A DNA stretch of 64,000 bases from Pirellula sp. Its GTDB lineage: Bacteria > Planctomycetota > Planctomycetia > Pirellulales > Pirellulaceae. Made by a program: the position numbers and the translations under genes. Location of the stretch: assembly GCA_021300015.1 (NCBI GenBank), contig JAJTFB010000008.1, forward strand, positions 1 through 64,000. Direction: 5' to 3'. Position 1 is the first letter of the stretch. The number at the start of each line of letters is the position of its first letter. Below the pieces are notes generated by a model. That model was not told the origin of the DNA, ran no database searches, and saw only the letters and a program-made list of their open reading frames with translations. Positions 1 through 64,000 of this stretch are shown one piece after another.

Positions 1-228
1 CACTGTCGCATGAAATCGGCCTTTCCAAAACGGCCCCTTGGAACCTCCATCTTCCCGATTGGCCCTTTGGGCAACTTTTTGGCAGCAAAGCCGCATCCAC
101 CAACTGATGCTGCTCAACTGAGCTCGGATTTTCTTGATCCTCTTTTTGTTCTTTGCCAGGGTATCAATCTGCTCATCCTTGGGAGGGATCGGCACATACT
201 GAACCGTGTCGTCGACCTTCTGACACGC
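1..228 (-). pseudogene. Partial REP-associated (RAYT/Y1-like) transposase remnant
   Basis: Reading the minus strand from 228 to the window edge gives an open frame of about 76 codons containing WWMRLCCQKVAQRANRED and then GPFWKGRF. This pattern (invariant W, then R-A-N-R-E-D, then F-W-x-G/D-R-F) is known from the Y1-type REP-associated transposases common in planctomycetes. An in-frame TAA at 229-231 precedes it, so no intact N-terminus exists here; the C-terminal side runs off the window. It is either a frameshifted or truncated copy. It lies just downstream of the membrane sensor gene at 372-3179 and marks the left edge of the accessory island as a place of past mobile-element activity. Confidence 0.6.
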
Positions 229-371
229 TTACATACCCAGGGACTGTCCCCGAGTATTCGGATTTCGCCGCATGCTTCGGCAGCCGGATGCCGGAGTCGT
301 TTTCTTCGGGTAATAACTCGATAAATGAAACGACTCGAAAATTCAAAGTCGGGGCGATAGGGCCCGAGGAT

Positions 372-3179
372 TTACCCCGCCATGAACAGCTCCAGCGGTC
401 TTGCCCGGTGAAGAATCAGCCATTCGGCGTTTTCACTTAGAGCTTCGCAGCCTACCTGATACAGGATGTCCTGGACCTCAGCTACCAGCCTATGTCTTGT
501 CCAATCGGTGCTGTCGATGTTACCTGGACTATCTAGTTCTTTAAGTAACATCTCAAGTCGCCGGTCAGCGGACCTGTAGAGCGTACGCATCGAGCAATAG
601 CTTCGGTACTCTTCAGAATAGAATCGCCTTTCTTGCCACGCGAGCATCAAGGCTCCAGACAGAAGGCAAGCCCCCGTGTTGATTATCCACCAGTTGGACC
701 GATCGGGAAAACTCTTTCCAAGCTCCGGCAAATGGTATGACATCTCGAAGGCAAGGGCACCAACAAACATCGCTACACCAGCCAACTGCCAGTAGTGAAC
801 TAGGCTGGAAATGATCTTTCTTCCTAGATGAGGTTCCGCGATAGGTTCTTCATGCTCACCGAAGTGATGATCCACCAAATGCAGCACATGGCTAACCCAT
901 TTTGGAACCATTGGCTTGAGCCATTTGACCGAGTGGATCGCCAGTTCAAGTCCAAACGCGGCCAGAACTAGCAGGCCACCCGAGCTAACAAGATAGGCGA
1001 TCTTGGTAAGCCACCAGTGGTTATCGTTGAGCCATTTCGCGAAATCGGTGTTCACTTGGCTAACGAGCATCAGCGGTAATTGGAGCAATCCTGCACATGC
1101 AAGTCCCCAGCACAGGATGTGCATCAAATGGAGCTTGTGAGATAACCCCGTGCATTTTTTCGTCGCGTTGCTGATCTGCCCTCCGATCCATTTATCTCGG
1201 ATGTAACCGAGCAAGGTGTTCTGCTGCTGATTACTGAGTTTTTTGAAGAAAGCGGGCCAGCGATCCAGAGGAAACGAGACCTCGGATGCCACGTAGCGAA
1301 TCCAATCAAGCTCGTCTTTTTGACGCTGCATGTAATCGTGGGCAACAGAGCGGCTGAGTCCTGCGACGGACCAATAAACCTGGACCCGAAGTGCTTCGGC
1401 AAGAGCCCGGTAATCGTAGCGTTTCTCCTCGATCCTTTTTCGGTTGTACACAAGGAACCAAATCCCTGAGATGGATAAGGTGATGATGGTTACTCCCAAG
1501 AGACCAGCCCTGATCCAAGCTTCAGTGGAATCAGCGCCCGACTGGCCTGCGGGTAGGTAATTCACTAGAGCGGAAAGAACTTCGGTCGAATTCCAAAGAG
1601 TCGCATGCTCACCCTCCTGAGGCTCGGCTCGATGCCAATGCTCGAACATCCCTAGGCACAAAGCTGCGATGAAGACCAGAAGGATCAGCGACAACAACAC
1701 TTTGAATCGCTTGGGCTCATAAACCTTGTTTGCCAAGTCGCCAGAGCATCGTCTGACGCTGGCAGCTTGGGCCAAGGACGCTAGCTCGGGCCAAGCAGAT
1801 CCGAGAAGTTCGGTGAGCTTGCCGCGTCTATCTGCCTGCGTTGCGCCTTCCGAATCTGGGACTAACATATCGACCAGTTCTGACTCGCCAGCCAACTGCT
1901 GGTTGTGCGGCTTCCATTTGAGCTTGGCTTCTTCGTTGTAGGTTTCTTGCAAATCAAGGATCCGTCGGAACACAAAGTCGCCACTTGCCTGCCATATCGA
2001 ATGTTTTTGGCCATCCGTCAAATGCTTTCCATGCGGTTCCAAGTCATAGGGCTGAAGAAAACTCCAGACCTCGGGCGATGGCATCGGAGTTGAAGGCTGG
2101 CTACCATTTCCCGGGATCGCAGTGCGTTTGTCTCGCTTGATTCCCAAACGCAACACAGGACCATTGTCTGCCCAGGAGAAATTATTGGAGGTTGCCAGCA
2201 GCTCCCAAGATAGCCCTCGTCGTTTGGCCTCAACGATCGCCCAAGTCCCTGGTTCGAGAGGATTCAGGGGCTTTCTGAACTCGTCTTCCTGTTTGCCTTG
2301 ATGGTCGAACTTATAGTCGTAGATTGCAAGAAGCAAATGACTCAAAGATGCGATGTACTCTCCTGCGGCTCGGTATCGCAGGTAGCGCCTGGACTTGAGT
2401 TCGCCGTTGTAACGGATTTTGGACTCTAAGTCGGCCTCGGGGCCAAGGGGTTGTGCTAAAGCCTCCTGCGCCTCGCATGTGAGATTCGCGATGGAAGCAT
2501 CGGTGTTTTCCGGAGACCGAACCTTCAGTGGCTCCCAGTCCCGATCGAGTTTGACACAGAATAGATCACGCTGTTCGTCCCATCCGTTTTGCTTTCGGAG
2601 CCTTTCAAGTAGCGATCGCAATCTCCCTTTGTCTTCCTCCTTCTTGTACGAGGAGCATCGCTCAAGGATCTCGATTGGGAAAGGCAGAGGAACTCTGACA
2701 AAGACGGAACGGTCCGGATTGGACCGTTGATAGTCAAGAAACACTTCGGCAACGATCGTATCAATTCCCGGTGAGATCGAGCTTAGTAGCACGACCGGAG
2801 TGTGCTTGATCCCGAGAGGTTTCCAGCAAGCATTAAACGCCGTTAGCTTCCCCGAGAGAAACTCGCACTGATTGTTCAATCTCGGATTATCCTTGTCTCG
2901 GCAAAGATCCGAACCGTCGGGATGGATCCCCAATTTCTGTAATTCCTCGGATGGCAATCCTAAAGGCGATTTGGTTTCGCCTCCAAATACCCAATCGAGA
3001 AATTGCCAAACCCTAAGGTAGACCATCTTGATCGATGGAGCTAAATCGGAAGGATTCACTACCTTCGCGTCATAACCTTCGGGGTCGTTGTTGCCGGTAA
3101 CCCCGATGATGAGCGTCGCAAGAGGCGCATGGAGATTGGGTGGCGATGCTATCGATGCGGATTGTTTTGAGTCGGACAT
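372..3179 (-). CDS. SLOG-like sensor fused to multi-TM SLATT-like effector (copy 1)
   Basis: 935 aa. The N-terminal ~370 residues look like a SLOG (TRPM/LSDAT-type) Rossmann-like nucleotide sensor: a glycine motif near residue 25 (IIGVTGNND), a strand with LLSSISPGIDTIVAEV, a basic/proline strand VRVPLPFPIE, then AAGEYIA and a late EAKRRGL helix. The C-terminal half has about six membrane segments, roughly 488-513, 555-580, 685-708, 723-748, 791-815 and 828-851; after the second pair is a soluble helix YRALAEALRVQVYW like that following the 2TM unit of SLATT effectors. In known conflict systems SLOG binds a nucleotide derivative and the SLATT segment is thought to form pores. Paralog of the gene at 3418-5844, 238 bp upstream on the same strand; both end in nearly identical HRARPLE-FMAG tails. 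Family assignment is by eye; the pore role is inference. Confidence 0.62.
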   Translation of the reverse strand: MSDSKQSASIASPPNLHAPLATLIIGVTGNNDPEGYDAKVVNPSDLAPSIKMVYLRVWQFLDWVFGGETKSPLGLPSEELQKLGIHPDGSDLCRDKDNPRLNNQCEFLSGKLTAFNACWKPLGIKHTPVVLLSSISPGIDTIVAEVFLDYQRSNPDRSVFVRVPLPFPIEILERCSSYKKEEDKGRLRSLLERLRKQNGWDEQRDLFCVKLDRDWEPLKVRSPENTDASIANLTCEAQEALAQPLGPEADLESKIRYNGELKSRRYLRYRAAGEYIASLSHLLLAIYDYKFDHQGKQEDEFRKPLNPLEPGTWAIVEAKRRGLSWELLATSNNFSWADNGPVLRLGIKRDKRTAIPGNGSQPSTPMPSPEVWSFLQPYDLEPHGKHLTDGQKHSIWQASGDFVFRRILDLQETYNEEAKLKWKPHNQQLAGESELVDMLVPDSEGATQADRRGKLTELLGSAWPELASLAQAASVRRCSGDLANKVYEPKRFKVLLSLILLVFIAALCLGMFEHWHRAEPQEGEHATLWNSTEVLSALVNYLPAGQSGADSTEAWIRAGLLGVTIITLSISGIWFLVYNRKRIEEKRYDYRALAEALRVQVYWSVAGLSRSVAHDYMQRQKDELDWIRYVASEVSFPLDRWPAFFKKLSNQQQNTLLGYIRDKWIGGQISNATKKCTGLSHKLHLMHILCWGLACAGLLQLPLMLVSQVNTDFAKWLNDNHWWLTKIAYLVSSGGLLVLAAFGLELAIHSVKWLKPMVPKWVSHVLHLVDHHFGEHEEPIAEPHLGRKIISSLVHYWQLAGVAMFVGALAFEMSYHLPELGKSFPDRSNWWIINTGACLLSGALMLAWQERRFYSEEYRSYCSMRTLYRSADRRLEMLLKELDSPGNIDSTDWTRHRLVAEVQDILYQVGCEALSENAEWLILHRARPLELFMAG

Positions 3180-3417
3180 GCGAAGACCTATCGTAAGAAA
3201 CCCAATCGTAAGTACTTCGGAGCAGCCATCATCCCAAGTTGTTCCTGTGGATTTTGACGTGCCTTATCAGGCCAAGCTTCATCCCGAGTGCCAATGCACC
3301 GGTTTCCTCGGCCATCCGGAACAGGATTATAGCAAGCAACATTCAACCCTGAAGCGGCGGGTGCTCTTTGATAGCCGGCTAGCAGATCGTAGTAACCACT
3401 TCGCGTGGATCCGTTCC

Positions 3418-5844
3418 CTAGCCAGCCATGAAGGGCTCTAAAGGTCGTGCTCGGTGGTAGATTAGCCAGTCAGCGTTCTCGCTCAAATGCTCGCAACCTA
3501 AATTGTACAGGATATCCTGGGCCTCTGATCGGAGTCGCTCCCAGTCTAGCGCTCTGAGCTTGGGATCGTGTTTCAACGGCTCCATTTGATTGAGAATGTC
3601 CTGGAGTTTGAGATTGGCTGAGTGGTAGAGCATGCGCATCGATGAAAAGCTTCGGTGCTCTTCGGTGTGGAAGTTTCTCTCCGTCCAAGCCAAAGACAAA
3701 CCACCAGCGAGCAGCGCCACACCGTTGAGAATAATCCACCAGTTATGATCGTTTGGCAAGTAGCCGCCTATGTCGGGGAATTTTGGGAGCGAAACATACA
3801 GTACACCCACCAAGCCGCTAATAAACAATCCAATCTGCACCACATCGATCCGCTTGCGCAACCACTCAACCCATGTTTCGTGGTGTTTGTCTGGTGCATA
3901 CTGATGGTGCCCGTGGCTTTTCGGATCAAGCAGCGATTCGGCCCAATTCGTAACCGCTGGTAATCCAACGAGTCCGAGCGTTACTTGTGTATACCAAATG
4001 AAATTTTCCAAACCGTGAGATCCGAACCACTCCGCAAGGTGTTGCCCCAACATGAAAAGAGGTTGTAAGCCTCCGGCAAGTGCAAAGGACCACGCCACTT
4101 TGTGCCAAAAATGGTGCTCCGCCTCAAGTTTCTTTACATTTTTTTCAAAGTACTTCTCTTGCCCTTGAATCCAAGCCTGATGAACCCCTTTGAGCATATT
4201 CATTTGGTCCTCTCGTCCCAAAGCAAGAAAATTTCTTTTCCATCGGCGGAATGGAAGTACCGCTCCAGACACGACATATCGTATCCAATCCAATTCGTCT
4301 CGGTGCCGCTGCAGGTAGTCTGACGCTACCGATCTTTCCAGACCTGAAAGTGCCCAGTAAATCTGTATCCGTAACGCTTCACCCAAAGCGCGGTAATCAA
4401 ATCGTCTCTCTTCTTTCAGAGATTTTGCGTAGTTTCTATACAACGCAGCGGCGACGGTTACGCAAGTAGTGGTTCCTAGTAAAAGCAAGAACTGTATGAA
4501 AGAATCCCAGTCTTCGTGATGCTCTTGTGAGTGCCAATGCTCGTAAAAGCCTAAAAAGACAGCCGCACCGCCGATTAACGCAGCGAGCCTTTTAAGCATT
4601 TGCCCACGCTCTTTGGTAAGCTCACCAGCGACGTCTGCAGCGCGCCTTCGGATACTAGCGGCTTTCTCTAATGACCGTACCAAGTTCTTCGCTGGATCAC
4701 TGCGTTCAACAACAGCAAGGGGGAACATCCTCGTGATTTCATCCCCTTCTTTTGGATTCTGTGGCAACTGATTGAATTCGTCTTGCAATCTCAGGATCCG
4801 CCTATAAACGGAATCGCCGTTTGCTTGCCATATAGCTTCGATGAGATCATCCTGTAGTTTTTCCCCACCCACTTTAGGTTTGGTGTCGTAGGGGTGCATG
4901 AATTGCATCGCATCGCTCGGACGAGGAAGCGGCTGTTGCATCCCATTGATCGTCTTTTTGCTCTCGAAACCCACCCGAAGAACAGGACCATTGTCTGCCC
5001 ACGTGAAATTGTTGGTGAGCGCTATTAGTTCCCACGCAAGCCCTCGCCTCTTGGCTTCAACGATAGAAGCAACTGAGTAATCGAACACATCCTCTGGAAC
5101 TGAAACCGCTTTCTCATAGACCGGATCGAACGATGCTACCAAAAGGTCTGAAAAGGCTGCAATGTATTCCCCTGCAGCACGCAATCGAAGCCCAAGCTCA
5201 AGTTCCGGAACCGGTTGGTGCAAGTTGCGTTGTTCCTTGATTTTTTGTAGCAAGTCGGTGTCGATGCCGGCTGAGGCGTGCGTGTCGCACCAGTCATTGT
5301 CTAAAGGGACTGGAATGACGGTTTCTTGTGGGTTCAGTGCATCGCGAACTATTGCTCCGTAGAGCTGATTGAAGTCTTCCTGTTTTTCGGATGTATCAAA
5401 GATCCCGCAATTCAAGTATTGGTCTTTGTCCTCGTAGGGTAGAACGATTCGGATTGTCAGCGACCAATAGGGGTTTTCGTTCTTGAATTCGATTGCGGCT
5501 TTCACAAACAGTGAATCCAGCCCTGGCTTGAGTGACGTGAGCAGCGTCAAGGGTGTGGCATGAATGCCCAAAGGCTGCCAGCAATCGTTGTAACCCTCCA
5601 ATCGTCCATGACTATCGTATTCATTGCATGGTGGCCCTTGGCGATGAACGAAGAGGCGTTTCTCTGGACACAAGAATCCGGCTTCCTTTGCCAAAAACGA
5701 CCACTTCAAAATCCCGTGAAATGCAGCGCTAAGCTCATTCGCGAGGCCAGTAGCCTCCGTTGCTTCATCCGTGATGTATTCGCTACACCAAAGCCCCATA
5801 AGAAAGGGAGATTTTAGATTGGGTGGTGGGTTTTCAGCAGACAT
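3418..5844 (-). CDS. SLOG-like sensor fused to multi-TM SLATT-like effector (copy 2)
   Basis: 808 aa, a diverged paralog of the downstream neighbour. It keeps the central SLOG-like signatures (LLTSLKPGLDSLFVKA, IRIVLPYEDKD, AAGEYIAAFSDLLVASFD, VEAKRRGLAWELIALTNNF-TWADNGPVLRVGF split across two strands) and the same C-terminal membrane plan, including FDYRALGEALRIQIYW. The N-terminal glycine motif of copy 1 is replaced by GLWCSEY, so the nucleotide-binding loop appears degenerate. The start is supported by a GAGAG stretch about 8 bases upstream of the ATG. It is divergent from the gene at 6156 across a 311-bp gap and is probably co-transcribed with copy 1. The pair may form a hetero-oligomer with one active and one modified sensor (inference). 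Confidence 0.6.
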   Translation of the reverse strand: MSAENPPPNLKSPFLMGLWCSEYITDEATEATGLANELSAAFHGILKWSFLAKEAGFLCPEKRLFVHRQGPPCNEYDSHGRLEGYNDCWQPLGIHATPLTLLTSLKPGLDSLFVKAAIEFKNENPYWSLTIRIVLPYEDKDQYLNCGIFDTSEKQEDFNQLYGAIVRDALNPQETVIPVPLDNDWCDTHASAGIDTDLLQKIKEQRNLHQPVPELELGLRLRAAGEYIAAFSDLLVASFDPVYEKAVSVPEDVFDYSVASIVEAKRRGLAWELIALTNNFTWADNGPVLRVGFESKKTINGMQQPLPRPSDAMQFMHPYDTKPKVGGEKLQDDLIEAIWQANGDSVYRRILRLQDEFNQLPQNPKEGDEITRMFPLAVVERSDPAKNLVRSLEKAASIRRRAADVAGELTKERGQMLKRLAALIGGAAVFLGFYEHWHSQEHHEDWDSFIQFLLLLGTTTCVTVAAALYRNYAKSLKEERRFDYRALGEALRIQIYWALSGLERSVASDYLQRHRDELDWIRYVVSGAVLPFRRWKRNFLALGREDQMNMLKGVHQAWIQGQEKYFEKNVKKLEAEHHFWHKVAWSFALAGGLQPLFMLGQHLAEWFGSHGLENFIWYTQVTLGLVGLPAVTNWAESLLDPKSHGHHQYAPDKHHETWVEWLRKRIDVVQIGLFISGLVGVLYVSLPKFPDIGGYLPNDHNWWIILNGVALLAGGLSLAWTERNFHTEEHRSFSSMRMLYHSANLKLQDILNQMEPLKHDPKLRALDWERLRSEAQDILYNLGCEHLSENADWLIYHRARPLEPFMAG

Positions 5845-6050
5845 CGCGCTCTCTCAAACAGGTCAAGAACTAAAGCTTTTGGTTGCAATTCCAGTGGACA
5901 CACGAGCATTCGATCGGCTTGCACTTGCGATCAAAAAGACCGAATAACATAGTAATTGCTGGCACCCAGCGAATCAACGAAGTCCGTGTTTTCGGCTCGC
6001 TGGCAGAATTTGCGGGTCGATTTGGCTTCAGAAAGCTCAGTTGCTTCTCG

Positions 6051-6079
6051 TTGCGAGTGCCATTTGCGATCGATATAAT
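6051..6079 (+). promoter_or_regulatory. Sigma70-like promoter for the DUF4062-like gene
   Basis: TTGCGA at 6051-6056 and a perfect TATAAT at 6074-6079 are separated by exactly 17 bases, in the 311-bp divergent gap and 77 bases upstream of the ATG at 6156. Spacing and -10 match are as good as seen by eye anywhere in the window. No comparable promoter was recognised for the opposite strand. Confidence 0.5.
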
Positions 6080-6155
6080 AGCGAATGACGCACGTTGGCC
6101 GATGTTTTCTACCAATCTCCCCCTCAAAACCCTGTGTGTCTATGTGGCTTGATTC

Positions 6156-8108
6156 ATGACTCCAAGAAAAAAACATACCGTATTCCTCAGTCGCGTATCC
6201 TCAGAGTTCAAGGAACTCACCGACCGTGTTCGGTCCTATGATGATGCCTATCCTTGGCTTCGTTTGATCGACCAAGAGGCTCCGGGTACCCAGCCGACTA
6301 GGAATGCCGCCCCGTTAACGGTCGCTAAAATCAAAGAATGGATAAGCGATTCCGATACGGTGTTTCATTATGTTGGCCTTCATCATGGTGCAACGGCGAA
6401 GGTTCCCATCACCGATTGTAGAGAGCTCGCTGATTTGTTGGATGCATCTTGCTATAAAACGCTCGAATCGCTCCGCTTGCATTTCCGAAACTCACTCCCA
6501 ACCGATTCTCCGGATCATTCTCCGGATCAATGGATCACCTACACAATGCTCGAAGCGGTCCTAGCGATTGGCCTTGGAAAGGAACTGCTCATCTTCTGGC
6601 TCGATCCGAAACTGCCTAACGCAGTCACAGGCACTAACCACAAACCCGATCCGATTCAGGAAATCTATCGAGAATGGCTAAAACGAAACCATATCCCGGG
6701 GCGAGACCGTCTTATTCTGGAGTTTCCCGAAGACATGATCGTGACGAGCACGAGAAAATTGCAATCGCTCGATCGTGCCGTCTCACTCGAATTCCGAGCC
6801 AACTTTGCTCAGAATTACAATTCGGTCTGGGAGTCGGTGGCTGCGATGGCAGATCCAGATACCACTCAAAATGAAAGGGCGAATTACTGGTCAAACATTC
6901 GACAAGGGAAATACTCCTGTACCATCGATTGGATTGGTTCTGCTGTTGAAATCAGCGACCCAAGCCAACCGCATGCACTAGCCCCTGAGCCGATTTTTTT
7001 CCAAGTCCCGGATTCCGAAAAATCAAACGAACACTCTTGGCTCATCCCAATCGCCTCAAAACTCCATCGCCTCCGTATCGACCAAGGGGGAATTCAGTCC
7101 CAAGCTTGGCCTGAAATCGGTGGACACTCCTTCAGGGCCTGTTGTCTGGCCAATCTAGACGTCTGGGTTTTATGCGAATCTGACCATCAATACTTTCTAC
7201 ATTGCTTGAAATCCAATGGATCATCAGAGAAATTCACACTTCATGGGTTTCAAACCCACGGATTTCATCCTGTTCACCTAACCTGCGATGATGGTTCATT
7301 CTACCTTACCTACCAAGGTCAGATGCGGCGTATTTCGTTCACCTCCGAGCCGAATTCATGCAATGCATCGACCCCACTCGACTCGGATAACCAGGCGAAA
7401 ATCGAATCATCGTCAAGATTCGTTGAGCAATTGTCGCTCCCTAGAAGCTTCCCATTCCGTCGCGGATTCCATGGGCAGACCTATGACTCTCGCATTCACA
7501 ATGACACGGCCTGGGTCTCCTGGGCCGTGGTCAAGGAAAGACAGAAGATTCATGGAATCACCATAAACCCAGGCGGCTTCCTCGATCTTTTCAAAACTGT
7601 GGATGTAACCTTTACGGGCCCTTACGAAGCCACTCATATAAAGCGATTGCAAAATGGAATCGTCGTCTGGGAGATTTATCCGGCCGATGATACCTCACCG
7701 CTACATCTACCGCTCTTCCATTCAAGACGTAGTGATTTCCAATGGGTTTATCGTGAGACCGATCAACACATTTTCCGAAGAAGCGAATCCGAAACTCAGG
7801 TCGAACAGGTCCTTAGCGTCCTACCGAACTATCAAGGTGGTTTTGTTCCCAGTTGCTTTATTCAACATTCAAAAATCCAGAACGACAACTCCCGATTCCG
7901 CGTATGGCTACTACCCAAGGCAATCAGTTCCCGTTTCGCTCAGTGCATCCTACCGTTCACTCAACACTTAACGCCGCTACCAAAACCGCCAATTGATTCG
8001 ATGTCGAGTCTGGCTTGTGCAAATTTTTCTTCAAATGACGATCCAAACCCTTGGATAGCCACCATGAGTGATTGGCATCAAACGGTATGGAACGAATGCC
8101 AAGAGTAA
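6156..8108 (+). CDS. DUF4062/TIR-like N-terminus with beta-rich C-terminal sensor region
   Basis: 650 aa, no signal peptide or membrane segment. Residues ~8-150 resemble DUF4062, a TIR/SLOG-related Rossmann domain found in defence-type ATPases: VFLSRVSSEFKEL at the start, DTVFHYVGLHHG near 66-78, and a helix-strand MLEAVLAIGLGKELLIFWL near 131-149. Residues ~285-620 are rich in short strands with repeated aromatic/aspartate turns, suggesting a degenerate beta-propeller that could act as recogniser; no exact WD40 repeat is visible. Divergent from the paired membrane sensors and convergent (67-bp gap) with the NUDIX/510-aa pair, so it sits in the middle of the cassette. DUF4062 call is fairly secure; the propeller is a weak inference. 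Confidence 0.58.
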   Translation: MTPRKKHTVFLSRVSSEFKELTDRVRSYDDAYPWLRLIDQEAPGTQPTRNAAPLTVAKIKEWISDSDTVFHYVGLHHGATAKVPITDCRELADLLDASCYKTLESLRLHFRNSLPTDSPDHSPDQWITYTMLEAVLAIGLGKELLIFWLDPKLPNAVTGTNHKPDPIQEIYREWLKRNHIPGRDRLILEFPEDMIVTSTRKLQSLDRAVSLEFRANFAQNYNSVWESVAAMADPDTTQNERANYWSNIRQGKYSCTIDWIGSAVEISDPSQPHALAPEPIFFQVPDSEKSNEHSWLIPIASKLHRLRIDQGGIQSQAWPEIGGHSFRACCLANLDVWVLCESDHQYFLHCLKSNGSSEKFTLHGFQTHGFHPVHLTCDDGSFYLTYQGQMRRISFTSEPNSCNASTPLDSDNQAKIESSSRFVEQLSLPRSFPFRRGFHGQTYDSRIHNDTAWVSWAVVKERQKIHGITINPGGFLDLFKTVDVTFTGPYEATHIKRLQNGIVVWEIYPADDTSPLHLPLFHSRRSDFQWVYRETDQHIFRRSESETQVEQVLSVLPNYQGGFVPSCFIQHSKIQNDNSRFRVWLLPKAISSRFAQCILPFTQHLTPLPKPPIDSMSSLACANFSSNDDPNPWIATMSDWHQTVWNECQE

Positions 8109-8175
8109 TCAACGCTAGGCTCTCGCATTGTGATGACGATCTACCGTGTGGTGCACCCTTCTTGGCAGATCCCTG

Positions 8176-9708
8176 CTACAAGGTTGATGGAAGTGCATTA
8201 TCGCTACCACGACTAACCGGTTGTTCGGAACTCGGAGTAGGATCGATCGCAGCATCCGCATCTCCAGTCGCTTGGCTTATGGCGACATGCTCAAGATAGC
8301 TCATCGTCAACGAACCTGTTAGCGAACACGACTCGAGTGGGTTGAATGCAAAGTTTACCCCCACATCATTCATTTGGATGTTGATCTTTTCGCAGCACTG
8401 AGTCACATGTCGATACAACGCATCAAAGCAGTATTTTCTCCTGTCGAGGTCGCTTCCAATCTGTGCGGCCCTAGCATGCGATAAGAGTCTCTGGTAGGTA
8501 CTCAAGTCGTTACGACGATCTGGATCAGTCATGAAGTCAGCAAACCTAAATGCAATGCCATCCAAGTCTAGAGGGCCAGTCGATGCACTGGGGCGGGACT
8601 TGAGCTTGGTTATGAACTGCCATGACTGAACCAAGTCCGGCTGAATCATTAAACTTCGTGTCGTTGCATTGGCCCAAATTTCACCAAGAGCCGCCGCTGG
8701 ATCGGTGCCTGCGGGACTGGTCACTTCCCTCGCAGATCGCGTTAATTCCGTATATTGCATTCGTACATAATGTCCATCCGCCAATTCCACCAATACGTTG
8801 TAAACTTCTGGCGAAGAGAGGGGTTTTATTTTTTTTCGAAACAATGTGCGGTTGTTGAACGCCTCATTATTGGGATTTTCGAGTTCCAAGCGGAGCAATC
8901 CCTGCGCCTCCGAGAAAAATCCTAACTCGGTTTTTATCTCCTTTGCGATCTCAAGAGCTTGCTCGCAGTATCGCCGCAAGTGCTTGACCCCCGAATCTTT
9001 GAAACGAGGATGATCCGTGGTCCAATCTCGGATCAGACGCACCGGATGGCCATGCTGTTCCTGGTCTGATGCATAGTCGGCGAAACTCTGATTCTTCCCC
9101 GATGGTCCATACCACGATCGCAAAAAACCATCGATAGAATACAAATCCCTAAAATGGGAGATCTCCTGCTGACTCTTCAACTCAGCTCGCAAATCGTCTA
9201 AATTGCATGCAACTGGGGATTCGGCATGCTGGATCATCGCCGCAGCAATCTTTTTCCGGCGATCCGTATCCTTGTCCAATTCGGGCGTGGCGGAGACTGT
9301 AAAGCCGACGATATTGTCAAGCCGGTGCGCGTAACACCGCAAGAAGAACTCGTTGGGATTTGACCATGGTCTTGCAGTCTTCTGGCCTGGCAGAACATCG
9401 CCTCCATAGGCCGCGATGATCATTGGCAAATGCTGATTGGACCTCGCTGACTCTCGATGGAAAGCTCGAGCGATGGCCCCTAAAACTTGAACCATTCCCG
9501 CAGAATCGAACGCGAAAATCGCATTCGTCCAAACGGGCTCCCCCATCAGCAAACCGCACAAAAGCTCCCCGAATAAAATCTGACGGTTGCGCTCGCGTTC
9601 TTCGGGATTGTACTCGTCGCCAAACCGAACAGAGTCAGCCGACTCAAGAACGAACCCATCGGAAGAACTCGTTGTTATTGCGGGTTTCAGATCATTCAAA
9701 GATGCCAT
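8176..9708 (-). CDS. Hypothetical protein, 510 aa, downstream of NUDIX gene
   Basis: I do not recognise this family. The protein is soluble, mixed alpha/beta, with no signal peptide or membrane segment. Notable stretches are a helical LFGELLCGLLMGEPVW near residue 48, a strand-glycine stretch MIIAAYGGDVLPG near 95, and several charged helices in the C-terminal half. It starts 18 bp after the NUDIX gene stop, so the two are almost surely co-transcribed and probably act together. Tail-to-tail with the DUF4062-like gene. It could be the effector or a scaffold of the cassette, but nothing in the sequence decides this. Confidence 0.7.
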   Translation of the reverse strand: MASLNDLKPAITTSSSDGFVLESADSVRFGDEYNPEERERNRQILFGELLCGLLMGEPVWTNAIFAFDSAGMVQVLGAIARAFHRESARSNQHLPMIIAAYGGDVLPGQKTARPWSNPNEFFLRCYAHRLDNIVGFTVSATPELDKDTDRRKKIAAAMIQHAESPVACNLDDLRAELKSQQEISHFRDLYSIDGFLRSWYGPSGKNQSFADYASDQEQHGHPVRLIRDWTTDHPRFKDSGVKHLRRYCEQALEIAKEIKTELGFFSEAQGLLRLELENPNNEAFNNRTLFRKKIKPLSSPEVYNVLVELADGHYVRMQYTELTRSAREVTSPAGTDPAAALGEIWANATTRSLMIQPDLVQSWQFITKLKSRPSASTGPLDLDGIAFRFADFMTDPDRRNDLSTYQRLLSHARAAQIGSDLDRRKYCFDALYRHVTQCCEKINIQMNDVGVNFAFNPLESCSLTGSLTMSYLEHVAISQATGDADAAIDPTPSSEQPVSRGSDNALPSTL

Positions 9709-9726
9709 AATGGTGAAATTCCTCTT

Positions 9727-10380
9727 TTAATTGCAATCAGATTTTTTCTTGGTCCTGTGGGCTAGAAATAAAGCTAGGGCTGCCAGTGTGATGCCACACC
9801 GCGTTTTACCCGATGCGATCCATGTCGACAAATCGCTCGCCAACACCTTTTCAAAATGCGTAATGCTTTCTTCGGATTGCGGCCTACCCGAAGTCGTAGG
9901 ATCTTTATCAAGTGACACCTGGTATACCCCAATGATTCCTGTCATCAACCCAGTGTTCGCATTAAATCCGCCAATGCGTTCAACCCAATTTGACGAAACA
10001 CCGAGCTCGTCTAGCGTTTCTTTTCTTGCGTTGTCCGCTTCTGTGATGGCCGGGTCCTGAAACCCTCGCGGTAGTTCCCATTCCCAACTTCGCGTGGCAT
10101 GACGAAAGATTCGTACAAATACAACATACTCCTCCCATAGAGGAACCATCACCGTGCCCGCCGCGCCAGTCAACTCGCTGGTGCTGGCAATTCGAAGGTA
10201 GCTTCCGACACTCCCATTTGGAAACCGAACGCGGTCTCGGATCAAGAGTATGTAGGGATCCTCGTAGCGAATCCCATACTCTGGGTCCTCACCGCCGGAA
10301 AGCAGTTCGATCTCCCCACGACCAGAATCGCCCGGACTTCGCATCCATAAGGGCAACCGCTCTAAATAATCCTCTGCCAT
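9727..10380 (-). CDS. NUDIX hydrolase, ADP-ribose pyrophosphatase-like
   Basis: 217 aa. The NUDIX box lies at about residues 105-127: GFQDPAITEADNARKETL followed by DELGV, a slightly relaxed form of G-x5-E-x7-REUxEExGU. The upstream strand with WEWELPRG and the following G-G-F-N-A-N-T-G-L turn are typical of the ADP-ribose pyrophosphatase subgroup, which hydrolyses ADP-ribose and related dinucleotides to nucleoside monophosphate and sugar phosphate. The gene is first of a two-gene unit with the 510-aa protein. Next to SLOG-type sensors, a plausible role is to make or remove the nucleotide signal; this is inference. The box has K where R is usual and T at the hydrophobic position, so activity is likely but not certain. 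Confidence 0.75.
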   Translation of the reverse strand: MAEDYLERLPLWMRSPGDSGRGEIELLSGGEDPEYGIRYEDPYILLIRDRVRFPNGSVGSYLRIASTSELTGAAGTVMVPLWEEYVVFVRIFRHATRSWEWELPRGFQDPAITEADNARKETLDELGVSSNWVERIGGFNANTGLMTGIIGVYQVSLDKDPTTSGRPQSEESITHFEKVLASDLSTWIASGKTRCGITLAALALFLAHRTKKKSDCN

Positions 10381-10879
10381 CGAGTCGATGTCCTGTCTTG
10401 GTTGATCGTGGTTGGGGTAAGGTCGCTAGGTTGTTTCGAGATCTATTCGATTGAACGTTTGGATTTATCGTACTTATCGGAATCGAGGCAAGGAGTACAC
10501 CAATCGGAGACCGTCGATCCAATCCTTCCATTCCGCAGCATTGCCGTATCCTCCGCGCTGCCTCTTGCAAATCTAATCGATTGGGCATCCTCATGCAACG
10601 TTTTGACTTGCCTCGACTCGCCCGATCCGCCATCTTTCTCCAGCGGCGTGGAGCTTTGTGTCTTGGCAGCAAAAAACCCGGTAGGCCGAGCCCGGCGGGA
10701 ATTGACCTTCAACAAAGTCCTCTCGTGGGTTGGACTCCACGCGTAACGCAAGCGCACAGTACCCTGCATTTTCGCGGCGAGCAAACGACGACGATCATGC
10801 TGAGGGAAGCGTACTGAGAATGAGAAAGCAGACTGCTTGATCACCAACGTTAGCTAAACCTTGCGAGCAGATGAATCAG
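10381..10879. other. Gap without recognisable gene
   Basis: About 500 bases upstream of the NUDIX gene. Several overlapping short open frames exist on both strands but none has convincing composition, a ribosome-binding site or a known domain. The promoter of the NUDIX/510-aa unit should lie near 10381-10480; I could not pick a confident -35/-10 pair. Confidence 0.4.
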
Positions 10880-11500
10880 CTACTTTTTGTTGATTTGGTC
10901 GCGTACATGTTTGAGCCAGCTCGTCATGGCGTCGAGATCCGCGTTGAGCGAACCGAAAGAGCCTCCAGCATCGATGACTGCTTGAGTGGCTTTAATTGCC
11001 TGCTCAAACGCTTCTGCTGATTCTTGCCAGCGTGATAAGTTAGCAAGCATTTTTCCAACCCAAAAGCATGCGATCCCAAGCTCGCGCCTGTGAGCTAGGT
11101 TTTCGGGCTCCTTGGTGCATAGCTCCTCGAGCATTTTTTGCTGTTCCTGACCTACTTGGAGGGCTTTGTCAAAATACCCTCGGCTATCCAGAGTCTGGCA
11201 GAGAGCCGACAGACTCTCGGCAAGATTGAATTCCCCTGATGCATGAGTGCTTCGAGACTGTCGAGCTAAGTCAACGGATCGTATTGATTCATTCTCTGCG
11301 TCCGCATACCGCCCTTCAGCTTCAGCGATTTCCGATAACATCCTGAAGGCTCTGCTGGCTAGGTAAGGTGAATCGGAGGCGGCCTGGGATTCGTACATGC
11401 CTCTTGCATGGAGCGCCACGGGGCGTAATTCAGGCAGGATAGGCCTTCGAATATTATCTTGCCGGCGGTTGCAAAGATCCACTGATTGGTCGCTGCGCAT
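10880..11500 (-). CDS. TPR-repeat protein (possibly truncated)
   Basis: About 206 aa from an ATG at 11500 (a TTG at 11506 is also possible). Residues from about 45 onward form tetratricopeptide-like helix pairs: SEIAEAEGRYADAENESI, then FDKALQVGQEQQ, then WQESAEAFEQAIKATQ. The first ~35 residues look unlike a TPR and may not be translated. These repeats resemble the C-terminal parts of planctomycete kinase/TPR proteins. It is head-to-head with another TPR gene starting only about 13 bp away, an unusually tight divergence, suggesting that one or both 5' ends are rearranged. Function unknown, protein-protein contact assumed. Confidence 0.5.
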   Translation of the reverse strand: MRSDQSVDLCNRRQDNIRRPILPELRPVALHARGMYESQAASDSPYLASRAFRMLSEIAEAEGRYADAENESIRSVDLARQSRSTHASGEFNLAESLSALCQTLDSRGYFDKALQVGQEQQKMLEELCTKEPENLAHRRELGIACFWVGKMLANLSRWQESAEAFEQAIKATQAVIDAGGSFGSLNADLDAMTSWLKHVRDQINKK

Positions 11501-11512
11501 GTGCAAAAAGCT

Positions 11513-12334
11513 ATGGATCAGTCGACTAGGTCGCTATCGTTTAAAAATGTTGCTGAAGTTTTTGATTCACGACAAAAGAAATTGGAAGCAGAATGGGAAA
11601 TCGATCCAACCGTCCTTTGGGTGATGCGTCCCTTTGGCGACAACGCACTACACTTGGCGAAACATCATCCAGAGGAACTCTCTTTTTCAATAGGTTGCGG
11701 TGTTCTTGGCCAAGCGGAACTGACAATTGGCTCGCTTGCCAAAGCACAAAGACTAACAAATCAGTGCCTATGTAACCTTCGGTCAGCCTACGAGAAGAAC
11801 GAAGAGAATCAAGAAATCAACCGTCTACTTTCTGCGGCGCTAGTTAACCAAGGAAGTTTTTATCTTGCGCGAGGCAAGTCTGGAGACGCTGAATTGGCTC
11901 TGGTCCAGTTCGAAGAGTCGCTCGATATTGCTAAGCAGATTGCCGAGGCGAACCCCAATTCGGCCCAGGCACTCCGCGACCTGAGCGTGTCGCTAGAGCG
12001 CATGTCGGACGTTATAGGACAGCAGGAAAAAGAAAACTCAAGTCGCGATGCGCTGGCACTTCAGATCGAGGCGTTGCAAATTAGCCTAACACTTTACGAG
12101 TCTAATCCATCATCACTTTTTCTCGGAAAGACTGCCGCAATAACCGCAATCCGCGCCTTCCAGAAAGCTCAAACAGCCGGATCTTCGGATCTGGCAGGCC
12201 AATGCCTGAGCGTGTGCTATTCCGTTCTTCAAACACTGAAATCCAATGGCTGCGAATTTGACCAATGGATGGAACAAACCTACCAGAAACTTCATGAGGT
12301 CTTATCGCAGCAAGACAAGACCGAAAGTGGTTAA
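11513..12334 (+). CDS. TPR-repeat protein
   Basis: 273 aa from the ATG at 11513 (an in-frame TTG at 11486 would overlap the divergent gene). Three helix-pair repeats are visible, around FSIGCGVLGQAELTIGSL, LVNQGSFYLARGKSGDAE and LRDLSVSLERMSDVIGQQ, in the arrangement of planctomycete TPR proteins that count or scaffold partners. No catalytic motif. Its stop overlaps by a few bases the end of the HTH fragment on the other strand. Could be a detached C-terminal half of a kinase/TPR protein. Confidence 0.55.
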   Translation: MDQSTRSLSFKNVAEVFDSRQKKLEAEWEIDPTVLWVMRPFGDNALHLAKHHPEELSFSIGCGVLGQAELTIGSLAKAQRLTNQCLCNLRSAYEKNEENQEINRLLSAALVNQGSFYLARGKSGDAELALVQFEESLDIAKQIAEANPNSAQALRDLSVSLERMSDVIGQQEKENSSRDALALQIEALQISLTLYESNPSSLFLGKTAAITAIRAFQKAQTAGSSDLAGQCLSVCYSVLQTLKSNGCEFDQWMEQTYQKLHEVLSQQDKTESG

Positions 12335-12501
12335 TCCATTCCTCGTTTTTCCGAATCCGCGCTGCCGGACTTGGTGCAGTTACTGACTGTTCCAGCATTT
12401 CCCCGCACCCAATTTCGGATCACCGACTGAGAAACCCCAAGTCGCACCGCGACCTGGGGAACCCTGTTCCTTTTTTCAATTGGCTTCAGAGCAGAAGCCC
12501 A
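12331..12501 (-). pseudogene. Orphan HTH fragment (transposase/excisionase-like)
   Basis: A 56-codon open frame on the minus strand contains RVPQVAVRLGVSQSVIRNWV, a clear helix-turn-helix of the kind at the start of IS OrfA proteins or excisionases. It is bounded upstream by an in-frame TAA (12502-12504) and has no ATG, so it is more likely a leftover than a gene. It bounds the right side of the accessory island. Confidence 0.45.
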
Positions 12502-12706
12502 TTACCGTCAAATCGGGCTATCCATAAGGGTCCAAAACTCACCGCAAAGGCGCCAAGTTCGCCAAGACGAAGAGCGAGGGAGCAAGATCTTGGTAACCTT
12601 ATTGGATGGAAACGCAAAACCTCGATTGGCTACGAACCTTCTTTCTTGCAAAAAGCGGGATGCCTTCGCGCGATTCTCTCGGACGTGTCTCTTGGACTTG
12701 GTTCGC

Positions 12707-13567
12707 TTAGGGTATGTCTACCACCTCTCCTCCATAGCGTGTTCCAATAGCACGTTGCAATTGCAAGTCCATGTTCTCGTTAAGAAAAGTAACTCGACCG
12801 TCACATATCAGGGCATGAATGCCGCCTGAATGGAAACTGGAGAATTGCAAGCTTCGTTCCACGCCGTTGTTGCAGTTGGTTATGGGAGGGTTAAAACCAG
12901 GCTTCGCGCAATTCGGTGGAGCCTTCCACCAACGAACCACTGCTCGGGCAAATCCTTGCCCTCCGCCTCCTCCGCCTCCGCCGCCGGCAAGTGCGCCGCG
13001 AGCCCAACCGCCCAAATCATAGCCGATCTCGCCCACTGCCAGCGTATGCGATGTGCCATCCGTAATGTCACGCCTCCGAACTGCAGACATCGGATACAAT
13101 ACGCCGTCATTTATACCAGATTGGGTTCCAGCGTTTCCGGCATAATGATTCTGCCCCCAAAGGCCACTGACAGGAGCGCTTTCGGGATGCGTTGGACAAA
13201 TAAAAGTCGAAATGGTAGTGATTGCGATTTGCTGATTAACTGAACTATTGAATGTGCGATTGTACTGGTAAGCAGAATATAGCGATTGCTGTTCAAGGTA
13301 GGGCAGAATCTGCGAATGCCATGTATGCAACGGGTTTACCGATGTTGCTGTTCCATGGACTCCCAGTACGCCAAACGGAAACACCCGCAGAGCGGATTCA
13401 TAGTTCGACAGAGACAGTCCGATCTGCTTGAGGTTGTTACTACATTGAGTTCGCCGAGCCAACTCGCGAGTCTGTTGGATCGCTGGAAGCAGCAGTGCGA
13501 TCAGCAGAGCGATAATCGCAATGGATACCAGCAATTCGATGAGGGTGAAGGCTCGCCGTGGGATCAC
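12707..13567 (-). CDS. DUF1559 pseudopilin-like protein
   Basis: 286 aa. Residues 4-30 are a type IV pilin-like prepilin leader and hydrophobic helix (RRAFTLIELLVSIAIIALL), cut before F by a prepilin peptidase in this class. The body is the DUF1559 fold, greatly expanded in planctomycetes. The C-terminus has the family H-x9-DG signature (HSGGIHALICDG, about residues 245-256). A glycine run (GGGGGGGGGQG) sits near residue 200. It is located at the cell envelope and probably forms part of a pseudopilus or surface layer. It starts 30 bp after the multicopper oxidase stop and is likely in its operon. Confidence 0.9.
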   Translation of the reverse strand: MIPRRAFTLIELLVSIAIIALLIALLLPAIQQTRELARRTQCSNNLKQIGLSLSNYESALRVFPFGVLGVHGTATSVNPLHTWHSQILPYLEQQSLYSAYQYNRTFNSSVNQQIAITTISTFICPTHPESAPVSGLWGQNHYAGNAGTQSGINDGVLYPMSAVRRRDITDGTSHTLAVGEIGYDLGGWARGALAGGGGGGGGGQGFARAVVRWWKAPPNCAKPGFNPPITNCNNGVERSLQFSSFHSGGIHALICDGRVTFLNENMDLQLQRAIGTRYGGEVVDIP

Positions 13568-13597
13568 AACGTGTTGTCCTCTTACTTACGTGTCGGA

Positions 13598-16500
13598 TTA
13601 CTTGCATGGCGGGACTGGCGGACTTGGCGGTGTCCCAGGACCTTCCGATCCCTTTCGTTGCCAAAGAACTCCGTTGCTGAAGACGATTGTGTTGAGGTCT
13701 TTCGTGGCACAGAACGTCGTAAACTGCTCAACTTCGTCCAGGGTGATAAAGGTGCATCGATATTGATACGAAGTCGATCCGCCGGCGCTAGCGCCGGTCG
13801 CACTCTTCCACCAGACTTGCGACCCATCGGCAGGACAGATCGTCAGTTTACCATCGTCGTCTGTCGTAAGAATTGCATCGTTGCCCGCGTCATCGGTCCA
13901 CGTCCCGTCCAGTAGGCTATCCGTACCGGCACTGGTTGGCCAACTAAAATTCTTCCGGATCCAACTGCTTCCGTCTGCAAAAACGAGCAAGAATGGTGTT
14001 TGTTTTGGTCCCTTAGTCTTAGCTGCGCAGAAAGGCAGGATCCCTTTCGGTTCGCCCTTCTGCCCGAAATCCAACGATCCGAGCCAGGGTTCTGAGCGAA
14101 ATGGGTCACCTAATCCCTCGTTGAACTCTCCTCTATATGCAAACAAAGGATTGAATTGCGGTCCCGGCAAAACCCGGATTGCACCAGAGTCATCGTAAAC
14201 TCGCAGTTCCTGAGTGCCGTTTTTCCAGACGCCGTAGATGGGAGTGCCATCGGGATTTCCCAGGCTGTGTGGACGGGGCGTCACGGCCACCATGCTCATC
14301 ATCCCGCGGTCTTCGTGTCTCAGGATGTGGCAATGGAAGACCCACGAGCCATATACGTTGGCATTGTCGGTCACCTTCCAGTCGAGCGGTTCGCGATCGT
14401 CGGTCGCATCTTTTGGAGCGTATCGTTCGACTGGCTTCTGGTCCGGAATGTTGATCCAGGTCTTGAAACGAACGTATCCGTGTGGCGGTATAACGATTGT
14501 GTCCCACCAGTTGCCAACGACCCAGCCGAATGTGCGGTTCTCATTTGGAAGATCCTCTGGAAACCACTTCACCTTTTTCTCGTCAGGATCCCAAAGGATT
14601 TTGCGCATGCCCCACTTCGAATCGCGGTAGTCCAACTGTCCCACTTCTTCGACGAAGAACGGGCTGATATGAATGTGGAACGGATGGAAAATGTCGGAAT
14701 TATTGACCAGCAGCCATTCTTCGCTCGAAGTGGCCTGAGGTGGACGCGACGTGGGCATACCCGTGACCGACTTGTAGTCGGGTATCGCTCCGGTTGAATA
14801 ATCGTAGTTGTAATGGCCGGCTTTCTCACCGGCTGGAGCAATCCATTTGATCGGCCGATAGTAGCCGGGGTTGGTATTCAAGATCTGCGGCAAAGAAGTA
14901 TCACTGACGGGGATTTTCCCCAGGGTGCCCAACGGATGGATCTGGTTGGTCCACCGAGCTCCCGATCCATTCGTGGGATCGAACGTGCCCATGTGCTTCA
15001 CTTCGTTGACCAGAGGCGTCTGGATGAGCGCTGTCGCATCGGGATTACCGACATAGTCCGACGTCTTGAATTGTCGCCCATCGATCCAAAACTGTTGGAT
15101 CGGAACATCTGTACCCGTCATCTTGTTGCGGTAAGTGAACGTTGTTCCGGCCTTGTCGAAGACCACCGCGCGACGGTAGTCGACTCGTTCCACAATGGGC
15201 TTGACATAGGCGGGGATTCCTGGCTTCGACACGCCCGGCGCGTTGGTGACCGTCAACAAAGTTTGCTGAGCATCCCCTGTTGGGCTGAGTCGACTGAGCC
15301 GAGCGTTCAAGGCGTCAATCGTGAGTTGTGGGGTCACAATGCCGTCCGGGGCGACAATCTCCACCAAGGCCAAGTAGTCGTTCGTGACTGAACCTCCAGC
15401 GCTACCAGCGGGTTGCCACTTTTGATCGTTGCCAAGGATCCCGTTTGGATCGGTGGGCGAAGCAACATGCGGCACAGAAAACGCTGGCGTGATGGGATCG
15501 TCAGAGTTCGTCGGCAGCGAGCCGCGGATCAACGGCGTCACGGGCGAAGACGACGAATCGCCTGCGCTGGTCCCATCGGCTTTCACCCCTTCGACCCAGG
15601 GAACCGTAAAACCCAAATAATCCGTCCCCAGGTTGTATGGGTCGGCGGGAACGTCCTTAAACGTCGGTATCGCCGCTTTGACGATCAAGGAGGGAGTGTT
15701 ATTTGAAAGCTTCCCCTGTGTCAACGCCAGGTATCGCCATTGAGCGTCTTCATCCGAGAACAAGGAGTCTATGGGATAGGCCAGTGCAAACCCCTGGACC
15801 GGCGGGGCTTGCGTTGGAAAGTTCTTAAAGAGGAAATAGAAATCACCCGCTTTCGCAGTATCGCTGGTCTGGACCAGCAGGTCCGTCCGATTGCCCGAGG
15901 AGCCGAACGTGGGAGAATTGATCGAAATCGGAATCGCACGGCTGAGTGTAATGCCATCGACCGCCACCATGTTCACGGAACCATCGAACTTGGAGGTGTT
16001 GGGATCATCGAAGCTGCAATTGATCGCCGATGGAAAGTACTTCTTGGGTGGGGGGGCAGGACTACCTTCTTTGGGAGTAGTAGGGATGTAGTCCTGGTAG
16101 TTGGTCTCGTCGATTCCTTTCAACTCCTTAACGAGCGCCGGATCCATCGGCGAAAACGCAATTTTGCCCATCCAGATGTTGGAGTGCTGCTGGTGATTGG
16201 CGCCAGCCACGATGAATCGCCAGCGTTCAATCTGCCCCTTGGGAAGCTTGATCGTGGGCGCATAACTTCCGTTCACAGTGGTGATCGACATGGAATTATC
16301 GGGCTTGACATTCGGGTTGGCCTTCAGGTTACGGCGCCGGGCACCGGGGCCTTTGCCACCTCCGTTGCCAGCTCCGATGCCAGCTCTACCGATGGCAAAG
16401 TTCTGGATCTCTTGAACGACCAGGACTCGGTCGCGTTCAGTTCCCGCAAGACCCGGGACTATATCGTTATCGTCCTTGCGCGGCTTGATGACCAGGGCTC

Positions 16501-17296
16501 CGGCCATTCCGTTTTCGACTTGAATCGAAGAAGCGCCGTGTCGATGGGTGTGATACCAGTGGGTTCCTGGTAGGTGGTCCACGGGAATCTTGTACTGGTA
16601 CTGACGCTGCCACCAGTGATTGATGTTTTGCACCAGCAATTGCTGATCGGGCGACAGCATCGAAGGATCGCCATCCTGGGGCAGGATCAGCACCGCCACG
16701 TTGTCCTGCTTGGGATCGACATGCAAGCCATGAACATGCAGGTTGACCTCGTTGAACCCATGCGGGATGTTCACTTCGCCATGAGCCCCGTCAGACAGCT
16801 CGTCGGACGATGTCTGCTGGATGTCGAGGTTGTTCTGGAGATCTTTCAACCATGGGTTGTCGCTCACATTCAAGAAATTGTGCAATCGAATCCGTAGAAA
16901 GTCGTCTGGGCGAAACATAAACGTGGGTCCAGGAATCCCTGCCTTGGGAGGCTGCACCGGGTTGTCGGAAGCGAGAGATCCTGCGATCGCCATCCGAGTC
17001 AGCTTCGGACTTTCTGGCTGCTCGGCCTGATACGCCCGAGTCCAAATCTGCATCGGATTGCCTTTGGAATCAAATCTCCCTGGAATCGTGTACGTTCCGA
17101 AGACCGTGTAGAGGTCTGCTTTGATAACCGCTGAATCGCTCTTGTCCGGGAAAGGGACTTGGATTTTCTTCGGTTGGGGCAGCAGATTTTTGGATGGTTC
17201 TTCCTGTGCAGTCGCCGTCGAAGGCAAGACGATTGCCAGTAGCATACCGACGACGATGGGAACCACCGTTAACCATCGCAGTGAAACATTTGACAC
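13598..17296 (-). CDS. Large secreted multicopper oxidase
   Basis: 1232 aa, twice the usual length of bacterial multicopper oxidases. Signal peptide at 1-31 (hydrophobic MLLAIVLPSTATA then QEE). All four copper-binding motifs are present: HVHGLH near 184, HTHRHG near 246, HPFHIH near 870 and HCHILRHEDRGMM near 987, so types 1, 2 and 3 copper sites should form. The long insert between the second and third motifs includes cupredoxin and linker segments, and about 230 residues follow the last motif, ending in a proline-rich tail with paired cysteines. Such enzymes oxidise phenolics, bilirubin or metal ions with oxygen. Middle gene of a three-gene minus-strand operon (61 bp after the TPR-thioredoxin gene). 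Confidence 0.9.
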   Translation of the reverse strand: MSNVSLRWLTVVPIVVGMLLAIVLPSTATAQEEPSKNLLPQPKKIQVPFPDKSDSAVIKADLYTVFGTYTIPGRFDSKGNPMQIWTRAYQAEQPESPKLTRMAIAGSLASDNPVQPPKAGIPGPTFMFRPDDFLRIRLHNFLNVSDNPWLKDLQNNLDIQQTSSDELSDGAHGEVNIPHGFNEVNLHVHGLHVDPKQDNVAVLILPQDGDPSMLSPDQQLLVQNINHWWQRQYQYKIPVDHLPGTHWYHTHRHGASSIQVENGMAGALVIKPRKDDNDIVPGLAGTERDRVLVVQEIQNFAIGRAGIGAGNGGGKGPGARRRNLKANPNVKPDNSMSITTVNGSYAPTIKLPKGQIERWRFIVAGANHQQHSNIWMGKIAFSPMDPALVKELKGIDETNYQDYIPTTPKEGSPAPPPKKYFPSAINCSFDDPNTSKFDGSVNMVAVDGITLSRAIPISINSPTFGSSGNRTDLLVQTSDTAKAGDFYFLFKNFPTQAPPVQGFALAYPIDSLFSDEDAQWRYLALTQGKLSNNTPSLIVKAAIPTFKDVPADPYNLGTDYLGFTVPWVEGVKADGTSAGDSSSSPVTPLIRGSLPTNSDDPITPAFSVPHVASPTDPNGILGNDQKWQPAGSAGGSVTNDYLALVEIVAPDGIVTPQLTIDALNARLSRLSPTGDAQQTLLTVTNAPGVSKPGIPAYVKPIVERVDYRRAVVFDKAGTTFTYRNKMTGTDVPIQQFWIDGRQFKTSDYVGNPDATALIQTPLVNEVKHMGTFDPTNGSGARWTNQIHPLGTLGKIPVSDTSLPQILNTNPGYYRPIKWIAPAGEKAGHYNYDYSTGAIPDYKSVTGMPTSRPPQATSSEEWLLVNNSDIFHPFHIHISPFFVEEVGQLDYRDSKWGMRKILWDPDEKKVKWFPEDLPNENRTFGWVVGNWWDTIVIPPHGYVRFKTWINIPDQKPVERYAPKDATDDREPLDWKVTDNANVYGSWVFHCHILRHEDRGMMSMVAVTPRPHSLGNPDGTPIYGVWKNGTQELRVYDDSGAIRVLPGPQFNPLFAYRGEFNEGLGDPFRSEPWLGSLDFGQKGEPKGILPFCAAKTKGPKQTPFLLVFADGSSWIRKNFSWPTSAGTDSLLDGTWTDDAGNDAILTTDDDGKLTICPADGSQVWWKSATGASAGGSTSYQYRCTFITLDEVEQFTTFCATKDLNTIVFSNGVLWQRKGSEGPGTPPSPPVPPCK

Positions 17297-17357
17297 GGTT
17301 ACGATCCTTTTGAATTCGAGGCGGAAATAATGTTGCTACTAACGAATCACCGTCGTT

Positions 17358-19136
17358 TCAATCACGGCCCACCGACGCTTCAGCAGAGGTATAGCGAGGC
17401 CGAAGCGATCCAAGGCGTTTTGCTTCTTGGAGCAAATCTCGCGTTTCCATAAATGGTTTTGTTCCTATGCGTTGCCAGACGATTTTTCCAAATTCATCGA
17501 TCAGAATAACGCCGTGCAACGGCACCTTGCCGAGTTGATCAAAGACGCCATAGGCTTTAAAGGTCTCTAAGGAGGCATCGGAGACCAGCAGAAAGGGAAC
17601 CGCTTCTTCCGCACCGGTTACCTTGAATGTCTCCTGCAGTCCGGCGACGGAATCGGTGCTGATCGCTAGGACATTCAGACCGGCAGCGTTAAACTCGGCC
17701 CTCAATGGAACCATCATTTGCAACTGCTCAATGCAATGGGGGCAGCCGGCTCCTAAGTAAAACACTAGCAGCGTGTGATTGCCTCGAAACGACTCTAGCG
17801 AGATCAACCGCTCGTGGCGGTCCTGTAACGCAAAGGACGTCGCGACAGGTGCTTCAAAGACAAGCGGTTCGGATAGAGTCACCTCTTGGCGATCGAGATA
17901 CTCGGGTCCCATTACGTCCTTTAACACTCCGGTAGCTTTGGCTCGCAATGCGACGATCTCGGGGACATCGCTTTGCAGAAAGGGCGACGTCAGCAATGCG
18001 CTCAAATCCTGCCAACGTTTCGATTCGAGCAACGTCTCGAGCAGAAGTCTTTGTCCAATGACCGTAGACGATGACGAAGCAGGTCTAGCGGACTCACCGT
18101 GTTCACTGCCAACGCTCTGCAATAAAGCTAGATCTTCGGATCGCTGATCTTTAAGCGACGGCAGTTCGATCAAATTCTTAGCCAATCGGATGGCATCGAC
18201 GTAACGCCTTGTGCGTCTCAATTCGTTGATCCATCGCACGATATTGTCCTGAGTTCCTTCGATCTCATTGAGGCACACTTTTTCAATTCGACTTCGATGA
18301 CATGCGGCCTTAAACGAACCCTCAAAGCACGCCAAAGCCTCTTCAACTCGCTCGATCCTCGAAAACAGCCTCCCGGCGATTGTCATCGCCGTCGGCGAGC
18401 CATACAACGTCTTGGCGATTCGTCCGGCTGATGCGGCCGCATGCTTGGGTTGATCTGACTCCCAGAGCAAAACGCGATAGCAAGAGACCGGGTGCAAAGG
18501 TTGATCGCGTTCCAACGCGTCGATCAAGGCATCGACAAGAGTCTTTTGCACAATGGGAAGACCGGTCCCACGATTCTCGATGATCTGTCTGATCAGAAAG
18601 GCTCGTGGTTCGGTCTCCGTGGGCGATTCGATCGCAATGCGATCCAAATCGTTTAACAGCTTATTGCGCCGAAGCTTCTCGTCGCGTTCCGTGTCAAGGA
18701 AATCCATCCAAGCTTCGATCCAACGACGTTCGCGCGGCGTAACTCGGTCGCGGAAGCCCCCCGCCCTGTCGATGTAGGCATTTGCCAGCCTGGGGTTGTC
18801 CGTATTGGTAACGGCCAATCCCCACCAGGTCATGGCACAGTTGCTATCCAACCGCGAAGCATGCCGAAAACATCGCTCGGCGGCCTCAAGTTCCTGCACG
18901 TGCAACCAGACCACGCCTTGATTAAAGAGTTGTTGTACCTCCGGGACTTGGCATGTGATCGGAAAATTGACCCGTCCAATGTCTGCCGGATCGGGTTGAG
19001 GGGGACGTTGATAGTGTGAAGCGACGATTTCGACTCGCGACTGCGCCCATGCGACACGCTCTAGGGCAACAGCGATCCATGAGACCAATACATTGAAGAT
19101 CAGCAGATATCGAGCGTTAGGATTGAATCTGTTCAT
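17358..19136 (-). CDS. Secreted TPR protein with C-terminal thioredoxin-like (AhpC/TSA) domain
   Basis: The ATG at 19136 is preferred over an upstream in-frame start at 19301 because it gives a signal peptide (YLLIFNVLVSWIAVALE). About 592 aa. Residues ~50-400 are TPR-like helices (QLFNQGVVWLHVQELEAAER). The last ~170 residues form a peroxiredoxin/TlpA-like fold: a strand LLVFYLGAGCPHC with CPHC at about 464-467, then FLLVSDASLETFKAYGV and VILIDEFGKIVWQRIG. This should act in periplasmic redox chemistry, and its position upstream of the copper oxidase suggests a role in copper loading or thiol protection of that enzyme (inference). Confidence 0.75.
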   Translation of the reverse strand: MNRFNPNARYLLIFNVLVSWIAVALERVAWAQSRVEIVASHYQRPPQPDPADIGRVNFPITCQVPEVQQLFNQGVVWLHVQELEAAERCFRHASRLDSNCAMTWWGLAVTNTDNPRLANAYIDRAGGFRDRVTPRERRWIEAWMDFLDTERDEKLRRNKLLNDLDRIAIESPTETEPRAFLIRQIIENRGTGLPIVQKTLVDALIDALERDQPLHPVSCYRVLLWESDQPKHAAASAGRIAKTLYGSPTAMTIAGRLFSRIERVEEALACFEGSFKAACHRSRIEKVCLNEIEGTQDNIVRWINELRRTRRYVDAIRLAKNLIELPSLKDQRSEDLALLQSVGSEHGESARPASSSSTVIGQRLLLETLLESKRWQDLSALLTSPFLQSDVPEIVALRAKATGVLKDVMGPEYLDRQEVTLSEPLVFEAPVATSFALQDRHERLISLESFRGNHTLLVFYLGAGCPHCIEQLQMMVPLRAEFNAAGLNVLAISTDSVAGLQETFKVTGAEEAVPFLLVSDASLETFKAYGVFDQLGKVPLHGVILIDEFGKIVWQRIGTKPFMETRDLLQEAKRLGSLRPRYTSAEASVGRD

Positions 19137-19353
19137 CGAGGGGGATCTCAAAATATCGCGATCCGAACCAATTGCGATAAGACTTCCTGAACCAGCAAGG
19201 ATAACGTCTTGCCATTCAAGCGTTTTCGAGCGATTAGCATTCAAGGTAATCGCACATCGGCAACTCGCGTTCCAAAGTAGCGTAAGGGCTGGACGAAACA
19301 ACCCCTCTAATGGGGGCGGAGTTGCAGGTCCTTTTCGCGATGGTGCGTCTCAT

Positions 19354-19689
19354 TCAGCAACCGTTAGTTTGAACTTTTGTAGCAGCCATTTCAGTAAAAA
19401 TTTTTTGGTTGTCGATTGTCGCACGGCGAACTTGTGCCAGCAGATGGACTTGGTCGGGCTTGGGAAGGCTCGTATTCTGTAACCGTTCATTGCAATTCGT
19501 GCAAATGGCTCGAAGATTTTGAGGTGAATCCTCACCGACCTTCGATTTGTCGACGATATGCCCCATAGTGAGTCTTACGGTACGATCACCACCACTCGCA
19601 GCCTGAATGTCGCGAGATTCGAGAGTCTTCCCGAGATTGGCAAGAAAGTATTCAAGAATGAGTTGCTTTGAACTCTTACGTCGAGCCAT
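19354..19689 (-). pseudogene. Degenerate HNH restriction endonuclease (type II R-M remnant)
   Basis: From the ATG at 19689 the frame reads ILEYFLANLGKTLESRDIQA, then directly GGDRTVRLTMGHIVDKS and LRAICTNCNERLQNTS-LPKPD. These are the N-terminal helix and C-terminal HNH part of a known type II HNH nuclease family, but the ~60-70 residues between them (the WARRxRELR region and first zinc cysteines) are absent, an in-frame internal deletion. Near the 3' end, removing one A from the A6 run at ~19398-19403 would continue the frame into KFLLKWLLQKFK, the usual family ending, so a +1 frameshift is also present. Overlaps the methyltransferase end by 14 bp. Almost surely inactive as read. Confidence 0.65.
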
Positions 19690-20525
19690 CGAGACCTCGC
19701 TCTTTGGCGACTTGCGCATATTCCGGGTTCAATTCAACCAGCATCGCGTTTCGCTCAAGTTCGTTTGCAACAAGTCCCGTAGTACCGGATCCACCAAATG
19801 GGTCAAGCACCCAGTCACCTTCACGCGACCCGAGCAAAATACATCTCCTCGCTAACTCACGCGGAAACGCAGCGGGGTGGCTGTAGTTATTTTGAATCAG
19901 GACCCAAAACCCCGTAGTTGCGTAGATTTGCACCTGATTCTTCGCGTACTGCCTTCCAATCGTAATAGTACGCTGCAGACTTCGCGAAAAGAAAAATCTC
20001 TTCGGTTGCATTGGTAGGCCTATTCTTTACGCTTTCAGGCATTGCGGTTTTCTTGATCCATGTGATCTTGGACCGAAGTATCCAGCCATCCTCCTGCAAT
20101 GCGAATGCGACTCGCCAAGGAAGGCCCATGAGGTCTCGGTCCTTTAGTCCCCACACCTCGGGTACTTTACAATTTCGCTTTTGTATGAGCTTCTTCGTGT
20201 TGCCAACGACCGCATTGGGACCACACTTCCCCGTTCCCCCGTTTCTCGCGTACCCGTCACCTACATTCAACCACAGAGTCCCGTCATCTCGAAGAGTTCG
20301 GCGCACTTCTTTGAAAACCAACACTAAGTTCTTAACGTAGAGATCGGGGGACGCTTCTGCACCAATTTGGTCAGGATGGTCGTGGTCTCGCAAACCCCAG
20401 TAGGGAGGAGACGTTACACAACATTGGATAAGATTGGCTTCAAGCTCAGGGAGCACTTTTGCGCAATCACCATTGAAGACTCGCAGCTCGACTTCCCGTC
20501 CAAGATTGAGTTTTAGCTGTGGCAC
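19676..20525 (-). pseudogene. Frameshifted DNA methyltransferase (N4-cytosine/N6-adenine, type II)
   Basis: From a GTG at 20525 the frame gives GDCAKVLPELEANLIQCC-VTSPPYWGLRD (motif IV SPPYW near residue 40), DGTLWLNVGDGYARNGG and LPWRVAFALQEDGWI. It stops at 19887 after GVLGPDSK. The next frame continues NNYSHPAAFPRELARRCI and WVLDPFGGSGTTG (motif I) up to 19676. Removing a single T from the TTTT run near 19904-19910 joins the two into one normal beta-class enzyme (circularly ordered IV...I). So this is either a one-base frameshift mutant, a phase-variable gene or a consensus error. It is the partner of the HNH remnant that overlaps its 3' end. Confidence 0.7.
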
Positions 20526-20873
20526 AATACAAGATCGCTCCGAAGCTGGTGGTTTACCTAGGATTTCGGTACGTTTATAGCATTCAACTCGAAGTCGGTC
20601 ACGCCGAAAAAATCCTGCAATTCCCTGGCTGTTCGAACGACGTGGCCATAGGCACACTGCAAAAAGGCTCTTTGGTCAGATTGCCACAAAAGGCAGCGAT
20701 TATCGAGTACGAGTACCGTTTCACTGAGTCCAAGTAGGATAAGAGCCAAAACAGCGCAGCTTCAAAAGCCCACAGCGATGGACTTGAACAAGCCCGCCAG
20801 GGGCCCGCGTAGGAGCCTAGTTCCGCTTCCACCTCGTCTAAACAAACACCGAGGATCCCGAGTGACGGGACAC
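20526..20873. other. Gap between methyltransferase and PEP-CTERM gene
   Basis: A minus-strand frame ending at 20558 (RTARELQDFFGVTDF) looks slightly protein-like and overlaps the methyltransferase's upstream region; it could be a remnant of a third R-M component. Otherwise nothing recognised. Confidence 0.3.
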
Positions 20874-21608
20874 TCAGGGCACTGAAACGCCACGTCGCGC
20901 CCTGCTCAGGGGGCGTGCCCCGAAGGCGAATGCACTGAGCAGACTCAATATGAGAAAACTGGCGGGCTCTGGAACCGCCGCCGGTTCTACGTTCATCGTC
21001 AGGTCGAAGCCGCCTCTGGCGTCGGCGTCGTATCCAGGGCTTCCTGAGGTGGACATGGAACTGATCATTTGGAGATGGTACCTTCCCGTTTTGGTCAACA
21101 TTCCAGAAAACGAGAACGGGTCCGTTGAACCGGAAAAGTAGTTGCTTGTGAACGGAAACACGTCCATGCCATCTGGATCCCGGAACAAGATTCCCGCGTT
21201 CTCCATCTGCCCTGTGATCGTAAATGTCTGGCCGGTGCCGATGGACAAATAGGAGTCGAAGAGCAATCCGGCACCAATAGAGTTTGCAGTTCGCGTCGAG
21301 AGGTTGGTCCCGAAGGACCAGTCGCCGGACGCTGAGAGTAGCGATCCGGCGGCCGGTACACTGTAGGTCATTGTCGCCCTGTAGAAGGCGCTATCGTTGC
21401 CGTCGCCGGAGAAGCCTGCCACGGTGTCTGTAAAAGTTCCTAGGGTGTAACGGTATGCTTGTTTATTGTCAGCAGCGAAGCCATCCACCTGGGCACCACC
21501 GAAAGGGCCTACATAAAGATCGAGGATGACCGCACCGCTCGCGGGACCGGCCAAGCCAACTAATAGCAGTGCGACCGCAGCCGCCAATGTCGTACGAAAA
21601 TCGATCAT
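20874..21608 (-). CDS. PEP-CTERM sorted surface protein
   Basis: 244 aa. An N-terminal signal peptide (LAAAVALLLVGLAGPASG) is followed by a beta-rich, Gly/Ser/Thr-rich body and a C-terminal sorting tail: VPEPAS near 215, a hydrophobic helix FLILSLLSAFAFGA, then arginines. In this family an exosortase cuts and anchors the protein at the outer surface; no exosortase is in the window. GAGAAGG about 8 bases before the ATG is a good ribosome-binding site. One of three PEP-CTERM genes in this 10-kb stretch. Confidence 0.82.
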   Translation of the reverse strand: MIDFRTTLAAAVALLLVGLAGPASGAVILDLYVGPFGGAQVDGFAADNKQAYRYTLGTFTDTVAGFSGDGNDSAFYRATMTYSVPAAGSLLSASGDWSFGTNLSTRTANSIGAGLLFDSYLSIGTGQTFTITGQMENAGILFRDPDGMDVFPFTSNYFSGSTDPFSFSGMLTKTGRYHLQMISSMSTSGSPGYDADARGGFDLTMNVEPAAVPEPASFLILSLLSAFAFGARPLSRARRGVSVP

Positions 21609-21810
21609 GTAAAGTAGCCTTCTCGTTAAGGTATGAATTGAACGGTTGGGTTTCGCCCCCTCGGAGTGATCCTTGGCCGCCCGTGGCGGCCCAGTGACTG
21701 TCCATTTGTTTCACCCCGATGCCGTCACTCAGGTCAACGCGGTGGATCAGCACCCTTAGCCCAAGAGACTTCACCACGATCGCCGAACGCCTCTCGTTCA
21801 TGGGGACTAT

Positions 21811-21922
21811 TTGGTGCCATCCACCAATCGTCCCTCGGCGCTCGGTCTAACAAGTCAGTCAACAGTGACCGATAAGTAGCTCGCAGCTCATCAAGCGGAA
21901 CGCAATGGTCTTTCAGAATTTT
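21811..21922 (+). repeat. Copy A of a ~112-bp imperfect direct repeat
   Basis: Starts TTGGTGCCATCCACCAA and ends ATGGTCTTTCAGAATTTT. It aligns along its length, with small gaps, to 23923-24034 upstream of the ECF sigma gene. Here it lies between two PEP-CTERM genes and has no sigma gene after it. Confidence 0.6.
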
Positions 21923-21954
21923 TTGACAGGAGATTCAGAAGTCCCAGAAACCTA

Positions 21955-22974
21955 TCACGCGCAGCCGTCTGCTTCAGCGCCTGGTCCGGCCCCGCCGCGC
22001 GAGGACCGTCTGCGACGGGCCGCGACCATCAACACCGAGCCCAGTCCGAAAATGGCGAGGCTCGTCGGCTCTGGCACCGGGGCCTCGGTCGGCCCAAGAG
22101 TAAAACCGGAATCAAACGTCACTCCACCAGATACAGCGTTCCCGTCCGTTAGCGTCACGCCCGTCAACCGGATCGTGCCTACAAAGTCGGCCACCCCAAG
22201 TCCGCCTAGACTTGAAGTATAGTTATGCCCACTGGTGTACGCAGACGCGTACAAGTTCATCCCGTACCCGCCCAGCGTGTTGTCATAGCGCAGGTCGAAC
22301 AACACGTCCCAGCTAACCGTGCCGGCGCCATGTCGTAGATTCCGGGCTTCGTAGGTCGGGGCGTTCGTGTTATCGCCACTCAAGAAAAAGCTCGAGAGCC
22401 CAGCCGGAGAGGCTTGTGCGCCAGCCCACACCTCAGAATGAGGAAATGCATTGGCGTACGCGTTCGACTGCGGAATGACCGTCCCTGAGAACGGATTGTC
22501 GATACTGCGGAGGAGCGCGACCCCGACGCGAGCTTCACTGGTAGATATGATCTCGCCAGCACCTTCGCGAAGGTCCAGCCGACCCTCCACCTGCAACTGG
22601 ATTCGGAGGGTGGAGGGCAGTGAACTGCCCGTCACCCGGATGACATCCTGCCAGTTCGCCCCGACGATGGTTCGGGAGGCGTAGATCGAACCGCCCATGG
22701 CCGAGGAAGAGTAGAGTCGGATTCCCGGATTATGGATGAGGGACACAGATGCCTGCCCGCTTGCCAAGAGGACCGACCCTCCGGCGGTCGCCGACGTTCC
22801 ACCCGTGACCGGGAAGTTTGAGAACTCTTCGAAGGATCCCCGGCCGTTCGAGTAGACGTCCGACCTCCCGGAAACCCCGGCCTGAGTGATAACCACGGCC
22901 CGGCAGGGCTCTGACAGTCCCATGCAGAGGCAGATCATGCAAAAAATCGACTTCATCCTCATCTGAATCTTCAT
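21955..22974 (-). CDS. PEP-CTERM sorted surface protein
   Basis: 339 aa from the ATG at 22974, chosen because GGAGAGG lies about 8-13 bases upstream; an in-frame upstream start at 23013 has no such site. Signal peptide IFCMICLCMGLSEPCRA, then a beta-rich Ser/Gly/Asn-rich passenger, then VPEPTS near residue 300, a short hydrophobic helix LAIFGLGSVLMVAA and an arginine cluster RRRRSSRG. Extracellular after exosortase processing. Function of the passenger unknown. A short extra tail of about 14 residues (GGAGPGAEADGCA) follows the arginines, which is longer than usual for the class. Confidence 0.8.
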   Translation of the reverse strand: MKIQMRMKSIFCMICLCMGLSEPCRAVVITQAGVSGRSDVYSNGRGSFEEFSNFPVTGGTSATAGGSVLLASGQASVSLIHNPGIRLYSSSAMGGSIYASRTIVGANWQDVIRVTGSSLPSTLRIQLQVEGRLDLREGAGEIISTSEARVGVALLRSIDNPFSGTVIPQSNAYANAFPHSEVWAGAQASPAGLSSFFLSGDNTNAPTYEARNLRHGAGTVSWDVLFDLRYDNTLGGYGMNLYASAYTSGHNYTSSLGGLGVADFVGTIRLTGVTLTDGNAVSGGVTFDSGFTLGPTEAPVPEPTSLAIFGLGSVLMVAARRRRSSRGGAGPGAEADGCA

Positions 22975-23013
22975 TTTAGTTCCTCTCCGTTGTGGGCGTT
23001 CACCCATTTGCAC

Positions 23014-23315
23014 TTAACATCCGCGCCGTGCCCCAATCGCTCTAAGATCGGTACCAGTTAGTCCGAGATTCTTGCACCGGATGTGCAATTTATGGATGGC
23101 ACCTACTGGCTAGCGAACAACGATCATTCCCTGCAGTTGGCACCTACCACACGGACTAAGAGAAATGTCGGTCCAAACAAAACTCAACAAATCGTGGCGA
23201 TCGTCACTTGCACACCCTGGTCGACATAGTCGACCAGGATCACCGGGCGGGAGCAGGAGAACCAATCATCCGGAAGGGCGCGCAAGTCCCGCTTCGGTGC
23301 ATCCGAGCGTTCGAG
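23014..23315. other. Gap with perfect palindrome
   Basis: No gene recognised. It holds the inverted repeat listed at 23216-23238 and is otherwise without visible structure. Confidence 0.4.
23216..23238. promoter_or_regulatory. Perfect 10-bp inverted repeat (hairpin or operator)
   Basis: CCTGGTCGAC, three bases, GTCGACCAGG: a perfect palindrome about 80 bp beyond the end of the minus-strand gene at 23316. No T-run follows on the minus strand, so a simple intrinsic terminator is doubtful; a dimeric regulator site is equally possible. Confidence 0.4.
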
Positions 23316-23840
23316 CTAGCTCCGCATCATGGTTTCAAGACCACGCTGCGCAAGACTTTTCGCTCTGAAGCTTCCATTCGGTCCGACGCAAATAGAGACC
23401 TGTCTCCAGATTATCGTGTCACCGTTAAGAATCGTAGCGTCTGGAGCACTTGTAAACACAGCAGTACGATTGTTGCGATTCCTTTGCACGCCCTCTGGAC
23501 TTACAATATAGTACTGTAGGACTCGGTTGGGATTGGTGGACTTCGAATCCTCAAGTATGTAGGTCCCTTCCGCGTAAGGACGGTCGCGTCGGGGAGGCTC
23601 GGTAAATTCGACAGTAATACTGTCGATTTCTTGTCCTGGTGCAGCAAAAATCGGTGTGAACCCAAACAGACGAACACCCGGGATAACGCCAGAAGCCGCC
23701 TTGATCGCGACTGCTTTCATTACGTCATAGACTGTTGGATTGTCAGCGACATCTACCGAGATTTCGCGGGTGACGCTGTTTTCGTCATCAGGATATGAAC
23801 CAAAGTAGATTCCAAGCACTCGAAACTTAACATTGATCAC
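23316..23840 (-). CDS. Hypothetical protein, 174 aa
   Basis: Not recognised. No signal peptide or membrane segment; mostly beta strands with a helix after DNPTVYDVMKAVAIKA, a strand-helix pattern reminiscent of a beta-grasp fold. The central segment (TILNGDTIIWRQVS) and basic C-terminus give no catalytic hint. Shares the short string NPTVY with the secreted protein at 28940-29590, possibly by chance. Divergent from the ECF sigma gene, across the repeat B element, so it could be a target or partner of that regulator. Confidence 0.6.
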   Translation of the reverse strand: MINVKFRVLGIYFGSYPDDENSVTREISVDVADNPTVYDVMKAVAIKAASGVIPGVRLFGFTPIFAAPGQEIDSITVEFTEPPRRDRPYAEGTYILEDSKSTNPNRVLQYYIVSPEGVQRNRNNRTAVFTSAPDATILNGDTIIWRQVSICVGPNGSFRAKSLAQRGLETMMRS

Positions 23841-23922
23841 GATGCACCCTTTCGGATTGGAGGATAGTTCTCGCCGAACTGGCGGAGATTTGGGACTGTA
23901 AACAATTATTTAGCGGGACGTT

Positions 23923-24034
23923 TTGGAGCCATCCACCAAACGTATCGACGCGCTCGGGACCATCAGTCAGGTAATCGTGACCGATACGTCGCTCGCTGCA
24001 CACTAAGAAGAACGCGATGGTCTTTCAAGATTTC
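23923..24034 (+). repeat. Copy B of the ~112-bp repeat, upstream of the ECF sigma gene
   Basis: Starts TTGGAGCCATCCACCAAACG and ends ATGGTCTTTCAAGATTTC, aligned with 21811-21922. The ATG inside it opens a 13-codon frame (24017-24058, MVFQDFRFGPDNL) that stops at TGA overlapping the sigma gene ATG by ATGA. AAGAAG lies upstream of this small ATG. Confidence 0.6.
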
Positions 24035-24058
24035 CGGTTCGGTCCAGACAATCTATGA
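24017..24058 (+). CDS. Possible 13-aa leader peptide coupled to sigma gene
   Basis: ATG at 24017 preceded by AAGAAGAACG, stop TGA at 24056-24058 sharing ATGA with the sigma factor start at 24055. The sigma ATG itself has no visible ribosome-binding site, so reinitiation from this leader is a reasonable model. The same first codons (MVFQ-F) occur in repeat copy A. Confidence 0.4.
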   Translation: MVFQDFRFGPDNL

Positions 24059-24795
24059 AACTTGCCAAAAAATTTGCTTCCCGGGGCTATCGGCATGAGG
24101 CGTCGCAGGACTACAATTTGAACGACTTCCTTGCCCAAGCCTCGCCGATCGCACTTGCATCGCGGAGAAAAGTTTTGAAAGACAATAACGTTCTACGTCT
24201 TGCCGAGTCGGACAACAGTGTCTCAACGAGCATCCTCGAACGGGCAAAGCTTGGTGATCAAGACGCGTTCCGGATCATTACAGAATTGTATGCGGGTCTG
24301 GTTTACCACTGGATTAGAAAAAAAGGATTATCTCCGCAGGATGCTCAGGATGTAAGTCAGGAAGTTTTTGGATCGGTGATCCATAACCTCAAAAGATTCC
24401 ATCGAACAAATGCGGACCAAAGTTTTCGCGCGTGGATAAGGGTAATCACCCGTTCAAAAATTGCAGATCACTTTCGTAAAAGCGTCGGTGTCGAAATTGC
24501 CCTTGGTGGAGATAACCCTCTGTTTGACTTTGTAAGCAACGAAAAAAACGAGGAGCACGAGGAGAGCAATCACGATAAAGCGGTCCTTTACCAAAAAGCA
24601 GTTGAGTTCATCAAAGGGGAATTTGCAGACAAAGATTGGAGGGCGTTCCTAATGCTTGTAGTTGATGAGATCCCAGCAAGGGAGGTTGCGGAAATACTCG
24701 GAAACAGTGTGAATTCGGTGTACATCGCCAAGTCGAGAATACTCAAGCGACTTCATGACGAGTTCGGGGGCTTGATTGATGACGAAACGATTTAG
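24055..24795 (+). CDS. ECF RNA polymerase sigma factor
   Basis: 246 aa, longer than typical ECF factors (~180-200) because of an N-terminal extension of about 55 residues. Region 2: DQDAFRIITELYAGLVYHWI and SPQDAQDVSQEVFGSVIHNL with FRAWIRVITRSKIADHFRK (the promoter-melting segment). Region 4: FLMLVVDEIPAREVAEILGN and SVYIAKSRILKRL, the -35-binding HTH. Directly followed (25 bp) by a kinase with a zinc motif like those of anti-sigma factors, so activity is probably controlled by that membrane protein. The A+T-rich base use differs from the 30-62 kb region. Confidence 0.88.
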   Translation: MKLAKKFASRGYRHEASQDYNLNDFLAQASPIALASRRKVLKDNNVLRLAESDNSVSTSILERAKLGDQDAFRIITELYAGLVYHWIRKKGLSPQDAQDVSQEVFGSVIHNLKRFHRTNADQSFRAWIRVITRSKIADHFRKSVGVEIALGGDNPLFDFVSNEKNEEHEESNHDKAVLYQKAVEFIKGEFADKDWRAFLMLVVDEIPAREVAEILGNSVNSVYIAKSRILKRLHDEFGGLIDDETI

Positions 24796-24820
24796 ATGAA
24801 ACAGGGAGTACGCCATTCAA

Positions 24821-27800
24821 ATGGAATTGTCGCGCGAAACAATAGGCTCATCGGATCAGTGCCCAACCGACCCTGAGTGGCAAGCGTATGCTGTTGGCAG
24901 GGTAGAACAGCAGGCCCTACAGTTGATGTCTAGTCACCTGCTGGCCTGTCAACAGTGCTTGGAAGTCCTAGATAGGATTTCCTCGAAAGAATCGAAACCC
25001 CATCCAAACGAGCCAATGTCCCCATTTCTTTTGGAGGAAAATTGCCTTCGCCTCGAAGAGATGCTTGCAGGAATCCAGATAGGATGGGAAGCACCAACGG
25101 ACTCGGCGGACTCCAAGGATGATTCATCGTCGATAGAGTCCTTAAAAATGTTGGGAAGATTTGAAATCCAAGGTGTATTGGGTACAGGCGGATTTGGCCG
25201 TGTGTTTTTGGGTTACGATCCACTACTGAAACGGTCCGTCGCGATAAAAGCCCCAAAGCGCACGGCATTTGGAACCGAAGGTGACCTGGAAAACTTTCTC
25301 ACCGAAGCACGGCATGCGGCTGCGTTGGATCATCCAAACATCGTACCGATTTATGACATTTTGGGAGATGCGTCGGGGCATACGCTTATCGTCATGAAGC
25401 ATGTGTGTGGAAAACCATTGTCCGCTCAGCACAAACAGGGGAAAACTGCCTTAGAAACAATCGTGCGACAGATGATCGTTGTCGCCAAAGCCATACACTA
25501 CGCTCACGAACGAGGATTTGTCCACCGCGATCTCAAGCCGTCGAATATCCTGATTGACGAGTTCGGGCAACCCCATGTTACCGACTTTGGATTGGGAATG
25601 AACCTTTCAGAACTATCCTCGAAACACATAAGTCGGGGAGGGACTCCTCCCTACATGTCGCCAGAGCAGGTTCGTCATGATGTGCTGATGATTGACCGAC
25701 GCTCCGACATTTGGGCGATCGGAGTCGTGCTATCAGAACTGGTACACGGGCGACGACCTTTCCCTCAAAAAGACCGAAACAAGCTATTTCATGAAATACA
25801 AAACGATGAGCCGCTCATCGAGTCGACACGAGAAACTTATGAAATAGATGGTATTATCAGACGTTGCTTAAGTAGAGATCCTGCAGATCGATATCCCACT
25901 GCGGAGAGCTTAGCGAATCAACTACAGGACCTACACAATCGATGCTTTTCTACGGGCCTCAAGAAGTGGTTGTATGGGGGAAGACGAAAACTGGTCATCT
26001 TACTCTCGCTCGTTGTGATCGCTGCCTCATTTTGGGGATACTCCATTCTTGAAAGGCAAAAGCAGATCCATTTGACGTTCTCTCAGATCAAGAATGCATC
26101 GATAAGCAGTCTTCCTTATTTGCTTGGAAAGCTCAGGCAACTCAAACCGTCGCAGGAAACATTGGCAGCAGATCTTGAGACTCCAACCACCAATACCGCT
26201 GTTTTTAACCGTAACCTAACGTTGCTGGTTTTTGGAGACCGTAGTGAACAGACAACCGAACGAGTCATTAGCTTTTTGCAAACAGCCGATGCTGGTGAAA
26301 TAGACTCTGTTGGAAAATGCATCGTCGATGGACCGACTAAAACGTTCCTGGAACCGATCGTCGTTCAGCGACTCGTCGTTCAGCGACGGAGTGAGTCTAA
26401 CGTTGCATCCGATACGGATTCAGCCCTAAGGCTTGCAGCTTTGTTGTCCTACCTTGATCCCCAAAACTCCATTTGGCTATCTCTCAGCAAGAGTGTTTCA
26501 TCGACCCTTGTCTCTATGCCTCAACTCGAAATGCAGCAATGGTTGACTTGTTTTGATCACGTCGGTCCAAAACACTTAGGTAAATCCTTGGGCGAGCTTG
26601 CTCTAGCTGCAAATACCTCTCGCGAAACGCGACTTAACGCTACTGTCGCCCTAGTCAAGTTTTTTGGTGCGGATACAGACTTTTTGTGTGGATTGATTTG
26701 CGATTTGGAAGAATTTCAGATCCCGACAGTTACGCTAGCGCTTCGTGATCGACGAACAGCAGCAATCGCATCTTTGAAAAAGCTCCACAGGGAATCCCAA
26801 TCTGGAATACCCTCCTCAGGCCAGAGTAATCTCGCACGCCCAATCTCCATGCCAGCTCGGGTCTCAAATTTAGCTATTGCAACTTGGCTACTTGGAGATC
26901 AAGAGATCGCATTCGATTCGTTCCAGAGTTCGACTGACGCAACGCTTCTGACTCTTTTTGTTCACAAGCTTTCGAATCTAGATATAGATTCAAAACCCGT
27001 GTTTGACAGTCTTTTGAGCCTGAAAGACAGAAATGATCAACCATCCTCAACAATCAAATTCGGCTTATTGCAACTGCTTTCACGATTGCGAGCGGACCAA
27101 ATTCCAAACGCCGAGTTGGAGGGCTTACTGAATTACTTTTGGCTCCATGACCCAGACTGCGGCGTTCACTCGATGGCAAGGCTGAACGCGTCGAAATTTG
27201 ACATTGAACTAAACGTACCTCCGTTTGTTCAGAATAGTACTTGGCTCGTAGATGAAATCGGAGGGCAGTATCAAGATTTCGCGGTCATTGAACCTTGCGT
27301 CGCTGCACTCGGAATGCCTGATGGCCAACTTGAACCACTTTTGACCGACCCATGGCCTTGGCACGATCGAAGGTTTACACGACGTATCGCCATCGCCACG
27401 AACGAAGTGACGATCAAACAATTCAGAGTTTTTCTTCCCGAGTACTTTGCAACCGATCCGATGTTGACTGAAGCGGATCCAGATGCCGCGATGGCTATGG
27501 TATCCATGCAAGCGGCGTATATCTTCTGCAATAGCTGGTCGGTCGCATCAGGACTACAGACGTGCTATGAAACGAGAAGTGACGAAGATGGGCGAGAAAA
27601 ACTTTATCCCAAGACGAACCATCTTGCACTCAATGGTTATCGATTACCTACGGACGGGGAATGGGAGTTGGCATGCCGATCTGGTACTACCACAAACAGG
27701 TTTTACGGCGATGCAGAACACCTGGAACACCAATACGGGTGGGTAAGCGAAACACCGGGAATTCGATTCTACAACGGTGCGTTTATTTCACAACCCGTAG

Positions 27801-28078
27801 CTCGCTTTTTACCAAATCGTTGGGGATTGTTCGACATGTACGGAAATGTCAAAGAGATTTGCAATCGCAGTTGCGACCCAATACGAGACAGCGATGAGTT
27901 CATTGATGACGAATCAAAATCGGAAGCGAGTCCATATGGAGGCCCAAGAATTAGAGGGGTGTCTTTGGATGCCCCGGGTGAACTTTGGGGCTTCAGCTAT
28001 TGCCGAACGGATCGTATCGTTGGCGAACCGGATCCACTGAACGGATTCCGGGTCGTCAGAACTTTACTTGGCGAATGA
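24821..28078 (+). CDS. Transmembrane Ser/Thr protein kinase with ZAS-like N-terminus and FGE-sulfatase domain
   Basis: 1085 aa. An H-x3-C-x2-C motif at about 38-45 (HLLACQQC) is the hallmark of zinc-binding anti-sigma domains. Kinase domain ~112-375: glycine loop GTGGFGRVF near 121, VAIK lysine near 140, HRDLKPSN near 234, DFGLG near 254, SPEQV. One membrane helix at ~386-408 (LVILLSLVVIAASFWGYSIL). A long helical middle follows, and residues ~845-1085 are a formylglycine-generating-enzyme-like (FGE-sulfatase) domain: NEVTIKQF, GYRLPTDGEWELACRSG, GLFDMYGNVKEIC, NGFRVVR. Kinase faces the cytoplasm, FGE domain outside. Upstream AGGGAG is a good ribosome site. Partner of the ECF factor; kinase residues look complete. 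Confidence 0.88.
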   Translation: MELSRETIGSSDQCPTDPEWQAYAVGRVEQQALQLMSSHLLACQQCLEVLDRISSKESKPHPNEPMSPFLLEENCLRLEEMLAGIQIGWEAPTDSADSKDDSSSIESLKMLGRFEIQGVLGTGGFGRVFLGYDPLLKRSVAIKAPKRTAFGTEGDLENFLTEARHAAALDHPNIVPIYDILGDASGHTLIVMKHVCGKPLSAQHKQGKTALETIVRQMIVVAKAIHYAHERGFVHRDLKPSNILIDEFGQPHVTDFGLGMNLSELSSKHISRGGTPPYMSPEQVRHDVLMIDRRSDIWAIGVVLSELVHGRRPFPQKDRNKLFHEIQNDEPLIESTRETYEIDGIIRRCLSRDPADRYPTAESLANQLQDLHNRCFSTGLKKWLYGGRRKLVILLSLVVIAASFWGYSILERQKQIHLTFSQIKNASISSLPYLLGKLRQLKPSQETLAADLETPTTNTAVFNRNLTLLVFGDRSEQTTERVISFLQTADAGEIDSVGKCIVDGPTKTFLEPIVVQRLVVQRRSESNVASDTDSALRLAALLSYLDPQNSIWLSLSKSVSSTLVSMPQLEMQQWLTCFDHVGPKHLGKSLGELALAANTSRETRLNATVALVKFFGADTDFLCGLICDLEEFQIPTVTLALRDRRTAAIASLKKLHRESQSGIPSSGQSNLARPISMPARVSNLAIATWLLGDQEIAFDSFQSSTDATLLTLFVHKLSNLDIDSKPVFDSLLSLKDRNDQPSSTIKFGLLQLLSRLRADQIPNAELEGLLNYFWLHDPDCGVHSMARLNASKFDIELNVPPFVQNSTWLVDEIGGQYQDFAVIEPCVAALGMPDGQLEPLLTDPWPWHDRRFTRRIAIATNEVTIKQFRVFLPEYFATDPMLTEADPDAAMAMVSMQAAYIFCNSWSVASGLQTCYETRSDEDGREKLYPKTNHLALNGYRLPTDGEWELACRSGTTTNRFYGDAEHLEHQYGWVSETPGIRFYNGAFISQPVARFLPNRWGLFDMYGNVKEICNRSCDPIRDSDEFIDDESKSEASPYGGPRIRGVSLDAPGELWGFSYCRTDRIVGEPDPLNGFRVVRTLLGE

Positions 28079-28138
28079 TCGAAACACAGGTTCGGTCTAA
28101 GTTACTTGGTTTTTTTCAATCTTTAGAAGGATAGAGCG

Positions 28139-28477
28139 ATGTCAGACGGTCTCCCCATTGACGTGTTACCAGAGGACCCAAATTGGAGTCCTACTCCCGA
28201 CCAACTTAAAGATTGGAAAACCAACTATCCGGACGTTTTATTCAAAGCAAATGCCAGCAATGTCAACTGGGTTGATTCGGATGGTAACAATGTCTCGACC
28301 ATTCCTATATCGCCATGCGGTTTTGCAGTTTACGAATGGAAGATAGTCTCAGGGAGAGGTGAATGGGATGAGATTGTGACTGAAAGACGTTGCAGAACTG
28401 GCTGCAATCCAGTCCCTCCCCTCGCAGTTCCGGGTGCCATGCCACTTAAAATGCGAATTGCAAAACCATGCAGTTAG
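28139..28477 (+). CDS. Small hypothetical protein after the kinase
   Basis: 112 aa, 60 bp downstream of the kinase with AAGGA about 9 bases before the ATG, hence probably the third gene of the sigma-kinase operon. Proline-rich N-terminus (PEDPNWSPTPDQLKDW) and several cysteines in the second half (SPCGF, RRCRTGCNP, KPCS). No signal peptide. The cysteines could bind metal. Family not recognised. Confidence 0.65.
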   Translation: MSDGLPIDVLPEDPNWSPTPDQLKDWKTNYPDVLFKANASNVNWVDSDGNNVSTIPISPCGFAVYEWKIVSGRGEWDEIVTERRCRTGCNPVPPLAVPGAMPLKMRIAKPCS

Positions 28478-28939
28478 GGCATCTATTTTGATGCGCCCCC
28501 ATGCGTCAATGAGCCGATTTGCGGAATCGGCTTGATGGGTTTGGCATGCAATTTTTGTTGATCCCCCAGATGCGGCAATCGCAAGTAGGACCTCTTTGGT
28601 GCAATAATTGCGGCAGGGCTAGTTCGGCATGAAACGGATGGAGCAGTCTGACAGTGGGATTTTCAAGAATCTTTCTATCGGAGGGGCACCATGGTTCGTC
28701 GGCTGGATATATACAAAACAAGGGGAGTCGAACATTTATACGCAACCGGGATGTCCAAGCGTTAGATTACCAAAACCCTTGGAGGTTATCGGAAGTCTTT
28801 CGATCGGAGCGTTCAATCCTTCGATTTGATAGTCGAACTCCTTGGCCAGGCTGTCGGCTGTCAACCTTAGGTTCGGAAGCGACGTGAAATACGACTCCGG
28901 GTCTAACGCTACGCTCTGTGACCGTGCAATCAATAGAGA
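28478..28939. other. Gap with terminator and a doubtful small frame
   Basis: After the terminator-like hairpin (28512-28532) a minus-strand frame at 28736-28933 (LRLTADSLAKEFDYQIEGLN) has protein-like composition and begins just after the stop of the secreted protein at 28940. It could be a 65-aa protein or the remains of a longer one; evidence is weak. Confidence 0.35.
28512..28532 (+). terminator. Terminator-like hairpin after the sigma-kinase operon
   Basis: AGCCGATT, loop TGCGG, AATCGGCT: an 8-bp perfect stem 34 bp after the stop of the 112-aa gene. Only a short T-containing tail follows, so strength is uncertain. Confidence 0.45.
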
Positions 28940-29590
28940 TTAATCCGCCTTCGTTTTCCACTCTGCCTTTCCAAGCGGGAGCGTCGCGTTCAATCCCAGC
29001 AAGAGCGTTGGTGCCATATTTGCATATACAGGAACTTCGACGGTTTTTCCCGGTTCTGGCACTTTGCAATAGAATTGACCCACAGGCCTGTCACTTACCA
29101 ATGTCACATTCTTTAATTCCTGCTTGTCAGTTTTAATTCTAATAGTTGCACCTGCATCAATCGGAAATAAAGCTGGGGTGTTCGCATGCGCAGTAACCTC
29201 TGTTGACGCAAGTACTGCCTTCCAGAAATTATCGGAGTTATTATTGTCCTCCCACACCTCCAGGATTATGTCTTTTCCAATCCAGTTCTTCGGAGCGGAA
29301 AAGGATAACCTTACTGTTCTTCCCTCCGCTTCCTTTTCGAGCCTAGGAATCAAAAACGCGCCGACACTCTCAATCTTCACTATTGTATAGACGGTTGGAT
29401 TGGGGTACGGAATAAGTCTTCCAAGCAATCCCTGCATCATGATGTTCCGCTCGTTTTTGGCTTTTGAGCGATAGCCTGTTATCTTTAAGTCGACGGTGTA
29501 AGTTGTTTCGGTTTTGTCGTCAGCGTGAACAGCAGTGACGAGGACGAATAGACCAACCACTAAAAAACCAAGCGATACCACAGGTTTCAT
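28940..29590 (-). CDS. Secreted hypothetical protein, 216 aa
   Basis: Signal peptide at 1-23 (VVSLGFLVVGLFVLVTAVHA). The mature part is beta-rich without cysteines in the first half and contains LRFSF-type strands such as RTVRLSFSAPKNWIGKDIIL and VTLVSDRPVGQFYC. No known catalytic motif. Probably periplasmic or exported. Convergent with the sigma-kinase operon. Family not recognised. Confidence 0.7.
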   Translation of the reverse strand: MKPVVSLGFLVVGLFVLVTAVHADDKTETTYTVDLKITGYRSKAKNERNIMMQGLLGRLIPYPNPTVYTIVKIESVGAFLIPRLEKEAEGRTVRLSFSAPKNWIGKDIILEVWEDNNNSDNFWKAVLASTEVTAHANTPALFPIDAGATIRIKTDKQELKNVTLVSDRPVGQFYCKVPEPGKTVEVPVYANMAPTLLLGLNATLPLGKAEWKTKAD

Positions 29591-29727
29591 TTTTTTCTCC
29601 GAGAATAGAAGTAAGACGATCCAATATTCGATCTTTCCTTCGAAATCTTGGAACCAAGGTTTTTTCTAGAAATTATGTATCTGTTGAACTGACCGTAACA
29701 CGATTGAATCCGATTGGAGTATGGCGA

Positions 29728-30519
29728 TCATGAATTCGAAATCGATCGCCTCACGAAGCGAAGACCAAGCCCGCCAAGGCCAAAGATAAGCAGACTACCC
29801 GGTTCTGGGACCGCGTGGGACGGGGTGGCAAATACTGCGAACCGATCGAACACCAAAAAGTCCTGTCCGGTATCGTTGCGAAATCGGATCGATGTAATCA
29901 GGGAACCCTCGGTCCCCTCGATCCGCAAATAGGCGTTTCGGACAGTGACCCCACCACTCCAGTTGACCCCAGCAAGACTTTCAACCGTTCCTAGATTCTG
30001 TCCGTTTACAAACAAAGTGTGGTCCGTGACCGGAAACGGATTGGTCAGGCTCGACAAGGCCGATTGAAAATTCGCCAAACCGATTCCTACGACAGGAGCA
30101 CCAGTAGCGAGTGCGAAGGTTGTGTTGGTGGCCGCAGTTGGCAAAAACGGGCCGTTAAGGCCGTTGCCCGCATTGGTCAGAACTTTGGTGCCGTCCCAAA
30201 AGTTGTTGGCCGTCTGTGAATCGCCCGCCGAATCAAATGTCTTTGGCAAGCTGGTATAGGACTTGTTCTCGGGGATAAGACCCTCGAACGAGATGGTCAA
30301 ACCCGAGATCAAGGCGGTGTCCTCGAAATCCTCCACCGTATACCCACTGATCCCCAGCGCCGCATCCATTGCCACTGTATTGGCCGAATAACTGCTTCCA
30401 GCAAAGGACGTCACAACGAACCCCGCCTGGCACGATTCGGAAATCAAACCAGGGCCCAACAACGTCACTACCGCTACAAAAAAACAACGCAATCTCGACA
30501 TCGCATAAGCTCCGTTCAT
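29728..30519 (-). CDS. PEP-CTERM sorted surface protein
   Basis: 263 aa. Signal peptide FFVAVVTLLGPGLISESCQA, a beta-rich passenger (AVGIGLANFQSA-like strands, LFVNGQNLGTVESLAG), then VPEPGS near residue 236, helix LLIFGLGGLGL and a short basic tail RFVRRSISNS. The passenger resembles extracellular beta-sandwich PEP-CTERM proteins of planctomycetes and cyanobacteria. Lies just after the DUF5690 transporter gene on the same strand; 116-bp gap, so co-transcription is uncertain. Confidence 0.82.
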   Translation of the reverse strand: MNGAYAMSRLRCFFVAVVTLLGPGLISESCQAGFVVTSFAGSSYSANTVAMDAALGISGYTVEDFEDTALISGLTISFEGLIPENKSYTSLPKTFDSAGDSQTANNFWDGTKVLTNAGNGLNGPFLPTAATNTTFALATGAPVVGIGLANFQSALSSLTNPFPVTDHTLFVNGQNLGTVESLAGVNWSGGVTVRNAYLRIEGTEGSLITSIRFRNDTGQDFLVFDRFAVFATPSHAVPEPGSLLIFGLGGLGLRFVRRSISNS

Positions 30520-30635
30520 GATTCCTCAGGGTGTATCGATCCGAAAAAACTTCGACAAGTGAGTGGGACTCGAAAGTGTCTCCACTCCCCTCAGGACCAA
30601 TACGACGGACATCTACACGCCTAGCGGAGAAGTCG

Positions 30636-31943
30636 TTACTGCTTGACCTCAAGCCGGTCGAAAGACCGCGAAGCGATCGCGACGAACAGAATGCTGCCGA
30701 TCGATCCAAGCAGGCAGGTGGTCAAAAAGACGCTTGCAAAACTCGTCTCTGGAATCGAGCCGAGGAAGAAATTTTTCGATAGGATCAAGATTGCGTATCC
30801 GAAGTAGCCGACCGAGTCGGCCACATACATCATGAAACCGACGTTGGCTCGGTCGCGAGTGCATGCGATGATCCGCTCAAAGACCGTCGTATGAACTGCT
30901 ACATAGGGCAAATACAGACCTGCCCCAATGCATACCATCAATCCCATCGGCGAGATCTCCATCCAAAACCGATGGCCTAAGACGCTCAGCAAGATCAGCA
31001 AAAAGCCCACGGTGCATGTCGCAAAGGCCAAGCGAAGCGCTTGGCGATTGTCTTTGACCAGTACGGCCGAAGCGTTGGCAATGGTCGCCACGAGCATCAC
31101 CCAAAAATCGATGCTCGCGTAATCCGAGGATTGGATCTTCGCCCCGAGTCCGGTCAAAATCTCTCTGGCAAAATCATCCCGAAAACTTCGCAAGATGCTC
31201 ACGATGAAGTACATGCCGGCGATCGCACCGATCCCCCAGGCATAAGTCCTTACAATGTACCAGCGATCCTCTTTGCGCATCGGCTCCCTAGGACTGCGGA
31301 CCGTCTGGTCCAGGAGCGTCGGTGGTGGAATCTGATGGAGCATCCAGAGAAAAAAGCAGATCGGCAGGAAAAACAATAGCCCAGAGAGAAACGGCATCCA
31401 ACGCTCCGATTCGGCCAAGTTCCATCCCAGCCGTTGCTGCGTCGTGTCCATCACCTGCTGGCCAACCGTCTTGGCAACGCCGCCGGCCAATATGAAACTG
31501 GCACACAGACCGGCCGCTAGGGCCTCGGTCAAGCGACGGCCCTCGAGCGACCCTAGCACCAAACCGAAGACGATTCCCAACGGTAAACCGTTGAGAAACA
31601 TACAAACCACATGCCAAGGAGAGGGGACGACGGCAAACAGAAACAGCGATCCTAACGCCGCGAGAATCAACATTAGGATCGTCCAAGCTCGTCGCTCGGG
31701 GCCCGCCTCGGACACCACGCGGATCCCGACCAATTTCGAGACCAAATACCCGATCACCTGCGCCGAAACCAAAACCGCCTTCTGATCCCAATCCCCACCG
31801 AACCCTTGCGCCAAATCCTCTTGCTTGAAGGCCGCCACCGTAAACGGCTTACGGTACATGTACATGCAAAAATAGGTCCCAAAGGCAGCCAGGATCGCCC
31901 AGGCGTTGACCAACCAAGCCGATTGCATGAGACGATGGATCAA
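30636..31943 (-). CDS. DUF5690-type MFS transporter
   Basis: 435 aa, about 12 membrane helices. The first helix region reads FGTYFCMYMYRKPFTVAAF, characteristic of the DUF5690 branch of the major facilitator superfamily seen in planctomycetes and Bacteroidetes. Other helices include LVSAQVIGYLVSKLVGIRV and VCMFLNGLPLGIVFGLVLG, the latter with the glycine pattern of MFS helices. Inner-membrane protein; substrate unknown. Divergent from the esterase gene at 32285. Confidence 0.82.
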   Translation of the reverse strand: MIHRLMQSAWLVNAWAILAAFGTYFCMYMYRKPFTVAAFKQEDLAQGFGGDWDQKAVLVSAQVIGYLVSKLVGIRVVSEAGPERRAWTILMLILAALGSLFLFAVVPSPWHVVCMFLNGLPLGIVFGLVLGSLEGRRLTEALAAGLCASFILAGGVAKTVGQQVMDTTQQRLGWNLAESERWMPFLSGLLFFLPICFFLWMLHQIPPPTLLDQTVRSPREPMRKEDRWYIVRTYAWGIGAIAGMYFIVSILRSFRDDFAREILTGLGAKIQSSDYASIDFWVMLVATIANASAVLVKDNRQALRLAFATCTVGFLLILLSVLGHRFWMEISPMGLMVCIGAGLYLPYVAVHTTVFERIIACTRDRANVGFMMYVADSVGYFGYAILILSKNFFLGSIPETSFASVFLTTCLLGSIGSILFVAIASRSFDRLEVKQ

Positions 31944-32284
31944 GACGTTTGCCTCAAGATTGTTCTAGGATTCCCGCACGGGTTGGCCCCGATGGTGTTG
32001 AGTTAGTGTAAGCGGATGCGAGGAAGCGCTCCGGTGAGTGATGGAATGTCCTCGACATCGCAATGTTTCTCACCGGATGGCTTGCGCCGTTCCGCTTTTA
32101 ATTCAATGCCGTTCGGATCTGGCCCTGTTTGACGCATGGCAAGACAGCATACCCCCAAGCGAGCTATATTGGGTATTACCCCGCCGGGATTTCATCCCGT
32201 TTTCATCAAGACCTGCCAAGTGCGTTGCGACCCGAGTTCCGACCAATCAACCAAGCAATCAACCAAACTACCAACTTAACTACC
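31944..32284. other. Divergent intergenic region
   Basis: Promoter region for the DUF5690 transporter and the esterase. Contains a run of near-identical AATCAACCAA-type short repeats at about 32245-32280, just before the esterase ATG. No confident -35/-10 pair chosen. Confidence 0.4.
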
Positions 32285-34558
32285 ATGTGGAATCGAACCG
32301 CCTTGCTCCTGATGGTCGTTCTTGCGGCCGCCCCGATCCTGCTGGCCCCGGTCGCGCTGGCTCAGTCCGCGCTGGCTCAATCCTCCTCGAATCCCGAAGG
32401 CAACCCTGGGATCGAGTTGACGCGTAGAGCCTTGAGCTCCCGCGTCGAGCAAATCGAAAGGGCCAACGACCTGCGTGCTTTCGGCTCCCAAGAGCCATGG
32501 AGCCTTGCACAAGAGACACTCCGCAGTCAACTTGCCGAAATGCTCGGCCTGCCCCCGCTGGAGTCACGCCCGAGCCAACTCCATGCGGTCATGACAGGGA
32601 CGCTCGAGCACGAGGACCTTATCGTGGAAAAGATCCACTTCCAATCGAGTCCAGGACTCTACGTCACCGGAAACCTCTATCGGCCCAAGCAGATCGATAA
32701 ACCTCTGCCGGCGATTCTCTATGTCTGCGGGCATGGCCAAGTCAAAGAGAATGGGGTGAGCCTCGGAAACAAAACCCACTACCAGCACCATCCGGCTTGG
32801 TTTGCCCGGCAAGGCTATATCGCCATGGCCATCGACACGATCCAACTCGGTGAGATCGAAGGGATCCACCACGGGCTTTACCGTTTCAATCGCTGGGACT
32901 GGCCCTCCAGGGGGTATACCCCCGCAGGAGTCGAAACTTGGAACGCGATCCGAGCCGTCGATTATTTGGTCACTCGGCCCGAGGTCGATGCGTCCAATAT
33001 CGGTATTACCGGCCGCAGCGGCGGGGGGGCTTATAGCTGGTATGCAGCCGCGATCGATCCTCGGATTCGAGTCGCTGTACCGGTCGCGGGTGTGACCGAT
33101 CTTCGCGATCAGGTCATCGATCAAGTCGTCCGAGGGCACTGCGACTGCATGTTCTTCAACAACCGCTACGGTTGGGACTTTACGACCCTGTGCGCGATGG
33201 TCCATCCTCGCGCCCTGCTGATAGGCAACACCGACGAAGACCCCATCTTTCCACTCCGAGGCGTCTTTCGCGTCCAGCAGCAACTGCGCACGCTCTATGC
33301 GCTAGACTCAAAAAGCAACCTCGGTATCCAATGGACCACCGGTGGCCACGAAGACACCCAAGAACTCCAAATCGGCTGCTTCGTTTGGTTCGATCGCCAT
33401 CTGCTCGGTACCCAACGGAAACTTCAGCGCATCGCCGAACCCCTCTTTGCCAAAGCCGACCTGAAGGTCTTCGCGTCGCTCCCGCCGGACCAGCGCGTCA
33501 CGGATGTCCAAGACTGGTTCGTTCCGATCGCAGCGAGCGCCTTTGGGACCGAGTCCCAACTCCCTATGGATCGAGCGTCCTGGGACTTGCGCTGCGAAGC
33601 GATCCGGCTTGAGATCTCCCAAGCGGTCCACGGCCGACTCCCTGGATTCCCATCCGATAAGCAATCCGCTGGAGCACTTGAACCTGCGCATGTAGCTCAC
33701 GCGATCGGTGCATCGCAAGCGATTCCGACGGATCCAACACAGCAAACCCGACTCGAGTTGATCGAGACCCAAGACGGGGTCGATCCAGGTGCCAGGGGCA
33801 ATCAGGTGGGCAGGGTCTCTCGCGACGATTGGGAGGTGACCCAACTCGAATGCCAATCCGACTCGATCCCATGCGCGACGCTCCTGCGGATCCGCGCCTG
33901 GGGCCATGATGAGTCGATCGATCCGTCGGTCCAAATCGTCCTTGCCGACGAATCGCTTTGGAAGGCTTGGACGATCACTACGAACCCTCAATCGCTCGAG
34001 AGCCAGGGGTTCGACGGCGATGGTTTGGTCAAAGGGCAGATCCTAGGCGAAGCCTGGCGAACCCTCTTGGCCCAAGCCGCAGCCAACCAGACGACCTACC
34101 TGGTTTTTCCGGAGGGACGCGGACCTTGGGCTTGGGATCCGACCGATAAGATCGGACTGCACTGGAGACGATCGTACTTGCTGGCCGGTTGGTCGCTCGA
34201 GGGTCGGCAGGTCGCAGGCATTGCCAAGTCGATCGAAGCGGTCTTGGCCGAACATCGCATCGATCAGTGCCGACTCAAAGCCGGTGCGCAGATGTCGGTC
34301 CATGCCCTGCATGCGGCCCTGTTGTGCTCTGACAAAATCGAATCGATGGAGCTTCATTCTCTGGACTCTGAAGCCTACTCCAAGGGTTTTGTGTTGATCG
34401 GTATTTTGCGATTCTGCGAACTTGAGGATGTGCTCGCGGCCGTTTCGAGCCGGATCCCGACGAAGCTCAGGAATGCGGCGAGCTATCGCAAGCTTCCGCT
34501 CTTTGAGCATCTCGAGAATCGCCTGAGCCTAAGGCCTTTGGAATCGACAGGCCCCTGA
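32285..34558 (+). CDS. Secreted alpha/beta hydrolase, acetylxylan-esterase-like
   Basis: 757 aa from the ATG at 32285; the frame is open further up, but this start gives a signal peptide (LLLMVVLAAAPILLAPVALA). The first half is an alpha/beta hydrolase of the AXE1-like group: LPAILYVCGHG, nucleophile motif GRSGG with Ser near 244, GNTDEDPIFP carrying the acid near 315, GGHED carrying His near 356. The second half (400-757) is a second, diverged hydrolase-like segment without a visible catalytic triad. Acts in the periplasm or outside on acyl groups of polysaccharides; the exact substrate is not readable. Confidence 0.8.
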   Translation: MWNRTALLLMVVLAAAPILLAPVALAQSALAQSSSNPEGNPGIELTRRALSSRVEQIERANDLRAFGSQEPWSLAQETLRSQLAEMLGLPPLESRPSQLHAVMTGTLEHEDLIVEKIHFQSSPGLYVTGNLYRPKQIDKPLPAILYVCGHGQVKENGVSLGNKTHYQHHPAWFARQGYIAMAIDTIQLGEIEGIHHGLYRFNRWDWPSRGYTPAGVETWNAIRAVDYLVTRPEVDASNIGITGRSGGGAYSWYAAAIDPRIRVAVPVAGVTDLRDQVIDQVVRGHCDCMFFNNRYGWDFTTLCAMVHPRALLIGNTDEDPIFPLRGVFRVQQQLRTLYALDSKSNLGIQWTTGGHEDTQELQIGCFVWFDRHLLGTQRKLQRIAEPLFAKADLKVFASLPPDQRVTDVQDWFVPIAASAFGTESQLPMDRASWDLRCEAIRLEISQAVHGRLPGFPSDKQSAGALEPAHVAHAIGASQAIPTDPTQQTRLELIETQDGVDPGARGNQVGRVSRDDWEVTQLECQSDSIPCATLLRIRAWGHDESIDPSVQIVLADESLWKAWTITTNPQSLESQGFDGDGLVKGQILGEAWRTLLAQAAANQTTYLVFPEGRGPWAWDPTDKIGLHWRRSYLLAGWSLEGRQVAGIAKSIEAVLAEHRIDQCRLKAGAQMSVHALHAALLCSDKIESMELHSLDSEAYSKGFVLIGILRFCELEDVLAAVSSRIPTKLRNAASYRKLPLFEHLENRLSLRPLESTGP

Positions 34559-34779
34559 TCTGCTCGGCACGCAAGTCAGATTCCACGTAAGTTGCTTGTG
34601 CATCATAACCCTCTTTCTCTTCGAGTAGGGGGCATCCTCAGCCGCAGCAGCGATGGCAAACGTTGGCGTCATGGGTATAAAATCCTGAATTTCGAACCAA
34701 GTGAGTCTAGTCCAAGAATACAAAGTTCCCATAACGGGAACTTTGATATTGGCTCCGCGAAGGGAACTGCCGATAATTC
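34559..34779. other. Intergenic region with higBA control site
   Basis: Holds the operator-like palindrome at 34722-34744; otherwise nothing recognised. Confidence 0.5.
34722..34744 (+). promoter_or_regulatory. Probable HigA operator palindrome
   Basis: AAAGTTCCC, five bases, GGGAACTTT: a perfect 9-bp inverted repeat ending 35 bases before the toxin ATG. A further half-site GGGAACT lies at about 34764. Type II antitoxins bind such sites to repress their own operon. Confidence 0.65.
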
Positions 34780-35073
34780 ATGAGGATCATCGCCCGCAAA
34801 ACATTGGTCGAGTATTGGACTGCCAACCCTCGTTGTGAGCAGGCCCTCAAGGCTTGGTACGCAGAAGCGGAATCCGCGAGTTGGACCACTCCCGCTGAGG
34901 TGAAAGAGAAATACGGCAATGCCAGCATTCTCAAGGATGGGCGTGACGTTTTTAACGTCTGAGGTAATGAATTCCGATTGGTTGTTTGGATCAACTTCGA
35001 CTTCTACACGATCTACATTCGGTTCATAGGGACACACCAAGAGTATGACGACATCGACGCGCAAAGCATCTAA
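34780..35073 (+). pseudogene. higB: HigB-type toxin interrupted by in-frame TGA
   Basis: Read through, the frame is 97 codons: RIIARKTLVEYWTANPRCEQ, LKAWYAEAESASWTTP, then GNEFRLVVWINFDFYTIYIR and FIGTHQEYDDIDAQSI. This matches the RelE-fold HigB family (an mRNA endonuclease) over its whole normal length. At codon 61 (34960-34962) TGA replaces the codon that is usually cysteine in VFNxCGN. With TGA as stop only 60 residues are made, lacking half the fold, so the toxin should be dead. Reading frame is preserved on both sides, so the lesion is recent, a consensus error, or (less likely) recoded. The antitoxin ATG overlaps the toxin end by 29 bp. Confidence 0.85.
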
Positions 35074-35470
35074 GCCATTTCATCCTAAGGTCATCAAGAC
35101 GACTGCGGAGCATGAACTTGCGATTGCACGCATCGAGGAGCTTTTTACAGCCAAACCTGGCACGCCTAAGGGGGATGAACTTGAACTGTTGATCCTGCTC
35201 GTCGAGACCTACGAAGCAAAGGAGTTCCCAATCGATTTGCCCGACCCGATCGAAGCGATCCGTTTCCGTATGCAGCAAGCAAATCTTAAGCAAAAGGACC
35301 TGATCCCGATCTTCGGTAGCAAAAGCAAGGTATCGGAAGTCCTAAATGGAAAACGCGAACTTTCGCTATCGATGATTCGCAAGTTGGCGAGCGAATTGGG
35401 GATTCCGACTGAGGTCTTGCTCCAGGAACGCGGTGCACCGCTCGATGATGACGACTTCCTTGCACATTGA
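35045..35470 (+). CDS. higA: HigA-type antitoxin
   Basis: 141 aa, intact. Basic N-terminus, then a helical dimerisation part (EHELAIARIEELF), then an XRE-like HTH: FRMQQANLKQKDLIPIFGSK, SKVSEVLNGKRELSLSMIRK, LASELGIPTEVLL. It neutralises HigB and represses the operon through the upstream palindrome. The gene overlaps the interrupted toxin and should still be made, because the TGA is upstream of its start but coupling may be weakened. Convergent with the thioesterase gene (33-bp gap). Confidence 0.88.
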   Translation: MTTSTRKASKPFHPKVIKTTAEHELAIARIEELFTAKPGTPKGDELELLILLVETYEAKEFPIDLPDPIEAIRFRMQQANLKQKDLIPIFGSKSKVSEVLNGKRELSLSMIRKLASELGIPTEVLLQERGAPLDDDDFLAH

Positions 35471-35503
35471 GAGTGTCAAGTGTGACTGGATCGTTGACAA
35501 TGG

Positions 35504-35917
35504 TCACATGTCGATCGTCGTGCAAGTGCACGTCGAGCACGCGATGAGTCGATCGCGATTGTCGCGAATCTCGCACTCGACGAAGCCCATCCGCAATCCT
35601 CGCTGCTTGACTTTGGCCGTGGCTCTCAGCAATCGGCTCGTGACCGGACGCATGTACTGGATTTGAAGATCGACGGTCGAAAAGTCCTGGCCGCTGTCTA
35701 GCATACGGCCAAAGGCGATCCCCATCGCCGCATCGGCCAGGGCTGCTAAGACCCCGCCATGGACTCGACCCATGGGGTTGTGCAACCGCTCGTCGACCTC
35801 CAATGCCACCACGGCCAATCCCGACTCCTTGTCCTCCTGGGTCGCTTGGGCGACCTGGAATCCAATCAGTTGCGAGATCGGGGCGCTGGAAAAACGGTCG
35901 AAGGGCTCTTGTGTCAT
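35504..35917 (-). CDS. Hotdog-fold thioesterase (PaaI/YbgC-like)
   Basis: 137 aa from the ATG at 35917; the longer open frame to 36175 runs into the neighbouring gene and has no family match. The hotdog motif RVHGGVLAALADAAMGIAFG (helix with the catalytic Asp) is followed by TVDLQIQYMRPV and GLRMGFVECEIRD, typical of PaaI-type acyl-CoA thioesterases. Cytoplasmic homotetramer in the family. Divergent from the PSD1-type gene. Confidence 0.85.
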   Translation of the reverse strand: MTQEPFDRFSSAPISQLIGFQVAQATQEDKESGLAVVALEVDERLHNPMGRVHGGVLAALADAAMGIAFGRMLDSGQDFSTVDLQIQYMRPVTSRLLRATAKVKQRGLRMGFVECEIRDNRDRLIACSTCTCTTIDM

Positions 35918-36028
35918 TATTTTCGATACTTCAGAGGGCTTCAGCGGACAGATCCTCGAAATCGAGGACGGGTTTTCACTACGAGGCTGAATAACTTTAG
36001 CTATACTTGAGGATCCTCCAACTCCTAG

Positions 36029-38836
36029 TTGTCCGATTCTTTTGGCTCCGATTCCGAAATGGAAAGCACAACTCGACCCGTGTTCGCACCCCGCCTCTCT
36101 GCCGTGTTGTTCGTGTCGTCCTCGGACGATCGCGCCGGCAATCGCCGCAGCAAGTCGGCCCCGTTGAACACCCATCGCAGCGCTCTAAGGTTCCTTTTGG
36201 GGCTCCTTCTGGCGCTGTGGCTAGTGCCGATGGCTCCCTGCGAGGTTCGCGGTGCATCGCCCAGCGAAACTTCCATAGCCCCGGGCGAGCAGGTAGGGAG
36301 TTTGAAAATTCTCCCCGAGGTCCTGCACACCTCGGATCGCTACCCTGCGCAGGTTGCGGTCTTGCTCGTCGGATCCGACGGAGCGGCGGTCGATGTGACA
36401 GGCCAGACGCAGTTGACTTGGGAGGCTCAGGAGCCTGAACTTGCACGGTTCGAAGCGGGCCGATGGATCGCCTTGAAAACCGGTACAACGCAAATCACCG
36501 CCCGCTACGAACAGCCCTCGGGGTCGATCGCAGCGCAAGCGACGCTCCATGTCGCTGCGGACTCTCCGGTGGCTTTCGATCGCGAGGTGATTTCAACGCT
36601 CACACGCAGCGGTTGCAATCTCGGCACATGCCATGGAAACCTTCACGGCAAAGGTGGGTTTCGCCTGAGCCTCCGAGGCGACGATCCAATTTTTGATTAC
36701 TACCGACTGGCCGTCGAATTCGGACAGCGTCGTATCGATCCTTTTGATCCGTCCAAAAGTTTGATCCTGACGAAGGCCACCGCAGCGATAGCCCACCAGG
36801 GCGGCAAACGATTCTCAGAGGACAGTTCTCACTACAAGGCGATCCTCGATTGGATCGATCAGGGAGCCTTGCAATCGAGCGCCCCGTCGGTTACATCCCT
36901 GGAGGTCTTTCCGGCCAATCAGCGGATCGTCCAGGGGAATCGACTCGCACGGATCATCGTCCAAGCTCGCTTCGCAGACGGTACGGTCCGGGATGTGACC
37001 CGTTGGTCGAGGCTCGAACCGAGCCTGCCCTCAGGGGTCGAGGTCCAGGGTGACGGGACGATCCAGGCGGAACATGCGATGGACCTTTCGATCGGGGCGA
37101 CCTATCTCGATGGCCGCTCGGCCTCGCGCATCGTGTTTCTTGGGGACTCGAGTCTCAACCCAGTTCCCGGTCTTGCCCAAAGTCTGCTCCCTCAGGAGAC
37201 CGACCGACCCACCGACCATCCCAATGACCGAACCAATGACCATCCCTACGACCGGACCATCGCCGAGCAGTCCGAGCAGCTTCAGATTTCTTTGGCCGAT
37301 CGAGCCGACGACGGGATGTTCATCCGAAGGCTCTTTTTGGCGACCGTCGGGCGGCTACCATCGCCCGAGGAGACCTTAGAGTACCTTGCCGATCCGAGTC
37401 CGATGCGCAACGATCGGTGGATCGATCAGTTGCTTGCCGACCCGGGGTTCGACTATGCCTGGGCGATGCGTTGGAGCGATTTGGTGCGCAATGAAGACAA
37501 GGTGATGAGTTCCCGAGGAGCGAGTTTATTGCATGAATGGCTCCGTGAGCAGATCGCATCGGATCGTCCGCTTCAGGAGTGGATCGGCGAGCTCGTCTCG
37601 AGTCTCGGGAGCACGTACGAGAATCCACCGGCCTCGTTCTATAGGACTCACCGCGACGCGGAGGTCGCCGCCGAATCGTCGGCTCAGGTTTTTCTCGGCG
37701 TGCGCATCGCCTGCGCCAAATGCCATAACCACCCGTTCGACCGATGGAAGCAAGACGACTACTACGGCTTGGCCGCCCACTTCACGACCCTTGAGCGCAA
37801 GCAGATCGACAACAAGCCCAAGGATGCATTGGACAAGCACGTGATTACCGGCGACGAGGTGATCTCGCTGAGCGATAAAAAGCCTCAGATCAAGCATCCG
37901 GGGCGATCGAAGTTGGTCGGTCCTTCCGGGCTGGGATTTGATCACTCCCGAATCCCCGACGCGTCGGCAACTCAGGAGCTTGAGCCTCAGCAGAGCCGCA
38001 CGGTTCTCCAAGACTTTGCAAGTTGGCTTACCCTGGACAATCGTCAATTCGATGCCAACCTAGCCAACCGCATTTGGTACCAGTACTTTGGCCGAGGGAT
38101 CGTCGAGCCTCCGGATGACTTTCGCGAGTCGAATCCACCGAGCAATCCCGAGCTTCTCGAACAACTAGCTACGGATATGCGAGCCCAAGGCTATTCGCTC
38201 AAGCGGCTCTCGAGGAATATCTTGGCCAGTTCGACCTTTGCCCGCGCGAGCATCGCCGAGTCGAGCGATGAGAACCTCTTGCCGACAACGCCTTACTTTG
38301 CCTCGTATCCCCTTCGACGACTCGCCGCCGAGCCGTTGATCGACGCGATCAGCGAGGTGACCGGCGTACCTAGTCCACTACGAACTGGGGATGAAGACAA
38401 TTCGACGGTTTACAGTGCCATGCGAATGCCGGGTATCCCTAAGAAACCGGGCTTTTTGACCACCTTCGGGAAACCGAATCGTCTGCTTGTGTGCGAATGC
38501 GAGCGTTCGAGTCAGATCTCCCTTGGGCAATCCTTGGCCATGACCAACGGGGTCGAAATCCGGGATAAAATCGCCGCCCCGAGCAATCGCCTCGATGGGT
38601 ATGTCGAGCAACTGCAATTGCATGCCAAGGGGGATACCAGCGCGATGAGTCCCGAGCGAGTCATCGAAGAGTTGTTCTTGAGAGCTTTGTCCAGAAAACC
38701 CTCCCAACGCGAGCTTCGCAGCAGCCTTGATGCGTTGGAGCCGACAGCCAATTCGGATCGGGCCGCTGTGCGTGTGGTCTTGGAAGATCTTCTCTGGGCG
38801 CTGCTCAACAGCAAAGAATTCATGATGCTTCGCTGA
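36029..38836 (+). CDS. PSD1-type cytochrome c protein, DUF1549/DUF1553
   Basis: 935 aa, or 925 if it starts at the ATG at 36059. Signal-like hydrophobic segment LRFLLGLLLALWLVPMAP. Two bacterial Ig-like (BIG2) segments, around 90-180 and 290-370. Between them an atypical heme motif CNLGTCHG (C-x4-C-H), typical of planctomycete PSCyt1. DUF1549 includes CAKCHNHPFDRW (regular C-x2-C-H). DUF1553 follows with NRIWYQYFGRGIVEPPDDFR and FLRALSRKPSQREL. Exported, function unknown, always paired with a DUF1501 protein, as here (26-bp gap). Short repeats of PTDHPNDRTNDHPYDRT type occur near residue 395. Confidence 0.9.
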   Translation: MSDSFGSDSEMESTTRPVFAPRLSAVLFVSSSDDRAGNRRSKSAPLNTHRSALRFLLGLLLALWLVPMAPCEVRGASPSETSIAPGEQVGSLKILPEVLHTSDRYPAQVAVLLVGSDGAAVDVTGQTQLTWEAQEPELARFEAGRWIALKTGTTQITARYEQPSGSIAAQATLHVAADSPVAFDREVISTLTRSGCNLGTCHGNLHGKGGFRLSLRGDDPIFDYYRLAVEFGQRRIDPFDPSKSLILTKATAAIAHQGGKRFSEDSSHYKAILDWIDQGALQSSAPSVTSLEVFPANQRIVQGNRLARIIVQARFADGTVRDVTRWSRLEPSLPSGVEVQGDGTIQAEHAMDLSIGATYLDGRSASRIVFLGDSSLNPVPGLAQSLLPQETDRPTDHPNDRTNDHPYDRTIAEQSEQLQISLADRADDGMFIRRLFLATVGRLPSPEETLEYLADPSPMRNDRWIDQLLADPGFDYAWAMRWSDLVRNEDKVMSSRGASLLHEWLREQIASDRPLQEWIGELVSSLGSTYENPPASFYRTHRDAEVAAESSAQVFLGVRIACAKCHNHPFDRWKQDDYYGLAAHFTTLERKQIDNKPKDALDKHVITGDEVISLSDKKPQIKHPGRSKLVGPSGLGFDHSRIPDASATQELEPQQSRTVLQDFASWLTLDNRQFDANLANRIWYQYFGRGIVEPPDDFRESNPPSNPELLEQLATDMRAQGYSLKRLSRNILASSTFARASIAESSDENLLPTTPYFASYPLRRLAAEPLIDAISEVTGVPSPLRTGDEDNSTVYSAMRMPGIPKKPGFLTTFGKPNRLLVCECERSSQISLGQSLAMTNGVEIRDKIAAPSNRLDGYVEQLQLHAKGDTSAMSPERVIEELFLRALSRKPSQRELRSSLDALEPTANSDRAAVRVVLEDLLWALLNSKEFMMLR

Positions 38837-38862
38837 TGCAAGGCCGATGAAAGGGCAACACC

Positions 38863-40254
38863 ATGGCTAAAGGATGTCTGGAATTCCAACGATCGATCCA
38901 CCGTCGGCAATGCTTATTGCAAGCCAGCCAGTTTGGGCTCGCTGGCCTCCTGGGTGGCGGGCTGAATCTTGTGGGAATCGGGAGTCCCCCGAGCGACTCG
39001 AAGCCTCGCAAGGCACGAGCCAAGAGCGTGATTTTTCTGCATCAGTACGGTGGCCCTAGCCATATCGATACGTTCGACATGAAGCCCAATGCGCCCGATG
39101 GCATTCGGGGGGAATTCAAGTCCATCTCGTCGGCCGTTGCCGGTTCGCCCGTCTGCGAGTACCTGCCCCGTTGGGGGGCTCAACTCGATCGCTGGGCCCA
39201 GATCCGCAGCGTCCATCACGATATGAAGAACCACAATCCGGCATGCTACTACTCCTTGACCGGAAAGCGGCCCGCGACCGACGACATCCGACTCCGCGAT
39301 ACCCTTGAACTCTTCCCCGCGTATGGATCGAGTGTAGCGAAGTTCTCCGAGCCGGTTCCAGGGGTTCCCACCTTTGTGGCTTATCCTCACGTGCTTCGCG
39401 ACGGTGCGATCGCACCAGGGCAGCACGCGAGTTTTTTGGGCAAGCAATACGATCCTTATTTTTTTCAGTCCGATCCGAATTCCGCCGAGTTCGGTCTACC
39501 GGAATTACAGCTTCCTGCGAATATCGATTTGGCCCGTCTTCAGAGGCGCCGTGGATTGGTCGAATTGATCGATCAGGAGAAACGGCTCATCGAGCAATCG
39601 TCCGACGCAAAAGGGTTGGACCAACTCCAGCAGCAAGCGTTGAAGATTCTTTCATCGACCGGCTTGAAAGACGCCCTGGACCTCGGAAGCGAAGACCCTG
39701 CCTTGCGGGATGCTTACGGACGTTCGACGTACGGTCAATCCTGTCTTTTGGCCAGAAGGCTCGTGCAATCGGGCGTTCGGTTCGTCACGGTCTATTTCTC
39801 GCAAAGCATCGGAGGCAAAGGGAGCGAGGGGTGGGATACCCACCAAGAGAACTTCAAGGACCTGCGAGAGCGGTTGCTCCCGATGAGCGATCAGACGGTC
39901 CCTACGCTTATCGAGGACCTTGAATCCCACGGACTGCTCGAGGATACCCTTGTTTTGTGGATGGGTGAATTCGGACGGAGCCCTCAGGTCGGGGATCGGG
40001 ATGGAAAAGGGCGAGGGCACTGGCCCGATTGCTACACTGTGATGATGGCAGGTGGTGGGGTGCAAGGAGGTGCGATCTACGGCGCTAGCGACGCCAAAGG
40101 GGCTTATCCAGCTTCCGATCCGGTCGGCCCCGAAGACATCGCCGCGACCCTCTATTGGGCCTTGGGAATCGACCCTCATGCCGAAGTCTTCGACACCCAA
40201 GGCCGACCGCTTGCCATTTCGACCGGCAACCCGATCGACAAGATTTTTTACTGA
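38863..40254 (+). CDS. DUF1501 protein (sulfatase-like fold, Tat-exported)
   Basis: 463 aa. Twin-arginine-type leader [20 protein letters not shown]. Body matches DUF1501: [51 protein letters not shown] and [19 protein letters not shown], the positions where related alkaline-phosphatase-superfamily enzymes bind metal. Partner of the preceding PSD1-type protein; both are assumed to work in extracellular polymer metabolism of planctomycetes. Confidence 0.92.
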
Positions 40255-40274
40255 ACCAAAAAGAGAAAGCATCG

Positions 40275-41318
40275 ATGAGTCAATCGGTTACGATCGACGG
40301 AGTGGCACTGTCGCTTGCCAATCCAGTGAAGAATCCCATGCGTTGGATCGGCCAATCGGAACCCTTGAGGCAATTGGCCGCTTGCTGGCTGACGGTCGCA
40401 CCGGGCGATTTGCCTCTGACGCCCAGGCTTGTCGGAGTCCCAGGGGTTGGCAAGACAGCCCTTGCGATGGCCGCAGCGACGGCCCGCCAACAGGAACTCT
40501 ACATTTTCCAATGCACCGCAGACACCCGGCCCGAGGACTTGTTGGTCACCCCGGTCCTGGCCGGCAACGGCAAGATCGCTTACCACGCCTCTGCCATGGT
40601 CACGGCCATGATCCGAGGGGGCGTTTGTGTGTTGGACGAAGGGAACCGGATGAATGAAAAGTCATGGGCATCCTTGGCTCCGCTGTTCGACCAGCGTCGG
40701 TATGTCGAATCGATCGTCGCGGGGATCACCATATCGGCTCATCAAGACTTTCGAGCTGCGGTGACGATGAACCAAGACGACTCGACCTATGAGATCCCCG
40801 ACTACATCTTGAGCCGACTCCAGCCGACCCTCCAAGTTGGATTCCCGAACCGAAAAGACGAGTTGGCGATCCTGGAGTATCATCTGCCGTTTGCCGAAGC
40901 GGACATTTTGGAGCTTACCGTCGATTTTCTCCAGCAGGCCCACTCGTTGAAACTCGATTTCTCGGCCCGCGATGGGATCAATGTACTTCGGTACGCGATC
41001 AAGCGTCTTGCGGCGCAGGATTCTGGCCACCCGCTCTCGAAAGACAAGGCGTGGCATGAGGCCATCGTCGCTTGTTTGGGGGATGAGGCCTTGGATTTAG
41101 CGGCCTTGGCCGAACGCAAACGCCAAGCCCTCGGGGGCAATACTCTGCCGATGGGCCTTGATGATTTCTTTTTCGATCCGGACGATCCGCTTCGCCCGCG
41201 TCATGACGATCTCGACGATGACGATCTCGACGATGACGATCTCGACGATGAAGATCTTGATGATGAAGATCTCGATGATGCGTTGGATGATGATCCATCC
41301 GACGGCAAACGGCCGTAG
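40275..41318 (+). CDS. MoxR/CbbQ-type AAA+ ATPase with acidic repeat tail
   Basis: 347 aa from the ATG at 40275, 18 bases after the DUF1501 stop, with AAGAGAAAG upstream. Walker [10 protein letters not shown] near 58, Walker B with [13 protein letters not shown] near 120, sensor-like [11 protein letters not shown]. These are features of MoxR/NorQ-like chaperone ATPases that activate VWA-type partners. The C-terminus is a run of five DDLDD-like units encoded by a 15-bp tandem repeat (41205-41279), which is unusual for the family. Two VWA proteins lie 13 kb away on the same strand. Confidence 0.85.
41205..41279 (+). repeat. 15-bp tandem repeat x5 in ATPase tail
   Basis: Five units of GACGATCTCGACGAT type (the last two GAAGATCT-GATGAT variants), each coding DDLDD or EDLDD. 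Copy number is likely variable between strains. Confidence 0.85.
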
Positions 41319-41398
41319 ATATCACTTTTAGCCACTTAGCCATTTAGCCACTTAGCCTGTTTGGCTAGCCACTCGCGTGGATCGTTAGGGAATCGACC

Positions 41399-43072
41399 AT
41401 GGAATCTGCATTGAACGACCACATGCTCCAGACTCAGAGGATCACGACCCCGTGGTCCCGTGGGATTCCTCGATACCTCGTGGCGATCGATCCGAAGCGC
41501 ATGGGGCATTACTTTACCGACGTGCTTGTCATCGGCGGTGGACTTGCCGGAATGCGTGCGGCGCAGGAGATCGACCCGTCGCTTCGGACGATGATTTTGA
41601 CCAAGGACAAGGTTGAGGAGTCCAACAGTGCCTATGCCCAGGGGGGGATTGCCAGCGTGTGGGACCCCGAGGACCGTTTTGATAATCACATCCAAGACAC
41701 GCTTGTTGCTGGTTGCGATTTATGTGACTTACGGACTGTCGAGATGGTGGTGCGTGAAGCTCCCGAGCGGGTCGCCGAGCTGATCCGATGGGGGACTCGT
41801 TTCGACCAACTCGATGGAGCTTTGATTCTTGGTCGCGAGGGGGGGCACTCCCATCAGCGCATCATCCACGCGCTTGGGGATGCGACCGGCAAAGAGATCA
41901 TGCGGGCGATGATTCAACATACCCGCAGCCTATCGAATGTCGAGATTTGCGAGGAGGCTTACACGATCGACCTGTTGACTTACGACGATCGATGCTGCGG
42001 TGCGATCGTTTCGATTCAGCAGCGAGCTCCAGTGCTGATCTGGGCCAAGCAAACGATCCTTTGCACTGGCGGATGTGGTCAAGTGTTCCGCGAATCGACC
42101 AATCCGCGTGTTGCGACGGGGGATGGGCACGCGATTGCATTCCGAGCCGGAGCCTTGATGCGGGACATGGAATTCATGCAGTTCCACCCGACGGTGCTCT
42201 ATATCCCGGGGAGTTCCCGAACGTTGATCACCGAAGCGGTCCGGGGCGAAGGTGCTTATTTGGTCGATGCCAATGGTTATCGATTCATGCAGGACTACGA
42301 TCCTCGGCTCGAGCTAGCCCCTCGCGACGTGGTCAGCAAATCGATCGTCGCGCAGATGGATAAGACGCAGTCGGCTTGTGTCTACCTGACCTTGGCCCAC
42401 CTCGATGCAGACTTCGTTCGGCAGCGTTTTCCTGGGATAGCCAAGGTGTGCCAGAGTTTTGGTTTGGACATCGCCAAAGACGCGATCCCGGTCCGTCCAG
42501 GCGCCCATTACATGATCGGCGGCGCGTTGGTCGACGACCAAGCTCGAACGAGCTTACCGGGTCTATGGGCTGCGGGCGAGGTGACCAGCAGCGGCCTTCA
42601 CGGGGCCAACCGCTTAGCCTCGAACAGTTTGCTCGAAGGCTTAGTCTATGGGGCTATAGCCGGCCGCCATGCTTCCAAAGCAGCCTTGCAAGACCCCACG
42701 GTATCCTTGAGCGTCCTACCGATCCAAAATCAAATGCAGGTTGCCGACCCTCAAGAAATCGATCTTGCGGATATTCGCAATTCGGTACGCTCGTTGATGT
42801 GGCGGCATGTGGGAGTCCAACGGACCGAGCAGAAGCTCGAGGAGGCACTTCAACAGCTCAATCGCTACAGCAGCTATGTCCTCTCGCACCAGCCTGGGGG
42901 CATTGAAGGCTGGGAGTTGCAAAACATGCTGACGGTCAGCCTGATGATGGCCCAGGCGGCCCTGGCGAGGACCGAATCGCGAGGGGTACACTTGCGGACC
43001 GATTATCCCAAGCTTGACAACCCGAACTGGCGCAAGCATTTGTCGATGCAAGTTCGGGATTGGGCAAAATAA
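41399..43072 (+). CDS. nadB: L-aspartate oxidase
   Basis: 557 aa. FAD-binding VLVIGGGLAGMRAAQE near residue 43, then SNSAYAQGGIASVW, the aspartate/fumarate-binding GREGGHSHQRIIHA, and GAHYMIGGALVDDQARTS followed by GLHGANRLASNSLLEGLVYG near the end. NadB oxidises L-aspartate to iminoaspartate, the first step of de novo NAD synthesis. AGGGA lies 8 bases before the ATG. An SdhA/FrdA origin is less likely because no Fe-S subunit gene is adjacent. A few C-terminal residues show the family helix-bundle. Confidence 0.9.
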   Translation: MESALNDHMLQTQRITTPWSRGIPRYLVAIDPKRMGHYFTDVLVIGGGLAGMRAAQEIDPSLRTMILTKDKVEESNSAYAQGGIASVWDPEDRFDNHIQDTLVAGCDLCDLRTVEMVVREAPERVAELIRWGTRFDQLDGALILGREGGHSHQRIIHALGDATGKEIMRAMIQHTRSLSNVEICEEAYTIDLLTYDDRCCGAIVSIQQRAPVLIWAKQTILCTGGCGQVFRESTNPRVATGDGHAIAFRAGALMRDMEFMQFHPTVLYIPGSSRTLITEAVRGEGAYLVDANGYRFMQDYDPRLELAPRDVVSKSIVAQMDKTQSACVYLTLAHLDADFVRQRFPGIAKVCQSFGLDIAKDAIPVRPGAHYMIGGALVDDQARTSLPGLWAAGEVTSSGLHGANRLASNSLLEGLVYGAIAGRHASKAALQDPTVSLSVLPIQNQMQVADPQEIDLADIRNSVRSLMWRHVGVQRTEQKLEEALQQLNRYSSYVLSHQPGGIEGWELQNMLTVSLMMAQAALARTESRGVHLRTDYPKLDNPNWRKHLSMQVRDWAK

Positions 43073-43083
43073 GAGCGGCTCGA

Positions 43084-43911
43084 TCAGGTTCCTTTGCGGA
43101 ACTGTTCGAGCAATCGCCCTGGGCTACCCATGATGTTGTAACCGGAATCGACGTGAAGGATTTCGCCGGTGATTCCGTTGCTATAGGAACTCAGCAGGTA
43201 GGATCCTGAGCGACCGACCTCTTCGTGGGTCACGCAGCGGCCCAGGGGGGCGACGTAGTCGTAGTATTCTTGCATCTCGCCGACACCGGCGGCAACACCG
43301 GCCAGGGTCTTGAGGGGACCTGCGCTCACGCCGTTGACGCGGATGCCTTGAGGGCCAAGATCGTAGGCGAGGTATCTGACGGTCGCATCGAGTGCGGCCT
43401 TGCAGATCCCCATGACGTTGTATCCGGGGACGCATTTTTCGCCGCCGAAGTAAGTCATCGTCAGGACCGAGGAGTCGGGTTTGAGCATGCTGCGAGCGGC
43501 GTTGGTCACCGAGATCAAGCTATAGACACTCACGTCCATGGCCAGTTTGAAGCCTGCTCGGCTGGTCTCGACGGTATCTCGCGTCAGGTCGTCTCGATCA
43601 GCAAACGCGATGGAGTGGAGCAGAAAGTCGATTTGTCCGAAGTCCTTGGCAGCCGCGTCCATGAAGTTCTTGACCTGCTGGTCGTCTTGGACATCCAAGG
43701 GTCTTAGGAAAGCCGTTTGGGCCGGGTATTGCTCGACGCACTTGCTGACTCGAAGGTGGTTCTTTTTCTTTTCGTCATCGGGTTTGTCTGGCAAATGGGA
43801 GAAACCGCAAATGCCGCCTTGTTCCATGATTTCTTTGGCGATGGCCCAAGCGATTGAGCGATCGTTGGCCACTCCTAGAATCAGTCCTTTTTTGCCTTCG
43901 AATAATTTCAT
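43084..43911 (-). CDS. fabI: Enoyl-[acyl-carrier-protein] reductase [NADH]
   Basis: 275 aa from the ATG at 43911 (AAAGG about 10 bases upstream); an ATG 18 bases earlier is also in frame. Rossmann start GLILGVANDRSIAWAIAKE, active-site YNVMGICK near residue 163 (Y-x6-K), and GIRVNGVSAGPLKTLAG after it. It carries out the last reduction of fatty-acid elongation, NADH-dependent. Ends converge with nadB (12-bp gap). Confidence 0.92.
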   Translation of the reverse strand: MKLFEGKKGLILGVANDRSIAWAIAKEIMEQGGICGFSHLPDKPDDEKKKNHLRVSKCVEQYPAQTAFLRPLDVQDDQQVKNFMDAAAKDFGQIDFLLHSIAFADRDDLTRDTVETSRAGFKLAMDVSVYSLISVTNAARSMLKPDSSVLTMTYFGGEKCVPGYNVMGICKAALDATVRYLAYDLGPQGIRVNGVSAGPLKTLAGVAAGVGEMQEYYDYVAPLGRCVTHEEVGRSGSYLLSSYSNGITGEILHVDSGYNIMGSPGRLLEQFRKGT

Positions 43912-43951
43912 GGGACAATTGCCTTTCATAGAGAAATCATGGAAACGTGAA

Positions 43952-45070
43952 TCACGAGAGGTTGCAAATCGGATCGATGCTTTCTCGATCGTCTGCAGGT
44001 TCTAAGTTCGATGGGGCGTCGATCCCGGCGTATTTTGGGAAGTACTCTTCGACCACTTTGTAGAATTGCTCTTGGTTTTCGACGCGTGAGATGTGGGCTC
44101 GGAAGTGTCGCGCGCCGTGTTTGTTTTGAGCGTAGCAGCAAGCGAATTTTCGCATGAGCATTGTACCGCGGTGGACACCGAAGCGTTCGACGACAAGGTC
44201 GTAGTGGTGGAGCATGATTTTGCGTTGCTCTTCGATCGTCGGATCCGGTGGGATCGGCCGTCCTTCGAGAGCCGCTGCGGCTTGGGAAAAGAGCCAGGGC
44301 TTACCGAGGCTTGCTCGCGCGATCATGATCCCGTCGACGTTGTAGTTCTGGTAGGCAAAGAGGACTTGCTCGGCGGTTTCCAGATCGCCGTTGCCGATAA
44401 TCGGCATGCGGTCCAGGTGCTGCTTGATCTCTGAGATACGATCCCAGTCTGCAGAACCTCTGAAGAAGTCTTCGGCGGTCCGACCGTGGACGGTCAAGGC
44501 CGACGCACCGGCGCGTTCGACGGTCTTTGCCACCTCGATGTAGTTCATCGAATCCCGTGTGCAACCGAGCCGCATCTTGGCCGTCACGGGTGTGGGCCAG
44601 CAGGCTTCGACCAGCCGGGAGATGATCGCGTACATGCGTTCCGGGTCGCGAAGCAGGTAGGAGCCGCTGTGGGCTTTTTCGGTGACTTGCTTGACCGGGC
44701 AGCCAAAGTTGATGTCCACGACGCTCACTCGGTATTCCTCGACGAGCCTTCGACCGACCTTGGCCATCGTCTCGGGATCGTTGTCCCAGATCTGGACGGC
44801 CAGAGGCCTGGGCTCTTGGGCGATACCCCAGAGTCGGTCGGGATGTTCGCAGTCGTGTTCGTCGAGCCAGACAAATCCGCTGGCATTGACCATTTCGGTG
44901 GCTTGGAGACCCGCTCCACCGAACTCGCGGACGATCTGACGGTAGGCATAATTGGTATAGCCTGCCATCGGAGCCTGGAAAATCGGTGGATAAACCTCCA
45001 TCGGACCGATTTGGACCGGTTTTGGAGGCCGGGATGTGCTTGGTTGGGGTGAGCCTAAATTCGATTCCAT
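43952..45070 (-). CDS. tRNA-dihydrouridine synthase (DusB-like)
   Basis: 372 aa from the ATG at 45070; an upstream in-frame extension to 45442 is rejected because it consists of short repeats and lies over the neighbouring gene. TIM-barrel flavoprotein: IFQAPMAGYTNYAYRQIV, VVDINFGCPVKQVTEKAHSG with the catalytic Cys near 122, TAKMRLGCTRDS, LTVHGRTAEDFF, MPIIGNGDL, and the RNA-binding helical C-terminus. It reduces uridine in tRNA D-loops. Divergent from the DUF4416 gene. Confidence 0.88.
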   Translation of the reverse strand: MESNLGSPQPSTSRPPKPVQIGPMEVYPPIFQAPMAGYTNYAYRQIVREFGGAGLQATEMVNASGFVWLDEHDCEHPDRLWGIAQEPRPLAVQIWDNDPETMAKVGRRLVEEYRVSVVDINFGCPVKQVTEKAHSGSYLLRDPERMYAIISRLVEACWPTPVTAKMRLGCTRDSMNYIEVAKTVERAGASALTVHGRTAEDFFRGSADWDRISEIKQHLDRMPIIGNGDLETAEQVLFAYQNYNVDGIMIARASLGKPWLFSQAAAALEGRPIPPDPTIEEQRKIMLHHYDLVVERFGVHRGTMLMRKFACCYAQNKHGARHFRAHISRVENQEQFYKVVEEYFPKYAGIDAPSNLEPADDRESIDPICNLS

Positions 45071-45741
45071 ACGTAATACTGTACCTATCTCGGAGCATTT
45101 CGCCGAGCCCAACCCAGTTCGCCCGATCCAACCCAGTTCGCCCAATCCAAACCAGTTCGCCCAATCGTTTTCTGAGGACTGCCCTCGAGCGGCTCGAGGC
45201 GCATTGGGGCAAAATCGCCGCTCTGGGCCAAGCGTTCGATTTCGTCGAATCCCCCTACTATTTGCGAACCATGCTCGTGCCGCAGCCACCTGAAAGCAAG
45301 CCATCCGGGAGCCAACACGATCGGAGCCAACACGATCAGCCCCCCAGAGCGCTCCGAAAACAAATGGCCCTGTTTGCCGACCCCTACGACCCGGCGGAAC
45401 TCGCCGCCGACAAGCTCCAATCGAACCGTTGGGAGCGGGCATGGACCGAGGAACTGGCCTTGAGCCAGGACGACTCGAAAAGGCTGATCAACATCGATCC
45501 GGGCTATTTGAGCATGACGAAATTGGTTTTGGCGTCGACCAAGAACCGGGAGCATCGGATCTACCTTCGCGACGGCATTTACGCCGAGGTGACGTTGGCC
45601 TTTCGCGATCAAGCTTGGACGTCGATGCCCTGGACGTATGCGGACTACCAACGCCCAGATGTCTTGGAGTTTCTCAAGCTTGCCCGCAAGGGCTTTACGA
45701 GCAATCTAGCTTCTCGCAGTCCCACAGAAAGCGATCCATGA
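45034..45741 (+). CDS. DUF4416 family protein
   Basis: About 235 aa. The start is uncertain: ATGs at 44986 and 45034 both reach into the opposite Dus gene; the recognisable family begins after the 19-bp repeats with LRTALERLEAHWGKI and FDFVESPYY. Core motif LINIDPGYLSMTKLVLASTK, then HRIYLRDGIYAEVTLAF and SMPWTYADYQRPDVLEFL, as in DUF4416. Function unknown. The final TGA overlaps the next ATG (ATGA), so translation of the WecA/MraY-like gene is coupled to it. Confidence 0.75.
   Translation: MCLVGVSLNSIPYVILYLSRSISPSPTQFARSNPVRPIQTSSPNRFLRTALERLEAHWGKIAALGQAFDFVESPYYLRTMLVPQPPESKPSGSQHDRSQHDQPPRALRKQMALFADPYDPAELAADKLQSNRWERAWTEELALSQDDSKRLINIDPGYLSMTKLVLASTKNREHRIYLRDGIYAEVTLAFRDQAWTSMPWTYADYQRPDVLEFLKLARKGFTSNLASRSPTESDP
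45111..45167 (+). repeat. 19-bp tandem repeat x3
   Basis: Three near-identical units AACCCAGTTCGCCCGATCC. They lie in the start region of the DUF4416 gene, just upstream of the Dus ATG on the other strand. Confidence 0.8.
45308..45337 (+). repeat. 15-bp tandem repeat x2 in DUF4416 gene
   Basis: Two exact units of GGAGCCAACACGATC, coding SQHDR-type residues in a probable loop. Confidence 0.8.
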
Positions 45742-46863
45742 GCCGTAGCCAAATCCTCTTCGGTGCATCGGTTCTGGCAGTGCTGCTGATCGCCTGTGCG
45801 GTATCCTTGCTGGTCGTCGGTTGGGTCAAAAGGAATGCCCTAAGGCTCGGGCTGATCGATCTTCCCAACGAGCGCAAGGTCCACACGAGTCCGATCCCGC
45901 GTGGGGGTGGGCTGGGGATTTGGTTGGGCGTTTTGTCGGTTTTTGCGTTAGGAACCCTCGCGGTGGCGTTTGCCAATACTTGGCCAAAGCTCACCGAGCA
46001 GGCCCTGCCTGCGAGCCTTATGGAATTGATCCCCGGGATGTGGTCCAAGCTCGGTTCGATATGGCTGCTGCTCGCAGGCGGCTCAGTGGTCGCTTTGCTG
46101 GGGCTCATGGACGATCGTTTTGGACTCGATTGGAAAGTGCGCATCGCGGTGGAATTTGCAGTCGCGGCGTCCGTCGTCTACGGACTGAAACTCCAATTGA
46201 CCGCCTACATCGATCTTCCTTGGTTGACCCCGATCCTGAGCGTTTTTTGGATCGTCATGCTGATCAATTCCTTCAACATGCTCGACAACATGGACGCCTT
46301 GAGCGCGGGGGTCGGGAATGCTTGCCCTGATGCTTCTGAGTTCGCCTGAGCCGGCCCAAGGCCAACCGCAATGGTTCGTGGCGATCATGGTCCTGGCGCT
46401 TCTGGGCGGATTGCTGGGCTTTCTCCGTTACAATTGGCCCCCTGCCTTGATCTTCATGGGGGATTCGGGAAGCTATTTTGTCGGTTACTGGATCGCGGTG
46501 ACAACTTTGTTATCTACGTATTCGGGAGCTCAGGGGCAAGCTCCCCATGCGGTGTTCGCTCCGCTGTGTTTGTTAGCCGTCCCGATCTATGATACTTTAA
46601 GCGTCATCGCGATTCGATTGCGCGAGGGTCGCAGCCCATTTCAAGCCGACAAGAAGCACTTTTCCCATCGACTCGTCGAGCTGGGGATGACCAAAAAGCA
46701 GGCCGTCGGGGCGATTTATCTCGCGACGCTCACGTGCTCGTTGGGCGCTTTGCTTTTGCCTCGAACCGATTGGATCGGGGCCGGTCTAGTGCTCGGGATA
46801 GTCCTTGCGATGATGGCTTGGATCGCGCTGCTAGAGAATTTCACGAGCAGAAAACGTTCCTGA
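45738..46863 (+). pseudogene. WecA/MraY-like prenyl-phosphate sugar transferase, frameshifted
   Basis: The frame from ATG 45738 reads to NMLDNMDALSAGV, then stops after GNACPDASEFA at 46349; the remainder is in the next frame from ~46318 (MLALMLLSS ... LRYNWPPALIFMGDSGSYFVG). Removing one G from the run in GTCGGGAATG (~46312-46316) restores a single 374-aa membrane protein with all motifs: LMDDRFGLDW near 124, NMLDNMD near 180, FMGDSGSYFVGY, ADKKHFSHRL. The enzyme moves a sugar phosphate to undecaprenyl phosphate, starting envelope polysaccharides. Fits with the downstream O-antigen ligase-like gene. Either a real +1 mutation or a consensus error; homopolymer position suggests the latter. Confidence 0.8.
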
Positions 46864-46948
46864 CCCAATGGCTCTAGGGCTGACAATTCGGATGGTCTTT
46901 GACGGCCATCGCATGATTCCAACGCGACTTTAACACGACGGTTTATCG

Positions 46949-49666
46949 ATGTCCTCTTCGTTGCCTTTTTCGATCGGTTCTGATCCAGCGGTTTTGCCCA
47001 AGGGACCTGATGCTTCTGGGGCTGATATTTCTGGGACTGGGTTTTCACCCGAACCGCAGTCGACTCTCGGGAGGTTCGCAGAGGCTGCATCTTTGGTGTT
47101 GCTTGCGCTGCTGTTGGTCCTCTCGCTCTGGTGGCCTTGCGATACGGCCATCTCGGTAGCCAAGGGGGATTCGTTCTGGCATATTGGGCTTTCGCTGGGT
47201 GTGTTTTTTTTCGCTGCGATCCTTGCAGGCTCGGTCGTTCGAACGGTCGCTTGGCAACGCATGTCGGTGCTCTGGCTGCTGATCGCGATGGTCATCGCTT
47301 GGCATGCTTTGGTTACGGGATATTCGATCGGACGGGTCAACTCAAAGAATGCGATCTACGGATTCTGGCAATCGACGGCCTTGTGGTGTTTGATCCCCTC
47401 GGTCGCTTGGTTGGCCCGGACTCCCGAGCGAGCCGCAAGGCTGCTCAAGCTCTGGTGGGTCATCGCCTTGTTTGTGATCTTATGGGGCTTTTGGGAGTAC
47501 GCCGTGCTCCAACCTTCGCAGCAAGCCCAGTTGGCCAAGGACCGTATCGGATACTTGCAAGCCAACAAGATCGATCCGGATTCGTCTGCTGCGGTGTTGA
47601 TTGTCAATCGCATCGAGAGCACCGAGGTCCTGAGTGTCTTTGCCTTGGCCAATTCCTATGCCGGTTTTCTCGTGGCCCTCTGGCCGCTTTGGTTCGGCTG
47701 GATGCTCCAGGGCTTGGGTCGATCCGCAGAGTCTCTCTCGGAGGGCAAATCCCAGGCTAGCCATGCGAATCGATTTTCCGACCGCGCCGTTTGGCTTGTC
47801 CCTCTGATCTTGGTCATCGCCACAGGGTTCGCTCTGTTGCTGACCAAAAGCCGGACAGCATGGCTTGCGACCGGAGTTACCGCGGTCCTTGCGATGCTGC
47901 TCGATCCGATTTTGCGAAGCAATCTTGGGAGATGGATCAAGCAAAAGCCTGGCGTATTCGCTGGTCTTGGTGCCATGCTGCTGGGCCTCTTCGGCGCAGT
48001 CTATGCGATCGATCCTTTGATTTTCCAAGAGGCGGGCAAGTCCCTGGCCTATCGGATGGACTACTGGCGGGGGGCTTGGAAACTGATCACCGAAGAACCG
48101 TTGTTCGGTTTCGGTTCGCTGAACTTCCAGACAACGTATTTGCAAGTCAAAGCGATAACCGCTTCGGAATCGCCTGCCGACCCTCATAACTTCCTGCTCG
48201 AGCTTGCTCACAGCGGCGGCCTAGTGCTCTTGGGTCTTACGGTCCTGCTGATGGTTTGCTTGTCGTTTTTTCAGCTTCGTTCGCGTTTGTTCCGATCCGA
48301 TAAACTCAGCGAGCCATTTTTCAACGAGCCATTTTTCAACAGGCCGGTTTTCACCGAGCCAGTGGGGACCTCGATGCACGGACCGAAGTGGTTTTGGGGC
48401 GGAGCGATCATCGCGTCGATCTTGGTCTTTTTGTTCGCCTTTTTTACCGCGGGAGATCTGGAGTTCTATGGCACGGCGATTGTCTTGGCTGGAGCCTTGG
48501 CCTTCGGGGTTTGGCTGACTCGCAGCCCTGCGGCGAGCGATTCGGTGTATCTGCTTGTTAAGAATCATCCGGTTTTGTTTCTCGTTTCCTTTCTAGGGGT
48601 CTTGGTCCACTTCTTAGCCTCCGGCGGCTGGATGTTCCCAGGGACGATGGTCTCACCGGCGATCGCTTTAGGATGGTGGATTGCCGGTGCGAATTGGGCC
48701 GAGTCGACCCAAAGGCCAGTCCAACCCAGTGCGCCGGTCCAACCCAGTGCGTTCGGTCGCTCCAAAGGGGTCCTCGCAGCGCTGGCGATTCTCGGCCTGT
48801 GGGTTTGGTCGATGGCCATGCCATGGTTCCAAGCCCAGAGGGCTTATGCTGCCTTCCCCAAGGACAGTAAAACCGGCCGGCTGGTGCTCGATAAAGCCAT
48901 TGCTGAGAAGAGCTTGCCGACGGTCGACGAGTACTTTACTCTGGTCACCTCGGCTCCTTTGGATCCCGATTTAGCCAGGTGGGGAATGGAGTTCTCGGGG
49001 GCGGTCATGGATTCGGATATTCCGGTTTCGGAAAAAGCCAGTTGGTTGCACCAGTTCCAGCAAGCATGCAAATTCCTTATCGAGAGAAGCCCTAAGGATT
49101 CGACCGCTTATGCCGACGCGGCCGTCGAGTCGTTGCGAACCTCGATCGGTCAAACGCTCGACACATCCCTGACCGAAGAGATGGCCTTTCGCCGCCAGGG
49201 GGGCGGACCTGCCCTCCGAGGACCCTCGGCCAGTGGAGGAGCCCGATCCAGGGGAGGTGCCGCTCGAGCGACAGCCACGCGCACGATCGGGACACAGCTC
49301 CAAGAAGACTCTTTGCGGTACTACCAGGAGGCGACCAAGTACGCACCAGCGAATGCCGAACTGCATCTCCAGACGGCCATCGTCGCTGCGATGTTGGGCA
49401 ATTGGAAAGTCTGCGAAGCGAAGCTCGATCAGGCCGAGGAAATCGATCGGGAAACCAAGCATCGGGACCGAAAAATCGAAGCGGCCCGAATCTGGATCCC
49501 GCACGAGTTGGCACCTTTGCTCGGGGACCGAGCCAAGTCGGCTAAGAAAATTCCCGAGGACTCGAGCCCCCAATGGGATACGTTCAAGAGGCTGGTCGAT
49601 CGGAGCGATTCGGTTCCGGGTGAACCTGTTCGGCAAATGCTGCGTAGCTTTTTCAATAAACCCTAG
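46949..49666 (+). CDS. O-antigen ligase-like (Wzy_C) membrane protein with C-terminal TPR-like region
   Basis: 905 aa. About 12 membrane helices in the first 620 residues; the Wzy_C core is around FALLLTKSRTAWLATGVTAV and GFGSLNFQTTYLQVKA with PADPHNFLLELAHSGG. These enzymes polymerise or transfer polysaccharide in the outer envelope. The last ~240 residues are soluble helices with TPR-like pairs (DSLRYYQEATKYAPANAELH). Contains in-gene tandem repeats: 15-bp units at 48311-48355 (EPFFN) and 18-bp units at 48719-48754 (VQPSAP). 27 bp before the DUF1573 gene. Confidence 0.8.
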   Translation: MSSSLPFSIGSDPAVLPKGPDASGADISGTGFSPEPQSTLGRFAEAASLVLLALLLVLSLWWPCDTAISVAKGDSFWHIGLSLGVFFFAAILAGSVVRTVAWQRMSVLWLLIAMVIAWHALVTGYSIGRVNSKNAIYGFWQSTALWCLIPSVAWLARTPERAARLLKLWWVIALFVILWGFWEYAVLQPSQQAQLAKDRIGYLQANKIDPDSSAAVLIVNRIESTEVLSVFALANSYAGFLVALWPLWFGWMLQGLGRSAESLSEGKSQASHANRFSDRAVWLVPLILVIATGFALLLTKSRTAWLATGVTAVLAMLLDPILRSNLGRWIKQKPGVFAGLGAMLLGLFGAVYAIDPLIFQEAGKSLAYRMDYWRGAWKLITEEPLFGFGSLNFQTTYLQVKAITASESPADPHNFLLELAHSGGLVLLGLTVLLMVCLSFFQLRSRLFRSDKLSEPFFNEPFFNRPVFTEPVGTSMHGPKWFWGGAIIASILVFLFAFFTAGDLEFYGTAIVLAGALAFGVWLTRSPAASDSVYLLVKNHPVLFLVSFLGVLVHFLASGGWMFPGTMVSPAIALGWWIAGANWAESTQRPVQPSAPVQPSAFGRSKGVLAALAILGLWVWSMAMPWFQAQRAYAAFPKDSKTGRLVLDKAIAEKSLPTVDEYFTLVTSAPLDPDLARWGMEFSGAVMDSDIPVSEKASWLHQFQQACKFLIERSPKDSTAYADAAVESLRTSIGQTLDTSLTEEMAFRRQGGGPALRGPSASGGARSRGGAARATATRTIGTQLQEDSLRYYQEATKYAPANAELHLQTAIVAAMLGNWKVCEAKLDQAEEIDRETKHRDRKIEAARIWIPHELAPLLGDRAKSAKKIPEDSSPQWDTFKRLVDRSDSVPGEPVRQMLRSFFNKP

Positions 49667-49693
49667 CTCCTTTTCCTTTTTCGATCCGTCACC

Positions 49694-50911
49694 ATGCGCA
49701 GTCTTCTACTCCTTATTTCCTGCATAGGCCTAGGGTTCGGACTAGCCAAGTTCGATCACGACCGGCGTTTCTCCGGGGTAAAGAACCTCATGGGAAGCGC
49801 CAAGGGGGTGACGACCGAGTCGGGTAGTGACGCGGTCCAATCCGAAGTCCAAAAGCTCAACGCACAAAAAGTCGGCAGGATCACCGTCGTCAACGGGGCC
49901 GAACTCGATTTCGGGATGATGATGAAGGGAACCAAACGTTCCCATAAATTTGTCTTCAAAAACGTCGGCGAAGCCGATGCAAAGATTTGGTTCAAGGCCA
50001 GTACCTGCAAATGCACGGTCGGCAAGTTCACCGACGCGATCCTCAAGCCCGGCGAGGAAACCGACGTCGAACTCGAATGGAAAGCCGAAAGTGTGCTGGA
50101 TGATTTCTCTCAAACAGCCACCATCGGAAGCGATTGTCCAAGCCAAGAAGAGGTCAAACTCGTCATCCGTGGGCGCATCGGCCAAGCTTACGTTTTTGAT
50201 CCACCGGCCCATAGCATCGGCGATTTGCTTTCGAGCCAACAGAACGAAATCAAGTTCCGAATCTATTCGTTCCAATCCGTCCCGTTGAAAATCGGCGGAG
50301 GCCAGGTCAAGGATTCGATCCTGTCGAAAAAAGTCCGCTTCGAAGCCGAAGAAGAGGTCGTCATCGAACCAGGCCAATTTCCGGATCTAGCCGATGCCCG
50401 TCGCTACACCGATTGCAAGATGACTCTGCTGCCCGGACTGCCGGCCGGCCCGCTGAACCTCGACCTACAAATTACCCGACACAACGAGGGGGGGCCCGAC
50501 GAAGAGTTTCTTCTCTACAACGTGCGAGGTCGGGTCGTGACCCCCATTCGGGTCATCGCTGGGGACGATTACAACGAAACCCGAAATATCTTGACGATCG
50601 GCACGGCTAAGTCCTCCCAGGGAATCAAGAAGAGCTTCATGCTCTCGATCCGTACCGACGATTTCCCAGGTGATCCGAATATAAGGATCGCTAAAGTCAT
50701 CCCGGAACAACTCAAGGCTTCGATCGGAACCCCCAAGATTTCTACGACTCAGCGGATCTATCCCATCCTTTTGGAAATCCCCCCCGGAAGCGATCCAGTC
50801 GAATTTGACGGAACCTTCAGCAAGGATTTCGGAAAAATCGTGATCGAAACGGATATGGAAACCTCACCGACGATTCCGATGTACCTTAAGTTCCGTTTGA
50901 CCGAGGATTGA
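49694..50911 (+). CDS. DUF1573 secreted protein
   Basis: 405 aa. N-terminal hydrophobic segment (SLLLLISCIGLGFGLAKF). Residues ~70-160 are an immunoglobulin-like DUF1573 domain: GAELDFGMMMKGTKRSHKFV, KASTCKCTVGKFT, LKPGEETDVELEWKAE. The CKC pair after a strand is typical. The rest has two more sandwich-like segments. Planctomycete and Bacteroidetes homologs are exported; no catalytic role known. In the same run as the cytochrome gene (27-bp gaps). Confidence 0.85.
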   Translation: MRSLLLLISCIGLGFGLAKFDHDRRFSGVKNLMGSAKGVTTESGSDAVQSEVQKLNAQKVGRITVVNGAELDFGMMMKGTKRSHKFVFKNVGEADAKIWFKASTCKCTVGKFTDAILKPGEETDVELEWKAESVLDDFSQTATIGSDCPSQEEVKLVIRGRIGQAYVFDPPAHSIGDLLSSQQNEIKFRIYSFQSVPLKIGGGQVKDSILSKKVRFEAEEEVVIEPGQFPDLADARRYTDCKMTLLPGLPAGPLNLDLQITRHNEGGPDEEFLLYNVRGRVVTPIRVIAGDDYNETRNILTIGTAKSSQGIKKSFMLSIRTDDFPGDPNIRIAKVIPEQLKASIGTPKISTTQRIYPILLEIPPGSDPVEFDGTFSKDFGKIVIETDMETSPTIPMYLKFRLTED

Positions 50912-50938
50912 TCACCCGCGAAACGCAAGAGTTAGTCC

Positions 50939-52561
50939 GTGAAACGCACGCTTTGGACCCTGCTGGCTGTCTGCACCCCGCTGAGCCTCTTCGGAAGTTT
51001 GCTCTGGGCTCAGCCCCCTCGACTGCGGCTCGGACAACGCAATACCGCCCCGGTTCAGCAGAAAACTCAGCCACCCAAGCCTGCCGAAGCACAGCCGATA
51101 GCAAAGCCCGCCTCCGATCCGCCGATCAACGTCGCGACCGAGGAAGAAAAGAACCAGAAAATCGCCGCGGATTGGAACAATCCATGGCTGGTTTTCTACG
51201 TCACCGGAAACCAAAGCGGCTATCTCGAACCCTGCGGTTGCACTGGCCTAGCCAACCAAAAAGGGGGGATCAATCGCAAAGACACCCTTTTGACGAGCCT
51301 CGTGAACCGAGGTTGGCAAGTCATGGCCCTCGATGCGGGCGACCAAGTCCGTCGCGATGGGACCCAGTCGGAGATCAAGTTCAACTGGACGGCCCAAGCC
51401 TTTCGTCAAATGGGGTATGCCGCGAGCACCTACGGTGCAAAAGACCTGCTCCTCTCGGACAACATCCTCGTCTCGATCCTCGACGAGAACGGCAAAAACA
51501 ACCTGTTCGTCTCTGCCAATGTCAGCATGCTACCCGACGAAGATCTCCGTTACAGGGTTCTGAGCGTCCAAGGCCCAGACAAGAAACCTCGCAAGATCGG
51601 TATTACCGGAGTGCTCGGCGAGGAAACCCTCAGAGCTCAAGGACAAAACAAACAGGACTTTTTTAGCATCTCGCCGGCCATTCCAGCGCTCCAAGAGGTC
51701 GCCCAGAAACTTCGAGCCGAGCAGTGCGACTACCAAGTCCTTATCGCTAACGCGAGTCTCGAGGAGACCAAGAAAATCGTCCAAGCCGTTCCGGGGTTCC
51801 AGTTGGTCGTCACTTCAGGGGGCTTCGGGGAACCGACATACCGTCCTGAGGTCCTTCCGGGGACTTCCACAGAGATCGTCCAGGCCGGGACCAAGGGGAT
51901 GTATGCAGGGATCGTCGGGCTCTTTGAAGATCCCTCGCAACCGACCCGTTACCAACGCATCGCCTTGAGCTCGCAGTTCGAGGACTCCCCTCGCATGCTC
52001 GAGCTATTCGAGAAGTACCAAGACGAGTTGCGCAACAAGTCCGATGAGAACTTCGCAGCCTTGGGCTTGAGGCCAGCGACCCATCCGACGGGAAACGAAT
52101 TTGTCGGGACCTCCAAGTGTGGTGAGTGCCATACGACGGCCCATGCGATTTGGGAGAAAACCCCGCATGCCCACGCGACCGAATCGATCGTCCATCCTCC
52201 CGAACGATCGATGGCAAGGCACTTTGACCCCGAATGCATCTCGTGCCATGTCACAGGCTGGAACCCCCAAAAGTATCGGCCTTACAAATCGGGTTACGAA
52301 ACGCTCGAAGGGTCGCCCGAGCTCCACGGGAGCGGATGCGAGAACTGCCATGGGCCCGGCTCGGAGCACGTTCGTGCCGAAGAGGACGCAAGCGCCGATA
52401 AAAAACAACTTGAGGAACTGCGCGTCGCGATGCGATTGACCTTGGCCAATGCCCAAGACAAGTGCTTGGAGTGCCATGACATCGACAACAGCCCCGACTT
52501 CCACAAAGAAGGTGCCTTTGAGAAATTCTGGGAGCAGGTCAAACACGTCGGCAAGGATTAG
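50939..52561 (+). CDS. Exported multiheme cytochrome c with UshA-like N-terminal domain
   Basis: 540 aa starting at GTG 50939, which gives a signal peptide (LWTLLAVCTPLSLFGSLLWA). The N-terminal domain (~85-375) is a calcineurin/5'-nucleotidase-like fold: VTGNQSGYLEPCGCTG followed by GGINRKDTLL, and ALDAGDQVRRDG. Four C-x2-C-H heme sites: CGECH near 394, CISCH near 435, CENCH near 467, CLECH near 509. Similar fused proteins are linked with periplasmic electron flow in planctomycetes. Two-domain order and cytochrome are clear; metal residues in the first domain look partly lost. Confidence 0.85.
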   Translation: MKRTLWTLLAVCTPLSLFGSLLWAQPPRLRLGQRNTAPVQQKTQPPKPAEAQPIAKPASDPPINVATEEEKNQKIAADWNNPWLVFYVTGNQSGYLEPCGCTGLANQKGGINRKDTLLTSLVNRGWQVMALDAGDQVRRDGTQSEIKFNWTAQAFRQMGYAASTYGAKDLLLSDNILVSILDENGKNNLFVSANVSMLPDEDLRYRVLSVQGPDKKPRKIGITGVLGEETLRAQGQNKQDFFSISPAIPALQEVAQKLRAEQCDYQVLIANASLEETKKIVQAVPGFQLVVTSGGFGEPTYRPEVLPGTSTEIVQAGTKGMYAGIVGLFEDPSQPTRYQRIALSSQFEDSPRMLELFEKYQDELRNKSDENFAALGLRPATHPTGNEFVGTSKCGECHTTAHAIWEKTPHAHATESIVHPPERSMARHFDPECISCHVTGWNPQKYRPYKSGYETLEGSPELHGSGCENCHGPGSEHVRAEEDASADKKQLEELRVAMRLTLANAQDKCLECHDIDNSPDFHKEGAFEKFWEQVKHVGKD

Positions 52562-52609
52562 CTCTGTCGATTGCTTTGTCGATTAGCTTTGTCTGGGGCC
52601 CTGTGCCAT

Positions 52610-53902
52610 ATGAATCCCGAATGGTTTCCAAGCATCTGTCTTATGGGAGCATCCTGCCGCGCAGCGGCGCAATCGGCCGCTCGGGCCGGTTGCACTCGAA
52701 TCCTAGCTTGGGATGATTTCCTCGATGCAGATCTCCTAGCGATCGCTCAGGCTGAGTCCCTTGCCGATTTCCCAGAGGATTCTCCGCAAGGCTTGGCCGA
52801 GTTGCAAGGTATCCCGCTGGTGCTCTGCGGAGGCATGGAGAACCGACCCGATTTCGTCCAGCGGCGGATCGATCAAGGCATGCTCTGCGGGGTGACGGGC
52901 GATATGCTGCGGCAACTTCGATCGATCGAATCCTGGCAACGCTGGGCGAGCGAAAGCCGCATCGGGTGGCCCACGGCGGTCCAAGACCTCTCGGACCCGA
53001 GACTCGACTCGGTTCGCTCGGAGTCTTGGATGCTCAAACCCGTCGGTCGCGCAGGGGGCGTCCACGTAAGGGCCATCGCAAATCTCGAGGATCTGGATCC
53101 CATTGCGAAACTTGCACCGGACCCAGGCAGCCCCACGTCCAGCTCAACGTCCAACCCGTGGTATCTCCAGGAGTACGTCCCCGGGATTTCGATCGGAGTC
53201 AGCTACTGCACGGAGAGAAACGCGAATACCGATAGCAACGGGAATGCTGAGAGCACCGAGCCCTCTGGAACTCGGATCGTCGGGATCGCGCGCTCGATCC
53301 ACTCCGAGGAACTCGATGCCCCTTTGCCATGGATTTACCGAGGGAGTCTAGCTCCTTATTCGGTAAGTCCTAGCGTGTGTGCCTCGCTCGAGCGATTCGC
53401 AACGACCGTGGCGCAAAGCACGGGGATTCGGGGGTTATGGCAAGCCGATTTTCAGATCGATCCCGAGGGGCAACTTTGGCTCTTAGAGATCAATCCACGC
53501 TGGTCGGCCAGCATGGAGTTGCATGAGATACTCCAAGGGTATTCGTGGATCACCGAGCACGTGAGGATCCTATGCAACGGCGCGCCAAAACACGTTCCGA
53601 GCCCGGCATCGCCCGCTGGCCAGCAGGTCGCCAAGGGGATCCTGTATGCGCCGCATGGAATGCATTTGAGTGTTGCCCAAGTCGATCGGTTGTGGCGATC
53701 TGGCTGGCATGGCACCTTGAGGGAACTCGAAACCGCCGAGTTTTGCCTTGCCGATATCCCGCAATCGGACCCTCTGGGGGTCGATTTTGCAGAAGGGATG
53801 CCGATCGTTACGGTGCTCGTCGCGGGTGAAAAAAACGCGGATTTACTTGAGAAAATCCGCCAAGCTCGGTCGACGGTGCTCGGGTGGTTCCAAAGGATTT
53901 GA
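52610..53902 (+). CDS. ATP-grasp domain protein
   Basis: 430 aa from the ATG at 52610; a TTG at 52571 is in frame but starts inside a short tandem repeat. N-terminal pre-ATP-grasp fold (ICLMGASCRAAAQSAARAG), ATP-grasp core with SESWMLKPVGRAGGVHV (lysine and glycine loop), YLQEYVPGISIGVSYC, and metal-binding LWLLEINPRWSASMELHE. It should ligate a carboxylate to an amine or thiol using ATP; substrates unknown. Resembles the ATP-grasp family found with tetrahydromethanopterin genes in planctomycetes, but no such genes are adjacent. Confidence 0.82.
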   Translation: MNPEWFPSICLMGASCRAAAQSAARAGCTRILAWDDFLDADLLAIAQAESLADFPEDSPQGLAELQGIPLVLCGGMENRPDFVQRRIDQGMLCGVTGDMLRQLRSIESWQRWASESRIGWPTAVQDLSDPRLDSVRSESWMLKPVGRAGGVHVRAIANLEDLDPIAKLAPDPGSPTSSSTSNPWYLQEYVPGISIGVSYCTERNANTDSNGNAESTEPSGTRIVGIARSIHSEELDAPLPWIYRGSLAPYSVSPSVCASLERFATTVAQSTGIRGLWQADFQIDPEGQLWLLEINPRWSASMELHEILQGYSWITEHVRILCNGAPKHVPSPASPAGQQVAKGILYAPHGMHLSVAQVDRLWRSGWHGTLRELETAEFCLADIPQSDPLGVDFAEGMPIVTVLVAGEKNADLLEKIRQARSTVLGWFQRI

Positions 53903-54004
53903 ACCAAAACCGGGTGTGACTTGCAAGAATTTGGAGAATAGAGAGCAGACGAAAAACGTTTGTTTTCGGTGTTCCCCTCAAAAGCCCTCCAAGGGACTCT
54001 TGCC

Positions 54005-55513
54005 ATGCCATCAGAACGATTGATCGAGCGAGGAAGGTTGGTCTATCAAGCCCTCGAATGCAAAGAGCAAGCAGCTCGGTACCGGGCCGCTGCCGTCTCG
54101 CTGATGGAGGCCATCACCCTTGCCGAATGTGGCGATCCATCGAAACTCCAATCGCTTATCGACGCGATGGATCAGGAGCCCTCGGTTCTGAACACTCCGT
54201 GGCCCGAGGAAACCAAAGCTCTTTTGCAGCAAGCTAGCCTCAAGGAGCTCACCGAGTCCAAACCAGCAACGCAGGCACCAGCAACGCAGGCACCAGCAAC
54301 GCAGGCAAAAGCAACACAGGCAACAGCAACACAGGCAACAGCAACGCAGGCACCAACAACGCAGGCACCAACAACGCAGGCGACAGCAACGCAGGCGACA
54401 GCAACACAGGCAACAGCAACACAGGCAACAGCAACAAAGGCAACAGCAACAAAAAAATCGCCGTCTGGGACATTGGCCGTCGGACCGGCCAGAGCCTCCG
54501 ATAAGAAGGCGAACCCACCGCCTGCCGGGATCACTCCGCCTGCCGGGGGGACACCGAGCGATCTAGTGGGGTTCAAGCCGAGGCGTACGAAACGGGGTGC
54601 GGAGGTTTTCGTAAGCCTTGGGATCCACGTCGCTTTGTTGATGATCCTGGGATTCTGGGTTGTTGTCCAAGTCCAGCGGACCGAGATCTTGAGCATTGTC
54701 GCCGGGACGGTCGAATCGGAGGACGTATTGATCGAAACGCCGATGGAATCGATTTCCGAGCTTGAGGCGACCTCGACCGACAGTCCAGCGATCAGCACAC
54801 CCGAGACATCGAGCATGGCGATCGAAGTCAACACCGATTCGATTTCGGTGGACAAGGTCGACTTGGGGATCGAAGCCATCGGGGCTGTCAGTTCGATTTC
54901 CGAGCAGATGAGCAAGGCCGGAGCGAGTGGCTCGAAGTTGGTCGAGGGGGCGGAGTTTTTTGGGTCGAAGGCCACGGGCAATCGATTCGTTTATGTCGTC
55001 GATGCTTCGCCGAGCATGCGACGCGATGGGGCTTTCGAAGCGGCCAAGGAGGAGATTCTCAGATCCTTGCGCTCGATGAAGCCCAAGCAGCGGTTCGGAG
55101 TGATTTTTTTTGGTGGAGAGCTCAGGCATTTGGAGTTCGAACTTGGTCAAAAACCGGACGGTCCGGTCAATGCAACTCAGGAAAACATTGAAAAAGCTGT
55201 CGAATGGCTCCGGAAAGTGACCGTTCAAAAGGATGGTCGGCCCCCGATCGATGCGATCGAATCCGCCTTGGAATTCCAGCCCGATGGCATTTTCCTACTG
55301 TTCGATGGCGACACGAAAATGGATAATTGGACGCAAACCGTGCGAGAACTGAACACATCCGACGGGTTTTTATCCGATGGGGGTACCCAGGTCCCGATCC
55401 ATGTCATCCATTTCTTTCGAGAGGAATTCCAAGGAGCGATGCAGTTGCTGGCTCACCAAAACGGTGGCACCTATCGCTTCGTACCCAAGCCTGGTTTTCG
55501 CTTCGCGCCCTGA
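54005..55513 (+). CDS. Membrane-anchored VWA-domain protein with Thr/Gln repeat
   Basis: 502 aa from the ATG at 54005. A helical N-terminus (~1-85), then thirteen 5-residue units of the PATQA/TATQA type, a linker, one membrane helix (EVFVSLGIHVALLMILGFWV), and a von Willebrand A domain with the MIDAS start FVYVVDASPSMRRDGAFEAA. Its partner is the next gene, also a VWA protein, 24 bp downstream. Together they may form a BatA/BatB-like complex driven by a MoxR ATPase such as the one at 40275 (inference). Confidence 0.8.
   Translation: MPSERLIERGRLVYQALECKEQAARYRAAAVSLMEAITLAECGDPSKLQSLIDAMDQEPSVLNTPWPEETKALLQQASLKELTESKPATQAPATQAPATQAKATQATATQATATQAPTTQAPTTQATATQATATQATATQATATKATATKKSPSGTLAVGPARASDKKANPPPAGITPPAGGTPSDLVGFKPRRTKRGAEVFVSLGIHVALLMILGFWVVVQVQRTEILSIVAGTVESEDVLIETPMESISELEATSTDSPAISTPETSSMAIEVNTDSISVDKVDLGIEAIGAVSSISEQMSKAGASGSKLVEGAEFFGSKATGNRFVYVVDASPSMRRDGAFEAAKEEILRSLRSMKPKQRFGVIFFGGELRHLEFELGQKPDGPVNATQENIEKAVEWLRKVTVQKDGRPPIDAIESALEFQPDGIFLLFDGDTKMDNWTQTVRELNTSDGFLSDGGTQVPIHVIHFFREEFQGAMQLLAHQNGGTYRFVPKPGFRFAP
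54263..54457 (+). repeat. 15-bp coding minisatellite, 13 units
   Basis: In-frame units such as CCAGCAACGCAGGCA coding PATQA, TATQA or PTTQA. Copy number probably varies and sets the length of an extended linker. The repeats have no spacers and are not a CRISPR array. Confidence 0.88.
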
Positions 55514-55537
55514 GCGAGGGTCGAACCTGGAATCATC

Positions 55538-56632
55538 ATGAGTCGGATCATGGATCGAGTAGATCAAGTGGATCGAATGGAACAACCCGAGCAAATCCAG
55601 CCGCCGGACTCACAAACCCTCAATCCACAACCCGTGGATCTTGAATCCTGGGAGACCTCGGTAAATCTAGTTCGGGTCAACAAGTCGCTCAGCGCGGTTC
55701 TCTTGAGTCTCTGTGCGCATCTGGTGATGCTTCTGTGCATGGCGTTTGTGTTGATCGGAGTTGGTGGCAAGAACGGATCAGGAATTTCTCTCCTGGTCGA
55801 TTCGAGCGATCAGTCGCTTGAGGCGGAAATGACGCAATTGGATCTCTCGAGCAGCATGAAATCGGAGAATGCTCAAGAAACGCCACCTGAAACTCCGACG
55901 ATAGAGGCCCAAGCGGTTCTATCCAAGCTGACATCGATCGCAAGCGACGCATCGGAATTTGCCGACGATCGCGGGGATCTGGTCGCCTCGGGACCGTCGG
56001 CCGCGGGTGCCGAAGCGGCCGCAGCAGCCTTGGCCTCAGGATCGTTGTCAGAGTCCCCGACCGTCAGCGGCGACCAAGGCTACGGCGCTTCGTTCTTCGG
56101 GACCTATGCACCGGGGCAACGGTTCGTCTTCGTGATCGATAGTTCTTCGTCGATGCTCCAAGGGACGCGCTGGCCAACCTTGAGACGCGAGTTGACCCGC
56201 GCGATCCGAGGGCTTTCGCCCGACCAAGAGTTCTTCGTGATCAGCTTCGACATCGGCGCTCACCCGATGTTCAATACGCTTCCTCCGATCGGAAAGTTCC
56301 TTCCCCCGACCGACGAAAGCCTCTATCGACTCAACACGTGGTTAAACGGCATCCAGCATCAAGGCTCGACGTGTCCGGCTTCGAGCATCGGCATCGCCCT
56401 GCGATTGAAACCCGATGCGATCTTCTTGCTGTCCGACGGCGAGATTCAGGATACGACCATCCAGGAACTCCGAGTCCACAATCGAACCGAGTCCGAGCAA
56501 AGCAAACGCAAAGTCGCCATCCCGATCCATACCGTTTTGTTGCACAGTCCTATCGGGGCTGGTCCTCTGAAGATCATCGCTGATGAAAACGATGGGGTCT
56601 TTACCCCAGTAAGTCCATTCGCAGGGCGCTGA
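55538..56632 (+). CDS. Membrane-anchored VWA-domain protein
   Basis: 364 aa. Short N-terminal acidic tail, a membrane helix (LSLCAHLVMLLCMAFVLIG) and a VWA domain beginning FVFVIDSSSSMLQGTRWPTL, a complete DxSxS MIDAS, followed by IFLLSDGEIQDTTIQELR. Shares the TM-linker-VWA plan with the preceding gene. An upstream ATG-rich region gives alternative starts (55538 or 55550). Likely works with that partner at the membrane. Confidence 0.82.
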   Translation: MSRIMDRVDQVDRMEQPEQIQPPDSQTLNPQPVDLESWETSVNLVRVNKSLSAVLLSLCAHLVMLLCMAFVLIGVGGKNGSGISLLVDSSDQSLEAEMTQLDLSSSMKSENAQETPPETPTIEAQAVLSKLTSIASDASEFADDRGDLVASGPSAAGAEAAAAALASGSLSESPTVSGDQGYGASFFGTYAPGQRFVFVIDSSSSMLQGTRWPTLRRELTRAIRGLSPDQEFFVISFDIGAHPMFNTLPPIGKFLPPTDESLYRLNTWLNGIQHQGSTCPASSIGIALRLKPDAIFLLSDGEIQDTTIQELRVHNRTESEQSKRKVAIPIHTVLLHSPIGAGPLKIIADENDGVFTPVSPFAGR

Positions 56633-56707
56633 GAATCCAGGTATACTTAAGCATCTTCGTGATCGTCTCCCGTTTGACCAGCCTTACGACCCTTGCGAGC
56701 CCGCCCG

Positions 56708-59278
56708 ATGCATCCTGATTCCTCGACCGATCCTGTGCACCTCGAGCCCATACCCACCGAGCAATGCAGGCCCAAGCGGTTTCGCAAGGTAGCCAAGCGA
56801 ACCGCCATTGCAAGCTGCCTGCTGGTCTTCGGAACCAGCGCCCTGGGAACCTGGAAGATCCGATCCAGCTTGCCGAACCTTAACGCTCGGCAAGCCACCG
56901 CGCATGTCGAGCAATCGGTCAAGATTCACCGCGATGCTCAAGGAATACCGACGATCCATGCCAAGTCCCGTTCGGATGCGGCCTACGCTCTTGGTTTTGC
57001 GCATGCTCAGGACCGATTCTTTCAAATGGACTTGCTCCGACGCGTGCCTACGGGACGGCTAGCCGAATTGGTTGGGAAATCGGCTGTCGGAGCCGATAAA
57101 CGGTTTCGCAAACATCGATTCGCTTCGATGGCCGAGCAAGTCTACGCCAAGGTAGAGATCGAACAAAAGGAGATCTTGGACGCCTACACACGCGGGGCAA
57201 ACGAAGGCTTGCAACGGCTCGACGATGAACCCTTCGAGTACCAGGTGCTTCAAGCCACCCCGGAACCTTGGAAGCCCACCGATTCGTTTTTGGTCATGAT
57301 CACCATGCTCTGTGATCTTCAACCCATGGACGGAACACCCGAGCAATCCTTGACGTTGCTCCACGAGACAGTTCCTCAAGAGGTCTTTGATTATTTGGTC
57401 CGCGGTGGTTCGCGCTGGGATGCAGCCTTGGACGAGACCAAGATCTCCATGCCCGCGATCCCCGGCCCTGAGATTTGGAGTTTAAGAGACGCTCAAGCGT
57501 CGATTCGAGCCCCGCTTGCGATGCGATCGGCCAACGAGAGCCAGCCCGACGAGAGCCACGCCGATCCGGCTCAACTGGATCAAGCCCAACTGGCTTGGTT
57601 GAACTGGACCCACCAGCTCGATGGCGAGTTCAAGGTCGGGAGCAACAACTGGGCCGTCAGCAGCAAAGTCGGCAAGCCAGCCGAAGGCCATGGAGGCACC
57701 TCCCGAGCGATCTTGGCCTCCGACATGCACCTGGGGCTCCGGGTACCGACCGTCTGGTACCGAGCCGTGATGCAAACCCCCACTCGGAATCACCCGAACC
57801 GCACGCTCGTCGGAGTCACCCTGCCGGGTGCTCCGGTGATGGTCGAAGGCTCCAACGGCACGGTCGCTTGGGGATTTACCAACAGCACCGGCGATTTCGG
57901 GGATTTGATCGAGCTCAAGATGCTCTCAGAAAACCAGTATGCAACACCTCAGGGACCACGGAGTTTAGAATCCTACACCGAGAAGATTTCCTACGGGAGC
58001 GGAGCTGAAGACTACACGTACGAATGGTCGATTTGGGGGCCGGTTGTCGAAGTCCGCGAGAATCGTCGTTTTGTCCACAAATGGATTGGGAACGATCCTG
58101 AGGCGTTCGATTTGAACATCCTGAAGATGGAGTCGGCATCGAGCGTCGAGGAGCTCGGGGATCTGGCCAACCGAGCTGGAATGCCCAACCAAAACGTGAT
58201 GATGGTCGACGACCAAGGGAACATCGGCTGGACCATCTCAGGCAGGCTTCCGAAGCGTCAAGGCACACCGCAATGGGTCGCCGGTGATTGGTCGACACAG
58301 GAAGCTTGGGTCGGCTATTACGCACCGGAAGAATACCCCCGGGTGTTCAACCCAGCTTCGGGTCGGCTCTGGACGGCCAACAATCGAATCATGGGGGGCG
58401 ATTACATGCAGAGTGTCGGCGATGGACGCTTTGATCCCGGGGCGCGGGCCAAGCAGATTCGGGACCGATTGTTCGAGAAGGAGCAGTTCGACGAAAAAGA
58501 TCTTTTGGCGATCCAGCTCGATGACGAAGCTCGCATGATGAAGGTGTGGCAAAAGTGGCTTGAGGAGACCATCGAAGCAAACCCCAAGACGAACCCCAAA
58601 GCCACCAGCGAAGAATTTCGAACTTTCGCTAAAAAAGAAGAGCTTCGCGCTAGCACCAACTCGGTGACCTATCGGATTGTCCATGAGTTTCGCAATCAGG
58701 TTTTCTCGCGTATCTTCGGCTTCGATATCTCCAGACGCGGGACCATCGATTCGAGGAATCGAGGGCTTGCCAAAAAACTCGGGATTCAACGGACCATCCC
58801 GGTTTCCTACGAGGATGTCGCCGAGGAGCTCATCGAGCAAAAGCCCCAGCATTGGCTCCCCGAGGAGTTTGGCACCTGGGACGAATTGCTCAACGATGCG
58901 GCCGTGGCGACCCAAGAGGAACTGACCAAGGATCAACCCTTGGCAGAGGCGACCTGGGGCAAACGGAATCGGTCGGCGATCAAGCATCCATTGTCGATGG
59001 CCGTGCCTGCACTGGGTGGTTTTTTGGATATGCCCGAGGTCGAGTTGCCCGGCGATAGCCATTTGCCTCGCGTTCAGAGTCCTTCCGGGGGAGCCTCCCA
59101 ACGCTTGGTCGTCAGCCCGGGCTTTGAAGAAATCGGGATTTACCACCAACCCGGCGGAGCCTCAGGCCACCCGCTTTCCCCCTATTACCGTGCCGGGTTC
59201 GACGATTGGGCCAATGGTCAAGCATCGGCGTTGATGCCCGGTCCTGCTGTCCACACGATCGAGATCACCCCGAAATAG
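56708..59278 (+). CDS. Penicillin acylase family protein
   Basis: 856 aa from the ATG at 56708; a TTG 15 bases earlier is possible. Basic-hydrophobic N-terminus VAKRTAIASCLLVFGTSALG as membrane anchor or signal. HRDAQGIPTIHAKSRSDAAY and GFAHAQDRFFQMDLLRRVPT are the alpha-subunit signatures. Autocleavage site GSNNWAV with the N-terminal nucleophile Ser near residue 311, then GVTLPGAPVMVEGSNGTVAW. Such Ntn hydrolases cut amide bonds, including acyl-homoserine lactones. The C-terminal end overlaps the FkbM gene by 14 bp on the other strand. Confidence 0.9.
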   Translation: MHPDSSTDPVHLEPIPTEQCRPKRFRKVAKRTAIASCLLVFGTSALGTWKIRSSLPNLNARQATAHVEQSVKIHRDAQGIPTIHAKSRSDAAYALGFAHAQDRFFQMDLLRRVPTGRLAELVGKSAVGADKRFRKHRFASMAEQVYAKVEIEQKEILDAYTRGANEGLQRLDDEPFEYQVLQATPEPWKPTDSFLVMITMLCDLQPMDGTPEQSLTLLHETVPQEVFDYLVRGGSRWDAALDETKISMPAIPGPEIWSLRDAQASIRAPLAMRSANESQPDESHADPAQLDQAQLAWLNWTHQLDGEFKVGSNNWAVSSKVGKPAEGHGGTSRAILASDMHLGLRVPTVWYRAVMQTPTRNHPNRTLVGVTLPGAPVMVEGSNGTVAWGFTNSTGDFGDLIELKMLSENQYATPQGPRSLESYTEKISYGSGAEDYTYEWSIWGPVVEVRENRRFVHKWIGNDPEAFDLNILKMESASSVEELGDLANRAGMPNQNVMMVDDQGNIGWTISGRLPKRQGTPQWVAGDWSTQEAWVGYYAPEEYPRVFNPASGRLWTANNRIMGGDYMQSVGDGRFDPGARAKQIRDRLFEKEQFDEKDLLAIQLDDEARMMKVWQKWLEETIEANPKTNPKATSEEFRTFAKKEELRASTNSVTYRIVHEFRNQVFSRIFGFDISRRGTIDSRNRGLAKKLGIQRTIPVSYEDVAEELIEQKPQHWLPEEFGTWDELLNDAAVATQEELTKDQPLAEATWGKRNRSAIKHPLSMAVPALGGFLDMPEVELPGDSHLPRVQSPSGGASQRLVVSPGFEEIGIYHQPGGASGHPLSPYYRAGFDDWANGQASALMPGPAVHTIEITPK

Positions 59279-60227
59279 CTTTCAGGGCGCTTTGCCGCAA
59301 GTTCCGATCGGCGACTCGGTCGGCAAAGAACTGCGCTTCGCTCTGGAAGAACTCTTCGATGTCCTGGTCGTTGATCAGAAGCACGTCGTAGTAGAGCGAG
59401 TCGGTCAGAATCTGATAGAAAAACAGGTTTCTGATCGCCGAAAGTTCCTTCAAAGGGTACTTACCCATGAAATCCCCGAGGTTGTTATAGAGCAAGCAGC
59501 AGCTATAGCCGGCTTGATGAAAACGCTCAAGGGTTTCGGTGGCCTGCTCGATGAACCTTGCGTTGCCAAACGGCGCGCATTCAAAAAGGACCACCGGGCG
59601 ATTTTCTGAAATGAACCGTTTGGCACCGGCTAAAACCTTGAAGTCATGCCCATCGGTGTCGACTTTCAAGATGTTGGCGTGTTTGGCAAAGCCATCGTCC
59701 TTGACGATGTCATCGAGCGACCGGCTGCGCAGGGCAAGTCCATCGGTTGCGGGAATCAGCGAGGCGGTTCCATTTTTCTCTTCGAGCCTGTAGGTCCCCT
59801 CGAGACTCTCACTGGAGCATAGATCGCTGATGACCCTGACATTGGGATTTGCACCCCAATTGGCGAGGAGAAATTTGCGAAAATTCGGGTCTGGTTCAAT
59901 GGCCAAGAATTGATCATCGGGGCCTGTGTAGAACGCAGCGATCGTATCGCCGATGTTGGCTCCGACGTCGATCAGCCTGAGATGCCCAGCCTTGCGCTTG
60001 ACGAAATGACCGATACGTTGCGGGAGACGATCGTAACAAGGGTGGTCTTGGAAGTAGATCGGCAGGCTGTGGGACAATCGCATCGAGAGCAAGCGTCCAT
60101 GGACTTGCATCGAGCAGGTCGGATCGCCCAGGAGATGGATCAAGGCTTTGCGGGGCAGCGACCAGAATCTCCGGGCGATACGGCCCGATTGAAGGTACTT
60201 TCGGTAAACGAAGCTGGCCATGCGCAT
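59265..60227 (-). CDS. FkbM family SAM-dependent methyltransferase
   Basis: 320 aa. Motif I LRLIDVGANIGDTIAAF near residue 82, LAIEPDPNFRKFLLANW (acidic loop), SRSLDDIVKDDGFAKHANILK with VDTDGHDFKVLAGAKRF, and VLFECAPFG. FkbM enzymes O-methylate sugars or secondary metabolites. Position beside envelope-sugar genes suggests polysaccharide modification. Convergent with penicillin acylase. Confidence 0.88.
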   Translation of the reverse strand: MRMASFVYRKYLQSGRIARRFWSLPRKALIHLLGDPTCSMQVHGRLLSMRLSHSLPIYFQDHPCYDRLPQRIGHFVKRKAGHLRLIDVGANIGDTIAAFYTGPDDQFLAIEPDPNFRKFLLANWGANPNVRVISDLCSSESLEGTYRLEEKNGTASLIPATDGLALRSRSLDDIVKDDGFAKHANILKVDTDGHDFKVLAGAKRFISENRPVVLFECAPFGNARFIEQATETLERFHQAGYSCCLLYNNLGDFMGKYPLKELSAIRNLFFYQILTDSLYYDVLLINDQDIEEFFQSEAQFFADRVADRNLRQSALKAISG

Positions 60228-60264
60228 CGGAATTCCCTTCCTGTCGATCCCATAACTTGTGTTA

Positions 60265-60356
60265 CTCGTGCTCGTGCTCGTGCTTTGGGCTTTGGGCTTT
60301 GGGCTTTGGGCTAGGCTGCTTCCCGGTCAAGCACTGGCCCGGTCAAGCACTGGCCC
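60265..60356. repeat. Cluster of three different tandem repeats
   Basis: CTCGTG x3 (60265-60282), CTTTGGG x4 (60283-60310) and a 16-bp unit GGTCAAGCACTGGCCC x2 (60325-60356), nearly back to back between the FkbM start and the mutase end. The last repeat codes the extreme C-terminus of the mutase. Confidence 0.85.
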
Positions 60357-62040
60357 GGCTAGGTCTTTTTTCATCGCCGCGAAGCGATTTTTGAGTGTCT
60401 CTTTGGCCGCCACGAGTGCACCTTGGGTCCCCTCGGTGAGCTCTTCGTGGCCGAAGAGATAGAATTTGATCTTCGGCTCGGTCCCCGAGGGACGCACCGC
60501 GATGGCATTTCGGCTTGGACTCCCATCGCGGCTTGCCAGTTCAAGCATGAGCATATTGCTTTTGGGAGCTTGCATCATTTCGGTATGGGACTGGCCGGTC
60601 CGACGGACCAACGATCCGTAATCGCGGACGGCCAAGACCTCAAGGCCTCCGATCGACTTCGGTGGATCGGTTCGAAGTCCATCCATGAGCCTTTTCATGT
60701 TGGCCATCCCTTGGCTACCTTCCATTTGCACGTTGATCAAGTCCTCGAGGTAGACACCGTGTTCGAGCATCAATTCGTCGAGCCGCTCATGAAGTGTCTT
60801 GCCGGCCGCTTTGAGGTCGGCTGCAAGCTGAGCCATCAGAAGACAGGCCACGGCCCCGTCTTTGTCTCTTGCGTAGGTACCGATCAGATAGCCGTGGGAT
60901 TCCTCGGTTCCAAAGACGAAACCTTCGGGTCCGCAAGCGTCGATCAGACCTGCGATCCACTTGAACCCCACATGGATGTTTCCCTCGCATCGGACACCTT
61001 GCGACTCGGCGACAGATCGCGTCAACTCGGTGGTGACCAGGGTTTTGATCACATAAGCATCTTTGGGAAGGTCGCCAGCTTGCTTGCGTTTCGAGATGAC
61101 GTAGTCGGTCAGGAGCACACCGAGCTGGTTCCCATTGATCGTAGCCCAAGGGCTATCGGGTTGGAGGCTTATCGGGCAGGAGCAGCCCATCCGATCGCAA
61201 TCCGGATCGGTGGCCAAGGCGATATCGGCCTGGATGCTCTTAGCGTGTTGGACCATGGCGTCGAAGACGGCGGGGTTTTCCGGGTTGCTAACGTGCCCCG
61301 GGACATTCGGGAAATCGCCGTCGAGAGCCGGCCCAGGCGAACTTCAGCGTGGCACTTTGGAATTTTTCATCGATCTCTTGCGTGACAAACCTCACCTTGC
61401 CTTCCGCGACGGCTTGGTCGAAATCCACCCGATGGATTTGCTCGACCTGCATGACCCCGTCGATGATTTTTTCGTCATGGGGTGGTAGCACCTGCCCACC
61501 GGTCGACCAGTAGACTTTCACTGCATTGTCGCTCGGAGGGTTGTGCGATGCGGTCACCATGATGCCACAACTGCAGCCAAAATGCCTCACTGCATAGGAC
61601 AGTTGAGGCGTTGCCCGGTATCCATCGAGGAACACGACTTGAAATCCGTTGGCTACCATGATCGAGGCGCACAGTTCAGCGAAATGCCGGGAACGGTGCC
61701 GTGTATCGTAAGCGATCGCGCAGGAGAGTTGGCCCGGATTCGGTTGGCTCAAAATGTAGTCCGCAAGCCCCTGGGCGCTTTCACCGATGGTTCGATCGTT
61801 GATCGCATTCGATCCGATAGGGTACATCCGGCCTCGCCTCCCTCCGGTACCAAAGGGGATGACTGTCCAGAAAACATCGTCGAGTTTTTTCCAGTCCTGA
61901 CGCTCGATGTGGGCGATCAACTCACCTCGATATTCGAGGTATCGGGGTTGTGATAGCCAATCGGCGATATTTTTGGCCGCCGCTGGAGTAATTTTTCCTT
62001 GGGCCTCGGCAGACTCAACGGCGGTCAAATAGGGGTCCAT
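60327..62040 (-). pseudogene. Phosphoglucomutase/phosphomannomutase with internal deletion and frameshift
   Basis: The first frame (start 62040) has VIPFGTGGRRGRMYPIGSNA, AIAYDTRHRSRHFAELCA and the phosphoserine loop TASHNPPSDNAVKVYWS. It ends at 61288 after FAWAGSRRRFPECPGAR. Another frame opens before 61256 with DGDFPNVPGHVSNPENPAVF and the metal site ATDPDCDRMG, then GTEESHGYLIGTYARDKDG and AVRPSGTEPKIKFYLFG. About 40 residues usually found between (the TPLHG strand-loop of domain 2/3) are missing, so a single out-of-frame deletion near 61335-61300 explains both faults. The enzyme isomerises hexose 1- and 6-phosphates; as read, it is dead. Confidence 0.8.
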
Positions 62041-62467
62041 AGACGATGTCTCAGTAGCTAGACTAATTGGAATGGCGATTCGATCCGGGGCTTCACCGGG
62101 CGGATCGAAAGCGAAAATGTCGCTTAAATCCTTGCAAACGTCAACGGCGGAATAGATTTCCCAATCGGCATTCTCGGGGTTCGACTGGGTAGGGAAGGTT
62201 GGATTCTAACGGCACGATAACGCCGACTTTGCCGGGTAGCGGTTTAATTGTGGGACACTCTGGAACTTTACGCCGACGAAGGGAATCATACGTCTCGGTC
62301 TGTTTTGTTGACAGCCAAGACCCTCCAACTAGGATGGAGGCCGCCTTTCGACGGCAAATGCCGTGTGATCGGATCTGCTGGTGGCGGTCCCTCCCGTGTG
62401 GTGAGAGCGTTGCGGCGTCGAGGGCGTACTGACAATTCCTTATCGTTCCTCAGTCGGGGATCCCATA
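62041..62467. other. Divergent intergenic region
   Basis: Between the mutase and the large metalloprotease. Contains the promoter candidate at 62308; no gene recognised. Confidence 0.4.
62308..62335 (+). promoter_or_regulatory. Promoter candidate for the metalloprotease gene
   Basis: TTGACA (62308-62313), 16-base spacer, TAGGAT (62330-62335). The -35 is perfect, the -10 matches 4 of 6. It would give a leader of about 125 bases before the GTG at 62468. Confidence 0.4.
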
Positions 62468-64000
62468 GTGAAGTCGAACAAGCCAACTACTCAGAAGAAT
62501 CAACCGAACAAGCGGGCTTTGAAAAAGGCGCCGAAACGGGCTCGCCTGTTTGAGCTTCTGGAACGCCGGGAACTCATGGCCGGTGACTTCTCGCCTTCGG
62601 TGGAGAGTCTCCTTTCCCGGATGTATTTTCGGAACGAAGAGGCCTACACCCGTGCCGGAACGGTCATGTCGGGTGGAGGCACTGGTAGCACCGGAGGCAC
62701 TGGCGGTATTGGCTCGGGGGAAACCAACAACCCGTTGGCGATCAGCGAGTTGGAGCCGAACAACTTCGTCGCTCGCGCCCAACTCTTACCCCTTTCTGCT
62801 TCGCAACCGGTGAACGTCTCTGGGACGTTTAGTGCGCTGACCGATGAAGATTATTTCGCGTTGGACTTGAGGAAGGGTGATATCCTAGATACTCGATTGG
62901 TGGGAGTTCCTGGCACGCGACCTACGCTGGCACTCCTAGACGCTAACACCCAAGAGCTACTTTTTGCTCAAGGCCGTTTCCTTGGCGGGACCGCGTACCC
63001 TCCTTCCTCGCCATTGTACAAAGACGGTTTAACGACCTTGCCATATGTGATCGCGACGAGCGGTCGTTATTACTTGAGAGTTGCCGACGGTGTTGGTTCT
63101 TACGTTTTGAACCTGCGAGTCCAACGCTCGACGTTTGAGGCCGAACCCATTGGCACCCAGCAAACGTTGTACATCGATTTCGATGGCTCGCTGACCCGAG
63201 CGGAAACGCTCAACTTGACGGCTTTGGGTGTTCCTGCCGGAACCTTGCGTATTCCACCGTTGTCTCGCTATATGCCCCAATTGGGTCTGACAGCAGCCGA
63301 TGCCCCCGCCGTGGCTCGCAACACGATGGCTCGAGTCGAGCAAAAGCTGCGCACATCGCTTGCGGCTCGCTCGAACAACGGGTTCTACGGGGCTACAGGC
63401 AACCCCGGTGAGTTCAACGTGCGGCTTGTTTCAAGCTTCGATTCGCCGGATCTTTGGGGCCAGCCGAACGTCTCGAGAGTGCTCGTCGGAGGTACGCAGA
63501 CGGAAATCGGTCTCGACCCAGACACAGGCCTTCTAGGGATCGCTCAGTCGGTCGACGTCGGGAACTTCGGCCGCGAAGAGAGCGGCTTGGTGATGGTCGA
63601 TATCCTGATCGCCGACTCGATGGATCCTGCACTGGTTCCTATAGCCGGAAACGTATCGAGATCGGATTTGTTTGCGGAACTTTTGTCGATGGTTATCGCC
63701 CACGAAGCAGGCCATTTTTTGGGTGGTGTTCACCAAGACCCCAACAATCTTCAGTATGGGATCATGGATCAGTTCTATGACCCCGCCATTGTTTCTGGTG
63801 CCGGTCGCGATGGAATCTTCGGCAACCGTGACGACGAACCGCTATTCTTCAGCGTCGACGAGTTCTCCCCGACCGCTGGGGTTCCCTTCGGCGGTGGAGT
63901 CAATGACAGCGCCAACATGCTGGCCTTCGGCATGTCGACTGGAACCGTTGGCGGAACGGTAACTGGCACCGTCTACAGCGACATCAACAGAAACTCCCGC
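62468..64000 (+). CDS. Large secreted metzincin-like metalloprotease, 5' part
   Basis: Opens at GTG 62468 and is still open at the right edge (over 510 codons). Residues ~30-40 RLFELLERRELMAGD are the LEPR-type motif of large exported planctomycete proteins. Residues ~85-215 resemble a bacterial pre-peptidase C-terminal (PPC) sandwich (SELEPNNFVARAQLL, DEDYFALDLRKGD). Near 412-422 HEAGHFLGGVH is a full HExxHxxGxxH zinc site with a downstream Met-turn YGIMDQ, so a metzincin. The edge sequence GTVYSDINRN begins an SdrD_B-like repeat. Extracellular protease is the likely role. Confidence 0.82.
   Translation, partial: MKSNKPTTQKNQPNKRALKKAPKRARLFELLERRELMAGDFSPSVESLLSRMYFRNEEAYTRAGTVMSGGGTGSTGGTGGIGSGETNNPLAISELEPNNFVARAQLLPLSASQPVNVSGTFSALTDEDYFALDLRKGDILDTRLVGVPGTRPTLALLDANTQELLFAQGRFLGGTAYPPSSPLYKDGLTTLPYVIATSGRYYLRVADGVGSYVLNLRVQRSTFEAEPIGTQQTLYIDFDGSLTRAETLNLTALGVPAGTLRIPPLSRYMPQLGLTAADAPAVARNTMARVEQKLRTSLAARSNNGFYGATGNPGEFNVRLVSSFDSPDLWGQPNVSRVLVGGTQTEIGLDPDTGLLGIAQSVDVGNFGREESGLVMVDILIADSMDPALVPIAGNVSRSDLFAELLSMVIAHEAGHFLGGVHQDPNNLQYGIMDQFYDPAIVSGAGRDGIFGNRDDEPLFFSVDEFSPTAGVPFGGGVNDSANMLAFGMSTGTVGGTVTGTVYSDINRNSR

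Follow-up and report, generated by a model that had tools for sequence, protein, structure and literature searches.

The window analysed here is a stretch of 64 kb from a 94.8-kb contig, which belongs to a draft genome of 4.26 Mb that is 81% complete. It contains an ECF sigma gene and a kinase gene, preceded by two copies (A and B) of a diverged repeat, below called the element. Relatives used for comparison are designated G009, G010, G014, G015 and G020. The genes at this locus are:

20874-21608, minus strand: PEP-CTERM-like gene 1, divergent from copy A; in G014 the element is adjacent to its orthologue
21955-22974, minus strand: PEP-CTERM gene 2, between A and B; PF07589
23316-23840, minus strand: 174-aa gene, between A and B; of no known family
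24175-24795, plus strand: ECF sigma gene, 206 aa from the probable start TTG; PF04542, TIGR02937; aligned NTG start in five homologues
24821-28078, plus strand: Ser/Thr kinase gene with an FGE-sulfatase-like C-terminal domain, in the operon of the sigma gene; PF00069, PF03781
28139-28477: 112-aa frame beyond the kinase gene

The sigma protein matched PF04542 (41.6 bits) and TIGR02937 above their cut-offs and PF08281 just under it (22.4 bits against a cut-off of 25.7), while the adjacent kinase matched PF00069 with 154.7 bits. Sigma regions 2 and 4 were thus found beside a kinase gene, as in the ECF43/EcfP-PknT type and in Planctomycete ECF-kinase loci. PMC8103513 describes ECF sigma factors paired with Ser/Thr kinases, and reports uncharged residues in place of the charged DAED motif in kinase-dependent groups. 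In contrast to these groups, the sigma factor studied here reads DAQD at the aligned stretch, where the placement of the motif is our own, and its kinase also carries the FGE-like domain. Literature searches on Planctomycete ECF-kinase loci, on PEP-CTERM proteins with sigma factors and on ECF leaders, mostly at the level of titles and abstract openings, brought up nothing on this locus.

Upstream of the operon, PEP-CTERM-like gene 1 was 79-80% identical in amino acids to its G014 orthologue and had no Pfam match. It was present in two of the 27 genomes of the genus (our own included), PEP-CTERM gene 2 in one of the 27 (our own), and the 174-aa gene in three of 117 genomes (our own included); some genomes in these sets are incomplete. 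The 174-aa gene had zero matches in Pfam, NCBIfam and PHROGs. Its family also adjoins another ECF-kinase locus, in G015. A genome scan with the sigma protein yielded one close locus, on contig QWPJ01000026.1 of a Planctomycetota metagenome-assembled genome; the comparisons leave out the remaining 14 loci, which are distant, none exceeding 43% in its best segment.

The element and the parts discussed below are located as follows:

21803-21921, plus strand: copy A of the 119-nt repeat, adjoining PEP-CTERM-like gene 1 and apparently an orphan that once lay upstream of the sigma gene; identity to the G014 element 100/113
23915-24033, plus strand: copy B, today's upstream region of the sigma gene; 109/113 identical to the G010 element and 85/113 to both the G014 element and copy A
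24010-24027 (21898-21915 in A), plus strand: conserved core GAACGCNATGGTCTTTCA at the 3' end of the element, where the collinearity of A with G014 ends
24017-24057, plus strand: mini-ORF of 13 codons plus TGA, overlapping ATG 24055; probably not a gene

The two diverged direct repeats reported in the initial annotation were clearly present. Copies A and B are 119 nt long and 75% identical without gaps, a similarity that chance does not explain (E = 3.7e-16 when the 4.26-Mb genome is searched). Both contain ATGGTCTTTCA, with an ATG at 21905 in A and at 24017 in B, and 17 of the 18 positions of the core are invariant across the four copies known. The longest exact run common to A and B is just 12 nt, and misassembly through the repeat is therefore unlikely.

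Searches with blastn, using copy B as query, returned only A and B in our own genome and four places in three of the 27 genus genomes, namely A, B, one copy in G010 (96%) and one in G014 (75%). All four copies sit at one sigma-kinase locus. Among 117 relatives, the next-best matches had E values of at least 0.002 and were chance-like. A covariance model built from the four copies found those four again and nothing else below E 0.038, and plasmid and phage collections gave no match to 21600-24300. Rfam gave a single match between 20000 and 27000 (E 0.22), which scored 24.3 bits where the gathering threshold is 80 and lay outside the element. A multi-copy intergenic repeat or a regulon-wide promoter element would occupy many unrelated sites. 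With only four copies in 27 genomes, and none in the plasmid and phage collections, the element is neither of these. Hence, the proposed promoter or attenuator common to a sigma regulon was not borne out, and the suggested search for further copies at other ECF or PEP-CTERM genes turned up none elsewhere in the 27 genus genomes.

Gene order in the relatives accounts for the presence of two copies. G014 has PEP-CTERM gene 1 followed by the element, the sigma gene and the kinase gene. The window and G014 are collinear over 20803-21627 and 21743-21915 (85%), after which collinearity breaks at 21915 and restarts at 24055, to continue over 24055-28480 (84.8%). Window and G010 are collinear over 23215-28490 (94.3%). 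Across 113 aligned positions, copy A shows 13 differences from G014 and 28 from B; for copy B the counts are 4 against G010 and 28 against G014. Furthermore, A and G014 share a base that B lacks at 20 sites; each of the other two groupings occurs at five. Both place and sequence thus identify copy A as the counterpart of the G014 element. The suggestion that copy A has lost its sigma gene is backed by the gene order of G014, and its position beside a PEP-CTERM gene agrees with the adjacency of PEP-CTERM gene, element and sigma gene there.

Judged from these comparisons, copy A is the old left junction, and the sigma gene that once lay behind A now lies behind copy B. The ancestral order would have been that of G014, with the element between a divergent PEP-CTERM gene and the sigma gene. 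In the line of the window, about 2.1 kb would then have ended up between the old element and the sigma gene, leaving copy A orphaned beside PEP-CTERM-like gene 1 and placing copy B before the sigma gene. This stretch comprises PEP-CTERM gene 2, the 174-aa gene and the diverged copy B, and its junctions between A and PEP-CTERM gene 2 and between PEP-CTERM gene 2 and the 174-aa gene are known from one assembly alone. It may have arisen by either homeologous or site-specific recombination. In one rival reading, the stretch from A to B would be a cassette that recombined in at the 18-bp core as attachment site, and the element would be a recombination site whose position before the sigma gene is accidental. 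The junction of A with foreign sequence indeed falls where the best conserved part, GAACGCNATGGTCTTTCA, ends, the intervening genes are patchy (3/117 and 1/27 genomes), and the 174-aa family recurs at the ECF-kinase locus of G015. However, there is no recombinase gene between A and B, plasmid and phage records are without match, the left end of the part shared with G010 (23215) lies inside the stretch without an element copy, and the case is a single one. We consider such a cassette improbable.

As described in the initial annotation, the frame that opens at 24017 in copy B has 13 codons (MVFQDFRFGPDNL), and its TGA overlaps ATG 24055 as ATGA. The corresponding frame in copy A runs for 105 aa (21905-22222), antisense to PEP-CTERM gene 2. 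The mini-ORF is also found in G010, with two bases changed, but in G014 the same ATG opens a stop-free frame that leads in frame into the sigma gene (283 aa). The distance between the two ATGs is 38 nt in B against 114 nt in G014, which amounts to a frame-changing indel, and the short frame with its ATGA overlap results from this indel. In G020 we spotted by eye AGAAGAACG-N7-CTTTCAAGA about 140 nt before the sigma start, without an ATG; G009 has no counterpart upstream. The 13-codon frame in B would be a by-product of the indel and not a translated leader.

A short frame coupled to an ECF sigma gene is known from E. coli, where rseD is translationally coupled to rpoE. The present locus resembles rseD-rpoE in having a short frame just before the sigma gene, in one operon. 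Unlike in E. coli, sister species do not share the short frame, and the sigma gene probably has a ribosome site of its own. Called the rpoE leader peptide in PMC8595263, rseD is the closest system to the idea of a leader ORF, but its defining small ORF conserved in relatives was not found in G014, G009 or G020.

The start of the sigma gene bears directly on this question. Its probable ribosome-binding site is:

24164-24167, plus strand: GGAG, spaced 7 nt from TTG 24175; shared with G010 and G014

The alignment column at 24175 reads TTG in the window, G010, G014 and G009, and GTG in G020. Counted from ATG 24055 the sigma frame has 246 aa, and the G009 and G020 homologues align to it only from residues 34 and 39, respectively. 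In comparison with G014, pN and pS are.34 and.39 for 24055-24174, against.13 and.27 for the sigma gene from 24175; the contrast in pN between the 40 codons before 24175 and the sigma gene proper is significant (p=5e-6). Pointing the other way, the 40 codons of 24055-24174 resemble coding sequence in their codon usage when read in the sigma frame, with a score that is reached by 7% of 106 stop-free intergenic chunks, and the frame from 24055 survives two compensating indels between the window and G014, so that a start at ATG 24055 keeps some probability. On balance, these comparisons indicate that the sigma gene probably starts at TTG 24175 behind its own GGAG. The statement that the sigma gene lacks a ribosome site holds for ATG 24055 but not overall, since TTG 24175 has GGAG 7 nt upstream. 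The absence of a site at 24055 proves little either way, because Planctomycetes are among the phyla whose species tend toward few SD genes, according to a comparative study (PMC5397173). A start mapped downstream of 24055, which the initial annotation had named as evidence against its own reading, is now probable at TTG 24175, although by comparison and not by mapping. The other result that it had named against itself, a lack of further copies, was largely obtained as well.

Two other readings of the start region were weighed against TTG 24175. Translation could begin at ATG 24055, or with the core's own ATG in the case of G014 (283 aa), and the protein would then have a fast-evolving N-terminal extension that was partly lost in the window and G010 by the frame-changing indel, with the short frame as its remnant. 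Consistent with such an extension, G014 has 78 stop-free codons for which the sigma frame is the best of six, the codon usage in the window is coding-like, and N-terminally extended ECF groups are known from Planctomycetes (PMC8103513). Yet pN nearly equals pS in 24055-24174, the extension is absent in G009 and G020 (codon scores of -0.002 and -0.289, respectively), and GGAG and NTG are aligned at 24175. We regard an extended protein as rather unlikely. The earlier reading, in which a 13-codon leader ORF is coupled via ATGA to a sigma gene that starts at ATG 24055 without its own ribosome site, agrees with the frame and overlap in B and, two base changes apart, in G010, with the presence of ATG 24055 in the window, G010 and G014, and with the coding-like usage of 24055-24174. 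It conflicts with the stop-free frame of G014 (114 nt versus 38), with the 105-aa frame in A, with the lack of a counterpart in G009 and G020, and with the conserved ribosome site before TTG 24175. Such coupling was not borne out, and we now rate its chances as low.

Complementarity was found between the end of the element and the sigma start region. The two arms are:

24009-24033, plus strand: upstream arm, 20/25 complementary to 24170-24194 (p=0.0025 on shuffles)
24170-24194, plus strand: downstream arm, which spans the likely start codon of the sigma gene and is paired with the upstream arm when B and G010 are folded in silico

Complementarity of the arm to the start region exceeded chance in the window (score 30, shuffle p=0.0025), G010 (score 30, p=0.001) and G014 (score 26, p=0.009), three values that are not independent. 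Among 33 gene starts of the window put to the same comparison, the score of 30 ranked first, followed by 24. The best pairing in G020 itself shares this register without reaching significance (p=0.32), and in G009 the pairing was not found (p=0.44). The predicted leader-start duplex was reached by 4% of shuffles each in B and G010, against 76% in G014, 27% in G009 and 34% in G020. Predicted leader folds pair the arms in B and G010, with z values of -1.4 and -1.7 that leave the whole fold not significant. The arm pairing is absent from the folds of G014, G009 and G020, where the folded stretch of G014 was too short to include the upstream arm. Copy A matches the sigma start region even better than B does (arm score 34 versus 30). 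Compared with the G020 sigma start region, copy A has 35/42 complementary bases with one gap and a score of 49, while the largest score of 5000 shuffles was 38.

The paired blocks GAACG and CTTTCA are invariant in the window, G010, G014 and G020, while the seven bases between them vary uncompensated. No compensatory changes were seen in the stem among these few sequences. A search for the pattern GAACG-N5-GTCTTTCAA located the in-gene arm where the sigma gene starts in the window, G010, G014, G009 and G020. The encoded protein sequence (LKDNNV and variants) constrains this arm as well; hence, only the upstream arm is informative. In translation-masking 5' leaders, such as RNA thermometers, an arm of the leader folds back on the start region. 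The present element is similar in that its upstream arm is complementary to the start-codon region and the folds of B and G010 pair the arms. It differs in having no compensatory changes, known trigger or Rfam family, and little support in distant relatives. The data suggest a fold-back that masks the sigma start codon as the most economical functional reading of the inverted arm, with a simple old inverted duplication as the null. The 3' end of the element might thus pair with the sigma start in the mRNA and lower translation until opened.

Two further readings start from the likeness of copy A to the sigma start. The 3' arm of B could fold in cis on the sigma start while the orphan A gives rise to a small RNA acting in trans as a repressor of that start, as a leader turned into an antisense RNA once the insertion had cut it from its gene. 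The predicted trans duplex of copy A with the sigma start has an energy of -42.3 kcal/mol, which was reached by 2 of 300 shuffles. This scheme seems to us very improbable. Also very improbable is that the element is a decayed inverted fragment of the sigma gene, that is, a minus-strand pseudogene whose end for that reason resembles the sigma start. The match of the reverse complement of A to the G020 sigma start (35/42 with a gap; 49 versus a shuffle maximum of 38 in 5000) would be expected from it. However, the likeness ends after about 14 codons, a sigma-family profile run in six frames gave a best E of 0.086 in another region and frame, stops interrupt the minus frame in B, G010 and G014, and a 66-aa frame searched in 117 genomes found only element copies below E 0.01. 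A minus-strand gene or pseudogene, represented by this 66-aa frame through A, is largely refuted by stops in three of the four copies.

We regard it as reasonably probable that the locus as a whole is explained by an upstream element of a single operon, an orphaned copy A, a sigma gene displaced behind B, a mini-ORF born from an indel and a start at TTG 24175. The element would be the intergenic upstream region, presumably promoter and 5' leader, of one ECF sigma-Ser/Thr kinase operon, with the most likely sigma start at TTG 24175 behind its own GGAG. What had been observed initially was partly confirmed and its interpretation partly supported: the vaguer idea of a regulatory leader may hold via base pairing with the sigma start region, not via the mini-ORF. 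For the most part this is a correction, as the leader-ORF story based on ATGA collapses on comparison with relatives, while the orphaned copy is accounted for by a local rearrangement. If the fold-back pairing is true, it would add an RNA layer to the kinase-paired type of sigma factor of Planctomycetes and provide an example of a cut-off leader that persists.

Sequence constraint on the element was compared with synonymous sites. Synonymous differences between the window and G014 amount to 27% in the sigma gene, 30% in the kinase gene and 21% in PEP-CTERM-like gene 1. Copy B differs from G014 at 25% of its positions, no slower than synonymous sites (Fisher p=0.77), and copy A at 12%, somewhat slower (p=0.04). 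At these rates the likeness of the copies is by itself a weak sign of constraint. The consensus RNA fold of the 119-nt element had an energy of -12.1 kcal/mol, with both-sided changes in 3 of 23 pairs among four sequences, and was not used as evidence.

A scan for sigma-70-type promoters found three sites against 1.2 expected, none of them in copy A or B. One weak sigma-70-like site lies downstream of the element, at 24090-24117; if this were the promoter of the operon, the transcript would lack the upstream arm. Several short matches to parts of the element were also considered. A 14/16 match to GGTGCCATCCACCAAT on the minus strand at 23088-23103, a possible third copy, was taken as chance, being one of ten inverted pairs of similar size in 6 kb, and a match on contig C240 of G010 (85% over 33 nt) was rejected as it falls within an unrelated long ORF. 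With one mismatch allowed, GAACG-N5-GTCTTTCAA had matches in 26 of the 27 genomes, mostly at about the level of a reversed-pattern control, and is uninformative on copies elsewhere. The motif GCCATCCACCA, with two mismatches allowed, occurred 30 times in the window against 19.7 expected, a number that was reached in 2 of 100 shuffles.

Downstream of the ECF sigma gene and its Ser/Thr kinase gene lies a small-protein gene, with counterparts in related genomes:

Window 28139-28477, + strand: small-protein gene, after the kinase of the sigma-kinase operon
L072 9533-9907 and L073 6844-7197: counterparts in relatives

The kinase was followed by a protein of 112-124 aa in the window and in the relatives G009 and G020. 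Its sequence was poorly conserved, apart from WSP close to the N-terminus and a C-terminal ending of the type MP-x-G-M/L-x-I-x-x-x-C, and frames sharing this ending were also present in G010 and G014. This protein, without known family, is possibly a third member of the operon. The initial stretch of the kinase itself (window 24821-25000) contains H-x3-C-x2-C (SSHLLACQQC), which we take to resemble the zinc-binding anti-sigma signature; an anti-sigma domain may possibly be fused to the kinase.

Further regions of note lie upstream of the sigma gene:

Window 23316-23840, - strand: 174-aa protein gene, no known family
L109 5318-5944: distant relative of the 174-aa protein (G015, 38%)
Window 19354-20657, - strand: apparently split DNA methyltransferase and HNH-endonuclease-like frame

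The G015 protein was the sole distant relative of the 174-aa protein in 117 genomes. As in the window, its gene is oriented divergently from an ECF sigma gene and lies upstream of it; a kinase gene follows that sigma gene.

The ~115 nt separating PEP-CTERM gene 1 from repeat copy A (window 21628-21742) were missing in G014, where the sequence runs on uninterrupted. Farther upstream, an N6_N4-type DNA methyltransferase appears to be split between a frame at 19887-20657 and another at 19676-20011; the HNH-endonuclease-like frame (19354-19719) comes next.
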